The notes under the pieces were generated by a model. It saw only the letters and a list, made by a program, of their open reading frames with translations. It was not told where the DNA came from and searched no databases. Position numbers and translations under genes: made by a program. From Cylindrospermum sp. FACHB-282 (GTDB taxonomy: Bacteria > Cyanobacteriota > Cyanobacteriia > Cyanobacteriales > Nostocaceae), in the NCBI RefSeq assembly GCF_014697195.1, contig NZ_JACJRJ010000040.1, positions 1 to 58,597 of the forward strand: a DNA stretch of 58,597 nucleotides, read 5' to 3'. This document shows positions 1 to 58,597 of this stretch, piece by piece (position 1 is the stretch's first letter; every line of letters starts with the position of its first letter).

Positions 1-204
1 GCCATCCAACTCAACCCCAATTATGCTGATGCTTACAACAATCTGGGCATTGCACTGGGTAACCAGAAGAAACTAGATGAAGCTGTAGTTGCCTTCCAAA
101 AAGCCATCCAACTTAACCCCAATTATGGTCTTGCTTACAACAATCTGGGGGTGGCCCTGAGTCAGCAGAAGAAACTAGATCAAGCTGTAGTTGCCTTCCA
201 AAAA
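1..204 (+). repeat. 102-bp tandem repeat encoding TPR units
   Basis: Two nearly identical consecutive 102-bp units begin with GCCATCCAACT at 1 and 103, each coding one 34-residue TPR. They differ at only a few positions. More units may lie to the left of the window. Confidence 0.8.
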
Positions 205-1134
205 GCTTTGAGTTTACCAGATGATACATCTGGAACTCTCACAACCGCCCACACCTTAGCTCACAACGGTTTAGGTTTAGTTTTGCAGTACCAAGGGAAG
301 CTAAAAGAGGCTATTGAGGAGTTTAAAAAGTCTATTGCCATAGACCCAAATTATGTATTTTCCCAAAACAATCTCCAAGAAGCAAGACGGCTATTAGGAT
401 TAAGGGAAAATCCCTCCTTACCCGTGATAGGCGATCGCAAATGGTTACCAAGTTCCCAAAATGAACCATTAGTTGGTGTATTGCGGTCTGTAGTGCGGAT
501 AATTGCCGAAATTCCCACCGGCAGTAATATTGGTGCTGGCTGGGTAGTCAAACGTGAAGGTGACACAGCTTGGATTCTTACCAATCGTCATGTAGTCACA
601 GACCCCGAACGCACAGGACGCATTAGCGAAAAAATCGCCTTGGAATTTTTCAGCGAACCTCCCCCCGGTCAATATCCACCCCGCTACACCGCCAAAATTC
701 TGCAAATTACCCCAGCCAATGACCCCCTAGATTTAGCCTTACTAAAAGTTACAGGAATTCCCGAAGATATTCAGCCCTTACCAATGTATCCAGGCAAAGT
801 TGGTCGCACCACCCCAGTTACTATCATTGGTCATCCCAGTAATGGCGGCAACTGGTCTGCTGTCTCTGGAGAAATTAGCAACGTTCTTTCTCAAGAAAAT
901 AAACTTCAAATCACAGCCACCCTTGCCCAAGGCAATTCTGGGGGGCCAGTCATTGATAAAGATAAAAAGCAAGTTATTGGACTAATGGTGCAGATTTCCG
1001 ACCCCAGACAACAGCGAGAAGATGCCGCTAAATCAACTCAATCCTCACCCCCAGCCACAGCCGGCTTTGGTTTTGCTTATCCCATGGATGTAGTCATCGA
1101 AAAACTTCGCACTTGGGGAGTTACCACACCATGA
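1..1134 (+). CDS. TPR-repeat / trypsin-like serine protease, 5' partial
   Basis: The reading frame is open from base 1, so the gene is cut by the left edge; an internal GTG at 151 is not the true start. The N-terminal part consists of tetratricopeptide repeats of 34 residues that are almost identical at DNA level with a 102-bp period (units begin at 1 and 103), so they duplicated recently. The C-terminal part is a chymotrypsin/HtrA-fold protease with all three catalytic positions: His in TNRHVVT, Asp in DLALLKV and Ser in GNSGGPV. No PDZ domain follows. TPRs probably dock substrates or partners. No signal peptide can be judged because the start is missing. Two genes of unknown role follow on the same strand. 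Confidence 0.85.
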   Translation, partial: AIQLNPNYADAYNNLGIALGNQKKLDEAVVAFQKAIQLNPNYGLAYNNLGVALSQQKKLDQAVVAFQKALSLPDDTSGTLTTAHTLAHNGLGLVLQYQGKLKEAIEEFKKSIAIDPNYVFSQNNLQEARRLLGLRENPSLPVIGDRKWLPSSQNEPLVGVLRSVVRIIAEIPTGSNIGAGWVVKREGDTAWILTNRHVVTDPERTGRISEKIALEFFSEPPPGQYPPRYTAKILQITPANDPLDLALLKVTGIPEDIQPLPMYPGKVGRTTPVTIIGHPSNGGNWSAVSGEISNVLSQENKLQITATLAQGNSGGPVIDKDKKQVIGLMVQISDPRQQREDAAKSTQSSPPATAGFGFAYPMDVVIEKLRTWGVTTP

Positions 1135-1137
1135 AAT

Positions 1138-1216
1138 ACCTCACCCTGGTTGTGCTACGCAAAACCTGTCCCTCTCCTTCCCAAGGAGAGGGATGTCCGT
1201 CAGGACAGGGTGAGGT
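1138..1216. repeat. Nested inverted repeat between genes
   Basis: The outer arms ACCTCACCCTG and CAGGGTGAGGT are exact complements. They enclose CCTGTCC...GGACAGG and CCCTCTCCTT...AAGGAGAGGG arms, so the segment can fold into a long branched hairpin. This is the style of dispersed palindromes common between cyanobacterial genes. It could also stop transcription from the protease gene, but no T-tract follows. Confidence 0.65.
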
Positions 1217-1244
1217 CTGCACCTAGTTTATTTATCTGTAAATT

Positions 1245-1940
1245 ATGAAATCTCAACTTTTACTCACCACCCTATTCCTTTTTAGCCTGAGCAACATTCC
1301 CACCCAAGCCTGTTCCTCTGGCAACCCCCAATCAACCGCCTATATCCGCCGGGATAACAACCGCTGCGAAGGCATTCAACCAACAGAGGTTTTTCGTGGT
1401 TTTCGCCTAATTTCCTTTGCTACTCGTGGCATTAGCAGTTATCCTAACCTCCTCAACCTGCTAATTCCCAGCCTTGGCAATAGTACCCCAGAAGTAAAAC
1501 TACAATCCCTAGACAAAAATTATGTTTTAGATGAATTACTATTATTAAAAAATCAGTCGCGCTTCAGCTTTTCCTTAAAACCCGATATTTTAAACAAAGC
1601 TAAGGTTGCACCCAATACTCTCCGCGCTTTAGCTTCTGTTAACTCGATTTATTTACCCGTCACCATTGGGCAACCTTCTGGACAGTATGAATTTGTTTTT
1701 TTCACTTCCAGTCGGGCTAAATTCCCTACCTTTGAAATCCTCCGCAACAACAAAGTTGTTTACAAAAGTCCTCGGAATAATGCCCAAAGTGGTGAAGTAG
1801 TTTTTACCTGGGATGGACGCAACGCCCCCGCCGGTCGTTATGAAGTTCATTATATTGCCGAACAAGAACAAATTGGTGGACGCCCTGAGAAATATGATCG
1901 GCGTTTTTTCTTTGAACATAACCCCAATTGGCTGAAATAA
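1245..1940 (+). CDS. Exported protein of unknown function
   Basis: 231 residues. The N-terminus has a typical signal peptide (basic KS, a hydrophobic LLLTTLFLFSLS core, then a QAC motif near residue 23 that could be a lipobox-like or ordinary cleavage site). The C-terminal half, roughly residues 140-225, contains VFTWDGRNAPAGRYEVHYIAE, which resembles the extracellular Ig-like fold seen in FlgD-type domains; that assignment is weak. It is followed after 3 bp by the next gene, so the two are probably co-transcribed. I do not recognise a named family. Confidence 0.65.
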   Translation: MKSQLLLTTLFLFSLSNIPTQACSSGNPQSTAYIRRDNNRCEGIQPTEVFRGFRLISFATRGISSYPNLLNLLIPSLGNSTPEVKLQSLDKNYVLDELLLLKNQSRFSFSLKPDILNKAKVAPNTLRALASVNSIYLPVTIGQPSGQYEFVFFTSSRAKFPTFEILRNNKVVYKSPRNNAQSGEVVFTWDGRNAPAGRYEVHYIAEQEQIGGRPEKYDRRFFFEHNPNWLK

Positions 1941-1943
1941 ATT

Positions 1944-3194
1944 ATGGCACGCAGGCGAAAATATAGCTGGTTACAGCGAAGAATTAGAAATTGTCAGCCC
2001 GCCTTAGCAAAAATCTATTATGTTATCCTAATAATTGGGCGTTTTGTAAATTACATTTACAATTATGCAATCCAGTTAATCAAGTATTTAGCTGGCAAAA
2101 AGTTATTGATATTTGTGCTCTTGTTATCATTAGCTGTTGTGTTTATCAGCCTTGCTGCCATACTTCCTGGTACTCATATATTTGAAGGTAATCTCATAGT
2201 CGAAGAAATGAGTTTTACCTACAATGGACAGCGACCAAAACTTTTTCTTTCTTCTATTCGCCATCTCAGTAACTTAGAGACCAGCGGGATGGAAAGCGTA
2301 AATTTTACAGGTAAATTTCAAAGTGCATCTTTGCCGCAAATCAACCAATTAAAAACACTTAATATTCAACTAATAGATAGCAAAAGTAAATTAATTATTG
2401 CTCCAATTAATCCTAGATTAACCAGTGAAATAGACCTAACTGAAATGCGTCTACAGCCAAATACTAGAATCACTGGATTAAACTATGATTTTTATAACAA
2501 AAGACTCGCATTTGGGCTAGAAAATCAATCTATTGCAAATACAATAAATAAACCAAATATTTTACAATTATATTTAGGCGACCAACCACTCAAAGTTAGT
2601 TTAGAACGTTACAGCTTACCAGATATAAATTTAGTAAATAATTTAGATACACCACTAGAATTTATTTTAATTCCTGAAAATAGAGAAGTTCAATTAGAAT
2701 TGAGTAAAAATCATAGTATTTATCTGGCTACCTCTCAAATTTCTAAAACGAATTTACAGCAATGGTTTCGCGCCAAAATAGCCACGAAAGATGTACAGTT
2801 TCAGCGTTTAGATAGAAGTGGTGATATTAGAGATGATTTGGCTACTTCCACCATTAGGGAAGGCAAAGTTCGCATGGTGGAGCAAGAACGTGAAATTAAA
2901 GATAATCAGTTTCTGATGGGAGAAAACCCTGATATTCCCTTAAATATAGAATTAATCCGTAATCTGCAAATTGTTCCTGAAAAGGGTTTAGAGGTTCGCT
3001 TTGCCGGTAGAACTAAAAATATTAAAATTGGTCTTGATAAAGATTTCCCGGTTTCCAGTATTCAAGGAAGTTGGTTAGATGGCATTTTACCCCGCGATGC
3101 AATTATTGCTTTGTTCTCTTTTGGCGCTGCGACAATTACCTATCTGTTATCTTTTGTAATTGATAACGCCTCAAAATCGAACTCAAAACCTTGA
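1944..3194 (+). CDS. Membrane-anchored protein of unknown function
   Basis: 416 residues. A very basic N-terminus (MARRRKYSWLQRRIR) precedes two hydrophobic stretches near residues 25-45 and 50-73. A long polar region of about 300 residues follows, and a final hydrophobic segment lies near residues 383-405. This suggests a protein tied to the membrane at both ends with a large domain on one face. Its start lies 3 bp after the previous stop, so it is the third gene of an apparent operon. No catalytic motif was recognised and no family name can be given. Confidence 0.65.
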   Translation: MARRRKYSWLQRRIRNCQPALAKIYYVILIIGRFVNYIYNYAIQLIKYLAGKKLLIFVLLLSLAVVFISLAAILPGTHIFEGNLIVEEMSFTYNGQRPKLFLSSIRHLSNLETSGMESVNFTGKFQSASLPQINQLKTLNIQLIDSKSKLIIAPINPRLTSEIDLTEMRLQPNTRITGLNYDFYNKRLAFGLENQSIANTINKPNILQLYLGDQPLKVSLERYSLPDINLVNNLDTPLEFILIPENREVQLELSKNHSIYLATSQISKTNLQQWFRAKIATKDVQFQRLDRSGDIRDDLATSTIREGKVRMVEQEREIKDNQFLMGENPDIPLNIELIRNLQIVPEKGLEVRFAGRTKNIKIGLDKDFPVSSIQGSWLDGILPRDAIIALFSFGAATITYLLSFVIDNASKSNSKP

Positions 3195-3302
3195 AATGTT
3201 AATCTAAAAACCAATTCTTGTAAAACAAATTGGACGAGCATCTTCCCGTCCCACAAGAGTTTCATTTAAATGCGGTGTACCAACTACAGATTTTTTAGAT
3301 GT

Positions 3303-4157
3303 TCACTCAAATACTACAGTCCTGTTTCCATAGACTAACACGCGATTTTGTAGATGCGATCGCACCGCCCTAGCTAACACCACTCTTTCCAAATCTTTGC
3401 CTTTTCTCACCAAATCATCCACTTCATCACGATGACTTACCCGCACCACATCCTGCTCAATAATCGGCCCCGCATCTAAATCAGCAGTAGCATAATGAGC
3501 CGTCGCCCCAATAATTTTTACACCCCGTTCAAAAGCTCGGTGGTAGGGATTTGCACCGACAAAAGCTGGTAAAAATGAGTGATGAATATTGATAATTTGC
3601 GGAAATTGGTTAATAAAATCTGCACTGACAATTTGCATATATTTTGCCAAAACAACTAAATCAATTTTGTATTGACGCAGTAATTCTATTTGTTTTGCTT
3701 CTTGTTCTTGTTTATTATCCTTAGTAATAGGAATATATTGAAAATCAATTCCAAATTGGTCTGCTACCACCTTTAAATCAGGATGATTGCTAATAATTAA
3801 GGGAATTTCAGCAGCAAACTCCTTAGCCCGTTGTCGCCAAATCAAATCAAATAGACAATGGTCTTGCCGACTAACCCAAATAGCAATGCGGGGCACAGTA
3901 TCAGAAAAATGTAGTTCCCACTTAGCGCCTAAAGGTTGACCAATAGAATTAAACGCTGGATTAATCAAATCTCTGGGCAAATTAAACCCATCTAACTGCC
4001 ATTCTATCCGGGTGAGAAATAACCCAGCGGCAAAATCTGTATGCTGATCTGCATGGATGATATTACCACCATTAGAATAGATGAAGTTGGCAATTTTAGC
4101 CACTAATCCCCGTTGATCTGGACAGGAAATTAGCAATGTTGCTTTGGGATTTGTCAT
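3303..4157 (-). CDS. purU: Formyltetrahydrofolate deformylase
   Basis: 284 residues, the usual length. It hydrolyses 10-formyl-tetrahydrofolate to tetrahydrofolate and formate, balancing one-carbon pools and supplying formate for purine synthesis. The N-terminal ACT-type domain (residues 5-85) begins TLLISCPDQRGLVAKIANFI. The formyltransferase catalytic core carries INIHHSFLPAFVGANPYHRA and the GATAHYATADLDAGPIIEQ segment, with the conserved Asn, His and Asp residues. It lies 27 bp after the DUF4340 gene on the same strand and may be read from the ABC operon upstream, though no functional link is obvious. Confidence 0.95.
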   Translation of the reverse strand: MTNPKATLLISCPDQRGLVAKIANFIYSNGGNIIHADQHTDFAAGLFLTRIEWQLDGFNLPRDLINPAFNSIGQPLGAKWELHFSDTVPRIAIWVSRQDHCLFDLIWRQRAKEFAAEIPLIISNHPDLKVVADQFGIDFQYIPITKDNKQEQEAKQIELLRQYKIDLVVLAKYMQIVSADFINQFPQIINIHHSFLPAFVGANPYHRAFERGVKIIGATAHYATADLDAGPIIEQDVVRVSHRDEVDDLVRKGKDLERVVLARAVRSHLQNRVLVYGNRTVVFE

Positions 4158-4184
4158 GGGAATAGTGAAATAATTAATAATTAC

Positions 4185-4799
4185 TTATTTGCTGGTTGTC
4201 GGCGTTGGTTGAGGAGTGCTGGGTGCATTAATAATATTTTCTGGCTGTTTCCACTCTGATAGTTCCCGATTGACTGCATTACCAAAATCTGGAGAAACCA
4301 ACAGCAAATTGATATTTCCATTGGAGTTAGTACCAGGGTCAACTTGGGCATACAAAAAACCCTTGTTATAATCAGGTTTACCCAAAATTAACTGATGACT
4401 TTGCTGATTTTTGAGTTTGATGTTGATAGTTGCCTGGGGTTGATCTAACCCGAATTCTCCCAGTTGGTTAGCTGGAGTTGATAAAGTGCTATTGTTTTCA
4501 GCTTTGACCAACAAATTCAGTAAATAAGAAACAATAGGATCATTCCCTGGTGCTGATATCGGAGATTTAATCAACCACTTGGGATTATCAGATTGACCGT
4601 TGCGTTCTAGATTCAAGGTGATATTTTGAGTCTTGACTGCCAAAGATTGGACATCGTCGGCGGTAAAAGCAAAAATTTGCTGCTTTTTATTCTGAATTCC
4701 TGCTTGCTGAGTCGCACCTTGAATTTCATGGAAGTAAACAAACCCACCTAAGCCCAGGGCTAGCAGTATCAAAATTAAAGTTGTTTTTGGCAATTTCAT
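4185..4799 (-). CDS. DUF4340 domain protein of a gliding-type ABC exporter
   Basis: 204 residues. A single N-terminal membrane segment (LILILLALGLGGFVYF, residues 8-23) is followed by a soluble domain with the pattern of DUF4340, including FGLDQPQATINIKL and HQLILGKPDYNKGFLYAQ. DUF4340 proteins commonly sit directly after a GldG-like subunit in exporters related to the GldAFG gliding machinery; here the GldG-like gene ends 27 bp upstream. The protein is probably a periplasmic or thylakoid-lumen-facing accessory subunit. What is exported is unknown. Confidence 0.8.
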   Translation of the reverse strand: MKLPKTTLILILLALGLGGFVYFHEIQGATQQAGIQNKKQQIFAFTADDVQSLAVKTQNITLNLERNGQSDNPKWLIKSPISAPGNDPIVSYLLNLLVKAENNSTLSTPANQLGEFGLDQPQATINIKLKNQQSHQLILGKPDYNKGFLYAQVDPGTNSNGNINLLLVSPDFGNAVNRELSEWKQPENIINAPSTPQPTPTTSK

Positions 4800-4826
4800 T
4801 TTTTGTCAGTTATCAACAGCTAATAA

Positions 4827-6668
4827 TTAACGTCGTCGCCACCAAATAATAGCTGCGGTGACTAAACCAATTAGGGGTAAAACCAACAGAGAAGACAAGA
4901 TTAAAAAATTGCCTTGGTTGATTGACAGGGTAATGCGACGGTTTTTTGGTTCTTTAGGGCGAATCGAAAGAGGTTGTTGATCTTGCTGACTCAGCCAAGT
5001 AACGGAGTTGAGGAATACATCTCCATTTAGTTGCTGCTGAAATAAGCCATCGGTAGCAAAATCCGAATTTCCTAACACTACTAATCTTGATTCGGTGGGA
5101 GTGGGTGCAGATTTGCCTTCGCGCGGTAGGGTTTCGCCTTGAGTTGTTGGCGATGCTATTGGTGTAGGGCTAGCTGGGGTTTGGGCTGTTGGCGTCGGAC
5201 TAGCTGGGGTTTGGGCTGTTGGCGATGCTGTTGGCGTCGGACTAGCTGGGGTTTGGGCTGTTGGCGATGCTGTTGGCGTCGGGCTAGCTTGACTTTGAGG
5301 TGTTGGCGATATTGTTGGTGTCGGACTAGCTTGACTTTGGGCTGTTGGCGATATTGTTGGCGTAGGGCTAGGACGAGTTGGTGATGCTGTTGGCGTCGGA
5401 CTAGATTTGGCTATTAGTTTTTTCTTAAACGCCATACCCAAGGTCAGAGGCCCTTTGAGGTCTTTACCCTCATTAAACTCTAACTTTTCGCTTTTTTGGT
5501 CGCTTTCTGCCCAGCTGTTGGGATAAGGTTTGGTTCGCAGTAGGGGAGTTGACTCAACATCAGCAACTGGGGTAATTTCTAGATGTCTGGCAACGGGATA
5601 AAAAGAAATGCCATTACCAAAATCTTTGGTGATGGGATGTTGTCCATATTCTGTCACTAAGGGAGCAGCCGGGCCAAGTCCTAGACTTTCCCCAGAGATA
5701 TCAACAGCCAAACGATTATCTAGTATTACACCCCACTCTTTTAGCAGGCTATCAATTTTAGGGTCGGTATTGGGATCGATCATCAGCAGTAAATTACCGC
5801 CACGATTGAGATAGTCTTGCAAGGCTTTAACTTCGCCCTCAAATAGCGATCGCTTGGGGCCAGCTACTATCAATACAGTGGCATCTTCAGGAATTTTGGC
5901 ATTGTCTGCTAAATTCAGCGCTGATGTTGTGAAGTTTTTGTCAGCTAATGCCTGACTCGCCTGTGAAATTGCCCCCTTGCCGGCTGATAATTGGTGTTCG
6001 CCGTGACCTTGGAGAAAGTAAACTTTAGCTGTACTTGAACTAATGATTTGTTGCAGACGATTAGTTAACCTAATTTCTGTGAGACGTACATTGTCATTTA
6101 CGACATCTACTAATTGCCGTTTATCTCCATATTCTAAGTAAACTTCACCAGGTTCTTTGACGCCAAATTTTTCTGCTAGTCCTGGTTTGGCTTGGGGATT
6201 GATGTACTCAAATGTAAACTTTGAACTTTGGCGCTGATAGTTTTCTAGTAATTCTCGGTCTTGGGGATTTTGATTCACATCAAATATCCACGCTTTAACT
6301 GACTGAGGTAAAGTACTTACCAATTCCCGTGATTGGGGGGCAAGGGTAAACAACTGGGTTTCTGTTAAATCTGTTCGCAGGTGGTAGCGAATACCTAAAA
6401 AGTTAATTAATCCCAAAATCACTAAGACGGCGAAAGTTGCTATCAGGGCATTAGTACTAGCTTGAGTAGAACGACGTCCCCACCATTTACTCTGCTGGGC
6501 TTGCCAGATTACCCACAACCCACAGATGACAATGCCCGTAATCAAAAATGCTAAGGGGATTCGTCCCCAAGTTTCCGAGATTAATGCAGATGTTAAGCCG
6601 ACAGCAACGAAGAAGGGCCCCAGCCAAAATAGAAATTTCCAAAGTTGCTTTTTTGCGAAATTAGTCAT
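4827..6668 (-). CDS. GldG-like ABC exporter auxiliary subunit with low-complexity insert
   Basis: 613 residues. Two or three N-terminal membrane segments (residues about 12-100) are followed by a large soluble GldG/ABC_transp_aux domain with the readable stretch VYFLQGHGEHQLS and LLLMIDPNTDPKIDSLLKEW. A final membrane segment near residues 588-608 ends in WWRRR. Between about residues 424 and 520 lies a Ser/Pro/Thr-rich insert built from units such as SPTPTASPTAQTPA, encoded by tandem DNA repeats at 5140-5400. The start ATGACTAAT lies inside a heptamer repeat array that fills the upstream gap. It works with the permease and ATPase encoded upstream on the same strand. Confidence 0.82.
   Translation of the reverse strand: MTNFAKKQLWKFLFWLGPFFVAVGLTSALISETWGRIPLAFLITGIVICGLWVIWQAQQSKWWGRRSTQASTNALIATFAVLVILGLINFLGIRYHLRTDLTETQLFTLAPQSRELVSTLPQSVKAWIFDVNQNPQDRELLENYQRQSSKFTFEYINPQAKPGLAEKFGVKEPGEVYLEYGDKRQLVDVVNDNVRLTEIRLTNRLQQIISSSTAKVYFLQGHGEHQLSAGKGAISQASQALADKNFTTSALNLADNAKIPEDATVLIVAGPKRSLFEGEVKALQDYLNRGGNLLLMIDPNTDPKIDSLLKEWGVILDNRLAVDISGESLGLGPAAPLVTEYGQHPITKDFGNGISFYPVARHLEITPVADVESTPLLRTKPYPNSWAESDQKSEKLEFNEGKDLKGPLTLGMAFKKKLIAKSSPTPTASPTRPSPTPTISPTAQSQASPTPTISPTPQSQASPTPTASPTAQTPASPTPTASPTAQTPASPTPTAQTPASPTPIASPTTQGETLPREGKSAPTPTESRLVVLGNSDFATDGLFQQQLNGDVFLNSVTWLSQQDQQPLSIRPKEPKNRRITLSINQGNFLILSSLLVLPLIGLVTAAIIWWRRR
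5140..5402. repeat. Imperfect tandem repeat encoding Ser/Pro/Thr-rich linker
   Basis: On the plus strand the unit reads roughly GTTGGCGTCGGACTAGCTGG plus GGTTTGGGCT, repeated with small changes about seven times. It encodes the SPTPTASPTAQ-type insert of the GldG-like protein. Copy number is likely to vary between strains. Confidence 0.85.
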
Positions 6669-6837
6669 TGGTCATTAGTCATTGGTCATTGGTCGTTGGT
6701 CATTGGTCATTAGTCATTGGTCATTGGTCGTTGGTCATTGGTGAGCCAGTGCGGTCTTGGGGGTTTCCCCCATGAGCAACTGGCGAACCCGAAGGGTCAT
6801 TGGTCAATTGTCTTTGCTAATGACTATTAACTAATGA
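6669..6837. repeat. Heptamer short tandem repeats with an embedded palindrome
   Basis: The gap between the permease and GldG-like genes is almost entirely built from TTGGTCA/TTAGTCA-type heptamers (short tandemly repeated repetitive sequences of cyanobacteria). A separate 53-bp unit lies inside it at 6743-6795, with outer arms GCCAGT/ACTGGC and an inner CTTGGGGG-TTT-CCCCCATGAG hairpin. The array reaches the GldG-like start codon. Confidence 0.85.
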
Positions 6838-7650
6838 CTAATTACGTTGAAAGCGCAGTGCATCTATTGATTGGGCTGTGAGAAAGATGCCCAAAAGAAT
6901 GTAACTGGCAAATAAAATCAAAGTGCTGGTATCGAAAATCCCTTGAACTAAGGTGTTGTAATGTTTGAGTAACGATAAATGACTCAAGGCTTCACCTACG
7001 GGGCCGGGGATAGTTTTGGCGATTAAATCAACGAATAACAGTAATAAAATTACTGCAAATGTGAGGACAGCCGACAAAATTGTGCTGTCTGTTAATGAGG
7101 AAATAAACATTCCCAAGGATAATATTGCCGCTGCTAGCAAGATTAATCCCAAATGACCCAGTAGGGGAATTGTGAGCGACATTGGTGGATTTGAGCCGCT
7201 GATAGCGATCGCTTCTAGGGCTAGCATGGGCAAAACCATTGTGATAAAAAACGTTAACACCCCTAATAACTTACCTACCGCTACTGCCCAATTGGTGATT
7301 GGTGACGTGGCTAAAAGTTCTAAAGTGCCCCGTTTGCGTTCTTCGGCGTAAAGTCCCATGGAAAGAATCGGCAGCACAAACAACAACAGCCACCCCATGC
7401 GGTCTAAAAATGCCCGGACAAATTCGTAAGGCACATCTATGGGCGGTATTGGTATTCCTAATTGTTGCCCTTGTAAATCTATGCCGGCGACTGCTGGCAA
7501 AATTCCATCTGGGCCTAGCAAAATCATGACTAAGAATAACCCAGAGATGAACCAAAACACCCCGGCGATCGCATAAGCCAATGGTGAGACAAAATAACTC
7601 TGTAACTCTCGGCGATAAATGGCAATAATATTACCCAGTACTATACCCAT
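6838..7650 (-). CDS. ABC-2 type permease, GldF-like
   Basis: 270 residues with about six hydrophobic segments. The fragment PILSMGLYAEERKRGTLELLATSPI is typical of ABC-2 permeases of the gliding/Nos type, where the ERKRGT cytoplasmic loop contacts the ATPase. The ATPase stop codon abuts this ATG (TAAATG), indicating translational coupling. The subunit forms the membrane channel of an exporter with the ATPase at 7651-8658 and the GldG-like protein downstream. Substrate unknown. Confidence 0.87.
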   Translation of the reverse strand: MGIVLGNIIAIYRRELQSYFVSPLAYAIAGVFWFISGLFLVMILLGPDGILPAVAGIDLQGQQLGIPIPPIDVPYEFVRAFLDRMGWLLLFVLPILSMGLYAEERKRGTLELLATSPITNWAVAVGKLLGVLTFFITMVLPMLALEAIAISGSNPPMSLTIPLLGHLGLILLAAAILSLGMFISSLTDSTILSAVLTFAVILLLLFVDLIAKTIPGPVGEALSHLSLLKHYNTLVQGIFDTSTLILFASYILLGIFLTAQSIDALRFQRN

Positions 7651-8658
7651 TTATGGGGCATCTCCTTCTGTGGCTGGTGCTGAGTCTACTTCAGTCTGCA
7701 AGTTTTTTTCTTCTGTGGTCAGTTGTAAAAACACATCTTCCAGAGTAGCGCTGACTCGCCGCATTTCATTTAAACTAAATCCTGCACGCATTAAGGCTGT
7801 AGCAATATCCCGTCCTGGTTCTTTTCCTGGTTGCGATATTACCCGCAGATAGGCGCGGTTATCCTGGGGGGGATTTTGTGTTCCCGCTGTCGGCATTGAT
7901 TCTACCAGACTCACACCAGAGATATTTTGCAATACCTGTTTGGCTAGGGCTGCTTCTCCCACGATCTCTAACTCATATCCTCCACCTGCTGACAACTGGG
8001 CCATCAGGTTTTCTGGGCTATTAGTCGCTACTATTTGACCACGATTAATAATGGCAACGCGGCTGCAAGTCATGCTCACTTCTGGCAGAATGTGGGTAGA
8101 CAGAATAATGGTGTGCGTCCCGGCGAGGCTTTTAATTAAATTTCGCACTTCAATGATTTGCCGGGGATCAAGTCCAACGGTAGGTTCATCTAAAATGATC
8201 GCTGGTGGATCATGGACGATAGCTTGGGCAATGCCAACTCTTTGACGATATCCTTTAGAAAGTTTGCGAATAATTACCCGGCGCAAGTCTAGTAAATTGC
8301 AGCGTTCCATTGCTGCTTTGACCTTGTTGGGGCGATCGCCTGCCGGTACTCCCTTAATCCGGGCGACAAAGTCCAAAAATCCCTCAACTGTCATTTCGGG
8401 GTATAACGGCGGTGTTTCCGGTAAATAGCCAATCCGCTGGCGCACAGAGAGGGAATTGTCATGGACATCATAACCAGCAATTCGGGCTGTACCGCTAGAC
8501 GCTGGTAAATAACCGGCTAAAATTCGCATGGTTGTAGTTTTGCCGGCGCCATTCGGCCCCAAAAACCCCAAAATTTCCCCTTGTTCAACCCTAAAAGTGA
8601 CATCATTTATCGCTGGGGTAGAACCGTATATTTTACTTAAATGTTCAACTTCAATCAT
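7651..8658 (-). CDS. ABC transporter ATP-binding protein, GldA-like
   Basis: 335 residues. Walker A GFLGPNGAGKTTTMRILAG (about residues 32-50), signature LSKGYRQRVGIAQA, Walker B PAIILDEPTVGLDP and switch His in IILSTHILPEV are all intact. The C-terminal extension after residue 220 resembles the regulatory tail of GldA/CcmA-type ATPases. It is the first gene of a minus-strand operon with permease, GldG-like, DUF4340 and perhaps purU. In Bacteroidetes this complex supports gliding, while in cyanobacteria the role is not established. Confidence 0.9.
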   Translation of the reverse strand: MIEVEHLSKIYGSTPAINDVTFRVEQGEILGFLGPNGAGKTTTMRILAGYLPASSGTARIAGYDVHDNSLSVRQRIGYLPETPPLYPEMTVEGFLDFVARIKGVPAGDRPNKVKAAMERCNLLDLRRVIIRKLSKGYRQRVGIAQAIVHDPPAIILDEPTVGLDPRQIIEVRNLIKSLAGTHTIILSTHILPEVSMTCSRVAIINRGQIVATNSPENLMAQLSAGGGYELEIVGEAALAKQVLQNISGVSLVESMPTAGTQNPPQDNRAYLRVISQPGKEPGRDIATALMRAGFSLNEMRRVSATLEDVFLQLTTEEKNLQTEVDSAPATEGDAP

Positions 8659-9089
8659 AGAATTAACATAAAATCAATACTTTTAGCCTTTGCCTAATCA
8701 AGAGTACTGGCTAAATACTCAGTTTATTATATGTACCTGCTTTGAGATGGCAAACGATAATTTATCCATCCAGTAAAACTGATGTATCTAAAAAATATTA
8801 TGCTTCAATAATTTTACTGTAGATAATTTTTACAGATATTTATATTTTTAACTGAGTGCAGAAACGATTAATACAATTAAAAACTAAAAATTTAAAGTTT
8901 AAAAATATGCTTAAAACTGAAATTAGAGATACATTTTAACATAGCCTAACTTTTATTTAAAGTGATATTAATTTAAACCGTTGCCAATCTTCAGTTGATA
9001 ATTTGTTTAGCCTGTAGAAAGTCTCTACACGTGTAAAGTACTGACCCCAAGCCACAAGAATTCTATAATCATCGCCCAACCAAAAAACT
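8659..9089. other. AT-rich intergenic region
   Basis: A 431-bp stretch between the divergent ATPase and Uma2 genes. It is AT-rich with A/T runs, as expected for divergent promoters. I see no ORF, RNA gene or clear repeat in it. Confidence 0.6.
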
Positions 9090-9662
9090 ATGCAATATCC
9101 TGTAAAATTTTTCACTGTAGAAGAATATATCGAATTAGAAAAATCTAGTCAAATTCGACATGAATATCTTAGGGGTCAAATTTTTGCCCTGTCTGAAGAT
9201 AGCAAAGAACACAATATAATAGCTGATAATATTTACTCACGGTTACGTTCTCACTTGCGGGGTAGTTCCTGTAACACCTTTATGTCAGAGATGAAAGTGA
9301 AGATAAAATCAGCCATTGAGAATAAACCCACATTTTACTATCCTGATGTCATAGTCTCTTGTGATCCCCAAGACCAAGACCGCTATTTCTTAAATTATCC
9401 CTGCTTAATTATAGAAGTGCTATCACCAAATACAGAAATAACAAAGAGACGAGAGAAACTTGTCAATTATCTGACCTTAGAAAAATTGCGAGAGTATGTA
9501 TTAATTTGTCCAGATGAAATAAAAATAGAAATTTATCGTCAAGATGCTCAAGGAAATTGGACAATACAAATATTAGGTAAAGATGCTCAATTAAACTTAT
9601 ATTCAGTTGGTTTAACTCTAAAAATGGCAGATATATATGAAGATGTTCTAATTGTTGATTGA
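9090..9662 (+). CDS. Uma2 family (DUF820) putative nuclease
   Basis: 190 residues, the family length. It shows the PD-(D/E)XK pattern: Asp in FYYPDVIVSCD, Glu in PCLIIEVLSPNTE and a following Lys/Arg-rich KRREKLVNYL helix, then LREYVLICPDEIKIEIYRQ. Uma2 proteins are strongly expanded in cyanobacterial genomes and are suspected nucleases, some linked with transposons; function is unproven. It stands alone with no neighbour that explains it. Confidence 0.88.
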   Translation: MQYPVKFFTVEEYIELEKSSQIRHEYLRGQIFALSEDSKEHNIIADNIYSRLRSHLRGSSCNTFMSEMKVKIKSAIENKPTFYYPDVIVSCDPQDQDRYFLNYPCLIIEVLSPNTEITKRREKLVNYLTLEKLREYVLICPDEIKIEIYRQDAQGNWTIQILGKDAQLNLYSVGLTLKMADIYEDVLIVD

Positions 9663-9878
9663 AGTTCCAGTTTACACCAAAACAACCTTAGATACCAAAG
9701 CCGATATTTTGGATGATGGTACTATCTATGGATGGTGAAGAATTATCAAATTTGTATAATATATGTCTAAGTACTAGCCTCGACAGTGAGGGGTGGCGTG
9801 GATATATTTTCTACTAAAAAGATACTACTGGGAAAAAATCGGTTACAAGTATGTTAAACAATTAACTCTCAAGAATCA

Positions 9879-11972
9879 ATGGTGAACTCTACCCTCGTTG
9901 CCACACTCTATGTCAATCCTGCGACAGGGAATGATACCAATGCTGGTTCCCGGTTGAGTCCCTTTAGAAGCCTTAGCCGTGCCCTCAAAGCTGCCAAATC
10001 ACCAGGAATTATTCAGTTGGCATCGGGAACTTACAGCGCTACCAGTGGTGAGGTTTTTCCCATAGTCATTCCTACGGGATTGCTGGTGGTGGGTAACGAA
10101 GCAAACAAAGGTCAGGGGATTGTGATTTCCGGGAGTGGCGAGTATCAAAGCCCTAGTTTTGGGGTGCAAAATATCACACTACTGCTGCTAGGTGATGCCA
10201 GCCTCTTAGGTGTAACTGTCACGAATCCCACACCCAAAGGCACTGGTATCTGGATTGAATCGACAGCACCCACCTTGGCTAACAATACCTTGAGCAACTG
10301 TGGAAGAGAAGGGATATTTACGACCGGCACAGCCAAACCTGCCATTGTAGATAATCTGTTTCAGCAAAATCTTGCCAGTGGGTTATTTATGGCACGTAAT
10401 AGCAAAGGGGAAGTGCTGCGGAACATTTTTCAAAATAACCCTTTAGGCATTGCAATTAGCGATTTTGCGGCTCCTTTGGTAGCAAATAACAAACTATCAG
10501 CCAACCGGACGGCGATCGCACTATCCCGCGATGCTAGACCCGTATTAAGGCGAAATGTGATTGCCAAAAATACCCAAGGTGGTTTGTTAGTGAATGGGAA
10601 TGCAGTTCCTGACTTAGGTAACGCCCAAGATCCTGCTGACAACATTTTTCGTGACCAGGGAGAATTTGATTTACAAAATTTATCATCACAAAAGCTGATT
10701 TCTGTAGGTAATCAGTTGAATCCTACCCAGGTTAAGGGTTTGGTAGAATTTATCGCCGCTACCGCAGACACATCCAGTCAAGTAGCAGTCAGTTCTGGCT
10801 TTTCTGATTTAGATGGACATTGGGCGGCGGCTTTTGTATCAGCCTTGGCGAACAAAGGCTTAATTAGTGGCTTTGGAGATGGCACTTTTCAGCCAGAAAC
10901 GCCAATTACCCGTGCCCAATATGCTGCTTTGATTACTAAAACTTTTCAGTTGCCTGCCAGTAATCAACTCAGCAGATTTACGGATATTAAACCAGACTTT
11001 TGGGCAGCTTCAGCGATATTGAGTGCGGCCGATCTGGGCTTTGTCAGTGGTTTCCCCGATGGAACTTATCGACCAGGACAAAATTTGACTAAGGCTCAGG
11101 CCCTAGTATCAATTGTCAATGGGTTAAAATACAGCGGCGGCAATCCGAACGTATTAAGTGTTTACACTGACCGTGCCCAAATTCCCAGTTATGCCACCAA
11201 TGCGATCGCCGTTGCCACCCAAAAACTGCTAGTAGTGAACTACCCGCGAATAGACCAACTAGAACCAATGGAAGAAATCACCCGCGCAGAGGTAGCCGCA
11301 TTAATTTATCAGGCATTAGTTGCGGGTGGTAAAGAAAGCGCCATAAATTCCCCCTACATTGTCAGTCCTGAAGCTGATATCCCCTCCTTTAGCGACCTAG
11401 TGGGACATTGGGCCGAAGCCTTTATCCGCGGCTTAGTGAGTATGGAATTAACTCAAGGGTTTGCTGATGGGACTTACCAACCAGATAAACCCATGACACG
11501 GGCCCAATACACAGCTTTAGTAACGGCTGCCTTTAACCCTGCGCCCAAACGACCAGCAACAGAATTTACCGACGTACCCAAAGATTTTTGGGCTGCTATT
11601 GCCATCCAGATTGCAGCTAGCGGTGGATTTGTGAGCGGATTTAGCGATCGCACCTTCCGCCCCCATCAAAACGTGCAAAGGCTACAGGTAATAGTTTCCT
11701 TAGTCAACGGATTAGGACTATCTGCCACTGATGACCAAGCCTTACTTGCCTATAGCGATCGCCATACTATTCCCGAATATGCCCGGTCAGCCATAGCCAC
11801 TGCCACAAAACAAAAAATTATTGTTAATTATCCAGACCTCAAGCTGCTAGAGCCAACGCGGGAGGCTACACGGGCTGAAGTTGCGGCAATGGTTTATCAG
11901 GCATTAGTTGCGATCGGGCGCATCAAAGCTATAAATTCGCCCTACATAGTGGTGTTGCATATTACCAATTGA
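9879..11972 (+). CDS. DUF1565 beta-helix protein with repeated SLH domains
   Basis: 697 residues. Residues 9-290 form a right-handed parallel beta-helix starting with the DUF1565 block LYVNPATGNDTNAGS and continuing with NNxFxxN-type rungs. Residues about 310-690 carry two pairs of S-layer homology modules, recognisable by GHWAAAFVSALANKGLISGF, DFWAASAILSAADLGFVSGF, GHWAEAFIRGLVSMELTQGF and DFWAAIAIQIAASGGFVSGF. SLH domains anchor proteins to cell-wall polymers. Oddly, no signal peptide precedes the helix: the ATG at 9879 follows an in-frame TAA at 9855. A shorter, clearly exported paralogue lies at 13229-14932 on the other strand. Confidence 0.85.
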   Translation: MVNSTLVATLYVNPATGNDTNAGSRLSPFRSLSRALKAAKSPGIIQLASGTYSATSGEVFPIVIPTGLLVVGNEANKGQGIVISGSGEYQSPSFGVQNITLLLLGDASLLGVTVTNPTPKGTGIWIESTAPTLANNTLSNCGREGIFTTGTAKPAIVDNLFQQNLASGLFMARNSKGEVLRNIFQNNPLGIAISDFAAPLVANNKLSANRTAIALSRDARPVLRRNVIAKNTQGGLLVNGNAVPDLGNAQDPADNIFRDQGEFDLQNLSSQKLISVGNQLNPTQVKGLVEFIAATADTSSQVAVSSGFSDLDGHWAAAFVSALANKGLISGFGDGTFQPETPITRAQYAALITKTFQLPASNQLSRFTDIKPDFWAASAILSAADLGFVSGFPDGTYRPGQNLTKAQALVSIVNGLKYSGGNPNVLSVYTDRAQIPSYATNAIAVATQKLLVVNYPRIDQLEPMEEITRAEVAALIYQALVAGGKESAINSPYIVSPEADIPSFSDLVGHWAEAFIRGLVSMELTQGFADGTYQPDKPMTRAQYTALVTAAFNPAPKRPATEFTDVPKDFWAAIAIQIAASGGFVSGFSDRTFRPHQNVQRLQVIVSLVNGLGLSATDDQALLAYSDRHTIPEYARSAIATATKQKIIVNYPDLKLLEPTREATRAEVAAMVYQALVAIGRIKAINSPYIVVLHITN

Positions 11973-12050
11973 CAAGTAGAATGAAAAACACTGCCTATCA
12001 ACTTAGAAACTCGTGAGAAAACTCATGTAGCCAAAAGAACGCTAGGCTAT

Positions 12051-13136
12051 ATGCGATGGGTCGAAAATTTATACCTATTGCCTGGAACTAACAGCCCTAT
12101 GTTAACAACAGCCCCAAACACCTCTGCCGACTTAGCAGCAACCTTATTAGCTCACTATAGTTTTGACCTCAATGGTTATAGCCCCAGTGAGTTAATTGAC
12201 AAATGGCGAGTAGAACACCCAATCGATTGGCTACATTTAGCAGTAATTGAGGCGTTGTATCTAGGTCGTTACAAAGCAGTATCAGTACAACAACTCTTAA
12301 ACTTTTGGCAGCGACGAGGACAGGTAATCTACCATTTCAACATGGAATTTGAACGCCTGATTTGCAGCAAATTCCCCGAAACCTTAACCGCAACGGCGGC
12401 ACCAGTCCTATCGCCTGGGCAAAAACACACGACCATTGAGCAGCTGACAAATTCTCACTTATCACCTGCTAAGGTTGAGAATAGTTACCGACAAAGCAAG
12501 ACTACACCCCAACAGCTAGCGAGTAGCAAAGAAGTGGGGAAGGGGGGAAGTCGGGACGGGGGCAACGTCTTAACATCTCCCTCTTTTAAGGTGGCCCCAG
12601 AACCAGCACCCCGGCAACTGGCTGCTGCTGTTAGCCAAAAGGTGGTTGTCCAAGAGAGACTGCCCCTAAAAACCCCATCACCAATGCCAACACAACTACT
12701 AGAACAGTTGCCAACAAAGGCGAATAATCCGCCCATTGGACAATTTACCCCCCAAATGAGCGATCGCCTCCCCCAGAAACTACCAGAACAGTTGCCAACA
12801 AAGGCGAATAATCCGCCCATTGGACAATTTACCCCCCAAATGAGCGAACGCCTCCCCCAGAAACTACTAGAAGCCTTGCCAGCAAAACCTAATAATTCGC
12901 CCATTGGACAATTTACCCCCCAAATGAGCGAACGCCTCCCCCAGAAACTACTAGGAGCCTTGCCAGCAAAACCTAATAATTCGCCCATTGGACAATTTAC
13001 CCCCCAAATGAGCGTAGAACCCTTGCCAACAACGCCTAATAATCCGCCAATTGGGCAATTTACCCCTCAAAAAAGCGATCGCACTGAGTCATTTACATCC
13101 AAACTTAAAGCAATGTCTATTGAAAGTGCTGAGTAA
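12051..13136 (+). CDS. Protein of unknown function with 28-residue repeats
   Basis: 361 residues from ATG 12051; ATG 12099 (MLTTAPNT) is an alternative start. The N-terminal 110 residues look like a compact conserved domain (LAATLLAHYSFDLNGYSPSE, then IDWLHLAVIEALYLGRYKAV) of a kind I have seen only as hypothetical in cyanobacteria. A variable linker follows. The C-terminal third is made of repeats containing PIGQFTPQMSxRLPQKL, encoded by 84-bp DNA repeats. No signal peptide or catalytic motif is visible. It lies between two DUF1565 genes and converges on the second. Confidence 0.65.
   Translation: MRWVENLYLLPGTNSPMLTTAPNTSADLAATLLAHYSFDLNGYSPSELIDKWRVEHPIDWLHLAVIEALYLGRYKAVSVQQLLNFWQRRGQVIYHFNMEFERLICSKFPETLTATAAPVLSPGQKHTTIEQLTNSHLSPAKVENSYRQSKTTPQQLASSKEVGKGGSRDGGNVLTSPSFKVAPEPAPRQLAAAVSQKVVVQERLPLKTPSPMPTQLLEQLPTKANNPPIGQFTPQMSDRLPQKLPEQLPTKANNPPIGQFTPQMSERLPQKLLEALPAKPNNSPIGQFTPQMSERLPQKLLGALPAKPNNSPIGQFTPQMSVEPLPTTPNNPPIGQFTPQKSDRTESFTSKLKAMSIESAE
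12705..13070 (+). repeat. 84-bp tandem repeat inside a coding region
   Basis: Units start at 12705, 12789, 12873 and 12957, exactly 84 bp apart, followed by a shortened last copy. Each encodes a 28-residue unit with PPIGQFTPQM or SPIGQFTPQM. Copies are nearly identical, so the array expanded recently. The antisense strand is also open across it, but that follows from the repeat. Confidence 0.92.
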
Positions 13137-13137
13137 A

Positions 13138-13164
13138 AATCCCCTGGCTGTTCGCCAAGGGATT
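13138..13164. terminator. Hairpin between convergent genes
   Basis: AATCCCCTGGC and GCCAAGGGATT form an 11-bp stem (one mismatch) around a TGTTC loop just after the stop codon of the repeat protein. It has no strong T-tract, so it may be a weak or bidirectional terminator. Confidence 0.5.
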
Positions 13165-13228
13165 GTCAAAGTACTGGAATTATGCTTAGTTTAATAGTTG
13201 TTAGCCAATTAGTAATCAACACTCAGCA

Positions 13229-14932
13229 CTAATTCAAACGTTCAACAATGGCTCTTAAACCTTTACTATTGAATATTTTGAGCATTCCCGTGGCGTTAGA
13301 TTGACTGCTAAAAACACCTGCTTGCATAACTTTGCGACCTTGCCGAACAGTAGAAAAAGCACCAGGAGCAAGCGATCGCACCAATTGCCTATCCTTATCA
13401 GTTGCAACTTGCACCACCACACGATAACGGGCATTCACCAAAGAATCTCCACCATAGGCCCCAGTGACAAAACTTTTGCCTACTGGCAATGATTGCCCTT
13501 GATTTATCGCCCTACTAGATGATGGTGCCGGAGGTGCAGCAAACTCGATAGTATTGGTCTCAATTTGGACATAATTCAATTGCGGCATACCCGGCTGCAA
13601 TGTTGGTAAGCGGCTGGGAGTCGGAGATTCAGCAACACTACTATTAGGCAGCTCAGTGTCAGAGGCAGAAACTCGGATATTGGCTGGCAATAGTGGCAAC
13701 TGATTTTTCAATGGTCGAGAGCTATTCCCAGAAACGGGTTTAGTCGGTGTAATTCTATTGCTGGGCAATGGTGCCGTGTACTTAGGGGAAATTTGAGGAA
13801 CTGTAGGAGCAGAGAAAACGATTTCTCCAGTAGTGGGTACCTCCTGCAAGCTACCATTAGGCAAAGGTTCAGTGGGAGAATTTTGGCCTATAGAAGCTGT
13901 TACCCCGTTAATATCTACCCTACCAGCAATGCGATTGTTAGCCAGGTTATTGCCAGGGGCAGAAATTAGCTGCTTGGCAGCACTGGCATTAACGTCATAG
14001 CGGCCATTATTCCGAAATTCATTACCTCCTGGTTCCGAGGCACTACCCAAATCTGGTATTGCTTGGGCAATGACTACCAAACCATCTTCTTTACTGCCTT
14101 GAATTAAATTATTCCGCAAAATTGGGCGGGCATTAGCTTGCACTATCACACCCGATCTATTGTTCTGAATTTGATTACCCACCACCATGGGATGAGCATT
14201 TTGGGCGACATTGATGCCAAAGCCAGTTTGTTGAAAGATATTTTCCCGCACTTGGGGCTGGGAATAACCGCTAACTGTCAACCCATTAGCGCCATTGCGA
14301 TAAAAATAATTTTTGCTAATAGTGGGGGCAGCGTTACCAGTAACAGAAATTCCATCCTGAGTGTTCTCAGTAAAAGTATTTTCCTGAATTATGGGATTGC
14401 TGGATTCAATCCATAAACCGTAACCACGGGGGTTAGTGTTGGTGACACTCACCCCACTTAACCCCGCTTGGTTGGCGCCAACAATGGTGACATTTTGACC
14501 ACCAAAGCTGCGGCTCAGGTATCCACCACCGCCGACGATCTTAATATTCCTGCCTTTGTTGCCTGTGTCCCCTTGAATAGAAACACCCTGTTTGAGAATT
14601 AAGGGAAATACCTCACCTGTCTCAGCGCTGTATGTCCCAGAAGAGAGCATAATTACAGTATTTGGCTGGGCTACTTGCAAGGCTTGAGTAATCGTCTTCC
14701 AAGGAGCGCGTTCACCACCATTGCCTGCTTTGTCATCTCCGATACTTGGGTTGACAAACAGAACGTTAACCTGAGAGATTGTTTTTTCACCATGAGGCGT
14801 TTGTTCTGATGCTGTGGGAATCTGAGCAAAGCCTTGGCCCAAGCTTGTGCCCAAGAGTGCCATACTGGCTACTCCCAGACCAAAGCTAAAACGCAATACT
14901 ATGGCTAATTCTCGCAGAATCTGCTTGGCCAT
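13229..14932 (-). CDS. Exported DUF1565 beta-helix protein with SPOR-like C-terminus
   Basis: Start set at the ATG at 14932 (MAKQILREL), giving about 567 residues with a signal peptide ending GQGFAQ. A longer frame to a TTG at 15151 lacks sense as a secreted protein; ATG 14962 is a second option. The DUF1565 block LFVNPSIGDDKAGNGGERAP is followed by beta-helix rungs such as GNQIQNNRSGVIVQANARPI. A Pro/Ser-rich linker then leads to the C-terminal RYRVVVQVATDKDRQLVRSL...VMQAGVFSSQSNA, which resembles a SPOR peptidoglycan-binding fold. It is a paralogue of the SLH protein at 9879, with a different wall-binding tail. Confidence 0.8.
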   Translation of the reverse strand: MAKQILRELAIVLRFSFGLGVASMALLGTSLGQGFAQIPTASEQTPHGEKTISQVNVLFVNPSIGDDKAGNGGERAPWKTITQALQVAQPNTVIMLSSGTYSAETGEVFPLILKQGVSIQGDTGNKGRNIKIVGGGGYLSRSFGGQNVTIVGANQAGLSGVSVTNTNPRGYGLWIESSNPIIQENTFTENTQDGISVTGNAAPTISKNYFYRNGANGLTVSGYSQPQVRENIFQQTGFGINVAQNAHPMVVGNQIQNNRSGVIVQANARPILRNNLIQGSKEDGLVVIAQAIPDLGSASEPGGNEFRNNGRYDVNASAAKQLISAPGNNLANNRIAGRVDINGVTASIGQNSPTEPLPNGSLQEVPTTGEIVFSAPTVPQISPKYTAPLPSNRITPTKPVSGNSSRPLKNQLPLLPANIRVSASDTELPNSSVAESPTPSRLPTLQPGMPQLNYVQIETNTIEFAAPPAPSSSRAINQGQSLPVGKSFVTGAYGGDSLVNARYRVVVQVATDKDRQLVRSLAPGAFSTVRQGRKVMQAGVFSSQSNATGMLKIFNSKGLRAIVERLN

Positions 14933-15403
14933 CCGGTACTGAAGCAACTTGAGAGGGAGCATCAATTTAATCCAACTCCTAAGAAAGTACAATAAATTCT
15001 TATACTCTGACGATGGGAGTATGTCGATAATGTTACCCACATATTGACATATTGCCCAATCGGCTATTTTGAAGGGTTCATGAGTGTGGTGTTTGTGGAT
15101 ATGTTCAAGATAGGGATATTGCTGCTGCCGAAGTAATGCTTTATTGGGCAAAAGGTATTCTACCGGGGTTAGGAACTAACCTCGTAGACGCTGATGTCAC
15201 TAGCTCTACCGCATACACCAGTGAGCGTAAGCAAACTGTTAGTATGAGGCAACTAGGGCAAAGGAAGCGTCAAAAATCCAATCCTACTGGGGTGGTTGTA
15301 GAAACCCATCCCTCAACGAAGTAGGGGTGGGTAGTTCATTACAATTTATTTAATAAATCTGCAACCGTACCAAAGATATGAAAAAACCAATGGGGTTATT
15401 CTA
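14933..15403. other. Intergenic region between divergent genes
   Basis: About 470 bp between the DUF1565 gene and thiE. The left part keeps an open minus-strand frame up to 15151, discussed under the gene. The rest shows only short motifs. I looked for a TPP riboswitch ahead of thiE and did not find its conserved CTGAGA and ACCTGA elements. Confidence 0.5.
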
Positions 15404-16474
15404 ATGGTCGAAGCCCCAAGCCAAAGACAACAAATGCAGCAAGTTGTGTACCGGATTTTAGACGCCAATTTAGATCGCGCTCGTGAGGGCTTGCGAATTA
15501 TTGAAGAATGGTGTCGCTTTGGATTGAATAACGCCCAGTTGGCTGGGGAATGTAAGCACCTGCGGCAAGAGGTGGGTAACTGGCATACGGCTGAACTCAG
15601 GACGGCACGAGATACCCCTGGTGATCTGGGGACTGATTTAACCCATCCCCAGGAAGAATTACGCACTAGTATTGAATCATTGTTGCAAGCTAACTTTTGC
15701 CGTGTCCAAGAAGCAATGCGGGTGCTGGAAGAATACGGCAAGCTTTACCATCCAAATATGGGGGCAGCTTTTAAGCAGATGCGCTATCGGGTGTATACCC
15801 TAGAAAGTAACTTAATGGGTTATCAGCGCCATCAACTGCTGTGGCGATCGCACTTATATCTTGTAACTTCCCCCGTAGATACTTTATTTCCTACGGTGGA
15901 AGCGGCGCTCAAAGGTGGTTTAACCCTGCTACAGTATCGCGAAAAAACTGCTGATGATGTTTTGCGTTTAGAACGAGGAATCAAACTGCGGCAGCTATGC
16001 CACACTTACGGCGCTCTATTTATCATCAATGACCGAGTGGATTTGGCTTTAGCATTAGATGCCGATGGGGTACATTTGGGACAGCAGGATCTACCGATTG
16101 CGGTGGCTCGGCAATTACTCGGAACCCAGCGATTGATCGGACGTTCTACCACAAATCCCGAAGAAATGCGAGGAGCAATTGCCGAAGGTGCAGATTATAT
16201 CGGCGTGGGCCCAGTTTATGAAACGCCGACGAAAGCAGGTAAGGCAGCGGCAGGCTTAGAATATGTGAGATATGCAGCCAAAAACTGTACTATTCCCTGG
16301 TTTACCATTGGGGGAATAGATGCGAATAATATTAATGATGTGATTGATGCCGGTGCAGAACGGGTGGCTGTGGTGCGATCGCTGATGCAAGCGGAACAAC
16401 CTACCTTGGTGACACAGTATTTTCTCTCCCAACTAAATCGAGTGAAACTCAAACCGGAATCTAGCAACAATTAA
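15404..16474 (+). CDS. thiE: Thiamine-phosphate synthase with N-terminal extension
   Basis: 356 residues. The C-terminal 210 residues are the classic ThiE TIM barrel: LTLLQYREKTADD, FIINDRVDLALALDADGVHLGQQDLP, IGRSTTNPEEM and GVGPVYETPTKAGKAA. The enzyme joins the HMP-pyrophosphate and thiazole moieties to thiamine monophosphate. The first 140 residues (RILDANLDRAREGLRIIEEW...) are an extra helical domain seen in cyanobacterial and some other ThiE proteins, of unclear role. thiS follows after 28 bp on the same strand, fitting a small thiamine operon. Confidence 0.95.
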   Translation: MVEAPSQRQQMQQVVYRILDANLDRAREGLRIIEEWCRFGLNNAQLAGECKHLRQEVGNWHTAELRTARDTPGDLGTDLTHPQEELRTSIESLLQANFCRVQEAMRVLEEYGKLYHPNMGAAFKQMRYRVYTLESNLMGYQRHQLLWRSHLYLVTSPVDTLFPTVEAALKGGLTLLQYREKTADDVLRLERGIKLRQLCHTYGALFIINDRVDLALALDADGVHLGQQDLPIAVARQLLGTQRLIGRSTTNPEEMRGAIAEGADYIGVGPVYETPTKAGKAAAGLEYVRYAAKNCTIPWFTIGGIDANNINDVIDAGAERVAVVRSLMQAEQPTLVTQYFLSQLNRVKLKPESSNN

Positions 16475-16502
16475 AAATGGTTTTCTATATTTGTAATAAC
16501 TT

Positions 16503-16715
16503 ATGCCTATTCAAATAGCACTCCAGGTAAATGGAGAAACTCGCAGTTGTTCATCCCAAACGCCATTACCCGACTTACTCCAAGAGTTAGGCTTTAATCC
16601 CCGCTTGGTGGCGGTAGAGTACAATGGCGAAATCTTACACCGTCAGTTTTGGCAGCAAACTCAAGTACAACCAGGCGATCGCTTAGAAGTTGTGACCATC
16701 GTCGGTGGTGGCTAA
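16503..16715 (+). CDS. thiS: Sulfur carrier protein ThiS
   Basis: 70 residues with the ubiquitin-like ThiS pattern: VNGE near the start, LPDLLQELGFNPRLVAVEYN, and the C-terminal VVTIVGGG whose Gly-Gly end is thiocarboxylated to deliver sulfur for the thiazole ring. It is downstream of thiE. Its last 4 bases overlap the end of the convergent glycosyltransferase gene. Confidence 0.95.
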   Translation: MPIQIALQVNGETRSCSSQTPLPDLLQELGFNPRLVAVEYNGEILHRQFWQQTQVQPGDRLEVVTIVGGG

Positions 16716-17947
16716 TTTAATAAACAGGAATAGCCAGACTCAGGTTTGTACAGCCAGCGGTGCAGGTTTTTTCGTTTAGCTAATTCTTGTCCTTGACGTC
16801 CGAGTTTTTCCCGTAGCGGTTTGTCTTGACACAAAAGCTTAAAAGCTTGGAAAACCTCATAGCCAGATTTGGCATTCACCAGGAGGCCATTTTCTTCGTG
16901 GTGAACTGCATCGAGAACACTACCTGAGCGAGAAGCAATTACAGGTTTACCAAAATAGCTGGCTTCTAAGTAAACCATGGCAAAATCTTCGAGATTTTGA
17001 GTTTTGTGATTCAACAAAGTCAGCATGGCGAATATATCACAGGCTGCATAGTAGCTAGCTAATTCTCGTTCGGGTACATATCCAGCAAAATGTACCCGCT
17101 TGTCTACTCGCAACCGCTGGGATAAAGACTTCAGGTGGGACTCAAAAGGCCCTTGTCCGCAGATTATATAATGGACATCTAGCCCAATAGTTAACAATAG
17201 TGGTAAGTTATCAATCACAAGATCAAAGCTTTTGTGCTTTACCAGCTGTCCTACCGAGAGAATGACAATTGCTGTTTCTGGAATATTGTAAGCCTGACGC
17301 AACCGTAGATTTAAATCATCAAGATGACTAGGACTAGTTGCAGTCCCAAATTTTTCTGGTCTAACTACTGGGTTAATTACGTGGGTAGGGGAATCTACGC
17401 GGAAAGCACTTCTTAGGTAATCTCGTGTATGGGAACTATTACAAACAATCCCTTCAGCCCGTGAGAGTGTTAATTTAAATAGCGATCGCCATAAAGGGTT
17501 ACCTGAAGCACAACGAATATCGTTACCATGCAGATAGATAAAAAAGCGAATAGGTAAGATATAGCTGAGTAGCAACATAGCCGGAAAGTCATAGCCATGA
17601 CACCACTCAATGTAGCGGTAATGATAGCGAAAATAGAGTTTACAAGCTAGCAGCAATGTCCAGATAATATTGAACAGAGACTTGAGGATATTTCCCAGAA
17701 ACCCACCAGTCCAGAACCTAAAGTATGGCCAGCGAAAAACCGGAAACTGCTGCCCTTGGTCAAATACTTTATCTCCTGAACAACCAGCAGCTAGTACAAT
17801 TACCCGGTCTGGGTCTTGCAGACAGCGACTATAGACATACTCCCCAATTACAGCATCTAGCGGACGGAAGATCCGAGATATGACTAAGATATCTGGGTAT
17901 GCAGTTTCGTCCCTGATTTGTGTCCCTATCCGTGAAATATTTTCCAT
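16712..17947 (-). CDS. Glycosyltransferase family 4 protein
   Basis: 411 residues. The C-terminal Rossmann half shows VILSVGQLVKHKSFDLVIDN, CDIFAMLTLLNHKTQNLEDFAMVYLEASYFGKPVIASRSGSVL (read here in two pieces around the EDFAMVYLEA nucleotide-sugar site) and NGLLV, all typical of GT4 retaining transferases. Acceptor and sugar cannot be told. No polysaccharide genes adjoin it. It ends overlapping thiS by 4 bp on the opposite strand. Confidence 0.88.
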   Translation of the reverse strand: MENISRIGTQIRDETAYPDILVISRIFRPLDAVIGEYVYSRCLQDPDRVIVLAAGCSGDKVFDQGQQFPVFRWPYFRFWTGGFLGNILKSLFNIIWTLLLACKLYFRYHYRYIEWCHGYDFPAMLLLSYILPIRFFIYLHGNDIRCASGNPLWRSLFKLTLSRAEGIVCNSSHTRDYLRSAFRVDSPTHVINPVVRPEKFGTATSPSHLDDLNLRLRQAYNIPETAIVILSVGQLVKHKSFDLVIDNLPLLLTIGLDVHYIICGQGPFESHLKSLSQRLRVDKRVHFAGYVPERELASYYAACDIFAMLTLLNHKTQNLEDFAMVYLEASYFGKPVIASRSGSVLDAVHHEENGLLVNAKSGYEVFQAFKLLCQDKPLREKLGRQGQELAKRKNLHRWLYKPESGYSCLLN

Positions 17948-18376
17948 AAATTATTTTGTTTGAGTTTGTGCATATTCAAAATTAAGAATTCAAAATGCCT
18001 CTTTCAGAGGAGCTCCGCTAACAAAATTCAAAATTAAGAAAGATTGATTTGATAGAGTTTCCGGGCTTGTATCTGTCGCCATCTTTTTTGGGAGAGGCTA
18101 CACCTAGGAGTTAGCTGTGCGTCAGCACTACACAATCCACAATCATTCGACTGAGCGCTCACGACGTAAGCACAAAGCGCAGGCTATACGCCAACGCGTA
18201 GCATGACCCAGGAAAGTCTAAAATCGAAAATTGTATAACTTGTTGCAACCATAGCTTTGGTATTTTTTGAGAAGAGAAAATTTCCATCAGTTCATCAGTA
18301 TTTACATGACTTAGAGCTACTGAACAACAAGTCAATTGAAGGATGAATTGTCAACGATGAAATCTAAACTATGAAA
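17948..18376. other. Intergenic region with short palindromes
   Basis: A 429-bp non-coding stretch. It holds short dispersed cyanobacterial palindromic motifs, for example around 18001-18020 (AGAGGAGCTCCGCT) and 18170-18205 (CGCAGGCTATACGCC...GCGTAGC). No ORF is convincing. Confidence 0.5.
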
Positions 18377-18571
18377 TTAGAAATACATTCCACAAATCAA
18401 TCTAGGGGCTGACAACAGGTATTCTTTATCAGCCGCAGAGATGCTGACAGGCAAGAGGTCTGTATGTTTCTCAAAAATGGGAAATGCATTGTACCAAGTT
18501 TTGCTCCAAAACCCTTGTGATTCCAGTGGGGCAGTTGCTGATACTGTATCGAAGTTACCTTTTTTTTGCAT
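18377..18571 (-). CDS. Small protein of unknown function with strong RBS
   Basis: 64 residues starting MQKKGNFDTVSATAPLESQG. An excellent Shine-Dalgarno sequence, AAGGAG, lies 5 bases before the ATG, which is rare in this window and argues that the ORF is real. There is no hydrophobic leader. The middle is aromatic (GFWSKTWYNAFPIFEKH) and the end is LICGMYF. The short leader-like N-terminus could suit a peptide precursor, but no modifying enzyme adjoins it. No family recognised. Confidence 0.5.
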   Translation of the reverse strand: MQKKGNFDTVSATAPLESQGFWSKTWYNAFPIFEKHTDLLPVSISAADKEYLLSAPRLICGMYF

Positions 18572-18594
18572 CCTTTCTCCTTGATTCTAGCTAA

Positions 18595-18963
18595 CAATCT
18601 AGCAGCAAAAACAAACCAGGAGCCTACATCATTTTTGTGTCATTGCTATTCACATTACCTAACTTAGGCATAGCAAAGGGAGATATTGATTGTCCTGATT
18701 ATCGCTTTGGAATAGATGGTTGGCAAAACCACAATCTCCAAATCCACTTTCATCCCAAGCTACACACAAACTTCAGCAATATTTTAGTGCATGAACTAGG
18801 GAGATTTATTTTTTAATTTGTTTAATTTTATTTTTGACTGCCAATTTATCACCACTGGAGAATTTTTCTGCATGATGAACCCTTACTAGAACTTACCGTT
18901 AATATCCAAAGTAATTTTTCAGAGACTGCTGTGGATATTACTAAATCTAGCTGTTACCAATAG
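18595..18963 (+). pseudogene. Possible decayed small gene
   Basis: One plus-strand frame reads as protein-like sequence in two blocks: a hydrophobic start then GDIDCPDYRFGIDGWQNHN up to a TAA at 18814. After several stops in an AT-rich patch, the same frame continues with HHWRIFLHDEPLLELTVNIQ to a TAG at 18961. There is no ATG; GTG at 18637 is the only plausible start. It could be the remains of an exported protein. Assignment rests only on amino-acid composition. Confidence 0.25.
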
Positions 18964-20033
18964 ATTATACTGAACACCACCAATAATAGTGCCAAATTGC
19001 CAAAAAAATTGTGGTGATTTTGTAGCCTATGTAATAGACTTTACACCCTGATAATGATTTTCGACTGCTTAATTTTTATTTCTTTGATCCTTCAACTTGT
19101 ATGGAGGAGATACGATAGCAAGCATCGTATCCATACAGCGATGATAGGTATTTTCTCAATTAAAGCTAAATTTACTAGAGGATTTGTTAATCATACTTTT
19201 AAGTGTCATATTTAACAAAATATTATATAGCTCTAGCGCTGTAAAGCAATGCCTGATATACAAATTTACAATTAACTAGATACATTTCAAAAAGAGGTTT
19301 TTACAGAAAGCCGTGTATTATAACTACATAGCAAATATTCCTGAGGAAGTTATTACCCTTAGTATGTTTTACAAGAATATGTAACTTTTATGACTATTTT
19401 TTCTAATAAACAAAGAACAAGGAAAATTATATTACCTAACTAATTGCCACTCATCTTGATAAGTGTTTCAGCCAAATTATTGAGCAAAAAGAAGATTATC
19501 AAAGCAATTACCATTAAAACTATCCCCCAATCTCTATTTAAGATTGTTTTCATCTCCTCAAACAATCAGTCAAAAGAAGAATTGGCAATTAGAAATATAT
19601 GTATAATCGAAAACTTTATTTCCAAGCTTGATAACAGCAGATAGTAGTAACGATTGTAGCGGTTTTTAGTTAAATGGAATACATGACAAAAACCTGATGT
19701 CAATTCCTTTCCTGAAGACTGTAGAGAAATTGCATCTAATGGCTCTACAATTTCCCCAAAGCCGATCAATCATCCTGCGATACGGAGAAGGGCGAATCAT
19801 TAATTAATGCCAAAGTTTAACGATTACGGGGATGCTGTGTAGTACGGTTATCAATGTGAGAAATCCCCCATGCGATCGCACCCAACCCAAGAGCAGACGC
19901 GGTAGATTGAATATGTAGCTGACAATCAAAAACTTGCTTGCTTGTTAAGGACTGGCGTCAGCCACACACCGCAACACTTAATCGAGTACTGCAAGCAATC
20001 ATAACTAAATACCGTTTTTCCAGTGACTATGCT
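18964..20033. other. Long AT-rich gene-poor region
   Basis: About 1.07 kb. Short ORFs such as 19444-19644 (plus) and 19566-19769 (minus) have no good ribosome binding site and unlikely composition. No RNA gene or mobile-element end is evident. A HIP1 site (GCGATCGC) lies near 19872. Confidence 0.5.
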
Positions 20034-21008
20034 ATGCGTAAAAAATTACAACAAACCATCAAACCCCTGTTAAAAACCTTCTTTCTCCTGAGCCTGGTGC
20101 TAGGTTTAGCCCTTGGTCATGCCGATGGCGCATTAGCTGCCCGCAGTGGTGGCCGCATCGGTGGTGGTTCCTTCAGAGCACCTTCTAGCCGGAGTTACAC
20201 ACCGCGCACTTACGCACCTCCCGGTGGCGGGGGATACTACGCTCCCTATGGCGGCGGTGGTTTTGGCTTTCCTTTCTTGATTCCCTTTTGGGGAATTGGG
20301 GGCGGATTTGGCAGTGTGTTTAGCATCTTAATCTTTTTGGCGATCGCTAACTTCTTAGTGCAATCCTTCCGCCGCAACACCGGTAACAGCACAGAAGAAG
20401 CAGACTACAACAGCAACTCCACAGTTGCCATCACCCGTTTGCAAGTTGGTTTATTAGCTCAAGCGCGTGGTTTGCAAACCGAACTCAACCACATAGCCGA
20501 AACTGCTGACACCAACACTCCAGAGGGGAGAGCAGAAATCTTACAAGAAGCCAGCCTAGCATTACTGCGCCATCCCGAATACTGGGTATATGCAGGTGGT
20601 GGGACTCAACAAGCCAAATTAAACGCAGCTGAATCTCAATTCAACCGCTTGTCATTAGCCGAACGCAGCAAATTCAGCGAAGAAACTCTTTCCAACGTCA
20701 ACAACCAGCTAAAAGCCGCCCTAGCCAAAGAAGCCTTACCCCCAGCTGAACTCGACAACCCCACCCGCCTAATTAGCGAAGGGCCTGGAGAATATCTCAT
20801 CGTCACCTTACTAGCAGCGACTCTCGGTAAATTAGGAATTCCCCCAATTAACAGCGCCGACGACTTACGTCAAGCTTTGCGGATAATTGGTAGCCTTCCT
20901 AGCGAACAACTTTTAGCCATGGAAGTTCTTTGGACTCCCCAAGCAGAAGGCGATACCCTGACATCTGATGATTTGTTTGCCGAGTATCCTGATTTGAAAC
21001 TGGTTTGA
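20034..21008 (+). CDS. DUF1517 family membrane protein
   Basis: The start is set at ATG 20034 (MRKKLQQTIK) because a signal-like segment (LLKTFFLLSLVLGLALGHA) follows directly; the frame is open further up to 19938. About 324 residues. A Gly/Arg-rich segment (ARSGGRIGGGSFRAPSSRSY) precedes a hydrophobic stretch, PFLIPFWGIGGGFGSVFSILIFLAIANFLV. The C-terminal DUF1517 domain begins VAITRLQVGLLAQARGLQ. The family is common in cyanobacteria and plastids; function unknown. A clear terminator follows. Confidence 0.85.
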   Translation: MRKKLQQTIKPLLKTFFLLSLVLGLALGHADGALAARSGGRIGGGSFRAPSSRSYTPRTYAPPGGGGYYAPYGGGGFGFPFLIPFWGIGGGFGSVFSILIFLAIANFLVQSFRRNTGNSTEEADYNSNSTVAITRLQVGLLAQARGLQTELNHIAETADTNTPEGRAEILQEASLALLRHPEYWVYAGGGTQQAKLNAAESQFNRLSLAERSKFSEETLSNVNNQLKAALAKEALPPAELDNPTRLISEGPGEYLIVTLLAATLGKLGIPPINSADDLRQALRIIGSLPSEQLLAMEVLWTPQAEGDTLTSDDLFAEYPDLKLV

Positions 21009-21044
21009 TCGAGTAGGAGCACTGAAGCGCTGACTACAAACTAG

Positions 21045-21076
21045 AAAACCGCGTGTCTGATGGCAAGCGGTTTTTT
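21045..21076 (+). terminator. Rho-independent terminator after DUF1517 gene
   Basis: AAAACCGC and GCGGTTTT form an 8-bp stem around a 14-base loop, followed immediately by a T run. It lies about 40 bp after the stop codon. Confidence 0.8.
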
Positions 21077-21229
21077 TCGGGTGCAATTATTTTGATTATT
21101 TACTGATAGTTCTTCCTTATCAAGATTAGCATAACAAATCTAGAAGGCAAAGTCAACACCAATAAACCATAAAAACGCCAATTTATTTTTTAATTATTTA
21201 ATCTGAGTACCTTTGGTGGGAGAAACTGC

Positions 21230-23089
21230 CTAAATCATCTCCTCAAGAGAAAACACCACCCGAAAGCCGCATATCCTCAACCCACCATCAGACTCATTCC
21301 AGCTACGGCTAGCACTGCGACAAAGTTCTGCACTGAAACTCCAAGAACCACCGCGCAACACTCGGCGATGCTGATCACCGCCAACATCCCAAACCTTACC
21401 ATCAGCTGGTGCACCGTTGTAATTGTTATGCCAGGGGTCAGCACACCATTCCCAAACTAGCCCATGCATATCATACAATCCAAAGCTGTTTGCCACCTCA
21501 AAACTGCCGACAGGTGTCGTTTCTTTACGAGATTTGCTTTTTGGTTCCACAGCAGAAGTATCACCACCACTACAGTTAACTAAGTCAGCAGTAATGGTTT
21601 CGCCAAAGTGAAAAGATGTCGTAGTTCCAGCGCGACAAGCATATTCCCATTCAGCTTCACTTGGTAAACGGTAATCGCGTCCAGTTTTTGCCGATATCCT
21701 AGCACAAAATTCTATAGCTTCGTGCCAAGATACATTTTCCACTGGTAGATTTAACCCTTTAAATTTAGCAGGATGAGGATTTAAGGTTTGTTGGACTTTA
21801 GGTAAAGCCGCAACAGCCCGCCATTGTGCTTGAGTAACAGGAAATTTCCCCATAAAAAAAGGTTCAACTATTACTTGATGTTGGGGACGTTCATCTGCAT
21901 CTCCTTCCAACTCTGGCGAACCCATCATATAGATACCGTCAGGAATTAATACCATTTCTAGAGTGACGGCTTTACTCAATTCTTCTACTAAAAATTTCGA
22001 CTGGCGTTGATCTCGGCTAACTTCTCTACCGGCTGTGTCTACTGTGACTACATGAAAATCAAAAGTTTGTAAAGGCGGTAACGGTAACTTAACTTTTGCT
22101 GGTGGTGGTGGCGGTGGTGGCGGTAATGGTGGTTGGGGAATTACCGCAAATTTTAGTGCAACGGGGGATGTTGTAAAACTTAAGTCGTTGATAACTTCTG
22201 TTGCTGATTGATATCTATCGCTAGGAAAATGTTTCAGCAATTTATCTAAAATTATTTCTAAATCATTGCTAATAGTGATGCCTTTTTTCTGTAATCTTTC
22301 ATGCCATAACCACTTAGCGTTCATCGCATCATAAAGAGGATCATTAATTTGACCATAACCATTTTGTGAAGGTAAATCTTGGGTTAAAAGTCTGATACAA
22401 GTTACCCCCAAAGCATATAAATCACTAGCATGACAAGCAAACCCCGCCATTTGTTCAGTTGGGGCATAACCTAGAGTATAAATTACTGTAGCTTGTCTAA
22501 CTAAACTGGTTTGTGTTACTTGCTTTGCACCGCCAAAGTCAATTAATACAGGTTTACCATCAGCTTCACGGCGGATAATGTTTTCTGGTTTGATATCCCG
22601 ATGAATAACATTATGTTGGTGAATAAATTCGAGAACTGGTAATAAATCACTTAAGAGTTGGCGAATTTCTGCTTCGCTATAAGCTTGTTGTTGAACTTCT
22701 TTTAAGAGAGTTGGCCCTAAAATAAATTCTTGTACAAGGTACAAGCTAGCAGCTTGCTCAAAATAAGCTAGTAATCTGGGAATTTGGGTATGATTTTCTC
22801 CTAGTTCATATAACCTAAAGGCTTCTTCTTTGAAAAATTCTGCTGCTTTGTTGCGTTGTCTTGTTCCCTGAACTTGGGGGAAAAATTGCTTGATGACGCA
22901 AGGTGCATTTAGTCTATCTGCATCTTCTGCGGCATAAGTTCTGCTAAACCCACCTTCACCTAATAACCTCAATACACGGTAGCGGTTTCTTAGAAGGTTG
23001 CTAAATTTGTTTTGTCCGCAACTTTGACAAAATTTATTGCTGTCTGGGTTGAATGGATTTGAGCAATTGGGATTTTGGCAGATTTGCAT
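21230..23089 (-). CDS. Ser/Thr protein kinase fused to FGE-sulfatase (SUMF1-like) domain
   Basis: 619 residues. A zinc ribbon at residues 3-26 (CQNPNC...CQSCGQ) leads to a Hanks-type kinase with the Gly-rich loop LGEGGFSRTYAAED, Lys in PCVIKQF, catalytic HRDIKPENII and LIDFGGAKQV. A poly-Pro linker (about residues 318-335) joins it to a formylglycine-generating-enzyme fold: EMVLIPDGIYMMGSPELEGD, FMGKFPVTQAQW, LPSEAEWEYACRAGTTTSF, HGLVWEWCADPW and RRVLRGGSW. This fusion is common in cyanobacteria. The FGE part is probably structural or sensory, as in many such proteins. Confidence 0.92.
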   Translation of the reverse strand: MQICQNPNCSNPFNPDSNKFCQSCGQNKFSNLLRNRYRVLRLLGEGGFSRTYAAEDADRLNAPCVIKQFFPQVQGTRQRNKAAEFFKEEAFRLYELGENHTQIPRLLAYFEQAASLYLVQEFILGPTLLKEVQQQAYSEAEIRQLLSDLLPVLEFIHQHNVIHRDIKPENIIRREADGKPVLIDFGGAKQVTQTSLVRQATVIYTLGYAPTEQMAGFACHASDLYALGVTCIRLLTQDLPSQNGYGQINDPLYDAMNAKWLWHERLQKKGITISNDLEIILDKLLKHFPSDRYQSATEVINDLSFTTSPVALKFAVIPQPPLPPPPPPPPAKVKLPLPPLQTFDFHVVTVDTAGREVSRDQRQSKFLVEELSKAVTLEMVLIPDGIYMMGSPELEGDADERPQHQVIVEPFFMGKFPVTQAQWRAVAALPKVQQTLNPHPAKFKGLNLPVENVSWHEAIEFCARISAKTGRDYRLPSEAEWEYACRAGTTTSFHFGETITADLVNCSGGDTSAVEPKSKSRKETTPVGSFEVANSFGLYDMHGLVWEWCADPWHNNYNGAPADGKVWDVGGDQHRRVLRGGSWSFSAELCRSASRSWNESDGGLRICGFRVVFSLEEMI

Positions 23090-23686
23090 AAATGAGGGGG
23101 AAATAGCATCTTTTCCAAACTTAGCCCCAATATTATCTACTTGAAAACAAAAATAAAGACGAAAGATGAAGGAACTATCTTTATTTGTGTATCAGGAGTG
23201 AGACTTATCTGAGCTTAAGTATTAAATCTGCATATATATATGAGCGCACGGATTTCGATCATATAAATGATATTAGAATAATCGGGTGATTATGTCAAGT
23301 AGATAGATAGTTAATTTCCTATAATTTTATAGTGAGAATAGTTGATTACTCAGCAATTAATATATAGCAGTCCTAAATCATTTGTGAACACAAAGATACC
23401 CGACTTCTTAGAGAAGTCGGGTATCTGACTCACTTTATGTTCACAAATCAAATAGGATTGCTATAGTATCACTACATACAAAAAATATTTTTTTTAAGAG
23501 AATAGGTTTCGCGATTTCTAGTTGATATCTGGCTACAGAAATTTTCGATTTATGATGTATTTAAAATATCTTTATTAGAGATTATTTATCAAGTATCTTG
23601 GCGACTAGAAGTCACAGCTACACAGGCAAGACGCAAAGCGGCTTCTCTCCAGGAAGTCCACCTGCGCGGGTTAAGAAACTCTTATA
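23090..23686. other. Intergenic region containing a MITE
   Basis: About 600 bp between the kinase and potC. It holds the 103-bp MITE listed separately and, near 23600-23670, a dispersed repeat-like stretch (AGACGCAAAGCGGCTTCTC...CCACCTGCGCGGGTTAAG). No ORF is convincing. Confidence 0.6.
23363..23465. mobile_element. 103-bp MITE, copy 1
   Basis: Terminal inverted repeats TATAGCAGTCCTA and TAGGATTGCTATA bound a largely palindromic element. Its centre is a perfect 14-bp hairpin, GATACCCGACTTCT-TAG-AGAAGTCGGGTATC. TA at both ends suggests mobilisation by an IS630/Tc1-mariner-type transposase, which inserts at TA. By eye it is identical over all 103 bases to the copy at 57638-57740. Confidence 0.88.
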
Positions 23687-24496
23687 TTATCTTGAGCTTT
23701 GATTGTCGCCATTGACGCGAATCAATTCAGCTATACCAGCGACAATAGCGGAGACCGAAATTAACATCACACTGAGGGCATTAATATCAGGTTTGACTCC
23801 TGATCTGATGCGACTAAAAATTTCCATTGGTAAGGTGTTAGAACCGCTACCAGCGGTAAAACTGGCGATGAGAAAATCATCTAAACTGAGGACAAAGGCT
23901 AGTAAGCAACCAGATATAATTGCCGGCATTAATTGAGGTAGTAAGACTTGGATAAAGGCTTGTAATGGTGTGGCGCCTAAATCTAGTGCGGCTTCTTCTA
24001 GGTGGGGATCTAAGTTGGTGAGTCGAGAAGAAACTACTAAGCTAACGTAGGAGAGACAGAAGACTATATGCGCCGCCGCAATTGTCCACACACTCAGGGG
24101 AATGGCAAATGCTGCTAGACAGACTAGAGTAGCAACGGCGATCGCAATATCGGGAATCATTAAGGGTAGGTAAGACATACCCCGATATAAACTTTTAAGA
24201 GGAAATTGATAACGCGCCAACCCCACCGCCATCAAGGTTCCCAGTACTGAGGAAACCAATACTGCACAAACAGCAACTATTAAGCTGTTGTTCAAAGCCG
24301 ATAAAATCCGCTCGTCGTTGAACAATTTGCGATACCAATCAAGGGTGAATCCTTGCCAAGTTGCACTGTAGGGTGACTGGTTGAAGCTATAAAAGGTCAG
24401 TACCACTATAGGCAGGTACATGAACACAAATATCATTAGTGAGAAAACCGCCTGCCATGAGACACGCGGTTTTTTTGGTTGTTGATAGATATTCAT
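23687..24496 (-). CDS. potC: Spermidine/putrescine-type ABC permease PotC
   Basis: 269 residues with about six membrane segments, starting with the typical FMYLPIVVLTFYSFNQSPYSATWQGFTLDWY split around the first helix. The binding-protein-dependent permease EAA loop is present as EEAALDLGATPLQAFIQVLLP (about residues 165-185), which contacts the ATPase. This is the second permease of a polyamine or related importer. No potA, potB or potD is adjacent: the 480 bp upstream are non-coding. Confidence 0.88.
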   Translation of the reverse strand: MNIYQQPKKPRVSWQAVFSLMIFVFMYLPIVVLTFYSFNQSPYSATWQGFTLDWYRKLFNDERILSALNNSLIVAVCAVLVSSVLGTLMAVGLARYQFPLKSLYRGMSYLPLMIPDIAIAVATLVCLAAFAIPLSVWTIAAAHIVFCLSYVSLVVSSRLTNLDPHLEEAALDLGATPLQAFIQVLLPQLMPAIISGCLLAFVLSLDDFLIASFTAGSGSNTLPMEIFSRIRSGVKPDINALSVMLISVSAIVAGIAELIRVNGDNQSSR

Positions 24497-24980
24497 ATTT
24501 TTTTATTATAGTTCTTCCTTGTCAAAATTAAAACTACCACATTTAAAATCAAAAGTCAATCAGTCCCCATCATCTTGTTTCCCAACTTGTACGAACCTGC
24601 CTGATGGAGTGATTTGAAATCAAACACGACACAAATTAAAGCTCTCACAAGGCGAATTTATTGATAGTTTTTTAGGAACTCTCAAGGGATCAATACAAAG
24701 AAAACTTTGGCTGTGGCATCAGTCATAGTAAATTTTAGATATTTTAATTTCCTAGTTCATACTTTATTTTTGAGATAACATTCTACCTCTTTAGTTGAGG
24801 ATAATTTCCCTACCTAGGGTAGACGATTAATCTAGAACTAAACCCATAATATGTTGAAGTACTTCTTTATATAATTGGTGTTCTAAGTAAGTTTATGGTG
24901 CATGAATAATTCCTGTAAAGCACTACTTAAACAGAAAACCAACACCGGGAATTTCAGTCTGATAGCTTAGGAGTTTGATA
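24497..24980. other. Non-coding divergent region
   Basis: About 480 bp between divergent potC and a glycosyltransferase. It is AT-rich and presumably holds both promoters. I see no ORF or distinct repeat. The missing potA/B partners of potC are not here. Confidence 0.55.
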
Positions 24981-26066
24981 ATGAGAATTGCTCAAATTGC
25001 CCCATTGTGGGAGAGAGTACCACCTCCAGCTTATGGCGGCATAGAGTTGGTTGTAGGGTTGCTAACTGATGAATTAGTCAGACGGGGACACGAAGTTACC
25101 CTATTTGCATCAGGAGATTCTCTCACTTTGGCAAAGTTAGTGTCAGTTCATCCCCGTGCGCTCCGACTTGATCCTACTGTCAAAGATTGCGGTATCTATG
25201 AATCGTTACAACTGGCTACAGTTTACGAACAAGCAGAAGAGTTTGATCTTATTCACTCCCATATGGGACATGGGGCGCTGTCCTATACCAATCTTGTCAG
25301 TACCCCTACAGTTCACACGTTGCATGGTATTTTTACACCTGACAACGAAAAGATGTTTAAATTTGCTAAGAAACAACCCTATATCAATATTTCCCAGGCA
25401 CAAAGGGAACCAAAGTTAGGACTGAACTATGTAGCTACTGTTTACAATGGTATTGATGTTAATAGTTATGAGTTTCATGCCCAACCAGAAGATCCACCTT
25501 ACTTGGCTTTTTTGGGTCGAATTTCTCCAGAAAAAGGGACACACCTGGCAATTGCCGTTGCGAAAGAAACGGGTTGGCAATTGAAAATAGCAGGTAAGAT
25601 AGATTTAGTCGATAAAGAATATTTTGAGCAAGAAATTAAACCCCACATTGACGGGGAACAAATTCAGTATTTAGGTGAAGCCAACCATGCTCAAAAAAAT
25701 GCCTTGATGGGAGGTGCTGTAGCAACTTTGTTCCCCATCACCTGGCGGGAACCTTTCGGGTTAGTCATGGTGGAATCAATGGCTTCAGGTACGCCAGTGA
25801 TTGCGATGAAATTGGGGTCTGCGGAAGAAGTTATTGCCCATGGAAAGGTAGGTTTTCTCTGCAATAACATACAAGAGTTTATCAGTGCAATTGATAAAAT
25901 ACCTGAGTTAGACCGCTATGACTGTCGGGAGTATGTGGAAAACCATTTTAGTGTGCAGCAGATGACCGATGGATATGAGGCGGTTTATCAACAAATTTTA
26001 GCAGAGAAATTTTCTCAGAATGGATATTCCCGCAGTTTTGCAGATTTAGCTAAAAGCCGTATTTAG
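24981..26066 (+). CDS. Glycosyltransferase family 4 protein
   Basis: Start taken at ATG 24981 (MRIAQIAPLWERVPP), preceded by TTAGGAG with good spacing; a TTG two codons earlier is less likely. 361 residues. The GT4 hallmarks are the N-terminal Gly-rich YGGIELVVGLLTDELVRRGH, the mid-protein LAFLGRISPEKGTHLAIAVA and the C-terminal WREPFGLVMVESMASGTPVI with the conserved E-F-G-E-type site. It may make a cell-surface or storage glycan. It is monocistronic here and DUF1499 converges on it. Confidence 0.9.
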   Translation: MRIAQIAPLWERVPPPAYGGIELVVGLLTDELVRRGHEVTLFASGDSLTLAKLVSVHPRALRLDPTVKDCGIYESLQLATVYEQAEEFDLIHSHMGHGALSYTNLVSTPTVHTLHGIFTPDNEKMFKFAKKQPYINISQAQREPKLGLNYVATVYNGIDVNSYEFHAQPEDPPYLAFLGRISPEKGTHLAIAVAKETGWQLKIAGKIDLVDKEYFEQEIKPHIDGEQIQYLGEANHAQKNALMGGAVATLFPITWREPFGLVMVESMASGTPVIAMKLGSAEEVIAHGKVGFLCNNIQEFISAIDKIPELDRYDCREYVENHFSVQQMTDGYEAVYQQILAEKFSQNGYSRSFADLAKSRI

Positions 26067-26071
26067 GCAAT

Positions 26072-26467
26072 CTAAACTGAGATGAATTTAGCTCTAATTG
26101 TTTCTATGCGTTGGCGATTTACCCCTAAGTCGCTTTCGCCCAACCGGGAGGCTGAACGAACATGGATCACTTTAGTTTTAGGGTCTAGAGAGAATTCCAC
26201 ATCGTCTACATAACCCATCAATGCACTTTTGAATTCTGCATATAAATAATCCTCGCTTTCAGTAATTATCTTAGTTCTAGGTAATGACTGAATGATTCTT
26301 TTGAGAAAGGCGATAGCTTTTTCTGGGGTAGTTGTGAAAGTCAGCGGTGCAATTTGGTGTGTTGGATCTGAGCTTTGACTGGAAACGCAGTTAGGGCTGT
26401 TAGGGCAGGGTGCTAATCTACCATTGCGAACGCCTAAATTATTTGGTCTTTGACCTGAAAAAATCAT
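26072..26467 (-). CDS. DUF1499 family protein
   Basis: 131 residues. It shows the DUF1499 pattern: LAPCPNSPNCVSSQSSDPTH with two conserved cysteines near residues 21 and 27, then YLYAEFKSALMGYVDDVEFS and VIHVRSASRLGESDLGVNRQ. No signal peptide is apparent. The family is widespread in cyanobacteria and proteobacteria and its biochemical role is unknown. It converges on the glycosyltransferase gene with a 5-bp gap. Confidence 0.88.
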   Translation of the reverse strand: MIFSGQRPNNLGVRNGRLAPCPNSPNCVSSQSSDPTHQIAPLTFTTTPEKAIAFLKRIIQSLPRTKIITESEDYLYAEFKSALMGYVDDVEFSLDPKTKVIHVRSASRLGESDLGVNRQRIETIRAKFISV

Positions 26468-26608
26468 AATATTCGATGCTGGTAAATGAATAATTCAACT
26501 GTCACACATTATAATTTACCAGGATATACATATATCAAGGGTATTTTGTCATTTTCTCATGTATTTTCAGATAAGTAACCTATCTGATTCTGAAATATTC
26601 GTTTAAAT

Positions 26609-28261
26609 ATGGTCGTTCTCCACCAGCTTTCAGATTTTCTCGACGCCAACTCGAAAATTCCTGTTTCACCCCCTAGCTATTACTATGAAGGGAGTGCCAA
26701 GGGTGGGGAGATGCTGAGACTACCCCGCACAGCTTTGGTAGAAGCGATCGCCTATAATTTAATGGAACACCTGAGGGAAAATCCCCTGTATTCCCGTGAA
26801 GGCAAGATGTACGGCGTTTTGCTAGTGGAACTACCCACAGGTGAACAAAGGGTAATTAAAGCCTTTTCTGGTTTATTGCATGGTTGCAGTGTAGTTGAAG
26901 GTTGGGTGCCCCCGATTCCCGGACGGGATCAAGTTGTCCTAGAAGAAGCCCGGACTTTAACTGAGTTAGAGACGATTAAGCAAAAACTGATTACCCTAAA
27001 AAATCTGCCAGAACGCCTGGAATATCAAATCCTGGCTAGTGAATTTAAGCAGCAGTTACAATCAATGTGCGATCGCCATCGAGACTGCAAACAGCAACGA
27101 CACTCAAAACGCCAGCAACTTTGCCAAACTCTCACAGGAGAAGCCCTGACAATTGCCCTAGAACAACTCGACGCCGAAAGCCGTCAGCAGGGAATTGAGC
27201 GCCGACACCTTAAAAGCCAACAAAATTGTATTTTGCAGCCACTCCAGCAGCAAATAACAGCGGCAGATAAGCAAATTAGAGAACTCAAGCAACAGCGTCA
27301 AGCACTATCCCGGCGACTGCAAGCAGAGATGCATGCTGCCTACAGCCTGACTAATTTTTCCGGGCAATCCTTATCATTACAGCAATTGATGCCAGGAGGT
27401 TTGCCAACGGGGACAGGAGATTGTTGTGCGCCAAAGCTGCTGCACTATGGGGCAACATATAACCTAAAACCCTTGGCAATGGCGGAATTTTGGTGGGGTG
27501 CATCCTCACTGAATCGAGACAAAATTCAGGGGGAATTTTATGGGGCTTGTGTAGAACGCTGTCAGCCATTAATGGGGTTTTTGCTGTCAGGATTGAAACC
27601 TCACCCCCCTACTTGGGAAGGGCTTTGGGGAGAGGTGCCGATAATTTATGAAGATGAATGGCTGATTGCTGTAAATAAACCCCCAGGATTGCTTTCAGTA
27701 CCTGGTCGTTATCGCCATAATCAGGATAGTATTCTCAGTCGCTTGCGTCATCTGTTACCCCATGGGATGGCGATTACATCTGTCCATCGTTTGGATCAAG
27801 AAACATCCGGTATTTTGCTGCTGGCACGGGATAACTTAACCCATCATCAACTAAGTTTGCAGTTTCAGCAACGGCAGATTCACAAAGTTTATGAAGCCAT
27901 ACTTGCTGGTGCTGTGGCAACGGACAAAGGTGTGATTGAATTACCATTATGGGGAAATCCTGAAAATCGCCCCTATCAACAAGTAGATGAGGAAAGGGGT
28001 AAACCTAGCTTGACTCATTTCCGGGTAATGAGGCCAGAAGGTGAGTATAGCCGTGTGGAGTTGACACCGATTACAGGACGCACCCATCAACTGCGAGTTC
28101 ATGCTGCTGATCAACGAGGATTGGGGGTGACAATTTTAGGCGATCGCCTTTATGGTTGCAATGCCGTGGCTAATCGCTTATATCTGCACGCGCGGGAACT
28201 TAGCTTTCACCATCCCCAATCGGGGGAAAATCTCCATTTGCAAATAGAGACACCGTTTTGA
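26609..28261 (+). CDS. RluA-family RNA pseudouridine synthase with long N-terminal extension
   Basis: 550 residues. The C-terminal 220 residues are the RluA catalytic domain: LIAVNKPPGLLSVPG, then VHRLDQETSGILLLARD with the catalytic Asp in HRLDxxTSG, and PITGRTHQLRVHAA. It isomerises uridine to pseudouridine in rRNA or tRNA; the target base cannot be read from sequence. The N-terminal 330 residues contain a Gln/Arg-rich coiled-coil region (about residues 125-245), an arrangement found in a cyanobacterial and gammaproteobacterial subfamily. Confidence 0.92.
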   Translation: MVVLHQLSDFLDANSKIPVSPPSYYYEGSAKGGEMLRLPRTALVEAIAYNLMEHLRENPLYSREGKMYGVLLVELPTGEQRVIKAFSGLLHGCSVVEGWVPPIPGRDQVVLEEARTLTELETIKQKLITLKNLPERLEYQILASEFKQQLQSMCDRHRDCKQQRHSKRQQLCQTLTGEALTIALEQLDAESRQQGIERRHLKSQQNCILQPLQQQITAADKQIRELKQQRQALSRRLQAEMHAAYSLTNFSGQSLSLQQLMPGGLPTGTGDCCAPKLLHYGATYNLKPLAMAEFWWGASSLNRDKIQGEFYGACVERCQPLMGFLLSGLKPHPPTWEGLWGEVPIIYEDEWLIAVNKPPGLLSVPGRYRHNQDSILSRLRHLLPHGMAITSVHRLDQETSGILLLARDNLTHHQLSLQFQQRQIHKVYEAILAGAVATDKGVIELPLWGNPENRPYQQVDEERGKPSLTHFRVMRPEGEYSRVELTPITGRTHQLRVHAADQRGLGVTILGDRLYGCNAVANRLYLHARELSFHHPQSGENLHLQIETPF

Positions 28262-28278
28262 CGACATAACAGCAATTT

Positions 28279-29157
28279 TCAGGTAAATAAACCACTTTCT
28301 GATCCTAGGGACACAGCAATGCTGTGTCCCGAAACTTCTGGTCTCATGTAAAAATCATATTGATTAATTGTAATCCCGATGCTGGCTGTGATCCGAATCA
28401 GGCTACCTTGGATAGAAAAAGGCTTTGCTAGAGTATACAGTAACAATTGGGATAGCTTGATTACAGACTCAAAGGTGGGAATTTCCATCCGCGCGATCGC
28501 AAATTCATCTCCACTTAAATGGCCAAGGAAATCTGTTGGGGCCATACAGGTTGTTAGCCGCTGGGCAACTGCTCTTAACAGCAAATTTGATGTCTCATGC
28601 TCCAACCCATGACTCAATCCAGTGAAATCATCAATACCCAGCAACAGGATAGCTACTAGCCCCTGGTCTTTCTCCGGTTGGGCAACACCCCGGAGGAGGC
28701 GATCACAAAATAAATCCCGATTAGGCAATCCAGTCAAGTCATCGTAGTTAGTAATGTAGTGAATTAACTCATCTAATTTGTGAAGAGTTTGTGAGGTATT
28801 TGCCATTAGCGTACCCGCTTCATCAGTAAATTCTGTGGGCAATTCAGGTAATCTATTGGTATTTAGATAGTCTTGTAATGCAACAGATGTCAAAATCACT
28901 GGGGCGAGGAGGAGGCGTAGCGCATAAAGAGTAGCTGCCGTACCTGCTAAGGTAGCCAACAGAGCAATCACCAGAACTCGCACCGTCATCTCCCAGGAAT
29001 AGGAGTTTGAAGTGATGAAACTGAAGACTAAAGCTAGAAGTGGTACGTGAGTACCTAAAAATGCTACCAACATGATTTTGGCGATGTAACTTTTATTGAG
29101 CAATCCGAAATTAGCCAGAGATGAGTACAGATTAAGTGTGTGATTGAGCTTCATCAT
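28279..29157 (-). CDS. Truncated GGDEF-type protein
   Basis: 292 residues. Two N-terminal membrane segments (about residues 26-48 and 57-78) and a HAMP-like stretch precede a GGDEF domain starting YDDLTGLPNRDLFCDRLL. The active-site loop reads SGDEF instead of GGDEF. The domain breaks off after ASIGITINQYDF, losing its last 40 or so residues. The end is encoded by a dispersed palindrome (28308-28330) and its flank. It is likely inactive as a diguanylate cyclase and may be a pseudogene. Confidence 0.7.
   Translation of the reverse strand: MMKLNHTLNLYSSLANFGLLNKSYIAKIMLVAFLGTHVPLLALVFSFITSNSYSWEMTVRVLVIALLATLAGTAATLYALRLLLAPVILTSVALQDYLNTNRLPELPTEFTDEAGTLMANTSQTLHKLDELIHYITNYDDLTGLPNRDLFCDRLLRGVAQPEKDQGLVAILLLGIDDFTGLSHGLEHETSNLLLRAVAQRLTTCMAPTDFLGHLSGDEFAIARMEIPTFESVIKLSQLLLYTLAKPFSIQGSLIRITASIGITINQYDFYMRPEVSGHSIAVSLGSESGLFT
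28308..28330. repeat. Dispersed palindrome at the GGDEF gene 3' end
   Basis: GGGACACAGC-AAT-GCTGTGTCCC, a perfect 10-bp inverted repeat. A close relative lies at 41510-41532. It lies inside the last codons of the GGDEF frame, marking where the original 3' end was lost. Confidence 0.75.
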
Positions 29158-29631
29158 TTCTGAGCGGGGGTTGAGAGTTGGTAAATTAATTAATTGCGGC
29201 GTATTTTGGCAAAATTATCACTTTCATTCACGATTTAGGCGAATAAATCTCAATGGCAGTAGCCCAATATAAGGTGATATTTTTATGCTTCCCAATCCGG
29301 CTGTACACTAATAGATTTATTTATATTTATTCTGTTAGTTTTCGATAAAATTTACTTCACAATTAAAATTGCTGATCTTCAAGCGGTTATTTTAAATAAA
29401 AAGTTTGGATGAATTAAAGGTGAATTTATGATTAAATAAGTTTCAGTGAGTGAAGCCGATGGTGAAACGCCCAACCTAGGCGAACATACTATTGAGCTTA
29501 GACACAAAGCGGCTTTCCTCCGCGATCGCTTTTTTTGTGCTTACTGGTGATATAAAATTGAGTAAAGCCATAACCATTCAGCGAAGACGAACCATCAGAG
29601 CATAACCTGCACTGTTACCGAAAAACTGGGT
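29158..29631. other. Intergenic region upstream of the tnpB element
   Basis: About 475 bp, AT-rich on the left. Near 29500-29550 lies a dispersed-repeat-like segment (CACAAAGCGGCTTTCCTCCG then a HIP1 site). No ORF is visible. Confidence 0.5.
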
Positions 29632-29716
29632 CTAAAGCCCCGTCCTTCTAGGACGGCTTTTTATTGTATTTGATTAATATTATACCAAATGTGATAGTAT
29701 AAGACAGGAGGTAAAA

Positions 29717-30910
29717 ATGATGCTTGTTTTTGAGTTTAAAGCTTATGGGTTGGCAGCCCAACTAACAGCAGTAGATGATGCAATTCGCACTGCAAAGTTC
29801 ATCCGAAATAGCTGTATTCGGCTATGGATGGACGTTAAAGATATAGGTAAAAACGATTTGCAGAAATATTGTGCAGTGCTTGCGGCTAACTTTCCCTTTG
29901 CTAATGAACTCAATTCAATGGCTAGACAAGCTTCTGCTGAAAGAGCTTGGTCTTCTATCTCTAGGTTTTATGACAACTGCAATTCGGGAATTTCTGGAAA
30001 AAAGGGGTATCCTCAATTCCAGAAAGATTGTCGTTCTGTAGAATACAAAACATCAGGATGGAAGCTTGCGGATAATCGTAAATCCATAACATTCACTGAC
30101 AAAAAAGGGATTGGGCGATTAAAACTCAAAGGTACTCGTGATTTGCACGAATACCAAATCAACCAAATAAAACGGGTAAGATTGGTAAAGCGTGCGGACG
30201 GCGTTTATGTTCAATTCTGTATTGATGTTAACCGTTTTGAGAACATAGAACCGACAGGAAATACAGTTGGACTAGATGTCGGACTAAAAGAGTACTACAC
30301 CGACTCTGATGGAACAATGGTTGAAAATCCTAAGTTTCTTCGTATTGGTGAAAAAGTTCTCAAGCGTTCACAACGTCGTGTTTCCAGAAAAGTAAAAGGG
30401 TCAAAAAATAGAGGCAAGGCTAGACAGATTTTAGGAAAGCGCCACCTCAAAATAAGTAGGCAACGTAAAGACCATGCTGTGAAATTAGCACGGTGCGTAG
30501 TTCAGTCTAACGACTTGATAGCCTATGAAGATTTGAGGATTAAAAATTTGGTGAAAAATCATTGTTTAGCTAAGTCTATTAATGACGCATCTTGGTATCA
30601 GTTCCGTGTCTGGGTTGAATACTTTGCCAAAGTATTTAAGCGCGTCACGGTTGCGGTTAACCCGCAGTATACTAGCCTTGAATGCTCTAGTTGTGGTGTC
30701 ATTGTTAAGAAAACACTATCCACTCGAACCCATGTTTGTAAATGTGGTTGTGTGATGGATAGAGATGAAAACGCAGCTAGAAATATCCTGAGTCGAGGAT
30801 TGGGTACGGTAGGACATACCGGAACCTTTGCGCTAGACGCAAGCAACGCTTGGGGAGATGAAACCTCTACTCAAATTGGTGAAAACCTGTTTGAGCAAGT
30901 TATGTCTTAG
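29717..30910 (+). CDS. tnpB: RNA-guided endonuclease TnpB (IS200/IS605 OrfB)
   Basis: 397 residues, full length for the family. RuvC-like catalytic residues are intact: Asp in TVGLDVGLKEYYTDSDG, Glu in AYEDLRIKNLVKN and the final Asp in DRDENAARNIL. The zinc-binding CSSCG...CKCG lies just before the last motif. A strong GGAGGT precedes the ATG. TnpB proteins are omega-RNA-guided DNA nucleases that help keep the transposon at its donor site, ancestral to Cas12. The protein should be active as far as sequence shows. Confidence 0.93.
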   Translation: MMLVFEFKAYGLAAQLTAVDDAIRTAKFIRNSCIRLWMDVKDIGKNDLQKYCAVLAANFPFANELNSMARQASAERAWSSISRFYDNCNSGISGKKGYPQFQKDCRSVEYKTSGWKLADNRKSITFTDKKGIGRLKLKGTRDLHEYQINQIKRVRLVKRADGVYVQFCIDVNRFENIEPTGNTVGLDVGLKEYYTDSDGTMVENPKFLRIGEKVLKRSQRRVSRKVKGSKNRGKARQILGKRHLKISRQRKDHAVKLARCVVQSNDLIAYEDLRIKNLVKNHCLAKSINDASWYQFRVWVEYFAKVFKRVTVAVNPQYTSLECSSCGVIVKKTLSTRTHVCKCGCVMDRDENAARNILSRGLGTVGHTGTFALDASNAWGDETSTQIGENLFEQVMS

Positions 30911-30948
30911 ATTCAAGAATCCCCGTGCGTTCACGCCGGGGAGTGTCA
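30790..30948 (+). ncRNA. Predicted omega-RNA region of the tnpB element
   Basis: In this family the guide RNA scaffold is the transcript of the 3' end of tnpB and the right-end hairpin, with the guide coming from the DNA just past the element. Here the scaffold would end at the hairpin at 30921-30941 plus AGTGTCAA, and the guide would start near 30949. The 5' limit is a guess; the call rests on family knowledge and the visible hairpin. Confidence 0.45.
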
Positions 30949-30999
30949 AAATGCAGATGTCTAGCAAGCAGCGTTTTGTCTGCCCACATCCAGAAAAAG

Positions 31000-32040
31000 A
31001 TGAGTAATCAAATTCAAGACTACAACCCCAGCAGCGTCGGTGAAAAAAATGGTAATCTCCTTGGTTTACCCTTTGATTACGAATCTGCAAACCTGATTGT
31101 TATCCCAGTACCTTGGGAAGTTACAGTTTCCTACGGTGCTGGTACAGCCAACGGGCCGCAGCAGATTCTAGATGCTTCAACTCAACTCGATTTATTTGAT
31201 TTTGATCATCCTGATGGCTGGAAACAGGGAATTTTCATGATACAAATTCCCCAAGATATGTTAGACAAAAACAAATATTATCGCGCCGAAGCCGCAAAAA
31301 TTATTGAACGGCTGGTAGAAGGTAAACAACTGACAGATACACCAGATTTAATACCTGTGCTGACAGAAATTAATCAAGCTTGTCAACAGGTAAATCAATG
31401 GCTATTTACCCAGTCACAAGCAGCAATTAACAATGGTAAGCGAGTTGCAGTCATTGGTGGTGATCACAGTTCACCCTTAGGCTATTTCCAAGCATTAGCC
31501 GCTAAATATTCAAATTTTGGCATTTTGCACATAGACGCCCACGCAGACTTACGCGATGCCTATGAAGGATTTGAGTTTTCCCATGCATCCATCATGTTTA
31601 ATGGGTTAAAAATCCCGCAAATTTCCAAATTAGTGCAAGTAGGAGTGCGGGATATTTGCCATGATGAAGTGCAAATAATTAACCAATCGAATAATCGAAT
31701 TGTCGCTTATTACGACGCAGCAATTAAACAAAAGCTTTATTCTGGCACGACTTGGATTGATATCTGCCGAGAAATTATCAGCCATTTACCTGAGTCCGTT
31801 TACATCAGCTTTGATGTTGATGGTTTAGATCCCAAACTTTGCCCAAGTACAGGTACACCTGTGCCTGGTGGATTAGAATTAGAGCAAACTTTTTGCTTAT
31901 TTCGGGAATTAGTAAATAGCGGCAGAAAGATTATAGGTTTTGATCTCTGCGAAGTCGGTGATGCTGAGTGGGATGGAAATGTAGGTGCGCGGATTGTTTA
32001 TAAACTGGCGAACTTGCTAGATTTATCTCAGATAAAATAG
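31000..32040 (+). CDS. Agmatinase/arginase-family ureohydrolase
   Basis: 346 residues from ATG 31000; the open frame runs up to 30925 but that part lies in and just after the IS right end. The three binuclear-manganese motifs are present: VIGGDHSSPLGYFQ, ILHIDAHADLRDAYEG and YISFDVDGLDPKLCPSTGTP. Likely substrates are agmatine (giving putrescine and urea) or another guanidino compound. It resembles the Anabaena agmatinase-type proteins more than arginase, but guanidine hydrolases in cyanobacteria share these motifs, so the substrate is uncertain. Confidence 0.82.
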   Translation: MSNQIQDYNPSSVGEKNGNLLGLPFDYESANLIVIPVPWEVTVSYGAGTANGPQQILDASTQLDLFDFDHPDGWKQGIFMIQIPQDMLDKNKYYRAEAAKIIERLVEGKQLTDTPDLIPVLTEINQACQQVNQWLFTQSQAAINNGKRVAVIGGDHSSPLGYFQALAAKYSNFGILHIDAHADLRDAYEGFEFSHASIMFNGLKIPQISKLVQVGVRDICHDEVQIINQSNNRIVAYYDAAIKQKLYSGTTWIDICREIISHLPESVYISFDVDGLDPKLCPSTGTPVPGGLELEQTFCLFRELVNSGRKIIGFDLCEVGDAEWDGNVGARIVYKLANLLDLSQIK

Positions 32041-32098
32041 AACATCATGAACAAAGAGAATCAAAATTTTAAGCATGGTTATGTTTAAAATGCCAAAA

Positions 32099-32935
32099 TT
32101 AAAAACTAGCATTGATAAATTCTTCCCTTAATACTTCCCATTCTGGCAGCCATTTCCAAACATCTTCCTCTCGCTCTATTTTCTTAACAACTTGGTCTAA
32201 AAAAACTGGAATTGGACTATTAACCCCTGAAGCTTTTGACTCAAATCCAAATTCTCTTAATTTATTTTCCATGCTACACAATAAATCTTTACCTGCAAAA
32301 AAAGTTAGGTAATTTTCAAAATGAAATCCACCAGGGCTAAAAGATGGAAGTAACTCTTCAAATTTTTCTAAAACAGCATCTGCTGTAACTATACGTTCTC
32401 CTTTCTTACTTTGAACTATTTCCCTTATTTTTATTTGACAGGCTTCCTTATTTTTACCCCTAGGAAAGGGATGTTGTGAACCAAATACGTTTTTAATTGC
32501 TTCACCCCAAGAATTAGGGAACCCAAAGTAATTTAGAGCAAAACGAGCGGCTGTATACACTGCAATTTGTTTTACAGATGCATCTAAAGCTTCACGGTAT
32601 GAATCCATAGATGGAAGTTTATTCCTTACAGTACGTTGAACAACTACTGGATCAATCAAATAATTTTCTATCTCTTTTCTTTGCCACTTCCAACCTACTT
32701 GTACTCCTTCATAGTTGTATGGAAGTGGTGAGTCTGTTGGGATAAACTCATAGTTATCAAAATCACGATCAACTATTCCAGCTAGATTTGATATGACTAC
32801 TCTATCAGGAATAATTTTTTCCATAAAACTTTTTCCCCCAAGGGGTTTAATTTCGCATTTAGGCAAAAGTTGACGAAGAAGTCTTATATCATAACTGCCA
32901 GAGTTTCCTTCACAGTAAAGAACACCTACAGACAC
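32099..32935 (-). CDS. TOPRIM/DUF4435-like effector of a candidate defence pair (AriB-like)
   Basis: 278 residues, GTG start. The N-terminus reads SVGVLYCEGNSGSYD with the TOPRIM Glu at residue 9, followed by GIVDRDFDNYEF with the acidic DxD-type motif at residues 56-60. WKWQRKEIENYLIDP (about residues 83-96) is the EIENYL signature seen in DUF4435 and OLD-type TOPRIM proteins. Its start overlaps the ATPase gene by 10 bp. The pairing of ATPase and DUF4435 TOPRIM nuclease in this order is the layout of the PARIS anti-phage system (AriA-AriB). The precise subtype needs comparison. Confidence 0.7.
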   Translation of the reverse strand: MSVGVLYCEGNSGSYDIRLLRQLLPKCEIKPLGGKSFMEKIIPDRVVISNLAGIVDRDFDNYEFIPTDSPLPYNYEGVQVGWKWQRKEIENYLIDPVVVQRTVRNKLPSMDSYREALDASVKQIAVYTAARFALNYFGFPNSWGEAIKNVFGSQHPFPRGKNKEACQIKIREIVQSKKGERIVTADAVLEKFEELLPSFSPGGFHFENYLTFFAGKDLLCSMENKLREFGFESKASGVNSPIPVFLDQVVKKIEREEDVWKWLPEWEVLREEFINASF

Positions 32936-34032
32936 AAAACCCCTCCTGGTAGCCGATATATGTCACTTTGACTAATTACATTGCTTACAGCTTCCGAATG
33001 AGTTGTGATAATGAATTGACAAGTTGGGGCAATTTTCATTAACTGAGCAGTAAAAAATTGAGATGCTGAGGGATGTAAATTTAAGCCTATTTCATCAATT
33101 AAGACAACTGAATATGCAATTTGCTGCCTAACAAACTCGTAGAGGATAGGAAAAATTGATTGTTCACCAGCAGACATTTCAGCAACGTCATAAGTTCGAT
33201 GTCCATCACTGAGTAAGAAGTATGTAGTTTCTTCTGTTGGAGAATCTATACTTGGAAGTTCCTCTAGATTTTCTGCAAAATAACGGTCAGTAAATACTTT
33301 CTTATATAATCTTTCTAACTGTTTAAGGTAATCATTTTCAAAACTAATATCAGGGTTTTGTCTACGTTTCCAACGAATCAGATATTGACGTAAACTACCA
33401 ACGCCTAACTCAAAAGAAGTTTCACTTCTAAGCTCTTTTTTACCTTCTCCTGCTTCGTGATTTGGATTAGCTCCTAAATTACGAAACTGATCGAACCAAA
33501 AAATTCCTGGAAGTTTAGAGAAGTAATGGCGAACAGATTGATCACCACGATTGATAAACCACTGTGCATAATAGCGTCCGCGAAATTGAGAACGTTCTTC
33601 AGGCGTATTACCAGCTTTCCAGAAATCTCCACTCAAAATAACTTTAACTATACGACTGTCACCTGGTTTTACAAATGCTCGCTCAGACCGAAATTCTGGT
33701 GGCTGGGCATCATACCATCTTCTGGCAATCTCACGAGTTGCTTCTAGTTCTTCTTCTTCAAAAGATACTTCTAACTCGATTCGTGGTGTTCCCCATCGCC
33801 AGTAGCGTCCAGGGAGAAACCCAATCCAATCAAAATCAGAAATTTTGTGAATCCGCCCGGTTGCCAGTGATAGCGGCAGAGCAATTGCCTGTAATAATGT
33901 TGTTTTGCCAGAACCATTGTCCCCTAGAACTAAGAAACGATCGCTAACTTCATTAAGGGTTTTATTTTTAAAAGAAACCCTTAAGTTTTCAAATCTTTTG
34001 AAATTTTCAATATAGATAGATTCTATTTTCAT
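32926..34032 (-). CDS. ABC/SMC-type AAA ATPase of a candidate defence pair (AriA-like)
   Basis: 368 residues. It starts MKIESIYIENFKRFENLRVS, as SMC/RecF-like ATPases do. Walker A is LGDNGSGKTTLLQAI (about residue 37), the signature is AEMSAGEQSIFPI (about 285), Walker B is VVLIDEIGLNLHP (about 310) and the switch His is in IITTHSEAVSN (about 344). The middle region is short and has no long coiled coil. It overlaps the TOPRIM gene downstream. Such ATPases act as sensors that hold or activate the nuclease partner. It is divergent from ilvA, whose gene is unrelated. Confidence 0.75.
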   Translation of the reverse strand: MKIESIYIENFKRFENLRVSFKNKTLNEVSDRFLVLGDNGSGKTTLLQAIALPLSLATGRIHKISDFDWIGFLPGRYWRWGTPRIELEVSFEEEELEATREIARRWYDAQPPEFRSERAFVKPGDSRIVKVILSGDFWKAGNTPEERSQFRGRYYAQWFINRGDQSVRHYFSKLPGIFWFDQFRNLGANPNHEAGEGKKELRSETSFELGVGSLRQYLIRWKRRQNPDISFENDYLKQLERLYKKVFTDRYFAENLEELPSIDSPTEETTYFLLSDGHRTYDVAEMSAGEQSIFPILYEFVRQQIAYSVVLIDEIGLNLHPSASQFFTAQLMKIAPTCQFIITTHSEAVSNVISQSDIYRLPGGVLCL

Positions 34033-34195
34033 TTGTTAGTTGCTCCCCTTAATAGTGGATTAAACCAATCATATCTTTATATTGGCAAATATGGCGAGCG
34101 ATCGCTACGCAGGTGCTGTTGCCCAACAACCCGCAAAACAGCAACCCAACTAGAGTAAAATTAACATCCATCCCAAATGCCCAACCCTTTATCCC

Positions 34196-35707
34196 ATGTA
34201 TTGCGATTACCTGGTACAAATTCTGACTGCCCGCGTGTATGATGTTGCCCAGGAAACACCACTGGATTATGCTCCTAACCTCTCCGCACGGCTGAATAAT
34301 CAAATCCTGCTAAAACGGGAAGATATGCAATCAGTCTTCTCCTTCAAGCTGCGGGGGGCTTATAACAAAATGGCGCAACTATCACCAGAATTGCTGTCTC
34401 TAGGTGTAATCACTGCCTCTGCTGGTAACCATGCCCAAGGAGTTGCCCTCGGTGCTAGTCGGCTAGGAACGCGAGCAATTATCGTGATGCCAGTCACCAC
34501 ACCCCAGGTAAAGATAAATGCAGTTAAAGCACGGGGGGGAGAGGTGGTATTACATGGCAATACCTATGATGATGCCTACGCCCACGCCCGACAGATGGAG
34601 GTAGAAAAAGGGCTAACCTTTATACATCCCTTTGATGACCCCTATGTAATTGCCGGACAGGGAACCATCGGTATGGAAATTCTCCGCCAACATCAGCAAC
34701 CCATCCATGCAATCTTTGTCGCTATTGGTGGGGGCGGCTTAATTTCGGGAATTGGGGCTTATGTTAAACGGTTGCGTCCCGATATCAAGATTATCGGCGT
34801 TGAACCAGTTGATGCTGATGCGATGTCGAAATCTCTCAAAGCTGGTCATCGGGTGCGCTTATCTCAGGTGGGGTTATTTGCTGATGGTGTAGCAGTGCGG
34901 GAAGTGGGGGAAGAAACCTTCCGCTTGTGTCAGCAGTATGTAGATGAAATCATTTTGGTGGATACAGATGCTACCTGTGCCGCGATTAAAGATGTGTTTG
35001 AGGATACACGCTCAATTTTAGAACCTGCGGGGGCATTAGCGATCGCAGCTGCAAAAGTCTACGCCGAACGCGAACAAATCCAAGGACAAACCTTAATTGC
35101 TGTCGCCTGCGGTGCTAACATGAACTTTGACCGCCTCCGCTTTGTGGCAGAACGGGCAGAATTTGGTGAACGCCGGGAAGCGATATTTGCCGTGACAATT
35201 CCCGAAGAACAGGGAAGTCTGCGCTTGTTTTGTGAATGTATAGGCGATCGCAATTTAACAGAATTTAACTATCGCATAGCCGACCAACAAGAAGCACATA
35301 TTTTTGTCGGCGTGCAAATTCAAAACCGGGCTGACGCTGCCAAAATGGTAACAAACTTTGAAAACGTCGGCTTAAAAACCCTTGACTTAACAGACGACGA
35401 ACTGACAAAATTACACCTACGGCACATGGTAGGTGGACATTCTCCCCTAGCCCACAATGAATTACTCTACCGATTTGAATTTCCCGAACGTCCCGGTGCA
35501 TTGATGAAGTTTGTCGCTTCTATGTGTCCTGATTGGAATATCAGCCTATTTCACTACCGTAACAACGGCTCAGACTACGGGCGAATCGTGGTAGGAATGC
35601 AAGTTCCGCCCCACGAGATGGAAGAGTGGCAGGCATTTCTCGATACACTCGGCTATCGCTATTGGGATGAAAGCCAGAATCCCGCATATAAGCTATTTTT
35701 GGGATAA
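34196..35707 (+). CDS. ilvA: Threonine ammonia-lyase, biosynthetic
   Basis: 503 residues, standard for the long biosynthetic form. The PLP-binding Lys lies in SVFSFKLRGAYNKM and the phosphate-binding loop is IGGGGLISGIG. Two C-terminal ACT-like regulatory domains (about residues 325-500) include REAIFAVTIPEEQGSLRLF and YRFEFPERPGALMKFV, which bind isoleucine and valine. It makes 2-oxobutanoate from threonine as the first step of isoleucine synthesis. It is divergent from the ATPase/TOPRIM pair. Confidence 0.95.
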   Translation: MYCDYLVQILTARVYDVAQETPLDYAPNLSARLNNQILLKREDMQSVFSFKLRGAYNKMAQLSPELLSLGVITASAGNHAQGVALGASRLGTRAIIVMPVTTPQVKINAVKARGGEVVLHGNTYDDAYAHARQMEVEKGLTFIHPFDDPYVIAGQGTIGMEILRQHQQPIHAIFVAIGGGGLISGIGAYVKRLRPDIKIIGVEPVDADAMSKSLKAGHRVRLSQVGLFADGVAVREVGEETFRLCQQYVDEIILVDTDATCAAIKDVFEDTRSILEPAGALAIAAAKVYAEREQIQGQTLIAVACGANMNFDRLRFVAERAEFGERREAIFAVTIPEEQGSLRLFCECIGDRNLTEFNYRIADQQEAHIFVGVQIQNRADAAKMVTNFENVGLKTLDLTDDELTKLHLRHMVGGHSPLAHNELLYRFEFPERPGALMKFVASMCPDWNISLFHYRNNGSDYGRIVVGMQVPPHEMEEWQAFLDTLGYRYWDESQNPAYKLFLG

Positions 35708-35887
35708 GCCAGGGCAGGTATCGGACTAGCAACCAGCCAAACCGCCTCCTCTGTCTTGGTTTCTCAATTTCTACCAGAGGCAGAAACGCCATTTATCTTC
35801 ACACCAGCCTTCTATGGCAGCATTCTGACCGGATTGCTTACCACTATAATAGCCTGGATATTACTAACCAAACCTTGCCGCCCATAA
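35708..35887 (+). pseudogene. Fragment of a membrane-protein gene
   Basis: The frame just after the ilvA stop reads for about 58 codons as protein-like sequence ending [29 protein letters not shown], that is, one C-terminal membrane helix, then TAA at 35885. There is no start codon or upstream domain, so it looks like the tail of a lost transporter-like gene. The parent family is not identified. Confidence 0.35.
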
Positions 35888-35922
35888 CTCTCCATCCCAT
35901 TTTGAATTTTGAATTTCCCCCC

Positions 35923-36828
35923 ATGTCTACCCAACCCACAATTCAAAGCATATACACCGATGGCGCTTGCACCGGCAACCCTGGCCCTGGTGGTTGGGCT
36001 GTTGTCATCTACTTTAATGATGGCTCAGTTCACGAAATGGGTGACGGCTCTTCCCATACCACCAATAATAAAATGGAGATGCAAGCGGCGATCGCAGCTC
36101 TGCAATTTCTAGAAACATCTGGACAAACCGAACCCATCACCCTCTACACCGATAGCGAATACCTGATTAACTGCGTTACCAAGTGGGTACACGGCTGGAA
36201 AAAGAAAGGTTGGAAAAAATCAGACGGGAACCCCGTCCAAAACCAAGACCTTTTAGAAACTCTCGACGAACTCAATAGCCGCCTAGTAAAATGGCAACAC
36301 GTCCGGGGACATTCTGGTAACATAGGTAACGAACGTTGTGATGTGATTGCTCGTGCCTATGCCAGCGGCAAAATCCCATCCTTACAACAATTACCCTCCC
36401 GTAATGCCCACCAAACCTTAACCCCAGCAACAGAAATAAATGTAGCAAAAGTAGCTAGTTCTGACTTACACTCTTCAATAACTCATAAACAACCACAGGA
36501 AAGCAGTACTTTTGCACCAGATATAACCTTTATGGAACCATCGACCGCACCCGCTGGGACTACAGTTGAAGCCCAACCTTCGGAAATGAGAGTTTCACAA
36601 CTCCGCAATCTAGTGGAAACTCTACATATTGCTGACGAAATTGCTGATAAAGGCTACCTAATCACCAGTTCCGAACTAGCAGATTTAATGGATGTCCACG
36701 CTAGCGCCGTTACGAGTCGGGGAGACCAATGGCGTTGGCGAAATTGGATAGTTTCGCGGGTAAGACGTGAAGGTAATCAAATTCTCTGGGAATTAGAACG
36801 AGGGGATCAATTAGAGAGTGGTGAATAA
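35923..36828 (+). CDS. rnhA: Ribonuclease HI with C-terminal extension
   Basis: Start set at ATG 35923 (MSTQPTIQSIYTDG), about 301 residues. Residues 8-150 are RNase HI: IYTDGACTGNPGPGGWAVV, NNKMEMQAAIAAL, LYTDSEYLINCVTKW and HVRGHSGNIGNERCDVIA carry the four catalytic acids and the His loop. It removes RNA from RNA-DNA hybrids. An added 150-residue C-terminal part ends in a helix-rich domain (AEIADKGYLITSS-type region, SSELADLMDVHASAVTSRGD) that resembles a winged-helix or DNA-binding module. Many RNases HI lack this tail. Confidence 0.92.
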   Translation: MSTQPTIQSIYTDGACTGNPGPGGWAVVIYFNDGSVHEMGDGSSHTTNNKMEMQAAIAALQFLETSGQTEPITLYTDSEYLINCVTKWVHGWKKKGWKKSDGNPVQNQDLLETLDELNSRLVKWQHVRGHSGNIGNERCDVIARAYASGKIPSLQQLPSRNAHQTLTPATEINVAKVASSDLHSSITHKQPQESSTFAPDITFMEPSTAPAGTTVEAQPSEMRVSQLRNLVETLHIADEIADKGYLITSSELADLMDVHASAVTSRGDQWRWRNWIVSRVRREGNQILWELERGDQLESGE

Positions 36829-36842
36829 TCGGCAATAGGGAC

Positions 36843-36945
36843 TTACCAATTACCAATTACCAATTACCAATTACCAATTACCAATTACCAATTACCAATT
36901 ACCAATTACCAATTACCAATTACCAATTACCAATTACCAATTACC
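36843..36945. repeat. Perfect heptamer array, TTACCAA x 14
   Basis: Fourteen consecutive uninterrupted TTACCAA units (36843-36940) plus a partial one. It fills the gap between convergent rnhA and cruG, and the TAA stop of cruG is read from the last unit. Confidence 0.97.
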
Positions 36946-38137
36946 CATCACTATACTTTCTTCCTCGCCATTCTCGCGGCTTGTGGAAAGCAGACAAGAA
37001 GATTCGCAGCACCGCTAAAGGGTCAGCCAAGGGGGAAAGCCAGAATAGCCAACCACCTTTGGCATTTTGACGATTGTATGATGGTGCGATCGCCAATAGC
37101 AAAGCAAAACGAATTACCAGCAAAAATATATTCAGTCCCAGGACTAAAGCAGGGGGGGAGAGAGACAGCACTAGCGGCCCAGAAATCAAGAGATAAGCAG
37201 GGACAAGCAACAGGGGTAAACCCTGAACTGCTGTAAGTAGCCATAAATCCCCCCAAATTTGAGCGCGGGAAGCAGCATCTTTAAGATCGAGGCTCCGTCC
37301 CCATTCCTTCCATGTATCCATTGCTCCTTCATACATCCGCACCTTCAGCACTTTCGCGCCATCTAAAAAGCCCACTTTAAAGCCAAGGGCTGCAATATTC
37401 CGTGCCAATGTCACATCATCACAAAAAGAACCCTTAGCACTGCTATAACCATTTACAGCCGCTAAAACAGAGCGCCGACATAAAAAACACTGTCCGTTAG
37501 CCATGACCCGTTCTGGTTGCTGGGTATTAATCCCAACTGGGTCAAATCGGTAAAGCAGAGTCATCAACAAAGCTGGTTGTAGCCAGCATTCCCCTGGATA
37601 CTTAAGAATGAACTGGGGAGAAAGGGAAACCAAATCATAGTTTTGTGCTGTCGCAGTTTTGAGCAACCCTGCAACCAAACCGGGATCTGGCTGAGTATCA
37701 GCATCCATCCCTAAAAACCACTGACTGGCTTCTGAACTGTGCAAAAAGCCGTTATGTAATGCCCAAGGACGCCCCACCCAACCATTTGGTAAGGGGTCAT
37801 CTGTCATCAGGCGAAAGCGGGGATCTTGCTGCTGCGCGGCTTTTACTAAATCAGGGGTACCATCTTGGGACTTACTATCTACTACGATAATTTCCCGGAC
37901 TTCGTAGCTTTGGCGACTTAAGCCAGCTAACAGGGGACTAATCCGCTGGGCCTCGTTGAGTGTGGGAACAACGATACTAACGCTACCCAAAAGGTCTTGA
38001 GTTGGCTGTTGGGGTTTGATAGCGGGTTGGCGTCTTGGCCCTTGCAACAGTCGTGAAAGCAAAATCGCTGTTGCTGGTAATTGGAAAAGTAGTAATAGGA
38101 GAGAAATAACGCTTAATATGATCAAAATAGTTGGCAA
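36941..38137 (-). CDS. cruG: Carotenoid 2-O-glycosyltransferase CruG-like
   Basis: 398 residues. It is a GT2-type transferase with an N-terminal membrane anchor and VSIVVPTLNEAQRISPLLAG, IIVVDSKSQDGTPDLV, LGMDADTQPDPGLVAGLL and further C-terminal membrane helices. It lies directly downstream of cruF on the same strand. In cyanobacteria CruF hydroxylates the carotenoid end group and CruG attaches the sugar, giving myxol- or oscillol-type glycosides (myxoxanthophyll). Assignment rests on both its sequence type and the cruF neighbour. Its stop codon lies in a heptamer repeat array. Confidence 0.85.
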   Translation of the reverse strand: MPTILIILSVISLLLLLFQLPATAILLSRLLQGPRRQPAIKPQQPTQDLLGSVSIVVPTLNEAQRISPLLAGLSRQSYEVREIIVVDSKSQDGTPDLVKAAQQQDPRFRLMTDDPLPNGWVGRPWALHNGFLHSSEASQWFLGMDADTQPDPGLVAGLLKTATAQNYDLVSLSPQFILKYPGECWLQPALLMTLLYRFDPVGINTQQPERVMANGQCFLCRRSVLAAVNGYSSAKGSFCDDVTLARNIAALGFKVGFLDGAKVLKVRMYEGAMDTWKEWGRSLDLKDAASRAQIWGDLWLLTAVQGLPLLLVPAYLLISGPLVLSLSPPALVLGLNIFLLVIRFALLLAIAPSYNRQNAKGGWLFWLSPLADPLAVLRIFLSAFHKPREWRGRKYSDG

Positions 38138-38221
38138 AGATCAAAAATTTTAACTCAGGGATGGGAGGGTGCGGAGTATGCCGCACCTCACACCTCCAGA
38201 TGCTATATCCAAGCTGTCGGT

Positions 38222-39127
38222 TTACTTGAAAGCAACCTTGACGCTAGCAACAGAGACTTCATTGGTTGCTGACTCCACAACAGTCGCGGGTGCATTAGAA
38301 CCTTTCAACCACAACAATACAGCGGGAGCTACACCTAGAACAAACCCTAGCAATACTGGAATGGTGAATCCAGCAGCCAAGCTCATAACTGTAGCGAAAC
38401 CAAAGTTAGCTAAATAAACTACCAAAGGAACGTTAAGTTGCGATCGCTCTAATTTAATTGGGTTGTTTTTCCACAATAGGGCCGACACAGTCATAAACAA
38501 CGCACCAGTCCCCATCCAACCAGCAAAGTTTTGGTAAGGCATGCCAAAGAAAGCCCCCGGTTGTTGCCAATACCAGAAGGGAAGAGAAGTTTGACTCATG
38601 GCGGGATCTAGCACAAAATCCCAAGAAGTGAGCAGCAAAGCTCCCAAGATGATCGCACCGAAGTGACGTAATAAGCTGGGTTTTTTGTCTACTTCTAAAC
38701 CTGCACGGGCCAACAGGTAAGAAACACATCCTACATAAAACCACGACAAGGGAATTGTAAACGGCACTAAACCCGCAATTTTATAACCCAAGCCGCTGAG
38801 GTAGCTGTAGTGCCCAAAAGGAAAGCCTGTACTGGTTCCTAGTAATTCACTGCCTAAAGAAATAAACACCGAAGGCAGCATAAACCCCAAAGTGCGACCT
38901 AAGCCCAAAGTCCGGTAGGCATACAGAAATACACCTACTGCACCCAAAATCATATAAGCTACACCGCCACCAGCCATACTCCACTGCATGGCGGTCTGTC
39001 CAACCTCTGATAAGTTCAAAATTACTTCGGCATTAGGTACGACCAGTAGTATGCCTACTAAGCCAAACACCATTGACACGATATGACCTATCAGACATAC
39101 GCGTTCAGCAATAACAAGTTGTCTCAT
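38222..39127 (-). CDS. cruF: Carotenoid 1',2'-hydratase CruF
   Basis: 301 residues with about seven membrane helices, of the CrtC-unrelated DUF422/CruF family. Recognisable blocks are FGLVGILLVVPNAEVILNL, SLGSELLGTSTGFPFGHY and SWDFVLDPAMSQTSLPFWYW, with conserved acidic residues in SELLGT and DFVLDP. It adds water to the psi-end of carotenoids on the way to myxol glycosides. cruG follows 84 bp downstream. Confidence 0.92.
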   Translation of the reverse strand: MRQLVIAERVCLIGHIVSMVFGLVGILLVVPNAEVILNLSEVGQTAMQWSMAGGGVAYMILGAVGVFLYAYRTLGLGRTLGFMLPSVFISLGSELLGTSTGFPFGHYSYLSGLGYKIAGLVPFTIPLSWFYVGCVSYLLARAGLEVDKKPSLLRHFGAIILGALLLTSWDFVLDPAMSQTSLPFWYWQQPGAFFGMPYQNFAGWMGTGALFMTVSALLWKNNPIKLERSQLNVPLVVYLANFGFATVMSLAAGFTIPVLLGFVLGVAPAVLLWLKGSNAPATVVESATNEVSVASVKVAFK

Positions 39128-39482
39128 GATAATTCCCTAACAAGATGTGACACGCGGCTACTCTGCTGCTAACAGTTTACAAATGTTTATGAACAAATTT
39201 AACCAATTTCCACTCTAATTGTTTGCCAACTTGTCGGGCTTTTCTGGAGGATTTATAGTTTAAGCCATGACTTTCCATTCTGTCAGGGATATGACGGGGG
39301 GCGGAGGAATCGCCAAATACCTGATAGTAGGATTTATAATTTAAACCTTCTACCATATTACTTATTAACAATAAAATCTAGGCTTCGCTGCCATTGCCAA
39401 TATTTCATTTTGTTAACTCTTCCTCACAAATCTAGCTATTGCTAGATGCTAAGTTCTGCCAAAAGCTCTAATCTGACGACTG

Positions 39483-40826
39483 TTGCAACGAGAACTAGAT
39501 CCAGTGGATACCATATTAAAGCGATCGCATGAACTCAAACAAGCCTTAGTCGATTTTGTCTTGGAAGCAGAAGGTGAAGGAGCACAAGCACTAGAAACCT
39601 ATGCAGCAAAACAGTTTCGCCGTAATTCTGGGGACAGCACACAGCAAAATTTAATCATTGACAGCTTTATTACCGAAGGAAAAATCGCTGACTCTTCACC
39701 CCTAGAGTTGTTTATTCACAGCCATCCAGAGTTATCCCAGAGCGATCGCCATCTGATCAACAGCTGGCATCATAGTTTTATCGGCTTATTTGCGATCGTT
39801 AATCCCCTAGCCGATGGCTTTGAGTTGATGAACTGGCTAACAGACAAACACTATATTGTCAAGCCAAACAATCCCCAAACACTACAAGAATTATCCCGGC
39901 TAAAAGCTGGAGAAATCCTCTTAACCCGCATTTCTCCCCTCACAGAAAACTATTGGATATTTTCCGGCCCCTACACACAGATGGGTAAATTGGGGAAACC
40001 AAAACTGGCGGTAGCAATTGGCAACTTCAAAGAAAACTATAAAAACCATCTTTACAGTGATGCACCAGACTTGCTAGAATTAGCTTGGCAATCTGTAATC
40101 TACTATCATCAGCAATTTGTCGAATTTTTTGGTAGCGACGAAATCACACTACCTGGATATCAACTAAATAAAAAAATCGGCGAATTTCAACAAATAATAA
40201 CTGAGCAAAATTTAGCAGCAGCCGGAATTGATCCTTCTAAATCCCTAGCCGAAATCGCCGCAGAAGCAGGAGTGGGAGAAGAAGAAATCACAGCCGCAGC
40301 CAAAGAGCTTGGTGCTGATTCTAAGACAGTTTCTCAGGTATTTGCCAGCAGCAAGAATAAAATGGTAATGCCAAAAGTTGACTTACCCCCAGAACTCAAG
40401 AAAGCGGAACAACTAACAGCCCTTTCTCATCCTCGCTGGGGACAAATGTTTTTACCAACATACAGTAAATTACAAACCATTTTATCAGCCCAAGACGGTG
40501 AAAGCGTTGAAGGCAGGGAAAAACTGATTCGCTATTACCTCGAAGACAAAAGTATTAATGCTTTCATCTGGCATCGTTTAGCCGAAAAATACCCAACGCA
40601 GCTGGAAAAAGTCTTACAAACTTTTCTCCAACGTCCAGATTTTCGCCTTGCCGAAGAATTAGACGCACTACTACAAGAATATCATAAACCCATTGAACCA
40701 GAGTTACCAGAAATTGCCAGTGTCCCGGAACATCTGCACAATTTATTTCAAGAAGCTATCGCCGAGGTTAACAAATCTCAGTCTAAAGCTAAGGCACAGA
40801 AAAAGCCAGCCAAGGGTTTTCGCTAA
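39483..40826 (+). CDS. Conserved protein of unknown function
   Basis: 447 residues starting at TTG 39483; an in-frame TGA lies three codons upstream, so no ATG start is possible. The protein is soluble, rich in acidic residues and Gln, and mostly helical in appearance (IAAEAGVGEEEITAAAKELG, DALLQEYHKPIEPELPE). The C-terminus is basic (AKAQKKPAKGFR). No enzyme motif is visible. I regard it as a cyanobacterial conserved hypothetical without being able to name a family. Confidence 0.7.
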   Translation: MQRELDPVDTILKRSHELKQALVDFVLEAEGEGAQALETYAAKQFRRNSGDSTQQNLIIDSFITEGKIADSSPLELFIHSHPELSQSDRHLINSWHHSFIGLFAIVNPLADGFELMNWLTDKHYIVKPNNPQTLQELSRLKAGEILLTRISPLTENYWIFSGPYTQMGKLGKPKLAVAIGNFKENYKNHLYSDAPDLLELAWQSVIYYHQQFVEFFGSDEITLPGYQLNKKIGEFQQIITEQNLAAAGIDPSKSLAEIAAEAGVGEEEITAAAKELGADSKTVSQVFASSKNKMVMPKVDLPPELKKAEQLTALSHPRWGQMFLPTYSKLQTILSAQDGESVEGREKLIRYYLEDKSINAFIWHRLAEKYPTQLEKVLQTFLQRPDFRLAEELDALLQEYHKPIEPELPEIASVPEHLHNLFQEAIAEVNKSQSKAKAQKKPAKGFR

Positions 40827-40845
40827 ATCCAACCTAAACCCTTAA

Positions 40846-40930
40846 CCGTTCAGGGCGTTTTGGGCGGGCGAGACGCCCACCCCACAAAAGCTAGTAGGGT
40901 GCGTTCCTAACGCACCGTCTCCGAGATATT
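40846..40930. repeat. Dispersed palindromic repeats
   Basis: GGGCGGGCGAGACGCCCACCC and GGTGCGTTCC-TAACGCACC are short inverted repeats of the type scattered through cyanobacterial genomes. A related GGTGCGTTAGGGAACGCACC lies at 41886-41924. They lie just left of the CRISPR array. Confidence 0.6.
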
Positions 40931-40971
40931 GCTGCATTAACTTTTCCCTATCCCCTAATTCAAAATTCTGC

Positions 40972-41230
40972 TTTTCCATCCCCGTTAGGGGAATTTGGTT
41001 TGTAAAGTCTCATCTCATTATGCGGACGCGATGACAGTTGTCTGCGTGTTTCCATCCCCGTTAGGGGAAGTTGGTTTGTAAAGCACAGCTACGGGCAACG
41101 GCAAAGTCACTGTGGAAGGGTTTCCATCCCCGTTAGGGGAAGTTGGTTTGTAAAGTCCTCATTCAACAGGCTACAGAAAGTTGGATGATGAAAGGTTTTC
41201 ATCCCCGTTAGGGGAAGTTGGTTTGTAAAG
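40972..41230. CRISPR. Small CRISPR array: 4 repeats, 3 spacers
   Basis: Four 36-bp repeats at 40972-41007, 41048-41083, 41120-41155 and 41195-41230, with spacers of 40, 36 and 39 bp. The consensus begins GTTTCCATCCCCG, forms a CCCC-GTTA-GGGG hairpin and ends GGTTTGTAAAG. The two inner repeats are identical; the first differs at two positions and the last at one. Spacers differ from one another. No cas gene lies within 17 kb on either side, so Cas proteins must act in trans. Such hairpin repeats fit type I-D or III systems of cyanobacteria. Confidence 0.88.
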
Positions 41231-41680
41231 AGTTCACCTTTGGAAGGCTTACTAGGAGCGGGTTTCAGACCCCTAAATCGACGCATGTTTTAAAAATAGG
41301 AAAACATTTTCAAAAATCTGCCAATTGTGCAGCCTGAAAGCCTTACTACACAAGGCATCGACGCATCTCAACGGAATTATGCGGTTTTCAAGGTTCGGAG
41401 GAGATGCGTCGATTGAATTCGATACACTGTATAAAAGCTTATAAGGTATTACTATTTTTGTCAATTTGATTTACTGAAGTTTTCCTTTATTTAAACCAAA
41501 TTTATCGTAGGGAAACAGCAGTGCTGTGTCCCTAGTATTTAGCAGCGGAAAGTAGCATTTATCCTGCAATATGGGATCGGGTAATATGGAGCGTATAATA
41601 AAAAACAGTACTTACTATAACTAGATGTAGGCAATTTAACTAGGGTATGTCTTCCACAATCGACAATCAAAAAAGAATCT
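41231..41680. other. Flank of the CRISPR array with inverted repeats
   Basis: About 450 bp. ATCGACGCATCTC (41357-41369) and GAGATGCGTCGAT (41401-41413) are exact 13-bp inverted repeats, with a further AATCGACGCATG at 41277. A palindrome GGGAAACAGC-AGT-GCTGTGTCCC lies at 41510-41532, related to the one at 28308. No convincing gene. Confidence 0.55.
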
Positions 41681-41827
41681 ATGCGTGAAATTAAGCCTTG
41701 GACTACTAGCTTAGTAGTCGTAATATCTATTATTGCCACTGCAATAGGCGTTTATAATTTTGAGTGGTTCTTAAATAGTACCTGTTTAATAGATACTATG
41801 CCCAGCAAAAGTAAACACTGCAAGTAG
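41681..41827 (+). CDS. Possible small membrane protein
   Basis: 48 residues: MREIKPW followed by a hydrophobic helix (SLVVVISIIATAIGVY), a tail with two cysteines and a basic end (SKSKHCK). No good Shine-Dalgarno sequence precedes it. The single-helix design is typical of small bacterial membrane proteins, but without homologues it stays uncertain. Confidence 0.35.
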   Translation: MREIKPWTTSLVVVISIIATAIGVYNFEWFLNSTCLIDTMPSKSKHCK

Positions 41828-41951
41828 TTGCACCATTTAAATAGGCTTACCTATTGACAAAAAATGGTAAATATGATTTTTGGTTTTATTGAAAATACTA
41901 GAGATGGTGCGTTAGGGAACGCACCCTACTTTTGTGTGTTCCCGGAATTGT

Positions 41952-43319
41952 TTATTGAGGTGGTTGGGTGGAGACTGTTAAGACTTGGGGGGGTGAGGCG
42001 TCTGGGGGATAGAGAAAATCTACTTCGACTAAAGAGCGATCGCCTGCTTTCATATTTAATAGTACCAAGGGTTCCCCAGGCTGACCCCTTTTTTGGACTA
42101 AATGCACAAACTTGGTTTGCTTTTTTCCTTGTTCGTCTTGATAACGCAGTCGCACGGAACCCCGGAAAAAGACTTGACGGGCTGGTGTGGTAAAAAAGCG
42201 TAGTCCTGATTTCGTTAACTGATCTTCCTTCAGTGGTGTTTGCACAGATATACTGACAGTCTGGGGACTTTGAGTATTATTCAATAACGGCAACTTGAGA
42301 CTATATTGAATTCCATAGTTACCGTGAGCACGATAAGCTGTGTCAGGATAACGCACCAACATCGATGCACTTTGAATTTGTCCAGTCCCAAATGTGCCGC
42401 CATGCAGTGTGTTTAAGGCGTAGGAAAAAGCTTGGCCTGGTTGGGGAATTGTCAAAAACTTAGCTTTGGGACTATCCACCAAAAATGCTCGCCACTGAGA
42501 ACCACCAGCTACTCCGGCTACACGCCCATAAATTCTTGGTTTACCTGTTTCTGCTAGGGGTGTGGGTACTTTATCTCGTGGAGTAGATAGGTCACCATTA
42601 TCTAGTAAATTTTGCCATTCTTCCAGATTAGGGGCGCGTTCACTACCATCGGCATTGGTGGGAGCAAACATCGCTAAACTAGCTGCATAGACGATGCCAT
42701 TACTCCGCAGTCGGATTAAAGTAGAACGGCCATTGAGAGGTGGTGTTAGTCCTTGTACGGGAATTGGCAGATTTAGTAACATCTGACTTTGTCCCGGTGG
42801 AATGACTATTTGGGATGGGAAAATATTTTGTCGCCTTCCTCTGAGTACATCTAGCATAGCGCGATCGCCTGGGCCAGAAAAAACTGCACCTAAACCATTT
42901 TCGCTAAATGAAGGTAACTGAATAAAAGGCGCATCTGGTTGACTTAAATAACTCGCCCCTTGCAAGATATTCACCTTTACAGGTTGAGAACCAGGGTTAT
43001 GGAGAATTATCCCCAAATATAGAGATTTTAAATTATCTGCTGGTTCAGCCTTAGCGATGTGGTGGGCAAAAATATCAAATCTTCCCCGAAAGGGAAAATT
43101 TAAATGCGCCGTGGGTACTTTTTTACCATTTGCGGGAAAGGTAGAAAGTAAAATTCCTTCTTGCAATACCAATTCTGGGCTATTGCTGTTAAATACTGGG
43201 ACTGTATCTAGCTGGCCTGTTAAAGGGCGTACTTGTTGTGGTTGTACCACTTCTTCTGGCGGTGGTGGCGTCACTGGAGGCGATTGAGCGATGATCAAAT
43301 TTAGCAAAAACGGCAACAT
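41952..43319 (-). CDS. DUF3370 domain protein, exported
   Basis: 455 residues. A short N-terminal signal-like segment (MLPFLLNLIIAQS) and a Pro-rich stretch precede the DUF3370 domain, which fills the protein: GQLDTVPVFNSNSPELVLQE, FPFRGRFDIFAHHIAKAEP, INGLLQ-like beta-rich blocks and LVLLNMKAGDRSLVEVDFLY near the end. The family is mostly cyanobacterial and its role is unknown; likely periplasmic or surface-located. It precedes no obvious operon partner. Confidence 0.85.
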   Translation of the reverse strand: MLPFLLNLIIAQSPPVTPPPPEEVVQPQQVRPLTGQLDTVPVFNSNSPELVLQEGILLSTFPANGKKVPTAHLNFPFRGRFDIFAHHIAKAEPADNLKSLYLGIILHNPGSQPVKVNILQGASYLSQPDAPFIQLPSFSENGLGAVFSGPGDRAMLDVLRGRRQNIFPSQIVIPPGQSQMLLNLPIPVQGLTPPLNGRSTLIRLRSNGIVYAASLAMFAPTNADGSERAPNLEEWQNLLDNGDLSTPRDKVPTPLAETGKPRIYGRVAGVAGGSQWRAFLVDSPKAKFLTIPQPGQAFSYALNTLHGGTFGTGQIQSASMLVRYPDTAYRAHGNYGIQYSLKLPLLNNTQSPQTVSISVQTPLKEDQLTKSGLRFFTTPARQVFFRGSVRLRYQDEQGKKQTKFVHLVQKRGQPGEPLVLLNMKAGDRSLVEVDFLYPPDASPPQVLTVSTQPPQ

Positions 43320-43357
43320 AATACTTAGATATTTTCCTTAAACAGACGCCCACAAAT

Positions 43358-43918
43358 TTATAAAAGTGCCAGTTTATTAAGAATTAAAACGAAATTGGTG
43401 AGAATGCCGCTTAAATTTTCTTCGTTCAATACTGGAACATGAACAAAGACGCAACTAACGGGGAGTTGAGATTGGCGTAGATAGTCCAACACCGAATAAT
43501 AAAGTCCGTTGCAGACAAACTTACCACAGTCATAGCTAATCTCAACTGCTGTCGTCTCTGCTACTAACTGCTGTAAATCAATGGTTGTTTGCAAAATACT
43601 TTCCCCAGAATCTAGAAGGTAGATGTCTGTAGATTCTACAGGTAAGATGTTTGTATTACGAGCCACTACTTCGATGTTCAATTGGCTGCGGCTGGCAGCC
43701 ATGCCACAACAGATGATGTAATCAGGTTGGAGTTCATTGATTTTGGCAATGACGAGAGAACTGGCAAGTTGCACATCTACGGGTAGCAGGCGCAAAAAAG
43801 TTAAATCATGAGGAACCGAGGCCAGTTTGGCTAGTTCTAGTAATAAATCATCAGAAGAATTTGACTGTTGCTCCGCTAGCCAAGTGTCAAAAGAAGTTAA
43901 TAGTATTGTTTTCTGCAT
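43358..43918 (-). CDS. Pyroglutamyl peptidase (C15)-like protein
   Basis: 186 residues, slightly shorter than typical Pcp. It follows the Pcp plan: ILLTSFDTW at the N-terminus, CCGMAASRSQLNIEVVARN with a Glu near residue 83, SYDCGKFVCNGLYYSVLDYL containing the nucleophile Cys, and VFVHVP with the His. The Glu-Cys-His triad therefore seems complete although the surrounding motifs are diverged from standard Pcp. It may release N-terminal pyroglutamate from peptides. Confidence 0.75.
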   Translation of the reverse strand: MQKTILLTSFDTWLAEQQSNSSDDLLLELAKLASVPHDLTFLRLLPVDVQLASSLVIAKINELQPDYIICCGMAASRSQLNIEVVARNTNILPVESTDIYLLDSGESILQTTIDLQQLVAETTAVEISYDCGKFVCNGLYYSVLDYLRQSQLPVSCVFVHVPVLNEENLSGILTNFVLILNKLALL

Positions 43919-43984
43919 AATAAATATTATTTACTATTAGAATAAGAAAAAGCCCTCCATAATAATTTTACAGGGAGTAGGTAA

Positions 43985-44620
43985 ATGCCAGTTATTGCGG
44001 TCGTAGACTACGATATGGGGAACTTGCACTCAGTCTGCAAAGGCTTGGAGAAAGCTGGAGCAACTCCTAAAGTTACTTATTCTCCTAAGGAATTGGCAGA
44101 AGCAGATGCCATAGTCTTGCCTGGAGTGGGATCATTTGATCCAGCAATGCAAAACCTGCGATCGCGTGGTTTGGAAGAACCTATTAAAGAGGTGATCGCA
44201 TCTGGTAAACCTTTCTTGGGCATTTGTCTGGGACTGCAAATTCTCTTTGAATCAAGTGCAGAAGGTACTCAACCAGGACTAGGAATTGTGCGCGGAAAAG
44301 TGCGCCGGTTTGCTTCAGAAGCTTGCATCGCTATTCCCCACATGGGTTGGAATCAACTGGAAGTCACTCAGCCAAAAAGTACTTTATGGGAGCATTTACC
44401 CTCGGAACCTTGGGTCTATTTTGTCCATTCTTACTATGTTGATCCAACTGAACCACAAATCCGCGCGGCAACTGTTACTCATGGGAATCAAACTGTCACA
44501 GCGGCCATCGCTCGTGATAACTTGATGGCAGTTCAATTTCACCCAGAAAAATCCTCGAATATCGGATTGCAAATCCTGTCTAATTTCGTTGCTCAAGTCC
44601 GTGAAAAAGTCCCGGCTTAA
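43985..44620 (+). CDS. hisH: Imidazole glycerol phosphate synthase, glutaminase subunit
   Basis: 211 residues. Class I glutamine amidotransferase with the nucleophile Cys in PFLGICLGLQILFE and His-Glu in AVQFHPEKSS; AVVDYDMGNLHSVCKGLEKAG is the usual HisH N-terminus. It provides ammonia to HisF in histidine synthesis. hisF is not adjacent, as is common in cyanobacteria. An AGGGAG motif precedes the ATG. Confidence 0.96.
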   Translation: MPVIAVVDYDMGNLHSVCKGLEKAGATPKVTYSPKELAEADAIVLPGVGSFDPAMQNLRSRGLEEPIKEVIASGKPFLGICLGLQILFESSAEGTQPGLGIVRGKVRRFASEACIAIPHMGWNQLEVTQPKSTLWEHLPSEPWVYFVHSYYVDPTEPQIRAATVTHGNQTVTAAIARDNLMAVQFHPEKSSNIGLQILSNFVAQVREKVPA

Positions 44621-44639
44621 GGTTATGTTGTCAATTGTC

Positions 44640-44757
44640 AGTTGTCGGTTGTCGGTTGTCGGTTGCTAACTCTTTTCCCATGACTAATGACTAATGACTA
44701 ATGACCTGTTTGACTAATAACCAATGACTAATGACCAATGACCAATGACTAATGACT
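44640..44757. repeat. Heptamer short tandem repeats up to the rsmD start
   Basis: GTTGTCG-type units (44640-44665) followed by AATGACT/AATGACC units (about 44680-44757). The last AATGACT supplies the ATG of rsmD. No Shine-Dalgarno sequence is present. Confidence 0.9.
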
Positions 44758-45312
44758 CTAAGAATTTACGGGAATCGCCAGCTAAAAACTTTACCAGGGA
44801 AAGAAACTAGACCTACCAGTGGGCGGGTACGGGAGGCAGTCTTTAATATTTGGCAGGGAACTATTGATCGGTGTCGATGGTTGGATTTGTGTGCGGGTAG
44901 TGGTTCAATGGGTGCTGAGGCTTTGTGTAGAGGTGCCAGCTTAGTAGTGGGAATTGAACAATCGAGCCGAGCCTGTGCCATTATTCAGCAAAATTGGCAG
45001 CAGGTAGCTGGTACTGAGCAAAAATTTCAGGTACTGCGGGGAGATGTGATCCAGCAGTTAAAAAATTTATCAGGTAGGCAATTTGACAGAATTTACCTTG
45101 ATCCACCTTATGCCAGTGGTGTGTATGAGCCAGTTTTAGAAGCGATCGCTCAAGTTCAGCTTTTAGAGCCTAGAGGTGAAATAGCAGTTGAACACTCCCC
45201 TCAAGGATGGACACCGCCAGAAATACCTACTTGGGAGATTTGCCGTCAGAAAGTTTATGGCAACACAGCCCTAACTTTCTACACAACTGTGGAATCGGGA
45301 GAAATGGATTGA
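44752..45312 (+). CDS. rsmD: 16S rRNA (guanine966-N2)-methyltransferase RsmD
   Basis: 186 residues. RIYGNRQLKTLPG and RPTSGRVREAVFNIW are the RsmD N-terminal blocks. The SAM-binding motif is WLDLCAGSGSMGAEALCRGA and the catalytic N-methyltransferase motif is DRIYLDPPYASG. It methylates G966 of 16S rRNA in the small subunit. The start ATG lies within a heptamer repeat array, which is unusual but consistent with the expected N-terminus. Confidence 0.95.
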   Translation: MTLRIYGNRQLKTLPGKETRPTSGRVREAVFNIWQGTIDRCRWLDLCAGSGSMGAEALCRGASLVVGIEQSSRACAIIQQNWQQVAGTEQKFQVLRGDVIQQLKNLSGRQFDRIYLDPPYASGVYEPVLEAIAQVQLLEPRGEIAVEHSPQGWTPPEIPTWEICRQKVYGNTALTFYTTVESGEMD

Positions 45313-45418
45313 TGGGGAAGGCAAGAGGCAAGAGGCAAGAGGGAGGAGGTAAGAGGGAGGAGGAAGAATTGATATCTTCCCCAACTCCCCACTCAGAACT
45401 CAGCACTTAGGACTAAAT

Positions 45419-45532
45419 TCAACCGCCCAACTCGTTGGGGCGCTTATATTGCTTATAGGCAGCGTAAAAAAGTCCGCTGAGGGTGACGACGATTAGACCA
45501 AGGACGATGCCTGATAGCAGGGGTTCAACCAC
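45419..45532 (-). CDS. petG: Cytochrome b6-f complex subunit 5 (PetG)
   Basis: A 37-residue gene too short for ordinary ORF finding. It starts with GTG at 45532, preceded by AAAGGAG, and reads [20 protein letters not shown] then [16 protein letters not shown]. This is the highly conserved PetG sequence: one membrane helix and a basic stromal-side tail. It stabilises the cytochrome b6-f dimer of the thylakoid membrane. It is divergent from cytM, another electron-transport gene. Confidence 0.97.
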
Positions 45533-45742
45533 TGTAAAGCTCCTTTGTGTAATTATTCAATATTTGTTTCCTGTTTTTGATTTTACCAAATCTGGCGTGA
45601 ATCCCTCGCCATATCTAGTTTTTAGATAGCGATCGCACAAAGAAAAATTATCTTCTGTGCTTGCAGATGCGATCGCTAACTTTTAAGCTATGTGTAGGAA
45701 ATAAAATATTTTTTGCACACTTAGTCTGTAACAGCACACCTC

Positions 45743-46117
45743 TTGGATAACCAGATTATCAAACCTGAAACTCTGATTCAGCGGATCGCTTTATTGGCTC
45801 TAGCGATACTGCTAGCAGTCTCTTTCGGCCTTTTTGGTGTTCAGATAGTTCGAGCCTCCGATCCATACATCAAGAGTGTTCTATCGCGGACAGGAGACCC
45901 AGTGCAAGGACACGCGATCTTTCAAATCAACTGTGCTGGGTGTCATGGCTTAGAAGCCGCTGGGCTAGTAGGGCCTAGTTTGCAAGGCGTCTCTAAGCAC
46001 AAATCTCAGTATGGACTGATTCACCAAGTTATTAGTGGTGAAACCCCACCCATGCCAAAATTCCAACCGAGCTCCCAAGAAATGGCAGACCTTTTGAGTT
46101 ATTTGGAAAGTCTTTGA
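45743..46117 (+). CDS. cytM: c-type cytochrome CytM
   Basis: 124 residues with a TTG start (no ATG available in frame). An uncleaved-looking N-terminal helix (IALLALAILLAVSFGLFGV) anchors the protein. The haem site is CAGCH in INCAGCHGLEAAGLVGPSL, and the axial Met is probably in TPPMPKFQPS, followed by EMADLLSYLESL. This is the CytM pattern. CytM is a low-potential thylakoid/plasma-membrane cytochrome that tunes photosynthetic and respiratory electron flow, matching the petG neighbour. Confidence 0.92.
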   Translation: MDNQIIKPETLIQRIALLALAILLAVSFGLFGVQIVRASDPYIKSVLSRTGDPVQGHAIFQINCAGCHGLEAAGLVGPSLQGVSKHKSQYGLIHQVISGETPPMPKFQPSSQEMADLLSYLESL

Positions 46118-46890
46118 TATGTGATTTTAAATCAACCATCAGACTAAAAAGGTTGCTAACCGATAGCAACTGCTTGGTGTATGCTGTGTGCGACATTATG
46201 GCGATCGCACTGAATTTACCACTTCCCTAGGTTATTCTTGTCGTTTTAATTCGGTAATTGCTTTCTGTTTTTCCTTATTAATAATATGCAATTTATTTTG
46301 CATGATTACTTAATACTTGTGCTGTCTAGTAAGCATGAATAATATTTTTTGTCAATGAGTAACTCCTATTTAAGAGTTTATACTTAGGCAACAATGATTA
46401 TCGTTGCTGTTTAGTGATTTTATTAGAAATCCGCGGAGGCTTTCTTAGATATGGCTGCTGTATAAAATATCTATCTTTAGACATACTTTGTTCACAATTG
46501 CTTGTTACACAGTACATTTCCCATGGTGGATTGACTTAAATGGATTTACATATGTTATGATTTGTGTAGTTATAACGTTGTGTTTTGTATTGGCTTCTAA
46601 GTTACTAACCAATAAATAATTTGCTGGTTTAAGCTAAAATAGCCTAATTTGGAACTAAAAAGCCAATTAAAGCAAATTTGAAAATTTTTTAACACACAAC
46701 TGTTCCTTAATAAAGTTAAACTTTTGTAACGAGTAACTCAGGATTTAAACATATCTGAGTTTTCAGAAATTACTGAGGTATGCTTTTTGCTGGGCATAAA
46801 TTTAACTAAATTAAAGACCTTGTACTGATATTGTGACTGAATAGAGTAGAGTGTAGTGATTCATGTTCTTTTTTAGCCATTTCATTTTAT

Positions 46891-47050
46891 GGTTTGAAAC
46901 TAATGCTAAAAAACAGCGCTCTGAGCATTAATCATGGCTGTAATCTCAAATGTCAGCCTGGAGATAGAAAATATGAGTAGTTTACTAAGATAAGAGTTTT
47001 GCAAATCGGAAACTTGCTAGAGACAAACATAGGAGAGTTAATCAAAATTT
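46891..47050 (+). repeat. mys leader repeat, copy A
   Basis: First copy of the duplicated leader segment; starts GGTTTGAAACTAATGC and ends near ATCAAAATTT. See copy B at 47118. Conserved blocks are interrupted by unmatched spacers, so the duplication is old. Confidence 0.7.
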
Positions 47051-47117
47051 AGGTAAACAAACTAAAAGTTCACGGTCATTTTGAGCCAAATAGAATGTAG
47101 CGAGTTTAACGATATAA

Positions 47118-47295
47118 GGTTTGATAGTAATGCTAAAAAACAGCGACATAAGGGTTAATCAGGGTTCTAATCTCAAATTAAAGCTTGGAGATAAACGATA
47201 TGAACATTTATCCAGGACAGAAGTTTTAAGAAATCGAACAATCGGAAAGCCACTAAGGTTAAACATAGTGGAATAAAGCTGAATCAAGATAAATT
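47118..47295 (+). repeat. mys leader repeat, copy B
   Basis: Second copy; starts GGTTTGATAGTAATGC and ends near CAAGATAAATTT, about 320 bp before the mysA start. It shares at least five blocks of 8-18 bases with copy A in the same order. Confidence 0.7.
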
Positions 47296-47614
47296 TTCCC
47301 TCATTTAAGTCAAAAATCCCGAAAGAAGGAGTGTAAGTGTTATGGCAAGATATTACTAGTGGGACTATTTGACTAGTTTAGAGTTTATCATGAATGGGAG
47401 GTTAACCCACCTACATAATGTGTTCAAATGAATGATGTTGTTTAATAATATTGCCAGTCAGTCAGAAAAGTAAGCTTTTTTATTGAAAGCTCTTTTTATA
47501 GTGCTTTTAATCTCAAACGATAAAGAGCATTACTTCTTGGTGGCATATATTAGGATCAATCGCAGTTATTACCGAAATCTCACAATTTTTTTAATGGCAA
47601 TAAGGTCAACAGAC

Positions 47615-48844
47615 ATGAATAAAGTTCAAGCATCCTTTGAAGCTACAGAAACTGCATTTCACGTGCAAGGTTACGAAAAAATCGATTTTAGTCTTGTCTA
47701 TGTGAACGGTGTATTTGATATTAAAAACCGAGAAATCGCAGATAGTTATGCGAAATTTGGTCGCTGTCTGACAGTAATTGATGCTAATGTCTATGAACTT
47801 TATCGGGAGCAGATAAAGTCATATTTTAGGCACTATGACATTGAACTCACAGTATTTCCCATTATCATTACTGAGCCAGATAAAAGCCTTGCAAGTTTTG
47901 AAAAAATTGTTGATGCTTTTTCAGACTTTGGCTTAGTTCGTAAGGAACCAGTCTTAGTCGTCGGTGGTGGTCTAATTACTGATGTGGCTGGGTTTGCTTG
48001 CGCTGCTTACCGTCGCAAGAGTAACTACATTCGCATTCCTACCACGTTGATTGGTTTAATCGATGCAGGTGTAGCGATTAAGGTAGCAGTTAATCATCGC
48101 AAGTTGAAAAATCGTTTGGGAGCATATCATGCACCTTTGAAAGTGATCCTAGATTTTTCATTTTTGAAAACCTTGCCAACAGCTCAAGTTCGTAATGGTA
48201 TGGCAGAGTTAGTGAAAATTGCTGTGGTTGCTAACTCTGAAGTGTTTAAACTGCTATACGAATATGGCGAAGAACTGCTTGCAACTCACTTTGGGAACGT
48301 GAATGGTACACCGGAACTTAAAGATATTGCCCATAAAGTCAACTATGAGGCAATCAAAACCATGCTGGAGTTAGAGACTCCTAACTTGCATGAAATAGAC
48401 CTTGATCGCGTCATTGCCTATGGTCACACTTGGAGTCCTACCCTAGAATTAGCACCTCACATACCCCTTTATCATGGTCACGCGGTCAATATAGATATGG
48501 CTTTGTCTGCAACCATTGCAGCACAACGGGGCTATATTCCAACTGGAGAGCGCGATCGCATCCTAGACTTGATGAGTCGTATAGGTTTATCACTCGATCA
48601 TCCTCTACTAGATGGAGATTTACTGGCTGTTGCTACTCAGTCTATTAGCCTGACACGAGATGGCAAACAACGGGCAGCCATGCCTTGTCCTATTGGTGAG
48701 TGCTTCTTTGTCAATGATCTGACTCGTGAAGAACTTGATGCTGCCTTAGCTGAACACAAACGTCTTTGTGCTAAATACCCTCGTGGTGGAGAAGGCGTTG
48801 ACGCATACATTGAAACTCAAGAAGCCCAGCTATTGGGAGTATAA
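47615..48844 (+). CDS. mysA: 2-demethyl-4-deoxygadusol synthase
   Basis: Start set at ATG 47615 ([12 protein letters not shown]), 409 residues, matching the family; the frame is open to 47483 but the added part is atypical. It is a dehydroquinate-synthase-like sugar phosphate cyclase: [55 protein letters not shown], the metal-binding [13 protein letters not shown] and [12 protein letters not shown]. It cyclises sedoheptulose 7-phosphate to demethyl-4-deoxygadusol, the first step of mycosporine-like amino acid synthesis. mysB starts 4 bp after its stop. A duplicated leader lies upstream. Confidence 0.96.
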
Positions 48845-48848
48845 AGAT

Positions 48849-49682
48849 ATGACGAGTGTTGTAGAACTCCAAACAGCTAGACCGATAACACCACACAGCA
48901 TCTTAGTAGCCCAGCTACAGCAAACCCTCAAATTAGCACAAGAGAACAACATTCCCGTAGAGATATTAGATTCTCTGCGGCAGGGAGTTCAATTAGCGGT
49001 GGGTTTAGATCCTTACTTGGATGATTACACCACCCCGGAATCAAGCGCATTAACAGCATTGGCGCAAAAAACTAGCATTGAAGACTGGAGCAAACGCTTC
49101 AGTGATGGTGAAACAGTGCGTCAACTAGAGCAGGAGATGCTCTCAGGACATCTTGAAGGACAGACATTGAAAATGTTTGTTCATATCACCAAGGCCAAGC
49201 GCGTTCTAGAAGTAGGAATGTTCACAGGGTATTCAGCCTTGGCAATGGCAGAAGCATTACCAAGGGATGGGCAACTCATAGGTTGCGAAGTAGATCCTTA
49301 TGTTGCCCAATTTGCTCTTCGTTGCTTTAGTGAGTCTCCCCACGGCCAGAAAATCGTCGTAGAAGTAGCACCTGCCCTAGAGACACTCCACAAGCTGGCT
49401 GCGAGAAAAGAAGTATTTGATCTGATCTTCATCGATGCAGATAAAAAAGAGTATGTAGAGTACTTCGAGATCATCTTGGATAGTAACTTACTGACTCCCG
49501 ACGGGTTAATCTGTGTAGATAACACTTTGTTGCAGGGACAAGTTTACCTACCACCAGAACAACGCACCGCCAATGGTGAAGCGATCGCTCAGTTCAACCG
49601 TGTTGTCGCCGCCGATCCTCGTGTAGAGCAAGTTCTGCTACCCATACGAGATGGTGTTACCCTGATTAGACGCGTGGTGTAA
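48849..49682 (+). CDS. mysB: O-methyltransferase forming 4-deoxygadusol
   Basis: 277 residues from ATG 48849 (MTSVVELQTARPIT), 4 bp after mysA. Class I SAM methyltransferase of the caffeoyl-CoA type: KRVLEVGMFTGYSALAMAEA (motif I), DLIFIDADKKEYVEYF and DGLICVDNTLLQGQVY. It methylates the hydroxyl of demethyl-deoxygadusol. Position and length match Nostoc/Anabaena MysB. The pair mysA-mysB is almost certainly translationally coupled. Confidence 0.96.
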   Translation: MTSVVELQTARPITPHSILVAQLQQTLKLAQENNIPVEILDSLRQGVQLAVGLDPYLDDYTTPESSALTALAQKTSIEDWSKRFSDGETVRQLEQEMLSGHLEGQTLKMFVHITKAKRVLEVGMFTGYSALAMAEALPRDGQLIGCEVDPYVAQFALRCFSESPHGQKIVVEVAPALETLHKLAARKEVFDLIFIDADKKEYVEYFEIILDSNLLTPDGLICVDNTLLQGQVYLPPEQRTANGEAIAQFNRVVAADPRVEQVLLPIRDGVTLIRRVV

Positions 49683-49821
49683 TCAAGGAATAAAGGAGAT
49701 GAGGAGAGAAATCTGAGGGATGAAGAAGATAAGAAGGAATAATTTTTCCCTTGCTTCCTCATCTCTAGAATTGCTCCCTCATCTCCCCTGCCTCCCCTGC
49801 TCCCCCTACTTTCAAAGACTT

Positions 49822-51219
49822 ATGACACAATCAATCCCTTTATCTCTGCCGAAATCTACAACGCCCTCAACGGGTGTCAGAGTAAAGGTAATGGCTCTAT
49901 TCAAAACTCTCGGTACTCTGACATTATTACTAATAGCCTTGCCGTTCAATGCTTTGATAGTATTGATATCTTTGCTGTGGGGCATTGTGCAATCGCCTTT
50001 TACGAAAAAAGCTGTCGTAGCTGCTCATCCTCAGACCATCTTGGTGAGTGGAGCCAAGATGACCAAAGCATTGCAACTTGTTCGTTGCTTCCATGGAGCA
50101 GGACACAGAGTTATTCTGATTGAAGGGCACAAATACTGGTTGTCTGGGCATAGATTTTCAAAGGCTGTCAGTCGTTTTTATACAGTTCCAGCACCGCAAG
50201 AAGAGCCAGAAGCCTATATCCAGGCGCTAGTAGAAATCGTTAAAAAGGAAAAGGTTGACGTTTATATACCTGTATGCAGTCCTGTAGCTAGTTACTACGA
50301 CTCTTTAGCAAAGCCTGCATTATCAGAATACTGCGAAGTTTTTCACTTCGATGCCGATATAACCAAGATGCTAGATGATAAATTTGCCTTCACTGATAAA
50401 GCGCGATCGCTTGGTTTATCTGTCCCCAAGTCTTTTAAAATCACAGACCCTCAACAAGTTATCAACTTCGATTTTAGTCAAGAAAGCCGCAAATATATTC
50501 TTAAAAGTATTGATTACGACTCCGTTCGCCGCTTAAATTTAACCAAACTTCCCTGCGACACCCCAGAAGAGACAGCAGCCTTTGTCAACAGTTTACCCAT
50601 CAGTCCAGAAAAACCTTGGATTATGCAAGAGTTTATTCCTGGTAAAGAGTTATGCACACATAGTACAGTGCGGGACGGGGAATTAAGATTGCATTGCTGT
50701 TCCAACTCTTCTGCCTTTCAAATCAACTATGAAAACGTCGAAAATCCCCAAATCCGTGCATGGGTGCAACACTTTGTCAAGAGTTTGGCACTGACTGGGC
50801 AAGTTTCTTTCGACTTTATCCAAGCTGAAGACGGTACAGTTTACGCCATTGAATGCAATCCCCGTATCCATTCGGCAATCACAATGTTCTACAATCATCC
50901 TGGTGTTGCAGACGCCTATCTTGGTAAAACTCCCCTAGCCGAACCTTTAGAACCCCTAGCTAGTAGCAAGCCCACCTACTGGATATATCACGAAATCTGG
51001 CGGCTAACTGGTATTCGTTCCTGGAAACAACTACAAACATCGGTTAAGACCATAGTGCGAGGCACCGATGCCATTTACCGCTTTGATGATCCTGTACCAT
51101 TTTTGACTTTGTATCACTGGCAGATTCCCTTACTTTTACTAAAAAATCTGCAACAACTCAAAGGATGGGTAAAAATAGACTTCAACATTGGTAAACTGGT
51201 GGAATTAGGTGGCGATTAA
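49822..51219 (+). CDS. mysC: ATP-grasp ligase forming mycosporine-glycine
   Basis: 465 residues from ATG 49822 (MTQSIPLSLPK); the frame is open to 49720 through low-complexity sequence. An N-terminal hydrophobic segment (TLTLLLIALPFNALIVLISL) precedes an ATP-grasp fold with TILVSGAKMTKALQLVRCFH, IMQEFIPGKELCTHSTV and FDFIQAEDGTVYAIECNPRI. It joins glycine to 4-deoxygadusol. It is separated from mysB by 139 bp containing fold-back purine/pyrimidine tracts. It resembles N. punctiforme MysC in length. Confidence 0.95.
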   Translation: MTQSIPLSLPKSTTPSTGVRVKVMALFKTLGTLTLLLIALPFNALIVLISLLWGIVQSPFTKKAVVAAHPQTILVSGAKMTKALQLVRCFHGAGHRVILIEGHKYWLSGHRFSKAVSRFYTVPAPQEEPEAYIQALVEIVKKEKVDVYIPVCSPVASYYDSLAKPALSEYCEVFHFDADITKMLDDKFAFTDKARSLGLSVPKSFKITDPQQVINFDFSQESRKYILKSIDYDSVRRLNLTKLPCDTPEETAAFVNSLPISPEKPWIMQEFIPGKELCTHSTVRDGELRLHCCSNSSAFQINYENVENPQIRAWVQHFVKSLALTGQVSFDFIQAEDGTVYAIECNPRIHSAITMFYNHPGVADAYLGKTPLAEPLEPLASSKPTYWIYHEIWRLTGIRSWKQLQTSVKTIVRGTDAIYRFDDPVPFLTLYHWQIPLLLLKNLQQLKGWVKIDFNIGKLVELGGD

Positions 51220-51308
51220 AAGACTATTTTCATCTTTCTGTCTTTGTGCCTTAGTGGTTAAATACAAAGGCAAAAATAAAAAAATATACATACTTAAGAA
51301 ATAAAATC

Positions 51309-52376
51309 ATGCCAGTACTTCGTATCCTTCATTTAGTTGGGTCTGCACACAATGATTTTTACTGTGATTTGTCACGCCTTTACGCCCAAGACTCTCTAGC
51401 CGCAACGGCAGAGCAATCGCGCTATGACTTTCAGATTGCATACATCACACCTGATCGCCAGTGGAGATTTCCTCACGGACTCAGTCGAGAAGATATTGCT
51501 CTGACCAAACCGATGCCTCTGTTTGATGCCATAGAGTTTATAACAGCACAAAACATTGACCTTGTGTTACCACAAATGTTTTGTATTCCGGGAATGACTC
51601 ACTACCGCGCCCTATTCGACCTGCTCAAAATCCCTTACATAGGCAATACTCCGGATATCATGGCAATAACGGCCCACAAAGCCAGAGCCAAAGCAATTGT
51701 CGAAGCAGCAGGGGTGAAAGTGCCTCGTGGCGAACTGCTCCGCCAAGGAGAGGTTCCGACAATTACACCTCCAGCAGTCGTCAAACCTGTAAGTTCCGAC
51801 AACTCTCTAGGGGTGTCCTTAGTCAAAGAGGCTAGTGATTATGACGCGGCTCTGAAGCAAGCATTTGAACATGCTTCGGAGGTCATTGTAGAAGAATTCA
51901 TCGAACTTGGTCGAGAAGTCAGATGCGGCATCATTGTCAAAGATGGGCAACTAGTGGGTTTACCCCTTGAAGAATATCTGGTAGACCCCCACGAGAAACC
52001 CATCCGCAACTATGCTGATAAACTCAAACAAACGGACGATGGCAACTTGGATTGTGCCGCTAAAGATAATATCAAAGCTTGGATGGTAGATCCTAACGAC
52101 CCGATCACCGAAAAGGTTCAGCAAGTGGCTTATAAGTGCCATCAGGCTTTGGGTTGCCGCCACTACAGTTTATTTGACTTCCGCATCGATCCAAAGGGAC
52201 AACCTTGGTTTTTAGAAGCCGGGTTGTATTGTTCTTTTGCCCCCAAAAGTGTGATTTCCTGTATGGCGAAAGCAGCGGGAATTTCTCTAAATGAGTTATT
52301 AATGACGGTTATCAATGAAACATTAGGCAATATTGACACTCCCCGCGCTAAAGCGACGGGGATTCTACATTCATAG
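51309..52376 (+). CDS. mysD: D-Ala-D-Ala ligase-like mycosporine ligase; 3' end from an IS relic
   Basis: 355 residues. ATP-grasp motifs are PYIGNTPDIMAITAHKARAK, PAVVKPVSSDNSLGVSLVKE, VIVEEFIELGREVRCGI and YSLFDFRIDPKGQPWFLEAG. MysD condenses a second amino acid (serine, threonine or glycine) with mycosporine-glycine, giving shinorine, porphyra-334 or mycosporine-2-glycine. The last dozen residues (TPRAKATGILHS) are encoded by the right end of a decayed tnpB element starting near 52333, so the native tail has been replaced. The catalytic core is complete. It lies 89 bp after mysC. Confidence 0.93.
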   Translation: MPVLRILHLVGSAHNDFYCDLSRLYAQDSLAATAEQSRYDFQIAYITPDRQWRFPHGLSREDIALTKPMPLFDAIEFITAQNIDLVLPQMFCIPGMTHYRALFDLLKIPYIGNTPDIMAITAHKARAKAIVEAAGVKVPRGELLRQGEVPTITPPAVVKPVSSDNSLGVSLVKEASDYDAALKQAFEHASEVIVEEFIELGREVRCGIIVKDGQLVGLPLEEYLVDPHEKPIRNYADKLKQTDDGNLDCAAKDNIKAWMVDPNDPITEKVQQVAYKCHQALGCRHYSLFDFRIDPKGQPWFLEAGLYCSFAPKSVISCMAKAAGISLNELLMTVINETLGNIDTPRAKATGILHS

Positions 52377-52623
52377 ACTCGCCGTTAGACAACAGGCTTG
52401 CGCCAATCGCCCAAGAGGGCAAATCTCCTGTAGCGTAAATGACCGTATCCCTACCGTACTCAGTCCTAGTTTCAAGCTGTTTCTCAGGGGTTTTCAGCAT
52501 TTTCCTTATAAAAAGGCGTTGCAGAATTGATGCAATGTACTGAATATCAGTGTATCTCAAATGCAATCTGCTGTATCCCTCTTCTGTCACTTTCCCCAGA
52601 TGAAAAGATGTAACCCTTACCAC
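52333..52623 (-). mobile_element. Decayed IS200/IS605 (tnpB) element, right end
   Basis: Read on the minus strand, the right end is GAATCCCCG...CGGGGAGTGTCAA, the same form as the right end at 30917-30948. An open frame at 52348-52623 encodes a TnpB-like C-terminal tail (RDTVIYATGDLPSWAIGASL...MNVESPSL) whose stop lies in the hairpin. Catalytic domains are gone. The element's end lies inside the mysD reading frame. Confidence 0.65.
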
Positions 52624-52670
52624 ACAAGAGCTTTAGTCCAAAGTAATGATGTAATCCTGTACTAAGTAAC

Positions 52671-53648
52671 CTACTTGTCAATTTGGTGGTCTGCCAGAAA
52701 CTCGATGAGCAGTTTGTTGACTTCAACTGGGCGTTCTTGCTGAACCCAGTGACCAGCCCCCGGTAGCAATACCTTCTGCCTCAAGTTGGGGACGTTCTGC
52801 TCTAAAGTGTCGAACGCTTCACGGTACATCGTGATTACCGCATCCGCTTCTCCTGCCACAAACAGCGTCGGCTGGCGAATCTTTGCCCCACTGAGGAACG
52901 GGTTTAGTTCCCAGATTCTGTCCATATTTCGATACCAGTTCAACCCTCCCCGGAAACCAGTCCGCTCAAACTCAGAGGTAAAAAAGTCGATATCCTGCTC
53001 TGTTAACCAGGTGGGAAGCTTATCTGGTACAGAACAGGTATCCAGTAACTTCTCCGACTTGCTGAACAGGAAGCGCCAACGCTTTGAAGGTGGTGGATCT
53101 CCTGAAGCAGAGTAAAGGAATGCACGTATACTTGTGCGGACATCTGACTCTAGTTCTGCTTCCGCTTTGCCCGGTTCTTGGAAGTACAGCTGATAGAACT
53201 CCTGCTCGCCTGCCATCAGCTTCATCGCTTCTGTCGGTCGTATGTCATCCCAGGTGCGGGGTAGATAGGGCACACTGAGCAAGGTAAGAGCACGGAACAT
53301 ATCTGGACGGAGCAGGGCGCAATACCATGCCACGAGTGCACCCCAATCGTGCCCGACGATAAATGCTTGTTCTTCGCCTAAAGCATTAACCAGACCAACG
53401 ATATCGCCCACCAACTGAAAAACATGGTAAGCCTCAATTGCTTCTGGTCGGTCGGTCTGTCCGTAGCCGCGTTGGTCGGGTGCCACTGCATGAAATCCCG
53501 CCTCAGCTAATGCAGATAACTGATGTCGCCAAGAGTACCAACTTTCTGGAAAGCCGTGACATAAGATGACCAGTTTACCTTGCCCCTGTTCGGCAATGTG
53601 CATCTTGATGCTGTTGGTTTCGATAAAACGGTGAGTTACCGAAGTCAT
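52671..53648 (-). CDS. Alpha/beta hydrolase, epoxide hydrolase-like
   Basis: 325 residues. The oxyanion motif is CHGFPESWYSWRHQL, the loop APDQRGYGQTDRP is typical, the nucleophile Asp is in IVGHDWGALVAWYCALLRPD, and the C-terminal His is in PGAGHWVQQERPVEVN, with an acidic residue in VAGEADAV. This is the soluble epoxide hydrolase/haloalkane dehalogenase branch with a cap domain. The substrate is unknown. It converges on the mys cluster but has no evident role there. Confidence 0.9.
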   Translation of the reverse strand: MTSVTHRFIETNSIKMHIAEQGQGKLVILCHGFPESWYSWRHQLSALAEAGFHAVAPDQRGYGQTDRPEAIEAYHVFQLVGDIVGLVNALGEEQAFIVGHDWGALVAWYCALLRPDMFRALTLLSVPYLPRTWDDIRPTEAMKLMAGEQEFYQLYFQEPGKAEAELESDVRTSIRAFLYSASGDPPPSKRWRFLFSKSEKLLDTCSVPDKLPTWLTEQDIDFFTSEFERTGFRGGLNWYRNMDRIWELNPFLSGAKIRQPTLFVAGEADAVITMYREAFDTLEQNVPNLRQKVLLPGAGHWVQQERPVEVNKLLIEFLADHQIDK

Positions 53649-53904
53649 ATTTCCTCAATTCGTTTTTTAGGGTAGATGCAGCTTTAGAATTCTAGATTGA
53701 ACCCTAGAACAAGAAATAACCAAAGCCAACAATTTACAGGATGAGGACAAGTTTCTAAATATCCTTAGACCTGATAAATTCTAACTAGGACTTACGCAAA
53801 AACTCTCTCAAACTTTTCTTCCTTTGCGCTCTACAGCCCTTTGGGCATCGCTGCGCGCGGGCGTTATTTGCGGTTTGTTTCTTCAAGATTTGGCCGAAGT
53901 CCTG

Positions 53905-55629
53905 TTAACTAAATTGCTGGGCGTAAAATCTGGCATAGCGGCGCTCAAGGGCTAATAATTCCTCATGAGTTCCTGATTCCACAATTTGCCCTTGTTCTAA
54001 AACCAAAATCCGATCGCACTTTCTCACCGTCGATAACCGATGGGCTATAATTAACACAGTGCGGTTTTGCATCAATCTTTCCAAAGCTTCCTGCACCAAA
54101 GCCTCCGACTCAGAATCTAACGCAGATGTGGCTTCATCCAAAATCAATATCTGCGGGTTGAGTAACACAGCACGAGCGATCGCAATTCTTTGGCGTTGTC
54201 CACCAGATAAATTCACCCCACGCTCACCCACCCAGGTATGATAACCTTCTGGTAGCTGCATAATAAATTGATGGGCATTAGCAATTTTTGCCGCTTCCTT
54301 AACCGCTGATAGATCAAAATCATCTTGTCCAAAAGCGATATTTTGGGCAATCGTCCCCGAAAACATAATAGTTTCTTGGGGAACTATGCCAATTTGACGC
54401 CGCAAACTATACAAAGTGACATCCCGAATATTAACGCCATCAATGAAGATTTCCCCAACTTCAGGATCATAAAAACGGGGTAAAAGATTGACAAAGGTAG
54501 TTTTACCAGCACCAGAAGCCCCCACAAGTGCGATCGCTTCCCCAGGCATGACCAATAAGCTGATATCTTGAATTACAGGCTCACCGGGTTTGTAGGCAAA
54601 GCTGACCTGGCGATATTCTACCTTACCGCTGACTGGGGGAAGTGCGATCGCATTTTGTTTTTCTGCCACTGTCGGTTGAATTGCCATCAACTCAAAAACA
54701 CGATCAACCGATGCTTCACCCTGCTTAAACTCGTTGTAGTTGTTAGTAGTGTGGCCAATCGGATCAATTAACAACGCCGCCGCCGTCAGGTAGCTGAAAA
54801 ACTGCGCCACTGTCAAATTACCTTGAGAAATTTGCCAGGTTCCCACCATCAGCAACGATAATGCACTCAAAGCCTCCAAAAATCCCACTATGGGAATTTG
54901 AATCGCCTTGAGTCGTTCCGCCGAGTATTTCGCATTGAGACTGCGTTCTGCTTCTCTTCCAAACCTGGCGATTTCGTAATTTTCCGCAGCAAAAGCTTGT
55001 ACCAAACGGATACCATTGAAAACTTCCGTGAGGATAGCCGATAAATCCGACACCCGATTTTGACTGCGACGGGAATACTTTTGTAACCGTTCACCAAACC
55101 AGCCAATTAAAATCCCCATCAGCGGCGCCACAATCACCGTAGCTAAGGTGAGTTGCCAATTCAGGTAAACCATGTAGATGGGAATTGCCACCAACTGTAA
55201 AACGCAGGGGGTAAAATCGTGAAAGAGTTTATTTACTACTTCCCCCACACGGTCAACATCTTCCGTGAGGCGGTAAGATAGATCACCTGCTTTAGCGGTT
55301 TCAAAATAGCTAAGATTCAGCTTTTGCAGGTGCGCGTAGACCTGCTGACGGAGATTAAAGGCAATTCTTAAAGCAGCCCTCGCCATGTATAAATCTTGCA
55401 CAGACTGAAAAAAGCCGCGCACCAGAAAGACCAAAGCACAAACTCCCGTCAATTGGGCGATCGCCACTACATTACCTTGTCCAAAGGGAATTGCCAATTT
55501 ACCCGCAAGATTGATTAATGTTAAAGTCGCCAGCACGTACCCAAAAATGCCAACTAATCCCTTGATGATAGTTGTCCATTGGGGTCGTACATAAGGTAAC
55601 AGTTGCCAATAATTAGAACGCGTTTTCAA
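53905..55629 (-). CDS. ABC exporter, fused membrane and ATPase domains (MsbA type)
   Basis: 574 residues. The N-terminal half has five or six membrane helices and QDLYMARAALRIAFNLRQQVYAHL, LSYFETAKAGDLSYRLTEDV of type 1 exporters. The ATPase half carries Walker A ALVGASGAGKTTFVNLLPRF, Q-loop GIVPQETIMFSG, signature NLSGGQRQRIAIARA, Walker B ILILDEATSALDSE and switch His in IIAHRLST. It probably exports a lipid, peptide or drug. It lies about 70 bp downstream of a membrane-protein gene, which might be a partner, but nothing proves it. Confidence 0.92.
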   Translation of the reverse strand: MKTRSNYWQLLPYVRPQWTTIIKGLVGIFGYVLATLTLINLAGKLAIPFGQGNVVAIAQLTGVCALVFLVRGFFQSVQDLYMARAALRIAFNLRQQVYAHLQKLNLSYFETAKAGDLSYRLTEDVDRVGEVVNKLFHDFTPCVLQLVAIPIYMVYLNWQLTLATVIVAPLMGILIGWFGERLQKYSRRSQNRVSDLSAILTEVFNGIRLVQAFAAENYEIARFGREAERSLNAKYSAERLKAIQIPIVGFLEALSALSLLMVGTWQISQGNLTVAQFFSYLTAAALLIDPIGHTTNNYNEFKQGEASVDRVFELMAIQPTVAEKQNAIALPPVSGKVEYRQVSFAYKPGEPVIQDISLLVMPGEAIALVGASGAGKTTFVNLLPRFYDPEVGEIFIDGVNIRDVTLYSLRRQIGIVPQETIMFSGTIAQNIAFGQDDFDLSAVKEAAKIANAHQFIMQLPEGYHTWVGERGVNLSGGQRQRIAIARAVLLNPQILILDEATSALDSESEALVQEALERLMQNRTVLIIAHRLSTVRKCDRILVLEQGQIVESGTHEELLALERRYARFYAQQFS

Positions 55630-55696
55630 TCTATAACATCCACAAAAATATTTTCCTTTGTTTGACGTTATCAGCTTTTGCAGAGTTTCTGAAACG

Positions 55697-56233
55697 TTAA
55701 GTGCTGCTGATATCGGAGTTTGATTTTAATTCCCAACGCAACAGCCTAGGCAATTGCGACACATCTAAGGCATAGTTGACAATCCACACTACCAATTCCA
55801 AAATTAATAAATTTCTTACCCACAATAAATTAGTTTCTGAACCCAACAACGTCCAACCCTCATACAACTGCCAGAAGCGATAAGGCAGATATAAATAAGG
55901 CACCATTACCCAGACTACAGTGTGATACTGCCTTAGGGTCACAATCTCTGATAAGATTTGCAAACCTAACATCACAAAGTACCAGCCAAGGACAGTTAAC
56001 ACAGAAGTGTAGCCCCACCAGACGCCCCACAACAGCATTACCAGCAGTGGTAGCAGGAGTCCTAAGACTTGCACCGAACCCAACCAGATTTTAAACCACC
56101 CTGGTAACGCTTCAGGAAGGCTAAATGGTTTAGCGTCTCTCCAAGCCCAACCCAAAACTACAATCAAAGATGTAGCCAGGGCAAAAAACAAAAAGTTTTC
56201 TAGGAACAAGTAGAGGTTGGTGTTAAGGGACAT
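55697..56233 (-). CDS. Integral membrane protein of unknown function
   Basis: Start taken at ATG 56233 (MSLNTNLYLFLENFLF), 178 residues; a GTG two codons upstream is less likely. About four or five hydrophobic helices with many Trp residues (VMLLWGVWWGYTSVLTVLGW, VVWVMVPYLYLPYRFW). No family recognised. It precedes the exporter gene on the same strand by about 70 bp. Confidence 0.7.
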   Translation of the reverse strand: MSLNTNLYLFLENFLFFALATSLIVVLGWAWRDAKPFSLPEALPGWFKIWLGSVQVLGLLLPLLVMLLWGVWWGYTSVLTVLGWYFVMLGLQILSEIVTLRQYHTVVWVMVPYLYLPYRFWQLYEGWTLLGSETNLLWVRNLLILELVVWIVNYALDVSQLPRLLRWELKSNSDISST

Positions 56234-56239
56234 GATCAC

Positions 56240-56538
56240 CGTGCCTTGACGCTTTGGTTTGGAAGATTAATTTTGGCACTTTCTCCTAGTTCCAGAGTCC
56301 TGCCTAGGAGGTATGTAGGGAATTGCATCATTTTTTTGCTCTATTTTCTTGAATTAGATGAATAATCGATGGCAGTAAAGAAACAACTATAATTAAGCCT
56401 ATAAAATGCATAAAATCTCTCATTGTCAAGAAGTAGCATCCAACATCTTAACGTTCAGCAATTTTTCTGAATGAAAAATAAGATTAATTTTAGGTAAAGT
56501 TCCGTTATCTGCGGTGAGTATTGGATTAAGGGCGCAAA
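56240..56538. other. Divergent intergenic region
   Basis: About 300 bp between a minus-strand membrane gene and the plus-strand ABC-2 permease, AT-rich in the right half. Presumed divergent promoters; nothing else seen. Confidence 0.5.
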
Positions 56539-57321
56539 ATGCAAAAATATTGGAAAATACTAGGTCTCTTTTGGAGTGCGGCGATCGCATCTGAGTTAGA
56601 GTATCGGTTAAACTTTCTCTTAGCTACCCTCAGCAGCGTGGGAAATCTAGCGGGCAGCCTCTTTGGACTATTTCTGTTTTACCGCACAGGTTACACTTTT
56701 GCCGGCTGGTCATGGCCAGCAGCTTTAGTAGTCTTGGGGATATTTACCTTACTGCAAGGTTTTTCTGCCACTTTCCTCGCTCCCAATCTAAACCGCATCG
56801 TCCGCCATGTCCAGGAAGGCACTTTAGATTTTGTCCTCCTCAAACCCATCCGCAGTCAATTTTGGCTTTCCACCCATACCCTTTCACCTTGGGGACTGCC
56901 AGATTTAGTCTTTGGTAGCATCATCATTGGCTATGCCGGTAACAGCCTTGGCTTAAAAATCGGTGACTACTTATTAGGTATAATACCATTATTTTGTGGC
57001 TTAGTCATTCTCTACAGCCTGTGGTTTATGCTGGGGTCAACTAGCATTTGGTTCGTCAAAATCCAAAACGTTACCGAAGTTTTACGGGGTTTATTAGAAG
57101 CTGGAAGATATCCAATTGTGGCTTATCCTGCCGCTTACCGCTTTTTCTTCACCTTTGTCGTGCCAGTGGCTTTTTTAACCACTATTCCAGCAGAAGCGAT
57201 GCTAGGTAGAGTTCAAATTACCTGGTTACTAGGTGCAGGATTGTTAGCTGTAATTCTGTTTTTCGTTTCCACTTGGTTTTGGCGGTTTGCGCTGCGGTTT
57301 TATACTAGCGCTTCGAGTTAG
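56539..57321 (+). CDS. ABC-2 family permease (DUF990-like)
   Basis: 260 residues with six hydrophobic segments. The start MQKYWKILGLFWSAAIASEL with EYRLNFLLATLSSVGN, and LNRIVRHVQEGTLDFVLLKPIRSQFWLS, are typical of the cyanobacterial and actinobacterial ABC-2/DUF990 permeases, which usually occur as two permeases and an ATPase. Partners are absent here, so they must be encoded elsewhere. Confidence 0.85.
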   Translation: MQKYWKILGLFWSAAIASELEYRLNFLLATLSSVGNLAGSLFGLFLFYRTGYTFAGWSWPAALVVLGIFTLLQGFSATFLAPNLNRIVRHVQEGTLDFVLLKPIRSQFWLSTHTLSPWGLPDLVFGSIIIGYAGNSLGLKIGDYLLGIIPLFCGLVILYSLWFMLGSTSIWFVKIQNVTEVLRGLLEAGRYPIVAYPAAYRFFFTFVVPVAFLTTIPAEAMLGRVQITWLLGAGLLAVILFFVSTWFWRFALRFYTSASS

Positions 57322-57352
57322 TTGTGCGGTAAAAACATTTATCAAAAAGCAT

Positions 57353-57382
57353 TGTAGAGACTTTCCACAGAACGTTTCTACA
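57353..57382. repeat. Dispersed palindrome ahead of TPR remnant
   Basis: TGTAGAGACTTTCC and its near-complement AACGTTTCTACA form an imperfect inverted repeat, of the widespread cyanobacterial TGTAGAGACGTTCC type. It marks where the 5' part of the TPR gene was lost. Confidence 0.6.
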
Positions 57383-57524
57383 TTCTTTGATCCCAACTAT
57401 GCTGCTTATTACAATCGGGGTCTTATCCGTTCTTCAAGTGATAATCAGTTAGCAATTAAGAATTTTAAGAAAGCAGCAGACCTTGATCAAAAAGAGGGAA
57501 ATACAAAATATTCCCAAGATGCAT

Positions 57525-57639
57525 TATAGCGATTAAGAGTTACGTGAGGTACAGATAATATTTTGAAACGCAAAGGGACGCAAAGTAAAGCGCAGAGGTA
57601 CGCAGAGATTTGTACCTCAGCAGACTAGGAAACGCTATA
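57525..57639. mobile_element. MITE A, about 115 bp, inserted in TPR remnant
   Basis: Bounded by TATAGCG and CGCTATA. Inside, TGAGGTACAGAT (57545) and ATTTGTACCTCA (ending 57619) form a second near-perfect inverted pair. The interior is rich in ACGCAAAG/ACGCAGAG motifs common in cyanobacterial intergenic repeats. TA-flanked ends suggest an IS630-type mobiliser. Confidence 0.65.
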
Positions 57640-57740
57640 TAGCAGTCCTAAATCATTTGTGAACACAAAGATACCCGACTTCTTAGAGAAGTCGGGTATC
57701 TGACTCACTTTATGTTCACAAATCAAATAGGATTGCTATA
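57638..57740. mobile_element. 103-bp MITE, copy 2
   Basis: Identical by eye to the element at 23363-23465, with TATAGCAGTCC/GGATTGCTATA ends and the central GATACCCGACTTCT hairpin. It shares a TA (57638-57639) with the right end of MITE A, so it inserted at that end. Confidence 0.88.
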
Positions 57741-57787
57741 GAAAAAATTAAAGAACTTCAGCAGTAGCTAGACTTGGAAATAAAATT

Positions 57788-58048
57788 TTATTCATAATGA
57801 GTCCACATACTCAAGACCTTCACTATTTGTTCTTCTTCCAGCACTTCATATACAAGCCGATGCTGGATGTTAATTCTTCGAGAATACGCCCCTTGTAAAT
57901 CTCCTTTTAACTTTTCGTATGGAGGAGGATTTTCATAAGGATTCTGTTCTAAAATTGCCAGAAGCACTTCTACTTTCGGTTTGAGTCCAGCGGGAGAAAT
58001 CTTTTTTGCATCTTTTTGCGCTTTTTTGGTAAAGCGTAATTCCCACAC
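57788..58048 (-). CDS. YoeB/Txe-type toxin
   Basis: Start set at GTG 58048, giving 86 residues, the size of YoeB; the longer frame to 58078 would overlap the antitoxin more. VVWELRFTKKAQKDAKKI, PYEKLKGDLQGAYSRRINIQ, HRLVYEVLEEEQIVKVLSMW and THYE form the RelE-superfamily mRNA interferase fold, with the C-terminal His-Tyr typical of YoeB. It cleaves mRNA on the ribosome when free. The start overlaps the antitoxin stop by one base. Confidence 0.88.
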   Translation of the reverse strand: MWELRFTKKAQKDAKKISPAGLKPKVEVLLAILEQNPYENPPPYEKLKGDLQGAYSRRINIQHRLVYEVLEEEQIVKVLSMWTHYE

Positions 58049-58296
58049 TACCAATCTAGCTCCTTTTTGGTAACACATTCCTCAACAGGGGTACGCATTC
58101 CTTCCAAGATATCCTCACGTAAGCCAGGTATTTGCAGTATGTGCAACGTTTCTTGAATCGCGTTCCAATCCTCAAGCGCAATCAGTACTGCTTGGTTTTG
58201 ATTACCAGTTATTATTACTGGTGTGTGAGATTCTACACTTTCATTAATGACAGCATCAAGGTGCTGTTGTGCGTCGTTGACATTAATCACATCCAT
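58048..58296 (-). CDS. YefM/Phd-type antitoxin
   Basis: 82 residues. MDVINVNDAQQHLDAVINES and VIITGNQNQAVLIALEDWNA are the Phd/YefM N-terminal DNA-binding and dimer domain; the C-terminal part (LREDILEGMRTPVEECVTKK) would wrap the toxin. It represses its own operon and neutralises the downstream toxin. Antitoxin-first order and the coupled stop/start are typical. Confidence 0.9.
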   Translation of the reverse strand: MDVINVNDAQQHLDAVINESVESHTPVIITGNQNQAVLIALEDWNAIQETLHILQIPGLREDILEGMRTPVEECVTKKELDW

Positions 58297-58345
58297 GTTG
58301 GAAACCTCTATTCAAAATAATGATTATTTTTTCACACAAATTTAA

Positions 58346-58597
58346 TTATAAATTATCCTTAAGCCAATTTCTAAAATTCCGAATTCCTTGACTTCTACCA
58401 ATGGTTAAACACTGCTGTACATACTCATTAACTAATTCAATAATTGGGATATTAGGAAAATTAGGACTAGATAAAGATTTTATATATAGGACTAATATTT
58501 GATTTTTGAAAAAGCTCCGTACATCTGAAGGGTGGGAAAATCAAAGGTAGTGTGTCGGATAAACCATTCAAACATCCATTTTAAATGAGAGAATGTT
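58346..58597 (-). pseudogene. Frameshifted gene, 5' end beyond the window
   Basis: On the minus strand one frame from the edge reads WMFEWFIRHTTFDFPTLQMY and GAFSK, then stops near 58490. A neighbouring frame picks up KNQILVLYIKSLSSPNFPN and IPIIELVNEYVQQCLTIGRS to a TAA at 58346. The switch falls in the A/T runs at 58500-58515, so it is a frameshift or a sequencing error. No family recognised. Confidence 0.45.

Follow-up and report, generated by a model that had tools for sequence, protein, structure and literature searches.

The window, the whole stretch of 58,597 nucleotides analyzed here, encodes an ATPase and a TOPRIM-like protein in two overlapping genes that probably act as an abortive-infection module working like PARIS, with the ATPase as sensor and lock and the TOPRIM nuclease as effector; by analogy with that system, we put the probability of this reading at roughly 0.6. 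The pair is most likely a distant cousin of PARIS and represents a group, here called type X, that the published PARIS detection rule would miss; the reading would thus extend PARIS-type logic to such a group. A first-pass annotation of the same DNA had proposed a cyanobacterial anti-phage module of two genes, an ATPase followed by a TOPRIM protein, that overlap by 10 bp. Both genes and their overlap are real, the relatives on named records are Nostocales, as expected of a cyanobacterial module, and a role in phage defense is probable, given that the pair appears as exchangeable defense cargo in a chromosomal slot and that a sister subtype lies inside DISARM. In the literature as searched, largely without subscription journals and partly in excerpt, the type X group, the slot between speB and ilvA, and an ATPase–TOPRIM pair inside DISARM are undescribed.

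An overlapping ATPase–TOPRIM gene pair fills a variable segment between core genes

The pair and its surroundings are laid out as follows.

34032..32926, minus strand: first gene, 368-aa ABC/OLD-type ATPase (ORF, ATG start)
32935..32099, minus strand: second gene, 278-aa TOPRIM-like protein, a distant AriB/DUF4435 relative (ORF, GTG start)
32926..32935, minus strand: 10-bp overlap of the ATPase and TOPRIM genes (from ORF coordinates)
32039..34120, no strand: variable segment (from a DNA-level alignment of the window with L087, same genus)
30925..32040, plus strand: left core neighbor, agmatinase/arginase family, presumably speB (ORF; named by eye)
34196..35707, plus strand: right core neighbor, threonine deaminase, which we take to be ilvA (ORF; named by eye)

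Aligned with the same-genus genome (L087), the flanks of the window are 91–95% identical as far as 32038 on the left and from 34121 onward on the right, and DNA alignment is absent in between. The GC content is ~0.32–0.41 in the pair, 0.40–0.45 on the speB side, and 0.45–0.50 on the ilvA side. The two short flanks that we compared share no direct or inverted repeats of 8 bp or longer, and promoter and terminator scans gave counts close to the level of shuffled sequence (9 vs 7.1 and 1 vs 1.8, respectively). A protein that is TnpB-like by eye is encoded at 29717–30910, just 5′ of speB.

Both genes are full length in 19 of the 33 type X loci that we counted, which come from genomes and one plasmid and leave out a distant fused protein (L020) and a locus of the sister type Y (L121). 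The 10-bp overlap is identical in 19/19 of these intact loci; 18/18 is the safer count because one of them, L112, was a query and encodes a TOPRIM protein with a C-terminus unlike that of the other members. The overlap suggests translational coupling of the ATPase and TOPRIM genes. Since the overlap and the motifs described below are kept across intact loci, the two genes are not a chance pair. Searched with the window ATPase, the window's own genome yielded, besides this copy, a single relative (35% identity) as well as two weak matches.

ATPase motifs are conserved apart from one residue beside Walker B in the window copy

The window ATPase scores 76.1 bits against Pfam AAA_21 (cut-off 27) and 73.8 bits against AAA_15 (cut-off 32.1). 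Its top PADLOC models are PtuA (E 8.5e-26), the retron ATPase_I-A (7.9e-23), and AriA (1.5e-22); its best named PDB matches are PtuA and retron ATPases, with an OLD protein also among the PDB matches (E 4e-4). Septu and retron Ec78-type PtuA are thus the best named counterparts of the type X ATPase, whereas the partners differ: Septu PtuB is an HNH protein and the type X partner is TOPRIM-like. No reverse transcriptase of a retron was seen by eye among the flanking ORFs. Elsewhere in the window's own genome, C37 (L056 4350–6334) and C21 (L057 4650–6460) carry an ATPase gene followed by a small HNH-like gene, an arrangement that by eye resembles Septu PtuA–PtuB.

Walker A (GDNGSGKTT), the signature (EMSAGE), Walker B D313-E314, and the switch H345 are conserved in 22 aligned ATPases. 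The earlier description of the ATPase motifs as intact holds for these elements but misses residue 316 (codon 33085–33087), two positions after the Walker B Glu, which is Gly in the window and Asp in 21/21 others. Ser322 and Ser324, near Gly316, are likewise unusual. Because Gly316 replaces the Asp of all of these relatives, it may weaken or impair the window copy of the ATPase. Compared with L012, the window copy is otherwise under purifying selection, with dN/dS values of 0.15 for the ATPase and 0.29 for the TOPRIM gene.

The TOPRIM protein is a remote match to AriB profiles

The TOPRIM Glu, the acidic motif, and the EIENYL stretch singled out in the first-pass annotation were borne out: E9, D56, D58, and E88-I-E-N-Y92 are invariant across 19 aligned proteins. 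Among PADLOC models, the window TOPRIM protein matches only AriB (E 3.7e-8, positions 4–132 of 236) and the fused AriAB (2.6e-6), with no match to OLD, Gabija (GajA), or HNH-partner models. The profile searches that the annotation had suggested therefore recover PtuA and AriA for the ATPase and AriB and AriAB for the TOPRIM protein, but neither OLD nor Gabija for the latter. Against Pfam DUF4435, the window protein scores 15.1 bits, below the cut-off of 27. When seven family members were scanned at E ≤ 1, AriAB was matched by 7/7, AriB by 4/7, and DUF4435 by 2/7, with a best value of 0.02. The motif order E / DxD / EN / GK is common to type X TOPRIM proteins and one set of AriB-profile proteins.

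Searches against the PDB reached E. coli AriB at E 0.16 only with a 19-row TOPRIM profile, and a 7-row profile gave no match at E 10; as a control, one set of AriB-profile proteins, 10 in number and from cyanobacteria, reached PDB AriB at E 0.0015. The window TOPRIM protein alone returned no relevant PDB match. Control searches with two cyanobacterial AriB-profile proteins, each submitted singly, gave no match at E 1 either, so a missing single-sequence match is weak evidence against PARIS membership. Compared with AriB-type sets, the TOPRIM profile aligned at 69% probability over 97 columns with one set and at 12% with another. An AlphaFold2 model of the TOPRIM protein, built from a two-row alignment, was too poor for use (mean pLDDT 45.1, pTM 0.37).

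Type X shares the layout of PARIS and falls outside its published rule

The published rule for PARIS, as given in the available text of PMC9122126, combines AAA_15 at 32 bits or more, or AAA_21 at 27 bits or more, with DUF4435 at 27 bits or more. The window ATPase exceeds both ATPase thresholds (AAA_15 73.8 and AAA_21 76.1 bits), the two genes are adjacent to the point of overlapping by 10 bp, and the TOPRIM protein has the catalytic Glu and the DxD (E9, D56, and D58). Its DUF4435 score of 15.1 bits, where 27 are required, places the pair outside PARIS by this rule. Of the resemblance to PARIS put forward earlier, the AriA–AriB-like layout stands, in line with the AriB profile match (E 3.7e-8), and membership is not supported.

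Type X and PARIS have in common the ATPase-then-TOPRIM order, the separate adjacent genes, AAA_15/AAA_21, the motif order, and the weak AriB profile match. They differ in the sub-threshold DUF4435 score, in the position of the TOPRIM Glu (residue 9 in type X vs E26 in E. coli AriB; PMC12409363, as excerpted), and in the length of the ATPase, which is 347–377 aa in 22 type X family members vs 429–459 aa among 25 AriA-type ATPases used for comparison. The divergent subtype that the first-pass annotation had considered possible is supported. The short ATPase on which it relied is shared across the group rather than peculiar to the window copy.

The type X family is patchy and loses its TOPRIM gene one-sidedly

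A search of the phylum with the TOPRIM protein at E 1e-3 matched 10/386 genomes, of which three hold short remnants and one, L020, the distant fused protein of 571 aa; scanning genome contigs yielded a further pair, in an Anaerolineae MAG (L011). Within the order, a profile search matched 55/388 genomes, type Y included, and the X-type ATPase occurs in at least 26/388 genomes at E 1e-70, once as a fragment, counted over the best five candidates per genome. Phage records, plasmids, and viral contigs yielded no X-type TOPRIM gene, and the X-type ATPase has two distant partial matches in viral contigs. A full-length X-type ATPase gene without its TOPRIM partner lies on a plasmid of Calothrix sp. 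PCC 7716 (L124 6001–7101), where two unnamed genes without PADLOC matches follow in the place of the TOPRIM gene.

Decay of the pair is one-sided. A full ATPase accompanies a broken (L018, L106, L111, L117) or missing (L115, L116, L124) TOPRIM gene in 7/33 type X loci, which are perhaps not all independent and come partly from draft genomes in which single stops may be sequence errors; the reverse case, a full TOPRIM gene without a full ATPase gene, occurs in 0/33. L115 has the same genomic context as the intact L109. The remaining loci hold a TOPRIM fragment only (four), two broken genes (two), or an ATPase fragment only (one). Estimates of dN/dS (NG86) are 0.27–0.29 for the TOPRIM gene in four comparisons and 0.07–0.15 for the ATPase gene in three, with rows shared between comparisons. 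One-sided loss together with these values is consistent with an effector that is expensive to retain, and the loci that kept the ATPase and lost the TOPRIM gene amount to a natural experiment predicting which gene carries the cost. One-sided loss alone is no proof of a toxin because deletion of either gene of E. coli PARIS is non-toxic (PMC9122126, in the text available).

Among the type X loci listed, most sit by eye amid core genes and not in dense defense islands. Defense-model matches among the selected neighbors scanned are confined to L011 and L107, where type IIG restriction genes lie a few kb away from the X pair (L011 14070–16705; L107 13577–16960).

The phylogeny of the TOPRIM protein indicates that type X is a horizontally moved family. 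In the tree, f1, genus g24 of f2, f58, and f6 were rejected as clades (AU p 1.1e-5, 9.3e-4, 8.2e-8, and 5.1e-5, respectively), with the long rows L011 and L016 flagged as uncertain and L016 being one of the two g24 rows. The AU test was limited to these four groups; f13 and f10 are split as well. Across all labels the tree requires 11 changes vs a shuffle mean of 14.0, a value as low in 1/200 shuffles. Part of the descent is vertical, since the labels are more clustered than in shuffles.

The speB–ilvA interval as a slot for exchangeable defense cargo

In a search of 80 genomes from the family for each gene, speB and ilvA were, by manual reading, collinear within 20 kb in 15; the 15 intervals covered here are 14 of these (all but G700) and that of G249. 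The gaps between the two genes range from 666 to 11,244 bp. The X pair occupies the slot in the window and in L012, and a different ATPase–TOPRIM pair, type Z, occupies it in L087, which belongs to the same genus as the window, and in L091. In L092 and L096 (2/15 intervals), the slot holds homologs of PD-T4-2 (A 524–533 bits, B 201–209 bits), a system that protects the E. coli strain in which it naturally occurs from T4 (PMC9519451, as excerpted). In genus g13, the pair is present in G249 where G197 holds another gene.

Family-model scans, run on selected cargo and neighbor genes and leaving out the cargo of L089, L090, L093, and L095, found toxin-type domains above Pfam cut-offs in four further slots: RelE in L086, BrnT/BrnA in L088, PIN in L097, and PIN twice with a ParE-like domain and HEPN in L098. 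By eye, L093 carries a HigB-like gene. The gap in L094 lacks any gene of 80 aa or more. Read from the speB–ilvA intervals alone, these contents support the view that speB–ilvA is a site of exchangeable defense cargo among related genomes, and they define a concrete chromosomal slot for such exchange. A Roc-COR GTPase is encoded beside BrnT/BrnA in the slot of L088 (3554–6193), a same-genus genome.

Proposed mechanism and alternative readings

In E. coli PARIS, an AriA hexamer holds three AriB, an Ocr-like trigger releases them, and tRNA is cleaved (PMC11455837; PMC12409363, as excerpted). By analogy, the type X ATPase would form a complex with the TOPRIM protein and keep it inactive, would sense a product of infection or the failure of another defense, and would then release or activate its partner. 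The freed TOPRIM nuclease, with E9, D56, and D58 as putative metal ligands, would cut a nucleic acid of the host, with RNA (tRNA, for example) the likeliest target if AriB is a guide, and the cleavage would stop the infected cell.

The main rival holds that the ATPase and TOPRIM proteins work as one OLD/Gabija-like enzyme that cuts invading DNA, rather than as a lock that releases an RNase. The ATPase belongs to the OLD/SMC/RecF class and has an OLD protein among its PDB matches (E 4e-4), and OLD class 1/2 and Gabija GajA likewise combine an ABC ATPase with TOPRIM, fused in their case (PMC10568477, in the text available). However, OLD and GajA are single chains whereas the window pair consists of two proteins, as does PARIS, and the TOPRIM protein matches AriB/AriAB and not OLD/Gabija in PADLOC. 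No UvrD-like GajB helicase adjoins the pair by eye. Repeated loss of the TOPRIM gene with the ATPase kept also fits a separable effector better, and we consider a joint DNA nuclease unlikely.

One-sided decay, the fixed overlap, and mobility also speak for a plain toxin–antitoxin or addiction module, self-stabilizing, in which the ATPase would be the antitoxin and an anti-phage role would be absent; BrnT/BrnA, RelE-like, and PIN genes in the same slot of relatives point the same way. The slot also holds homologs of PD-T4-2, however, a validated defense system, and a sister pair lies inside DISARM. A large ABC ATPase would moreover be an unusual antitoxin for a simple addiction module, and we regard this reading as distinctly improbable. 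A housekeeping unit for DNA or RNA repair, to which a RecF/SMC-like ATPase and the position of most listed loci between core genes (by eye) might point, is very hard to credit and was rejected on distribution and transfer: the TOPRIM gene, a remnant, or the distant fused relative is present in only 10/386 genomes of the phylum and the X-type ATPase in at least 26/388 of the order, and the family has been transferred between groups and has often decayed.

A sister subtype lies within DISARM

Type Y, a sister subtype of type X, is embedded in a DISARM operon carried by Nostocales plasmids. On a plasmid of Trichormus variabilis 0441 (L125 3976–16152), a type Y ATPase and a DUF4435 protein are encoded between drmMI and drmA, and the drmMI and ATPase genes overlap by 4 bp. 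PARIS-like modules have been recruited by BREX, which the authors read as a reply to anti-restriction, and they too attach an OLD-type ABC ATPase and a TOPRIM nuclease to a restriction-like system (PMC12839542, in the portion available); here, in contrast, the sister type Y sits in DISARM and type X of the window stands alone.

Over its full length the type X ATPase can be aligned with two further short subfamilies, but its alignment with AriA-type ATPases spans 72–78 columns that cover the ABC head only. The PARIS-like reading could be extended to a lineage: the short ATPase–TOPRIM types X, Y, and Z may form one group of guard modules apart from known PARIS that watch DNA-restriction systems, in which Y would be the built-in guard of DISARM, firing when a phage inhibits DISARM, and X and Z would be free-standing in the chromosomal defense slot. 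We hold this extension to be speculative, and the case for a separate lineage is weaker because the AriA-type sets align poorly among themselves too. If it is true, the trigger would be "failure of the first defense", in a group that has never encountered Ocr. The DISARM-embedded pair makes the guarding of restriction systems a directly testable question. The window's own genome holds a second ATPase–TOPRIM pair, of type Y, outside any DISARM operon (G000:C83; L055 9686–10747 and 10750–11646).
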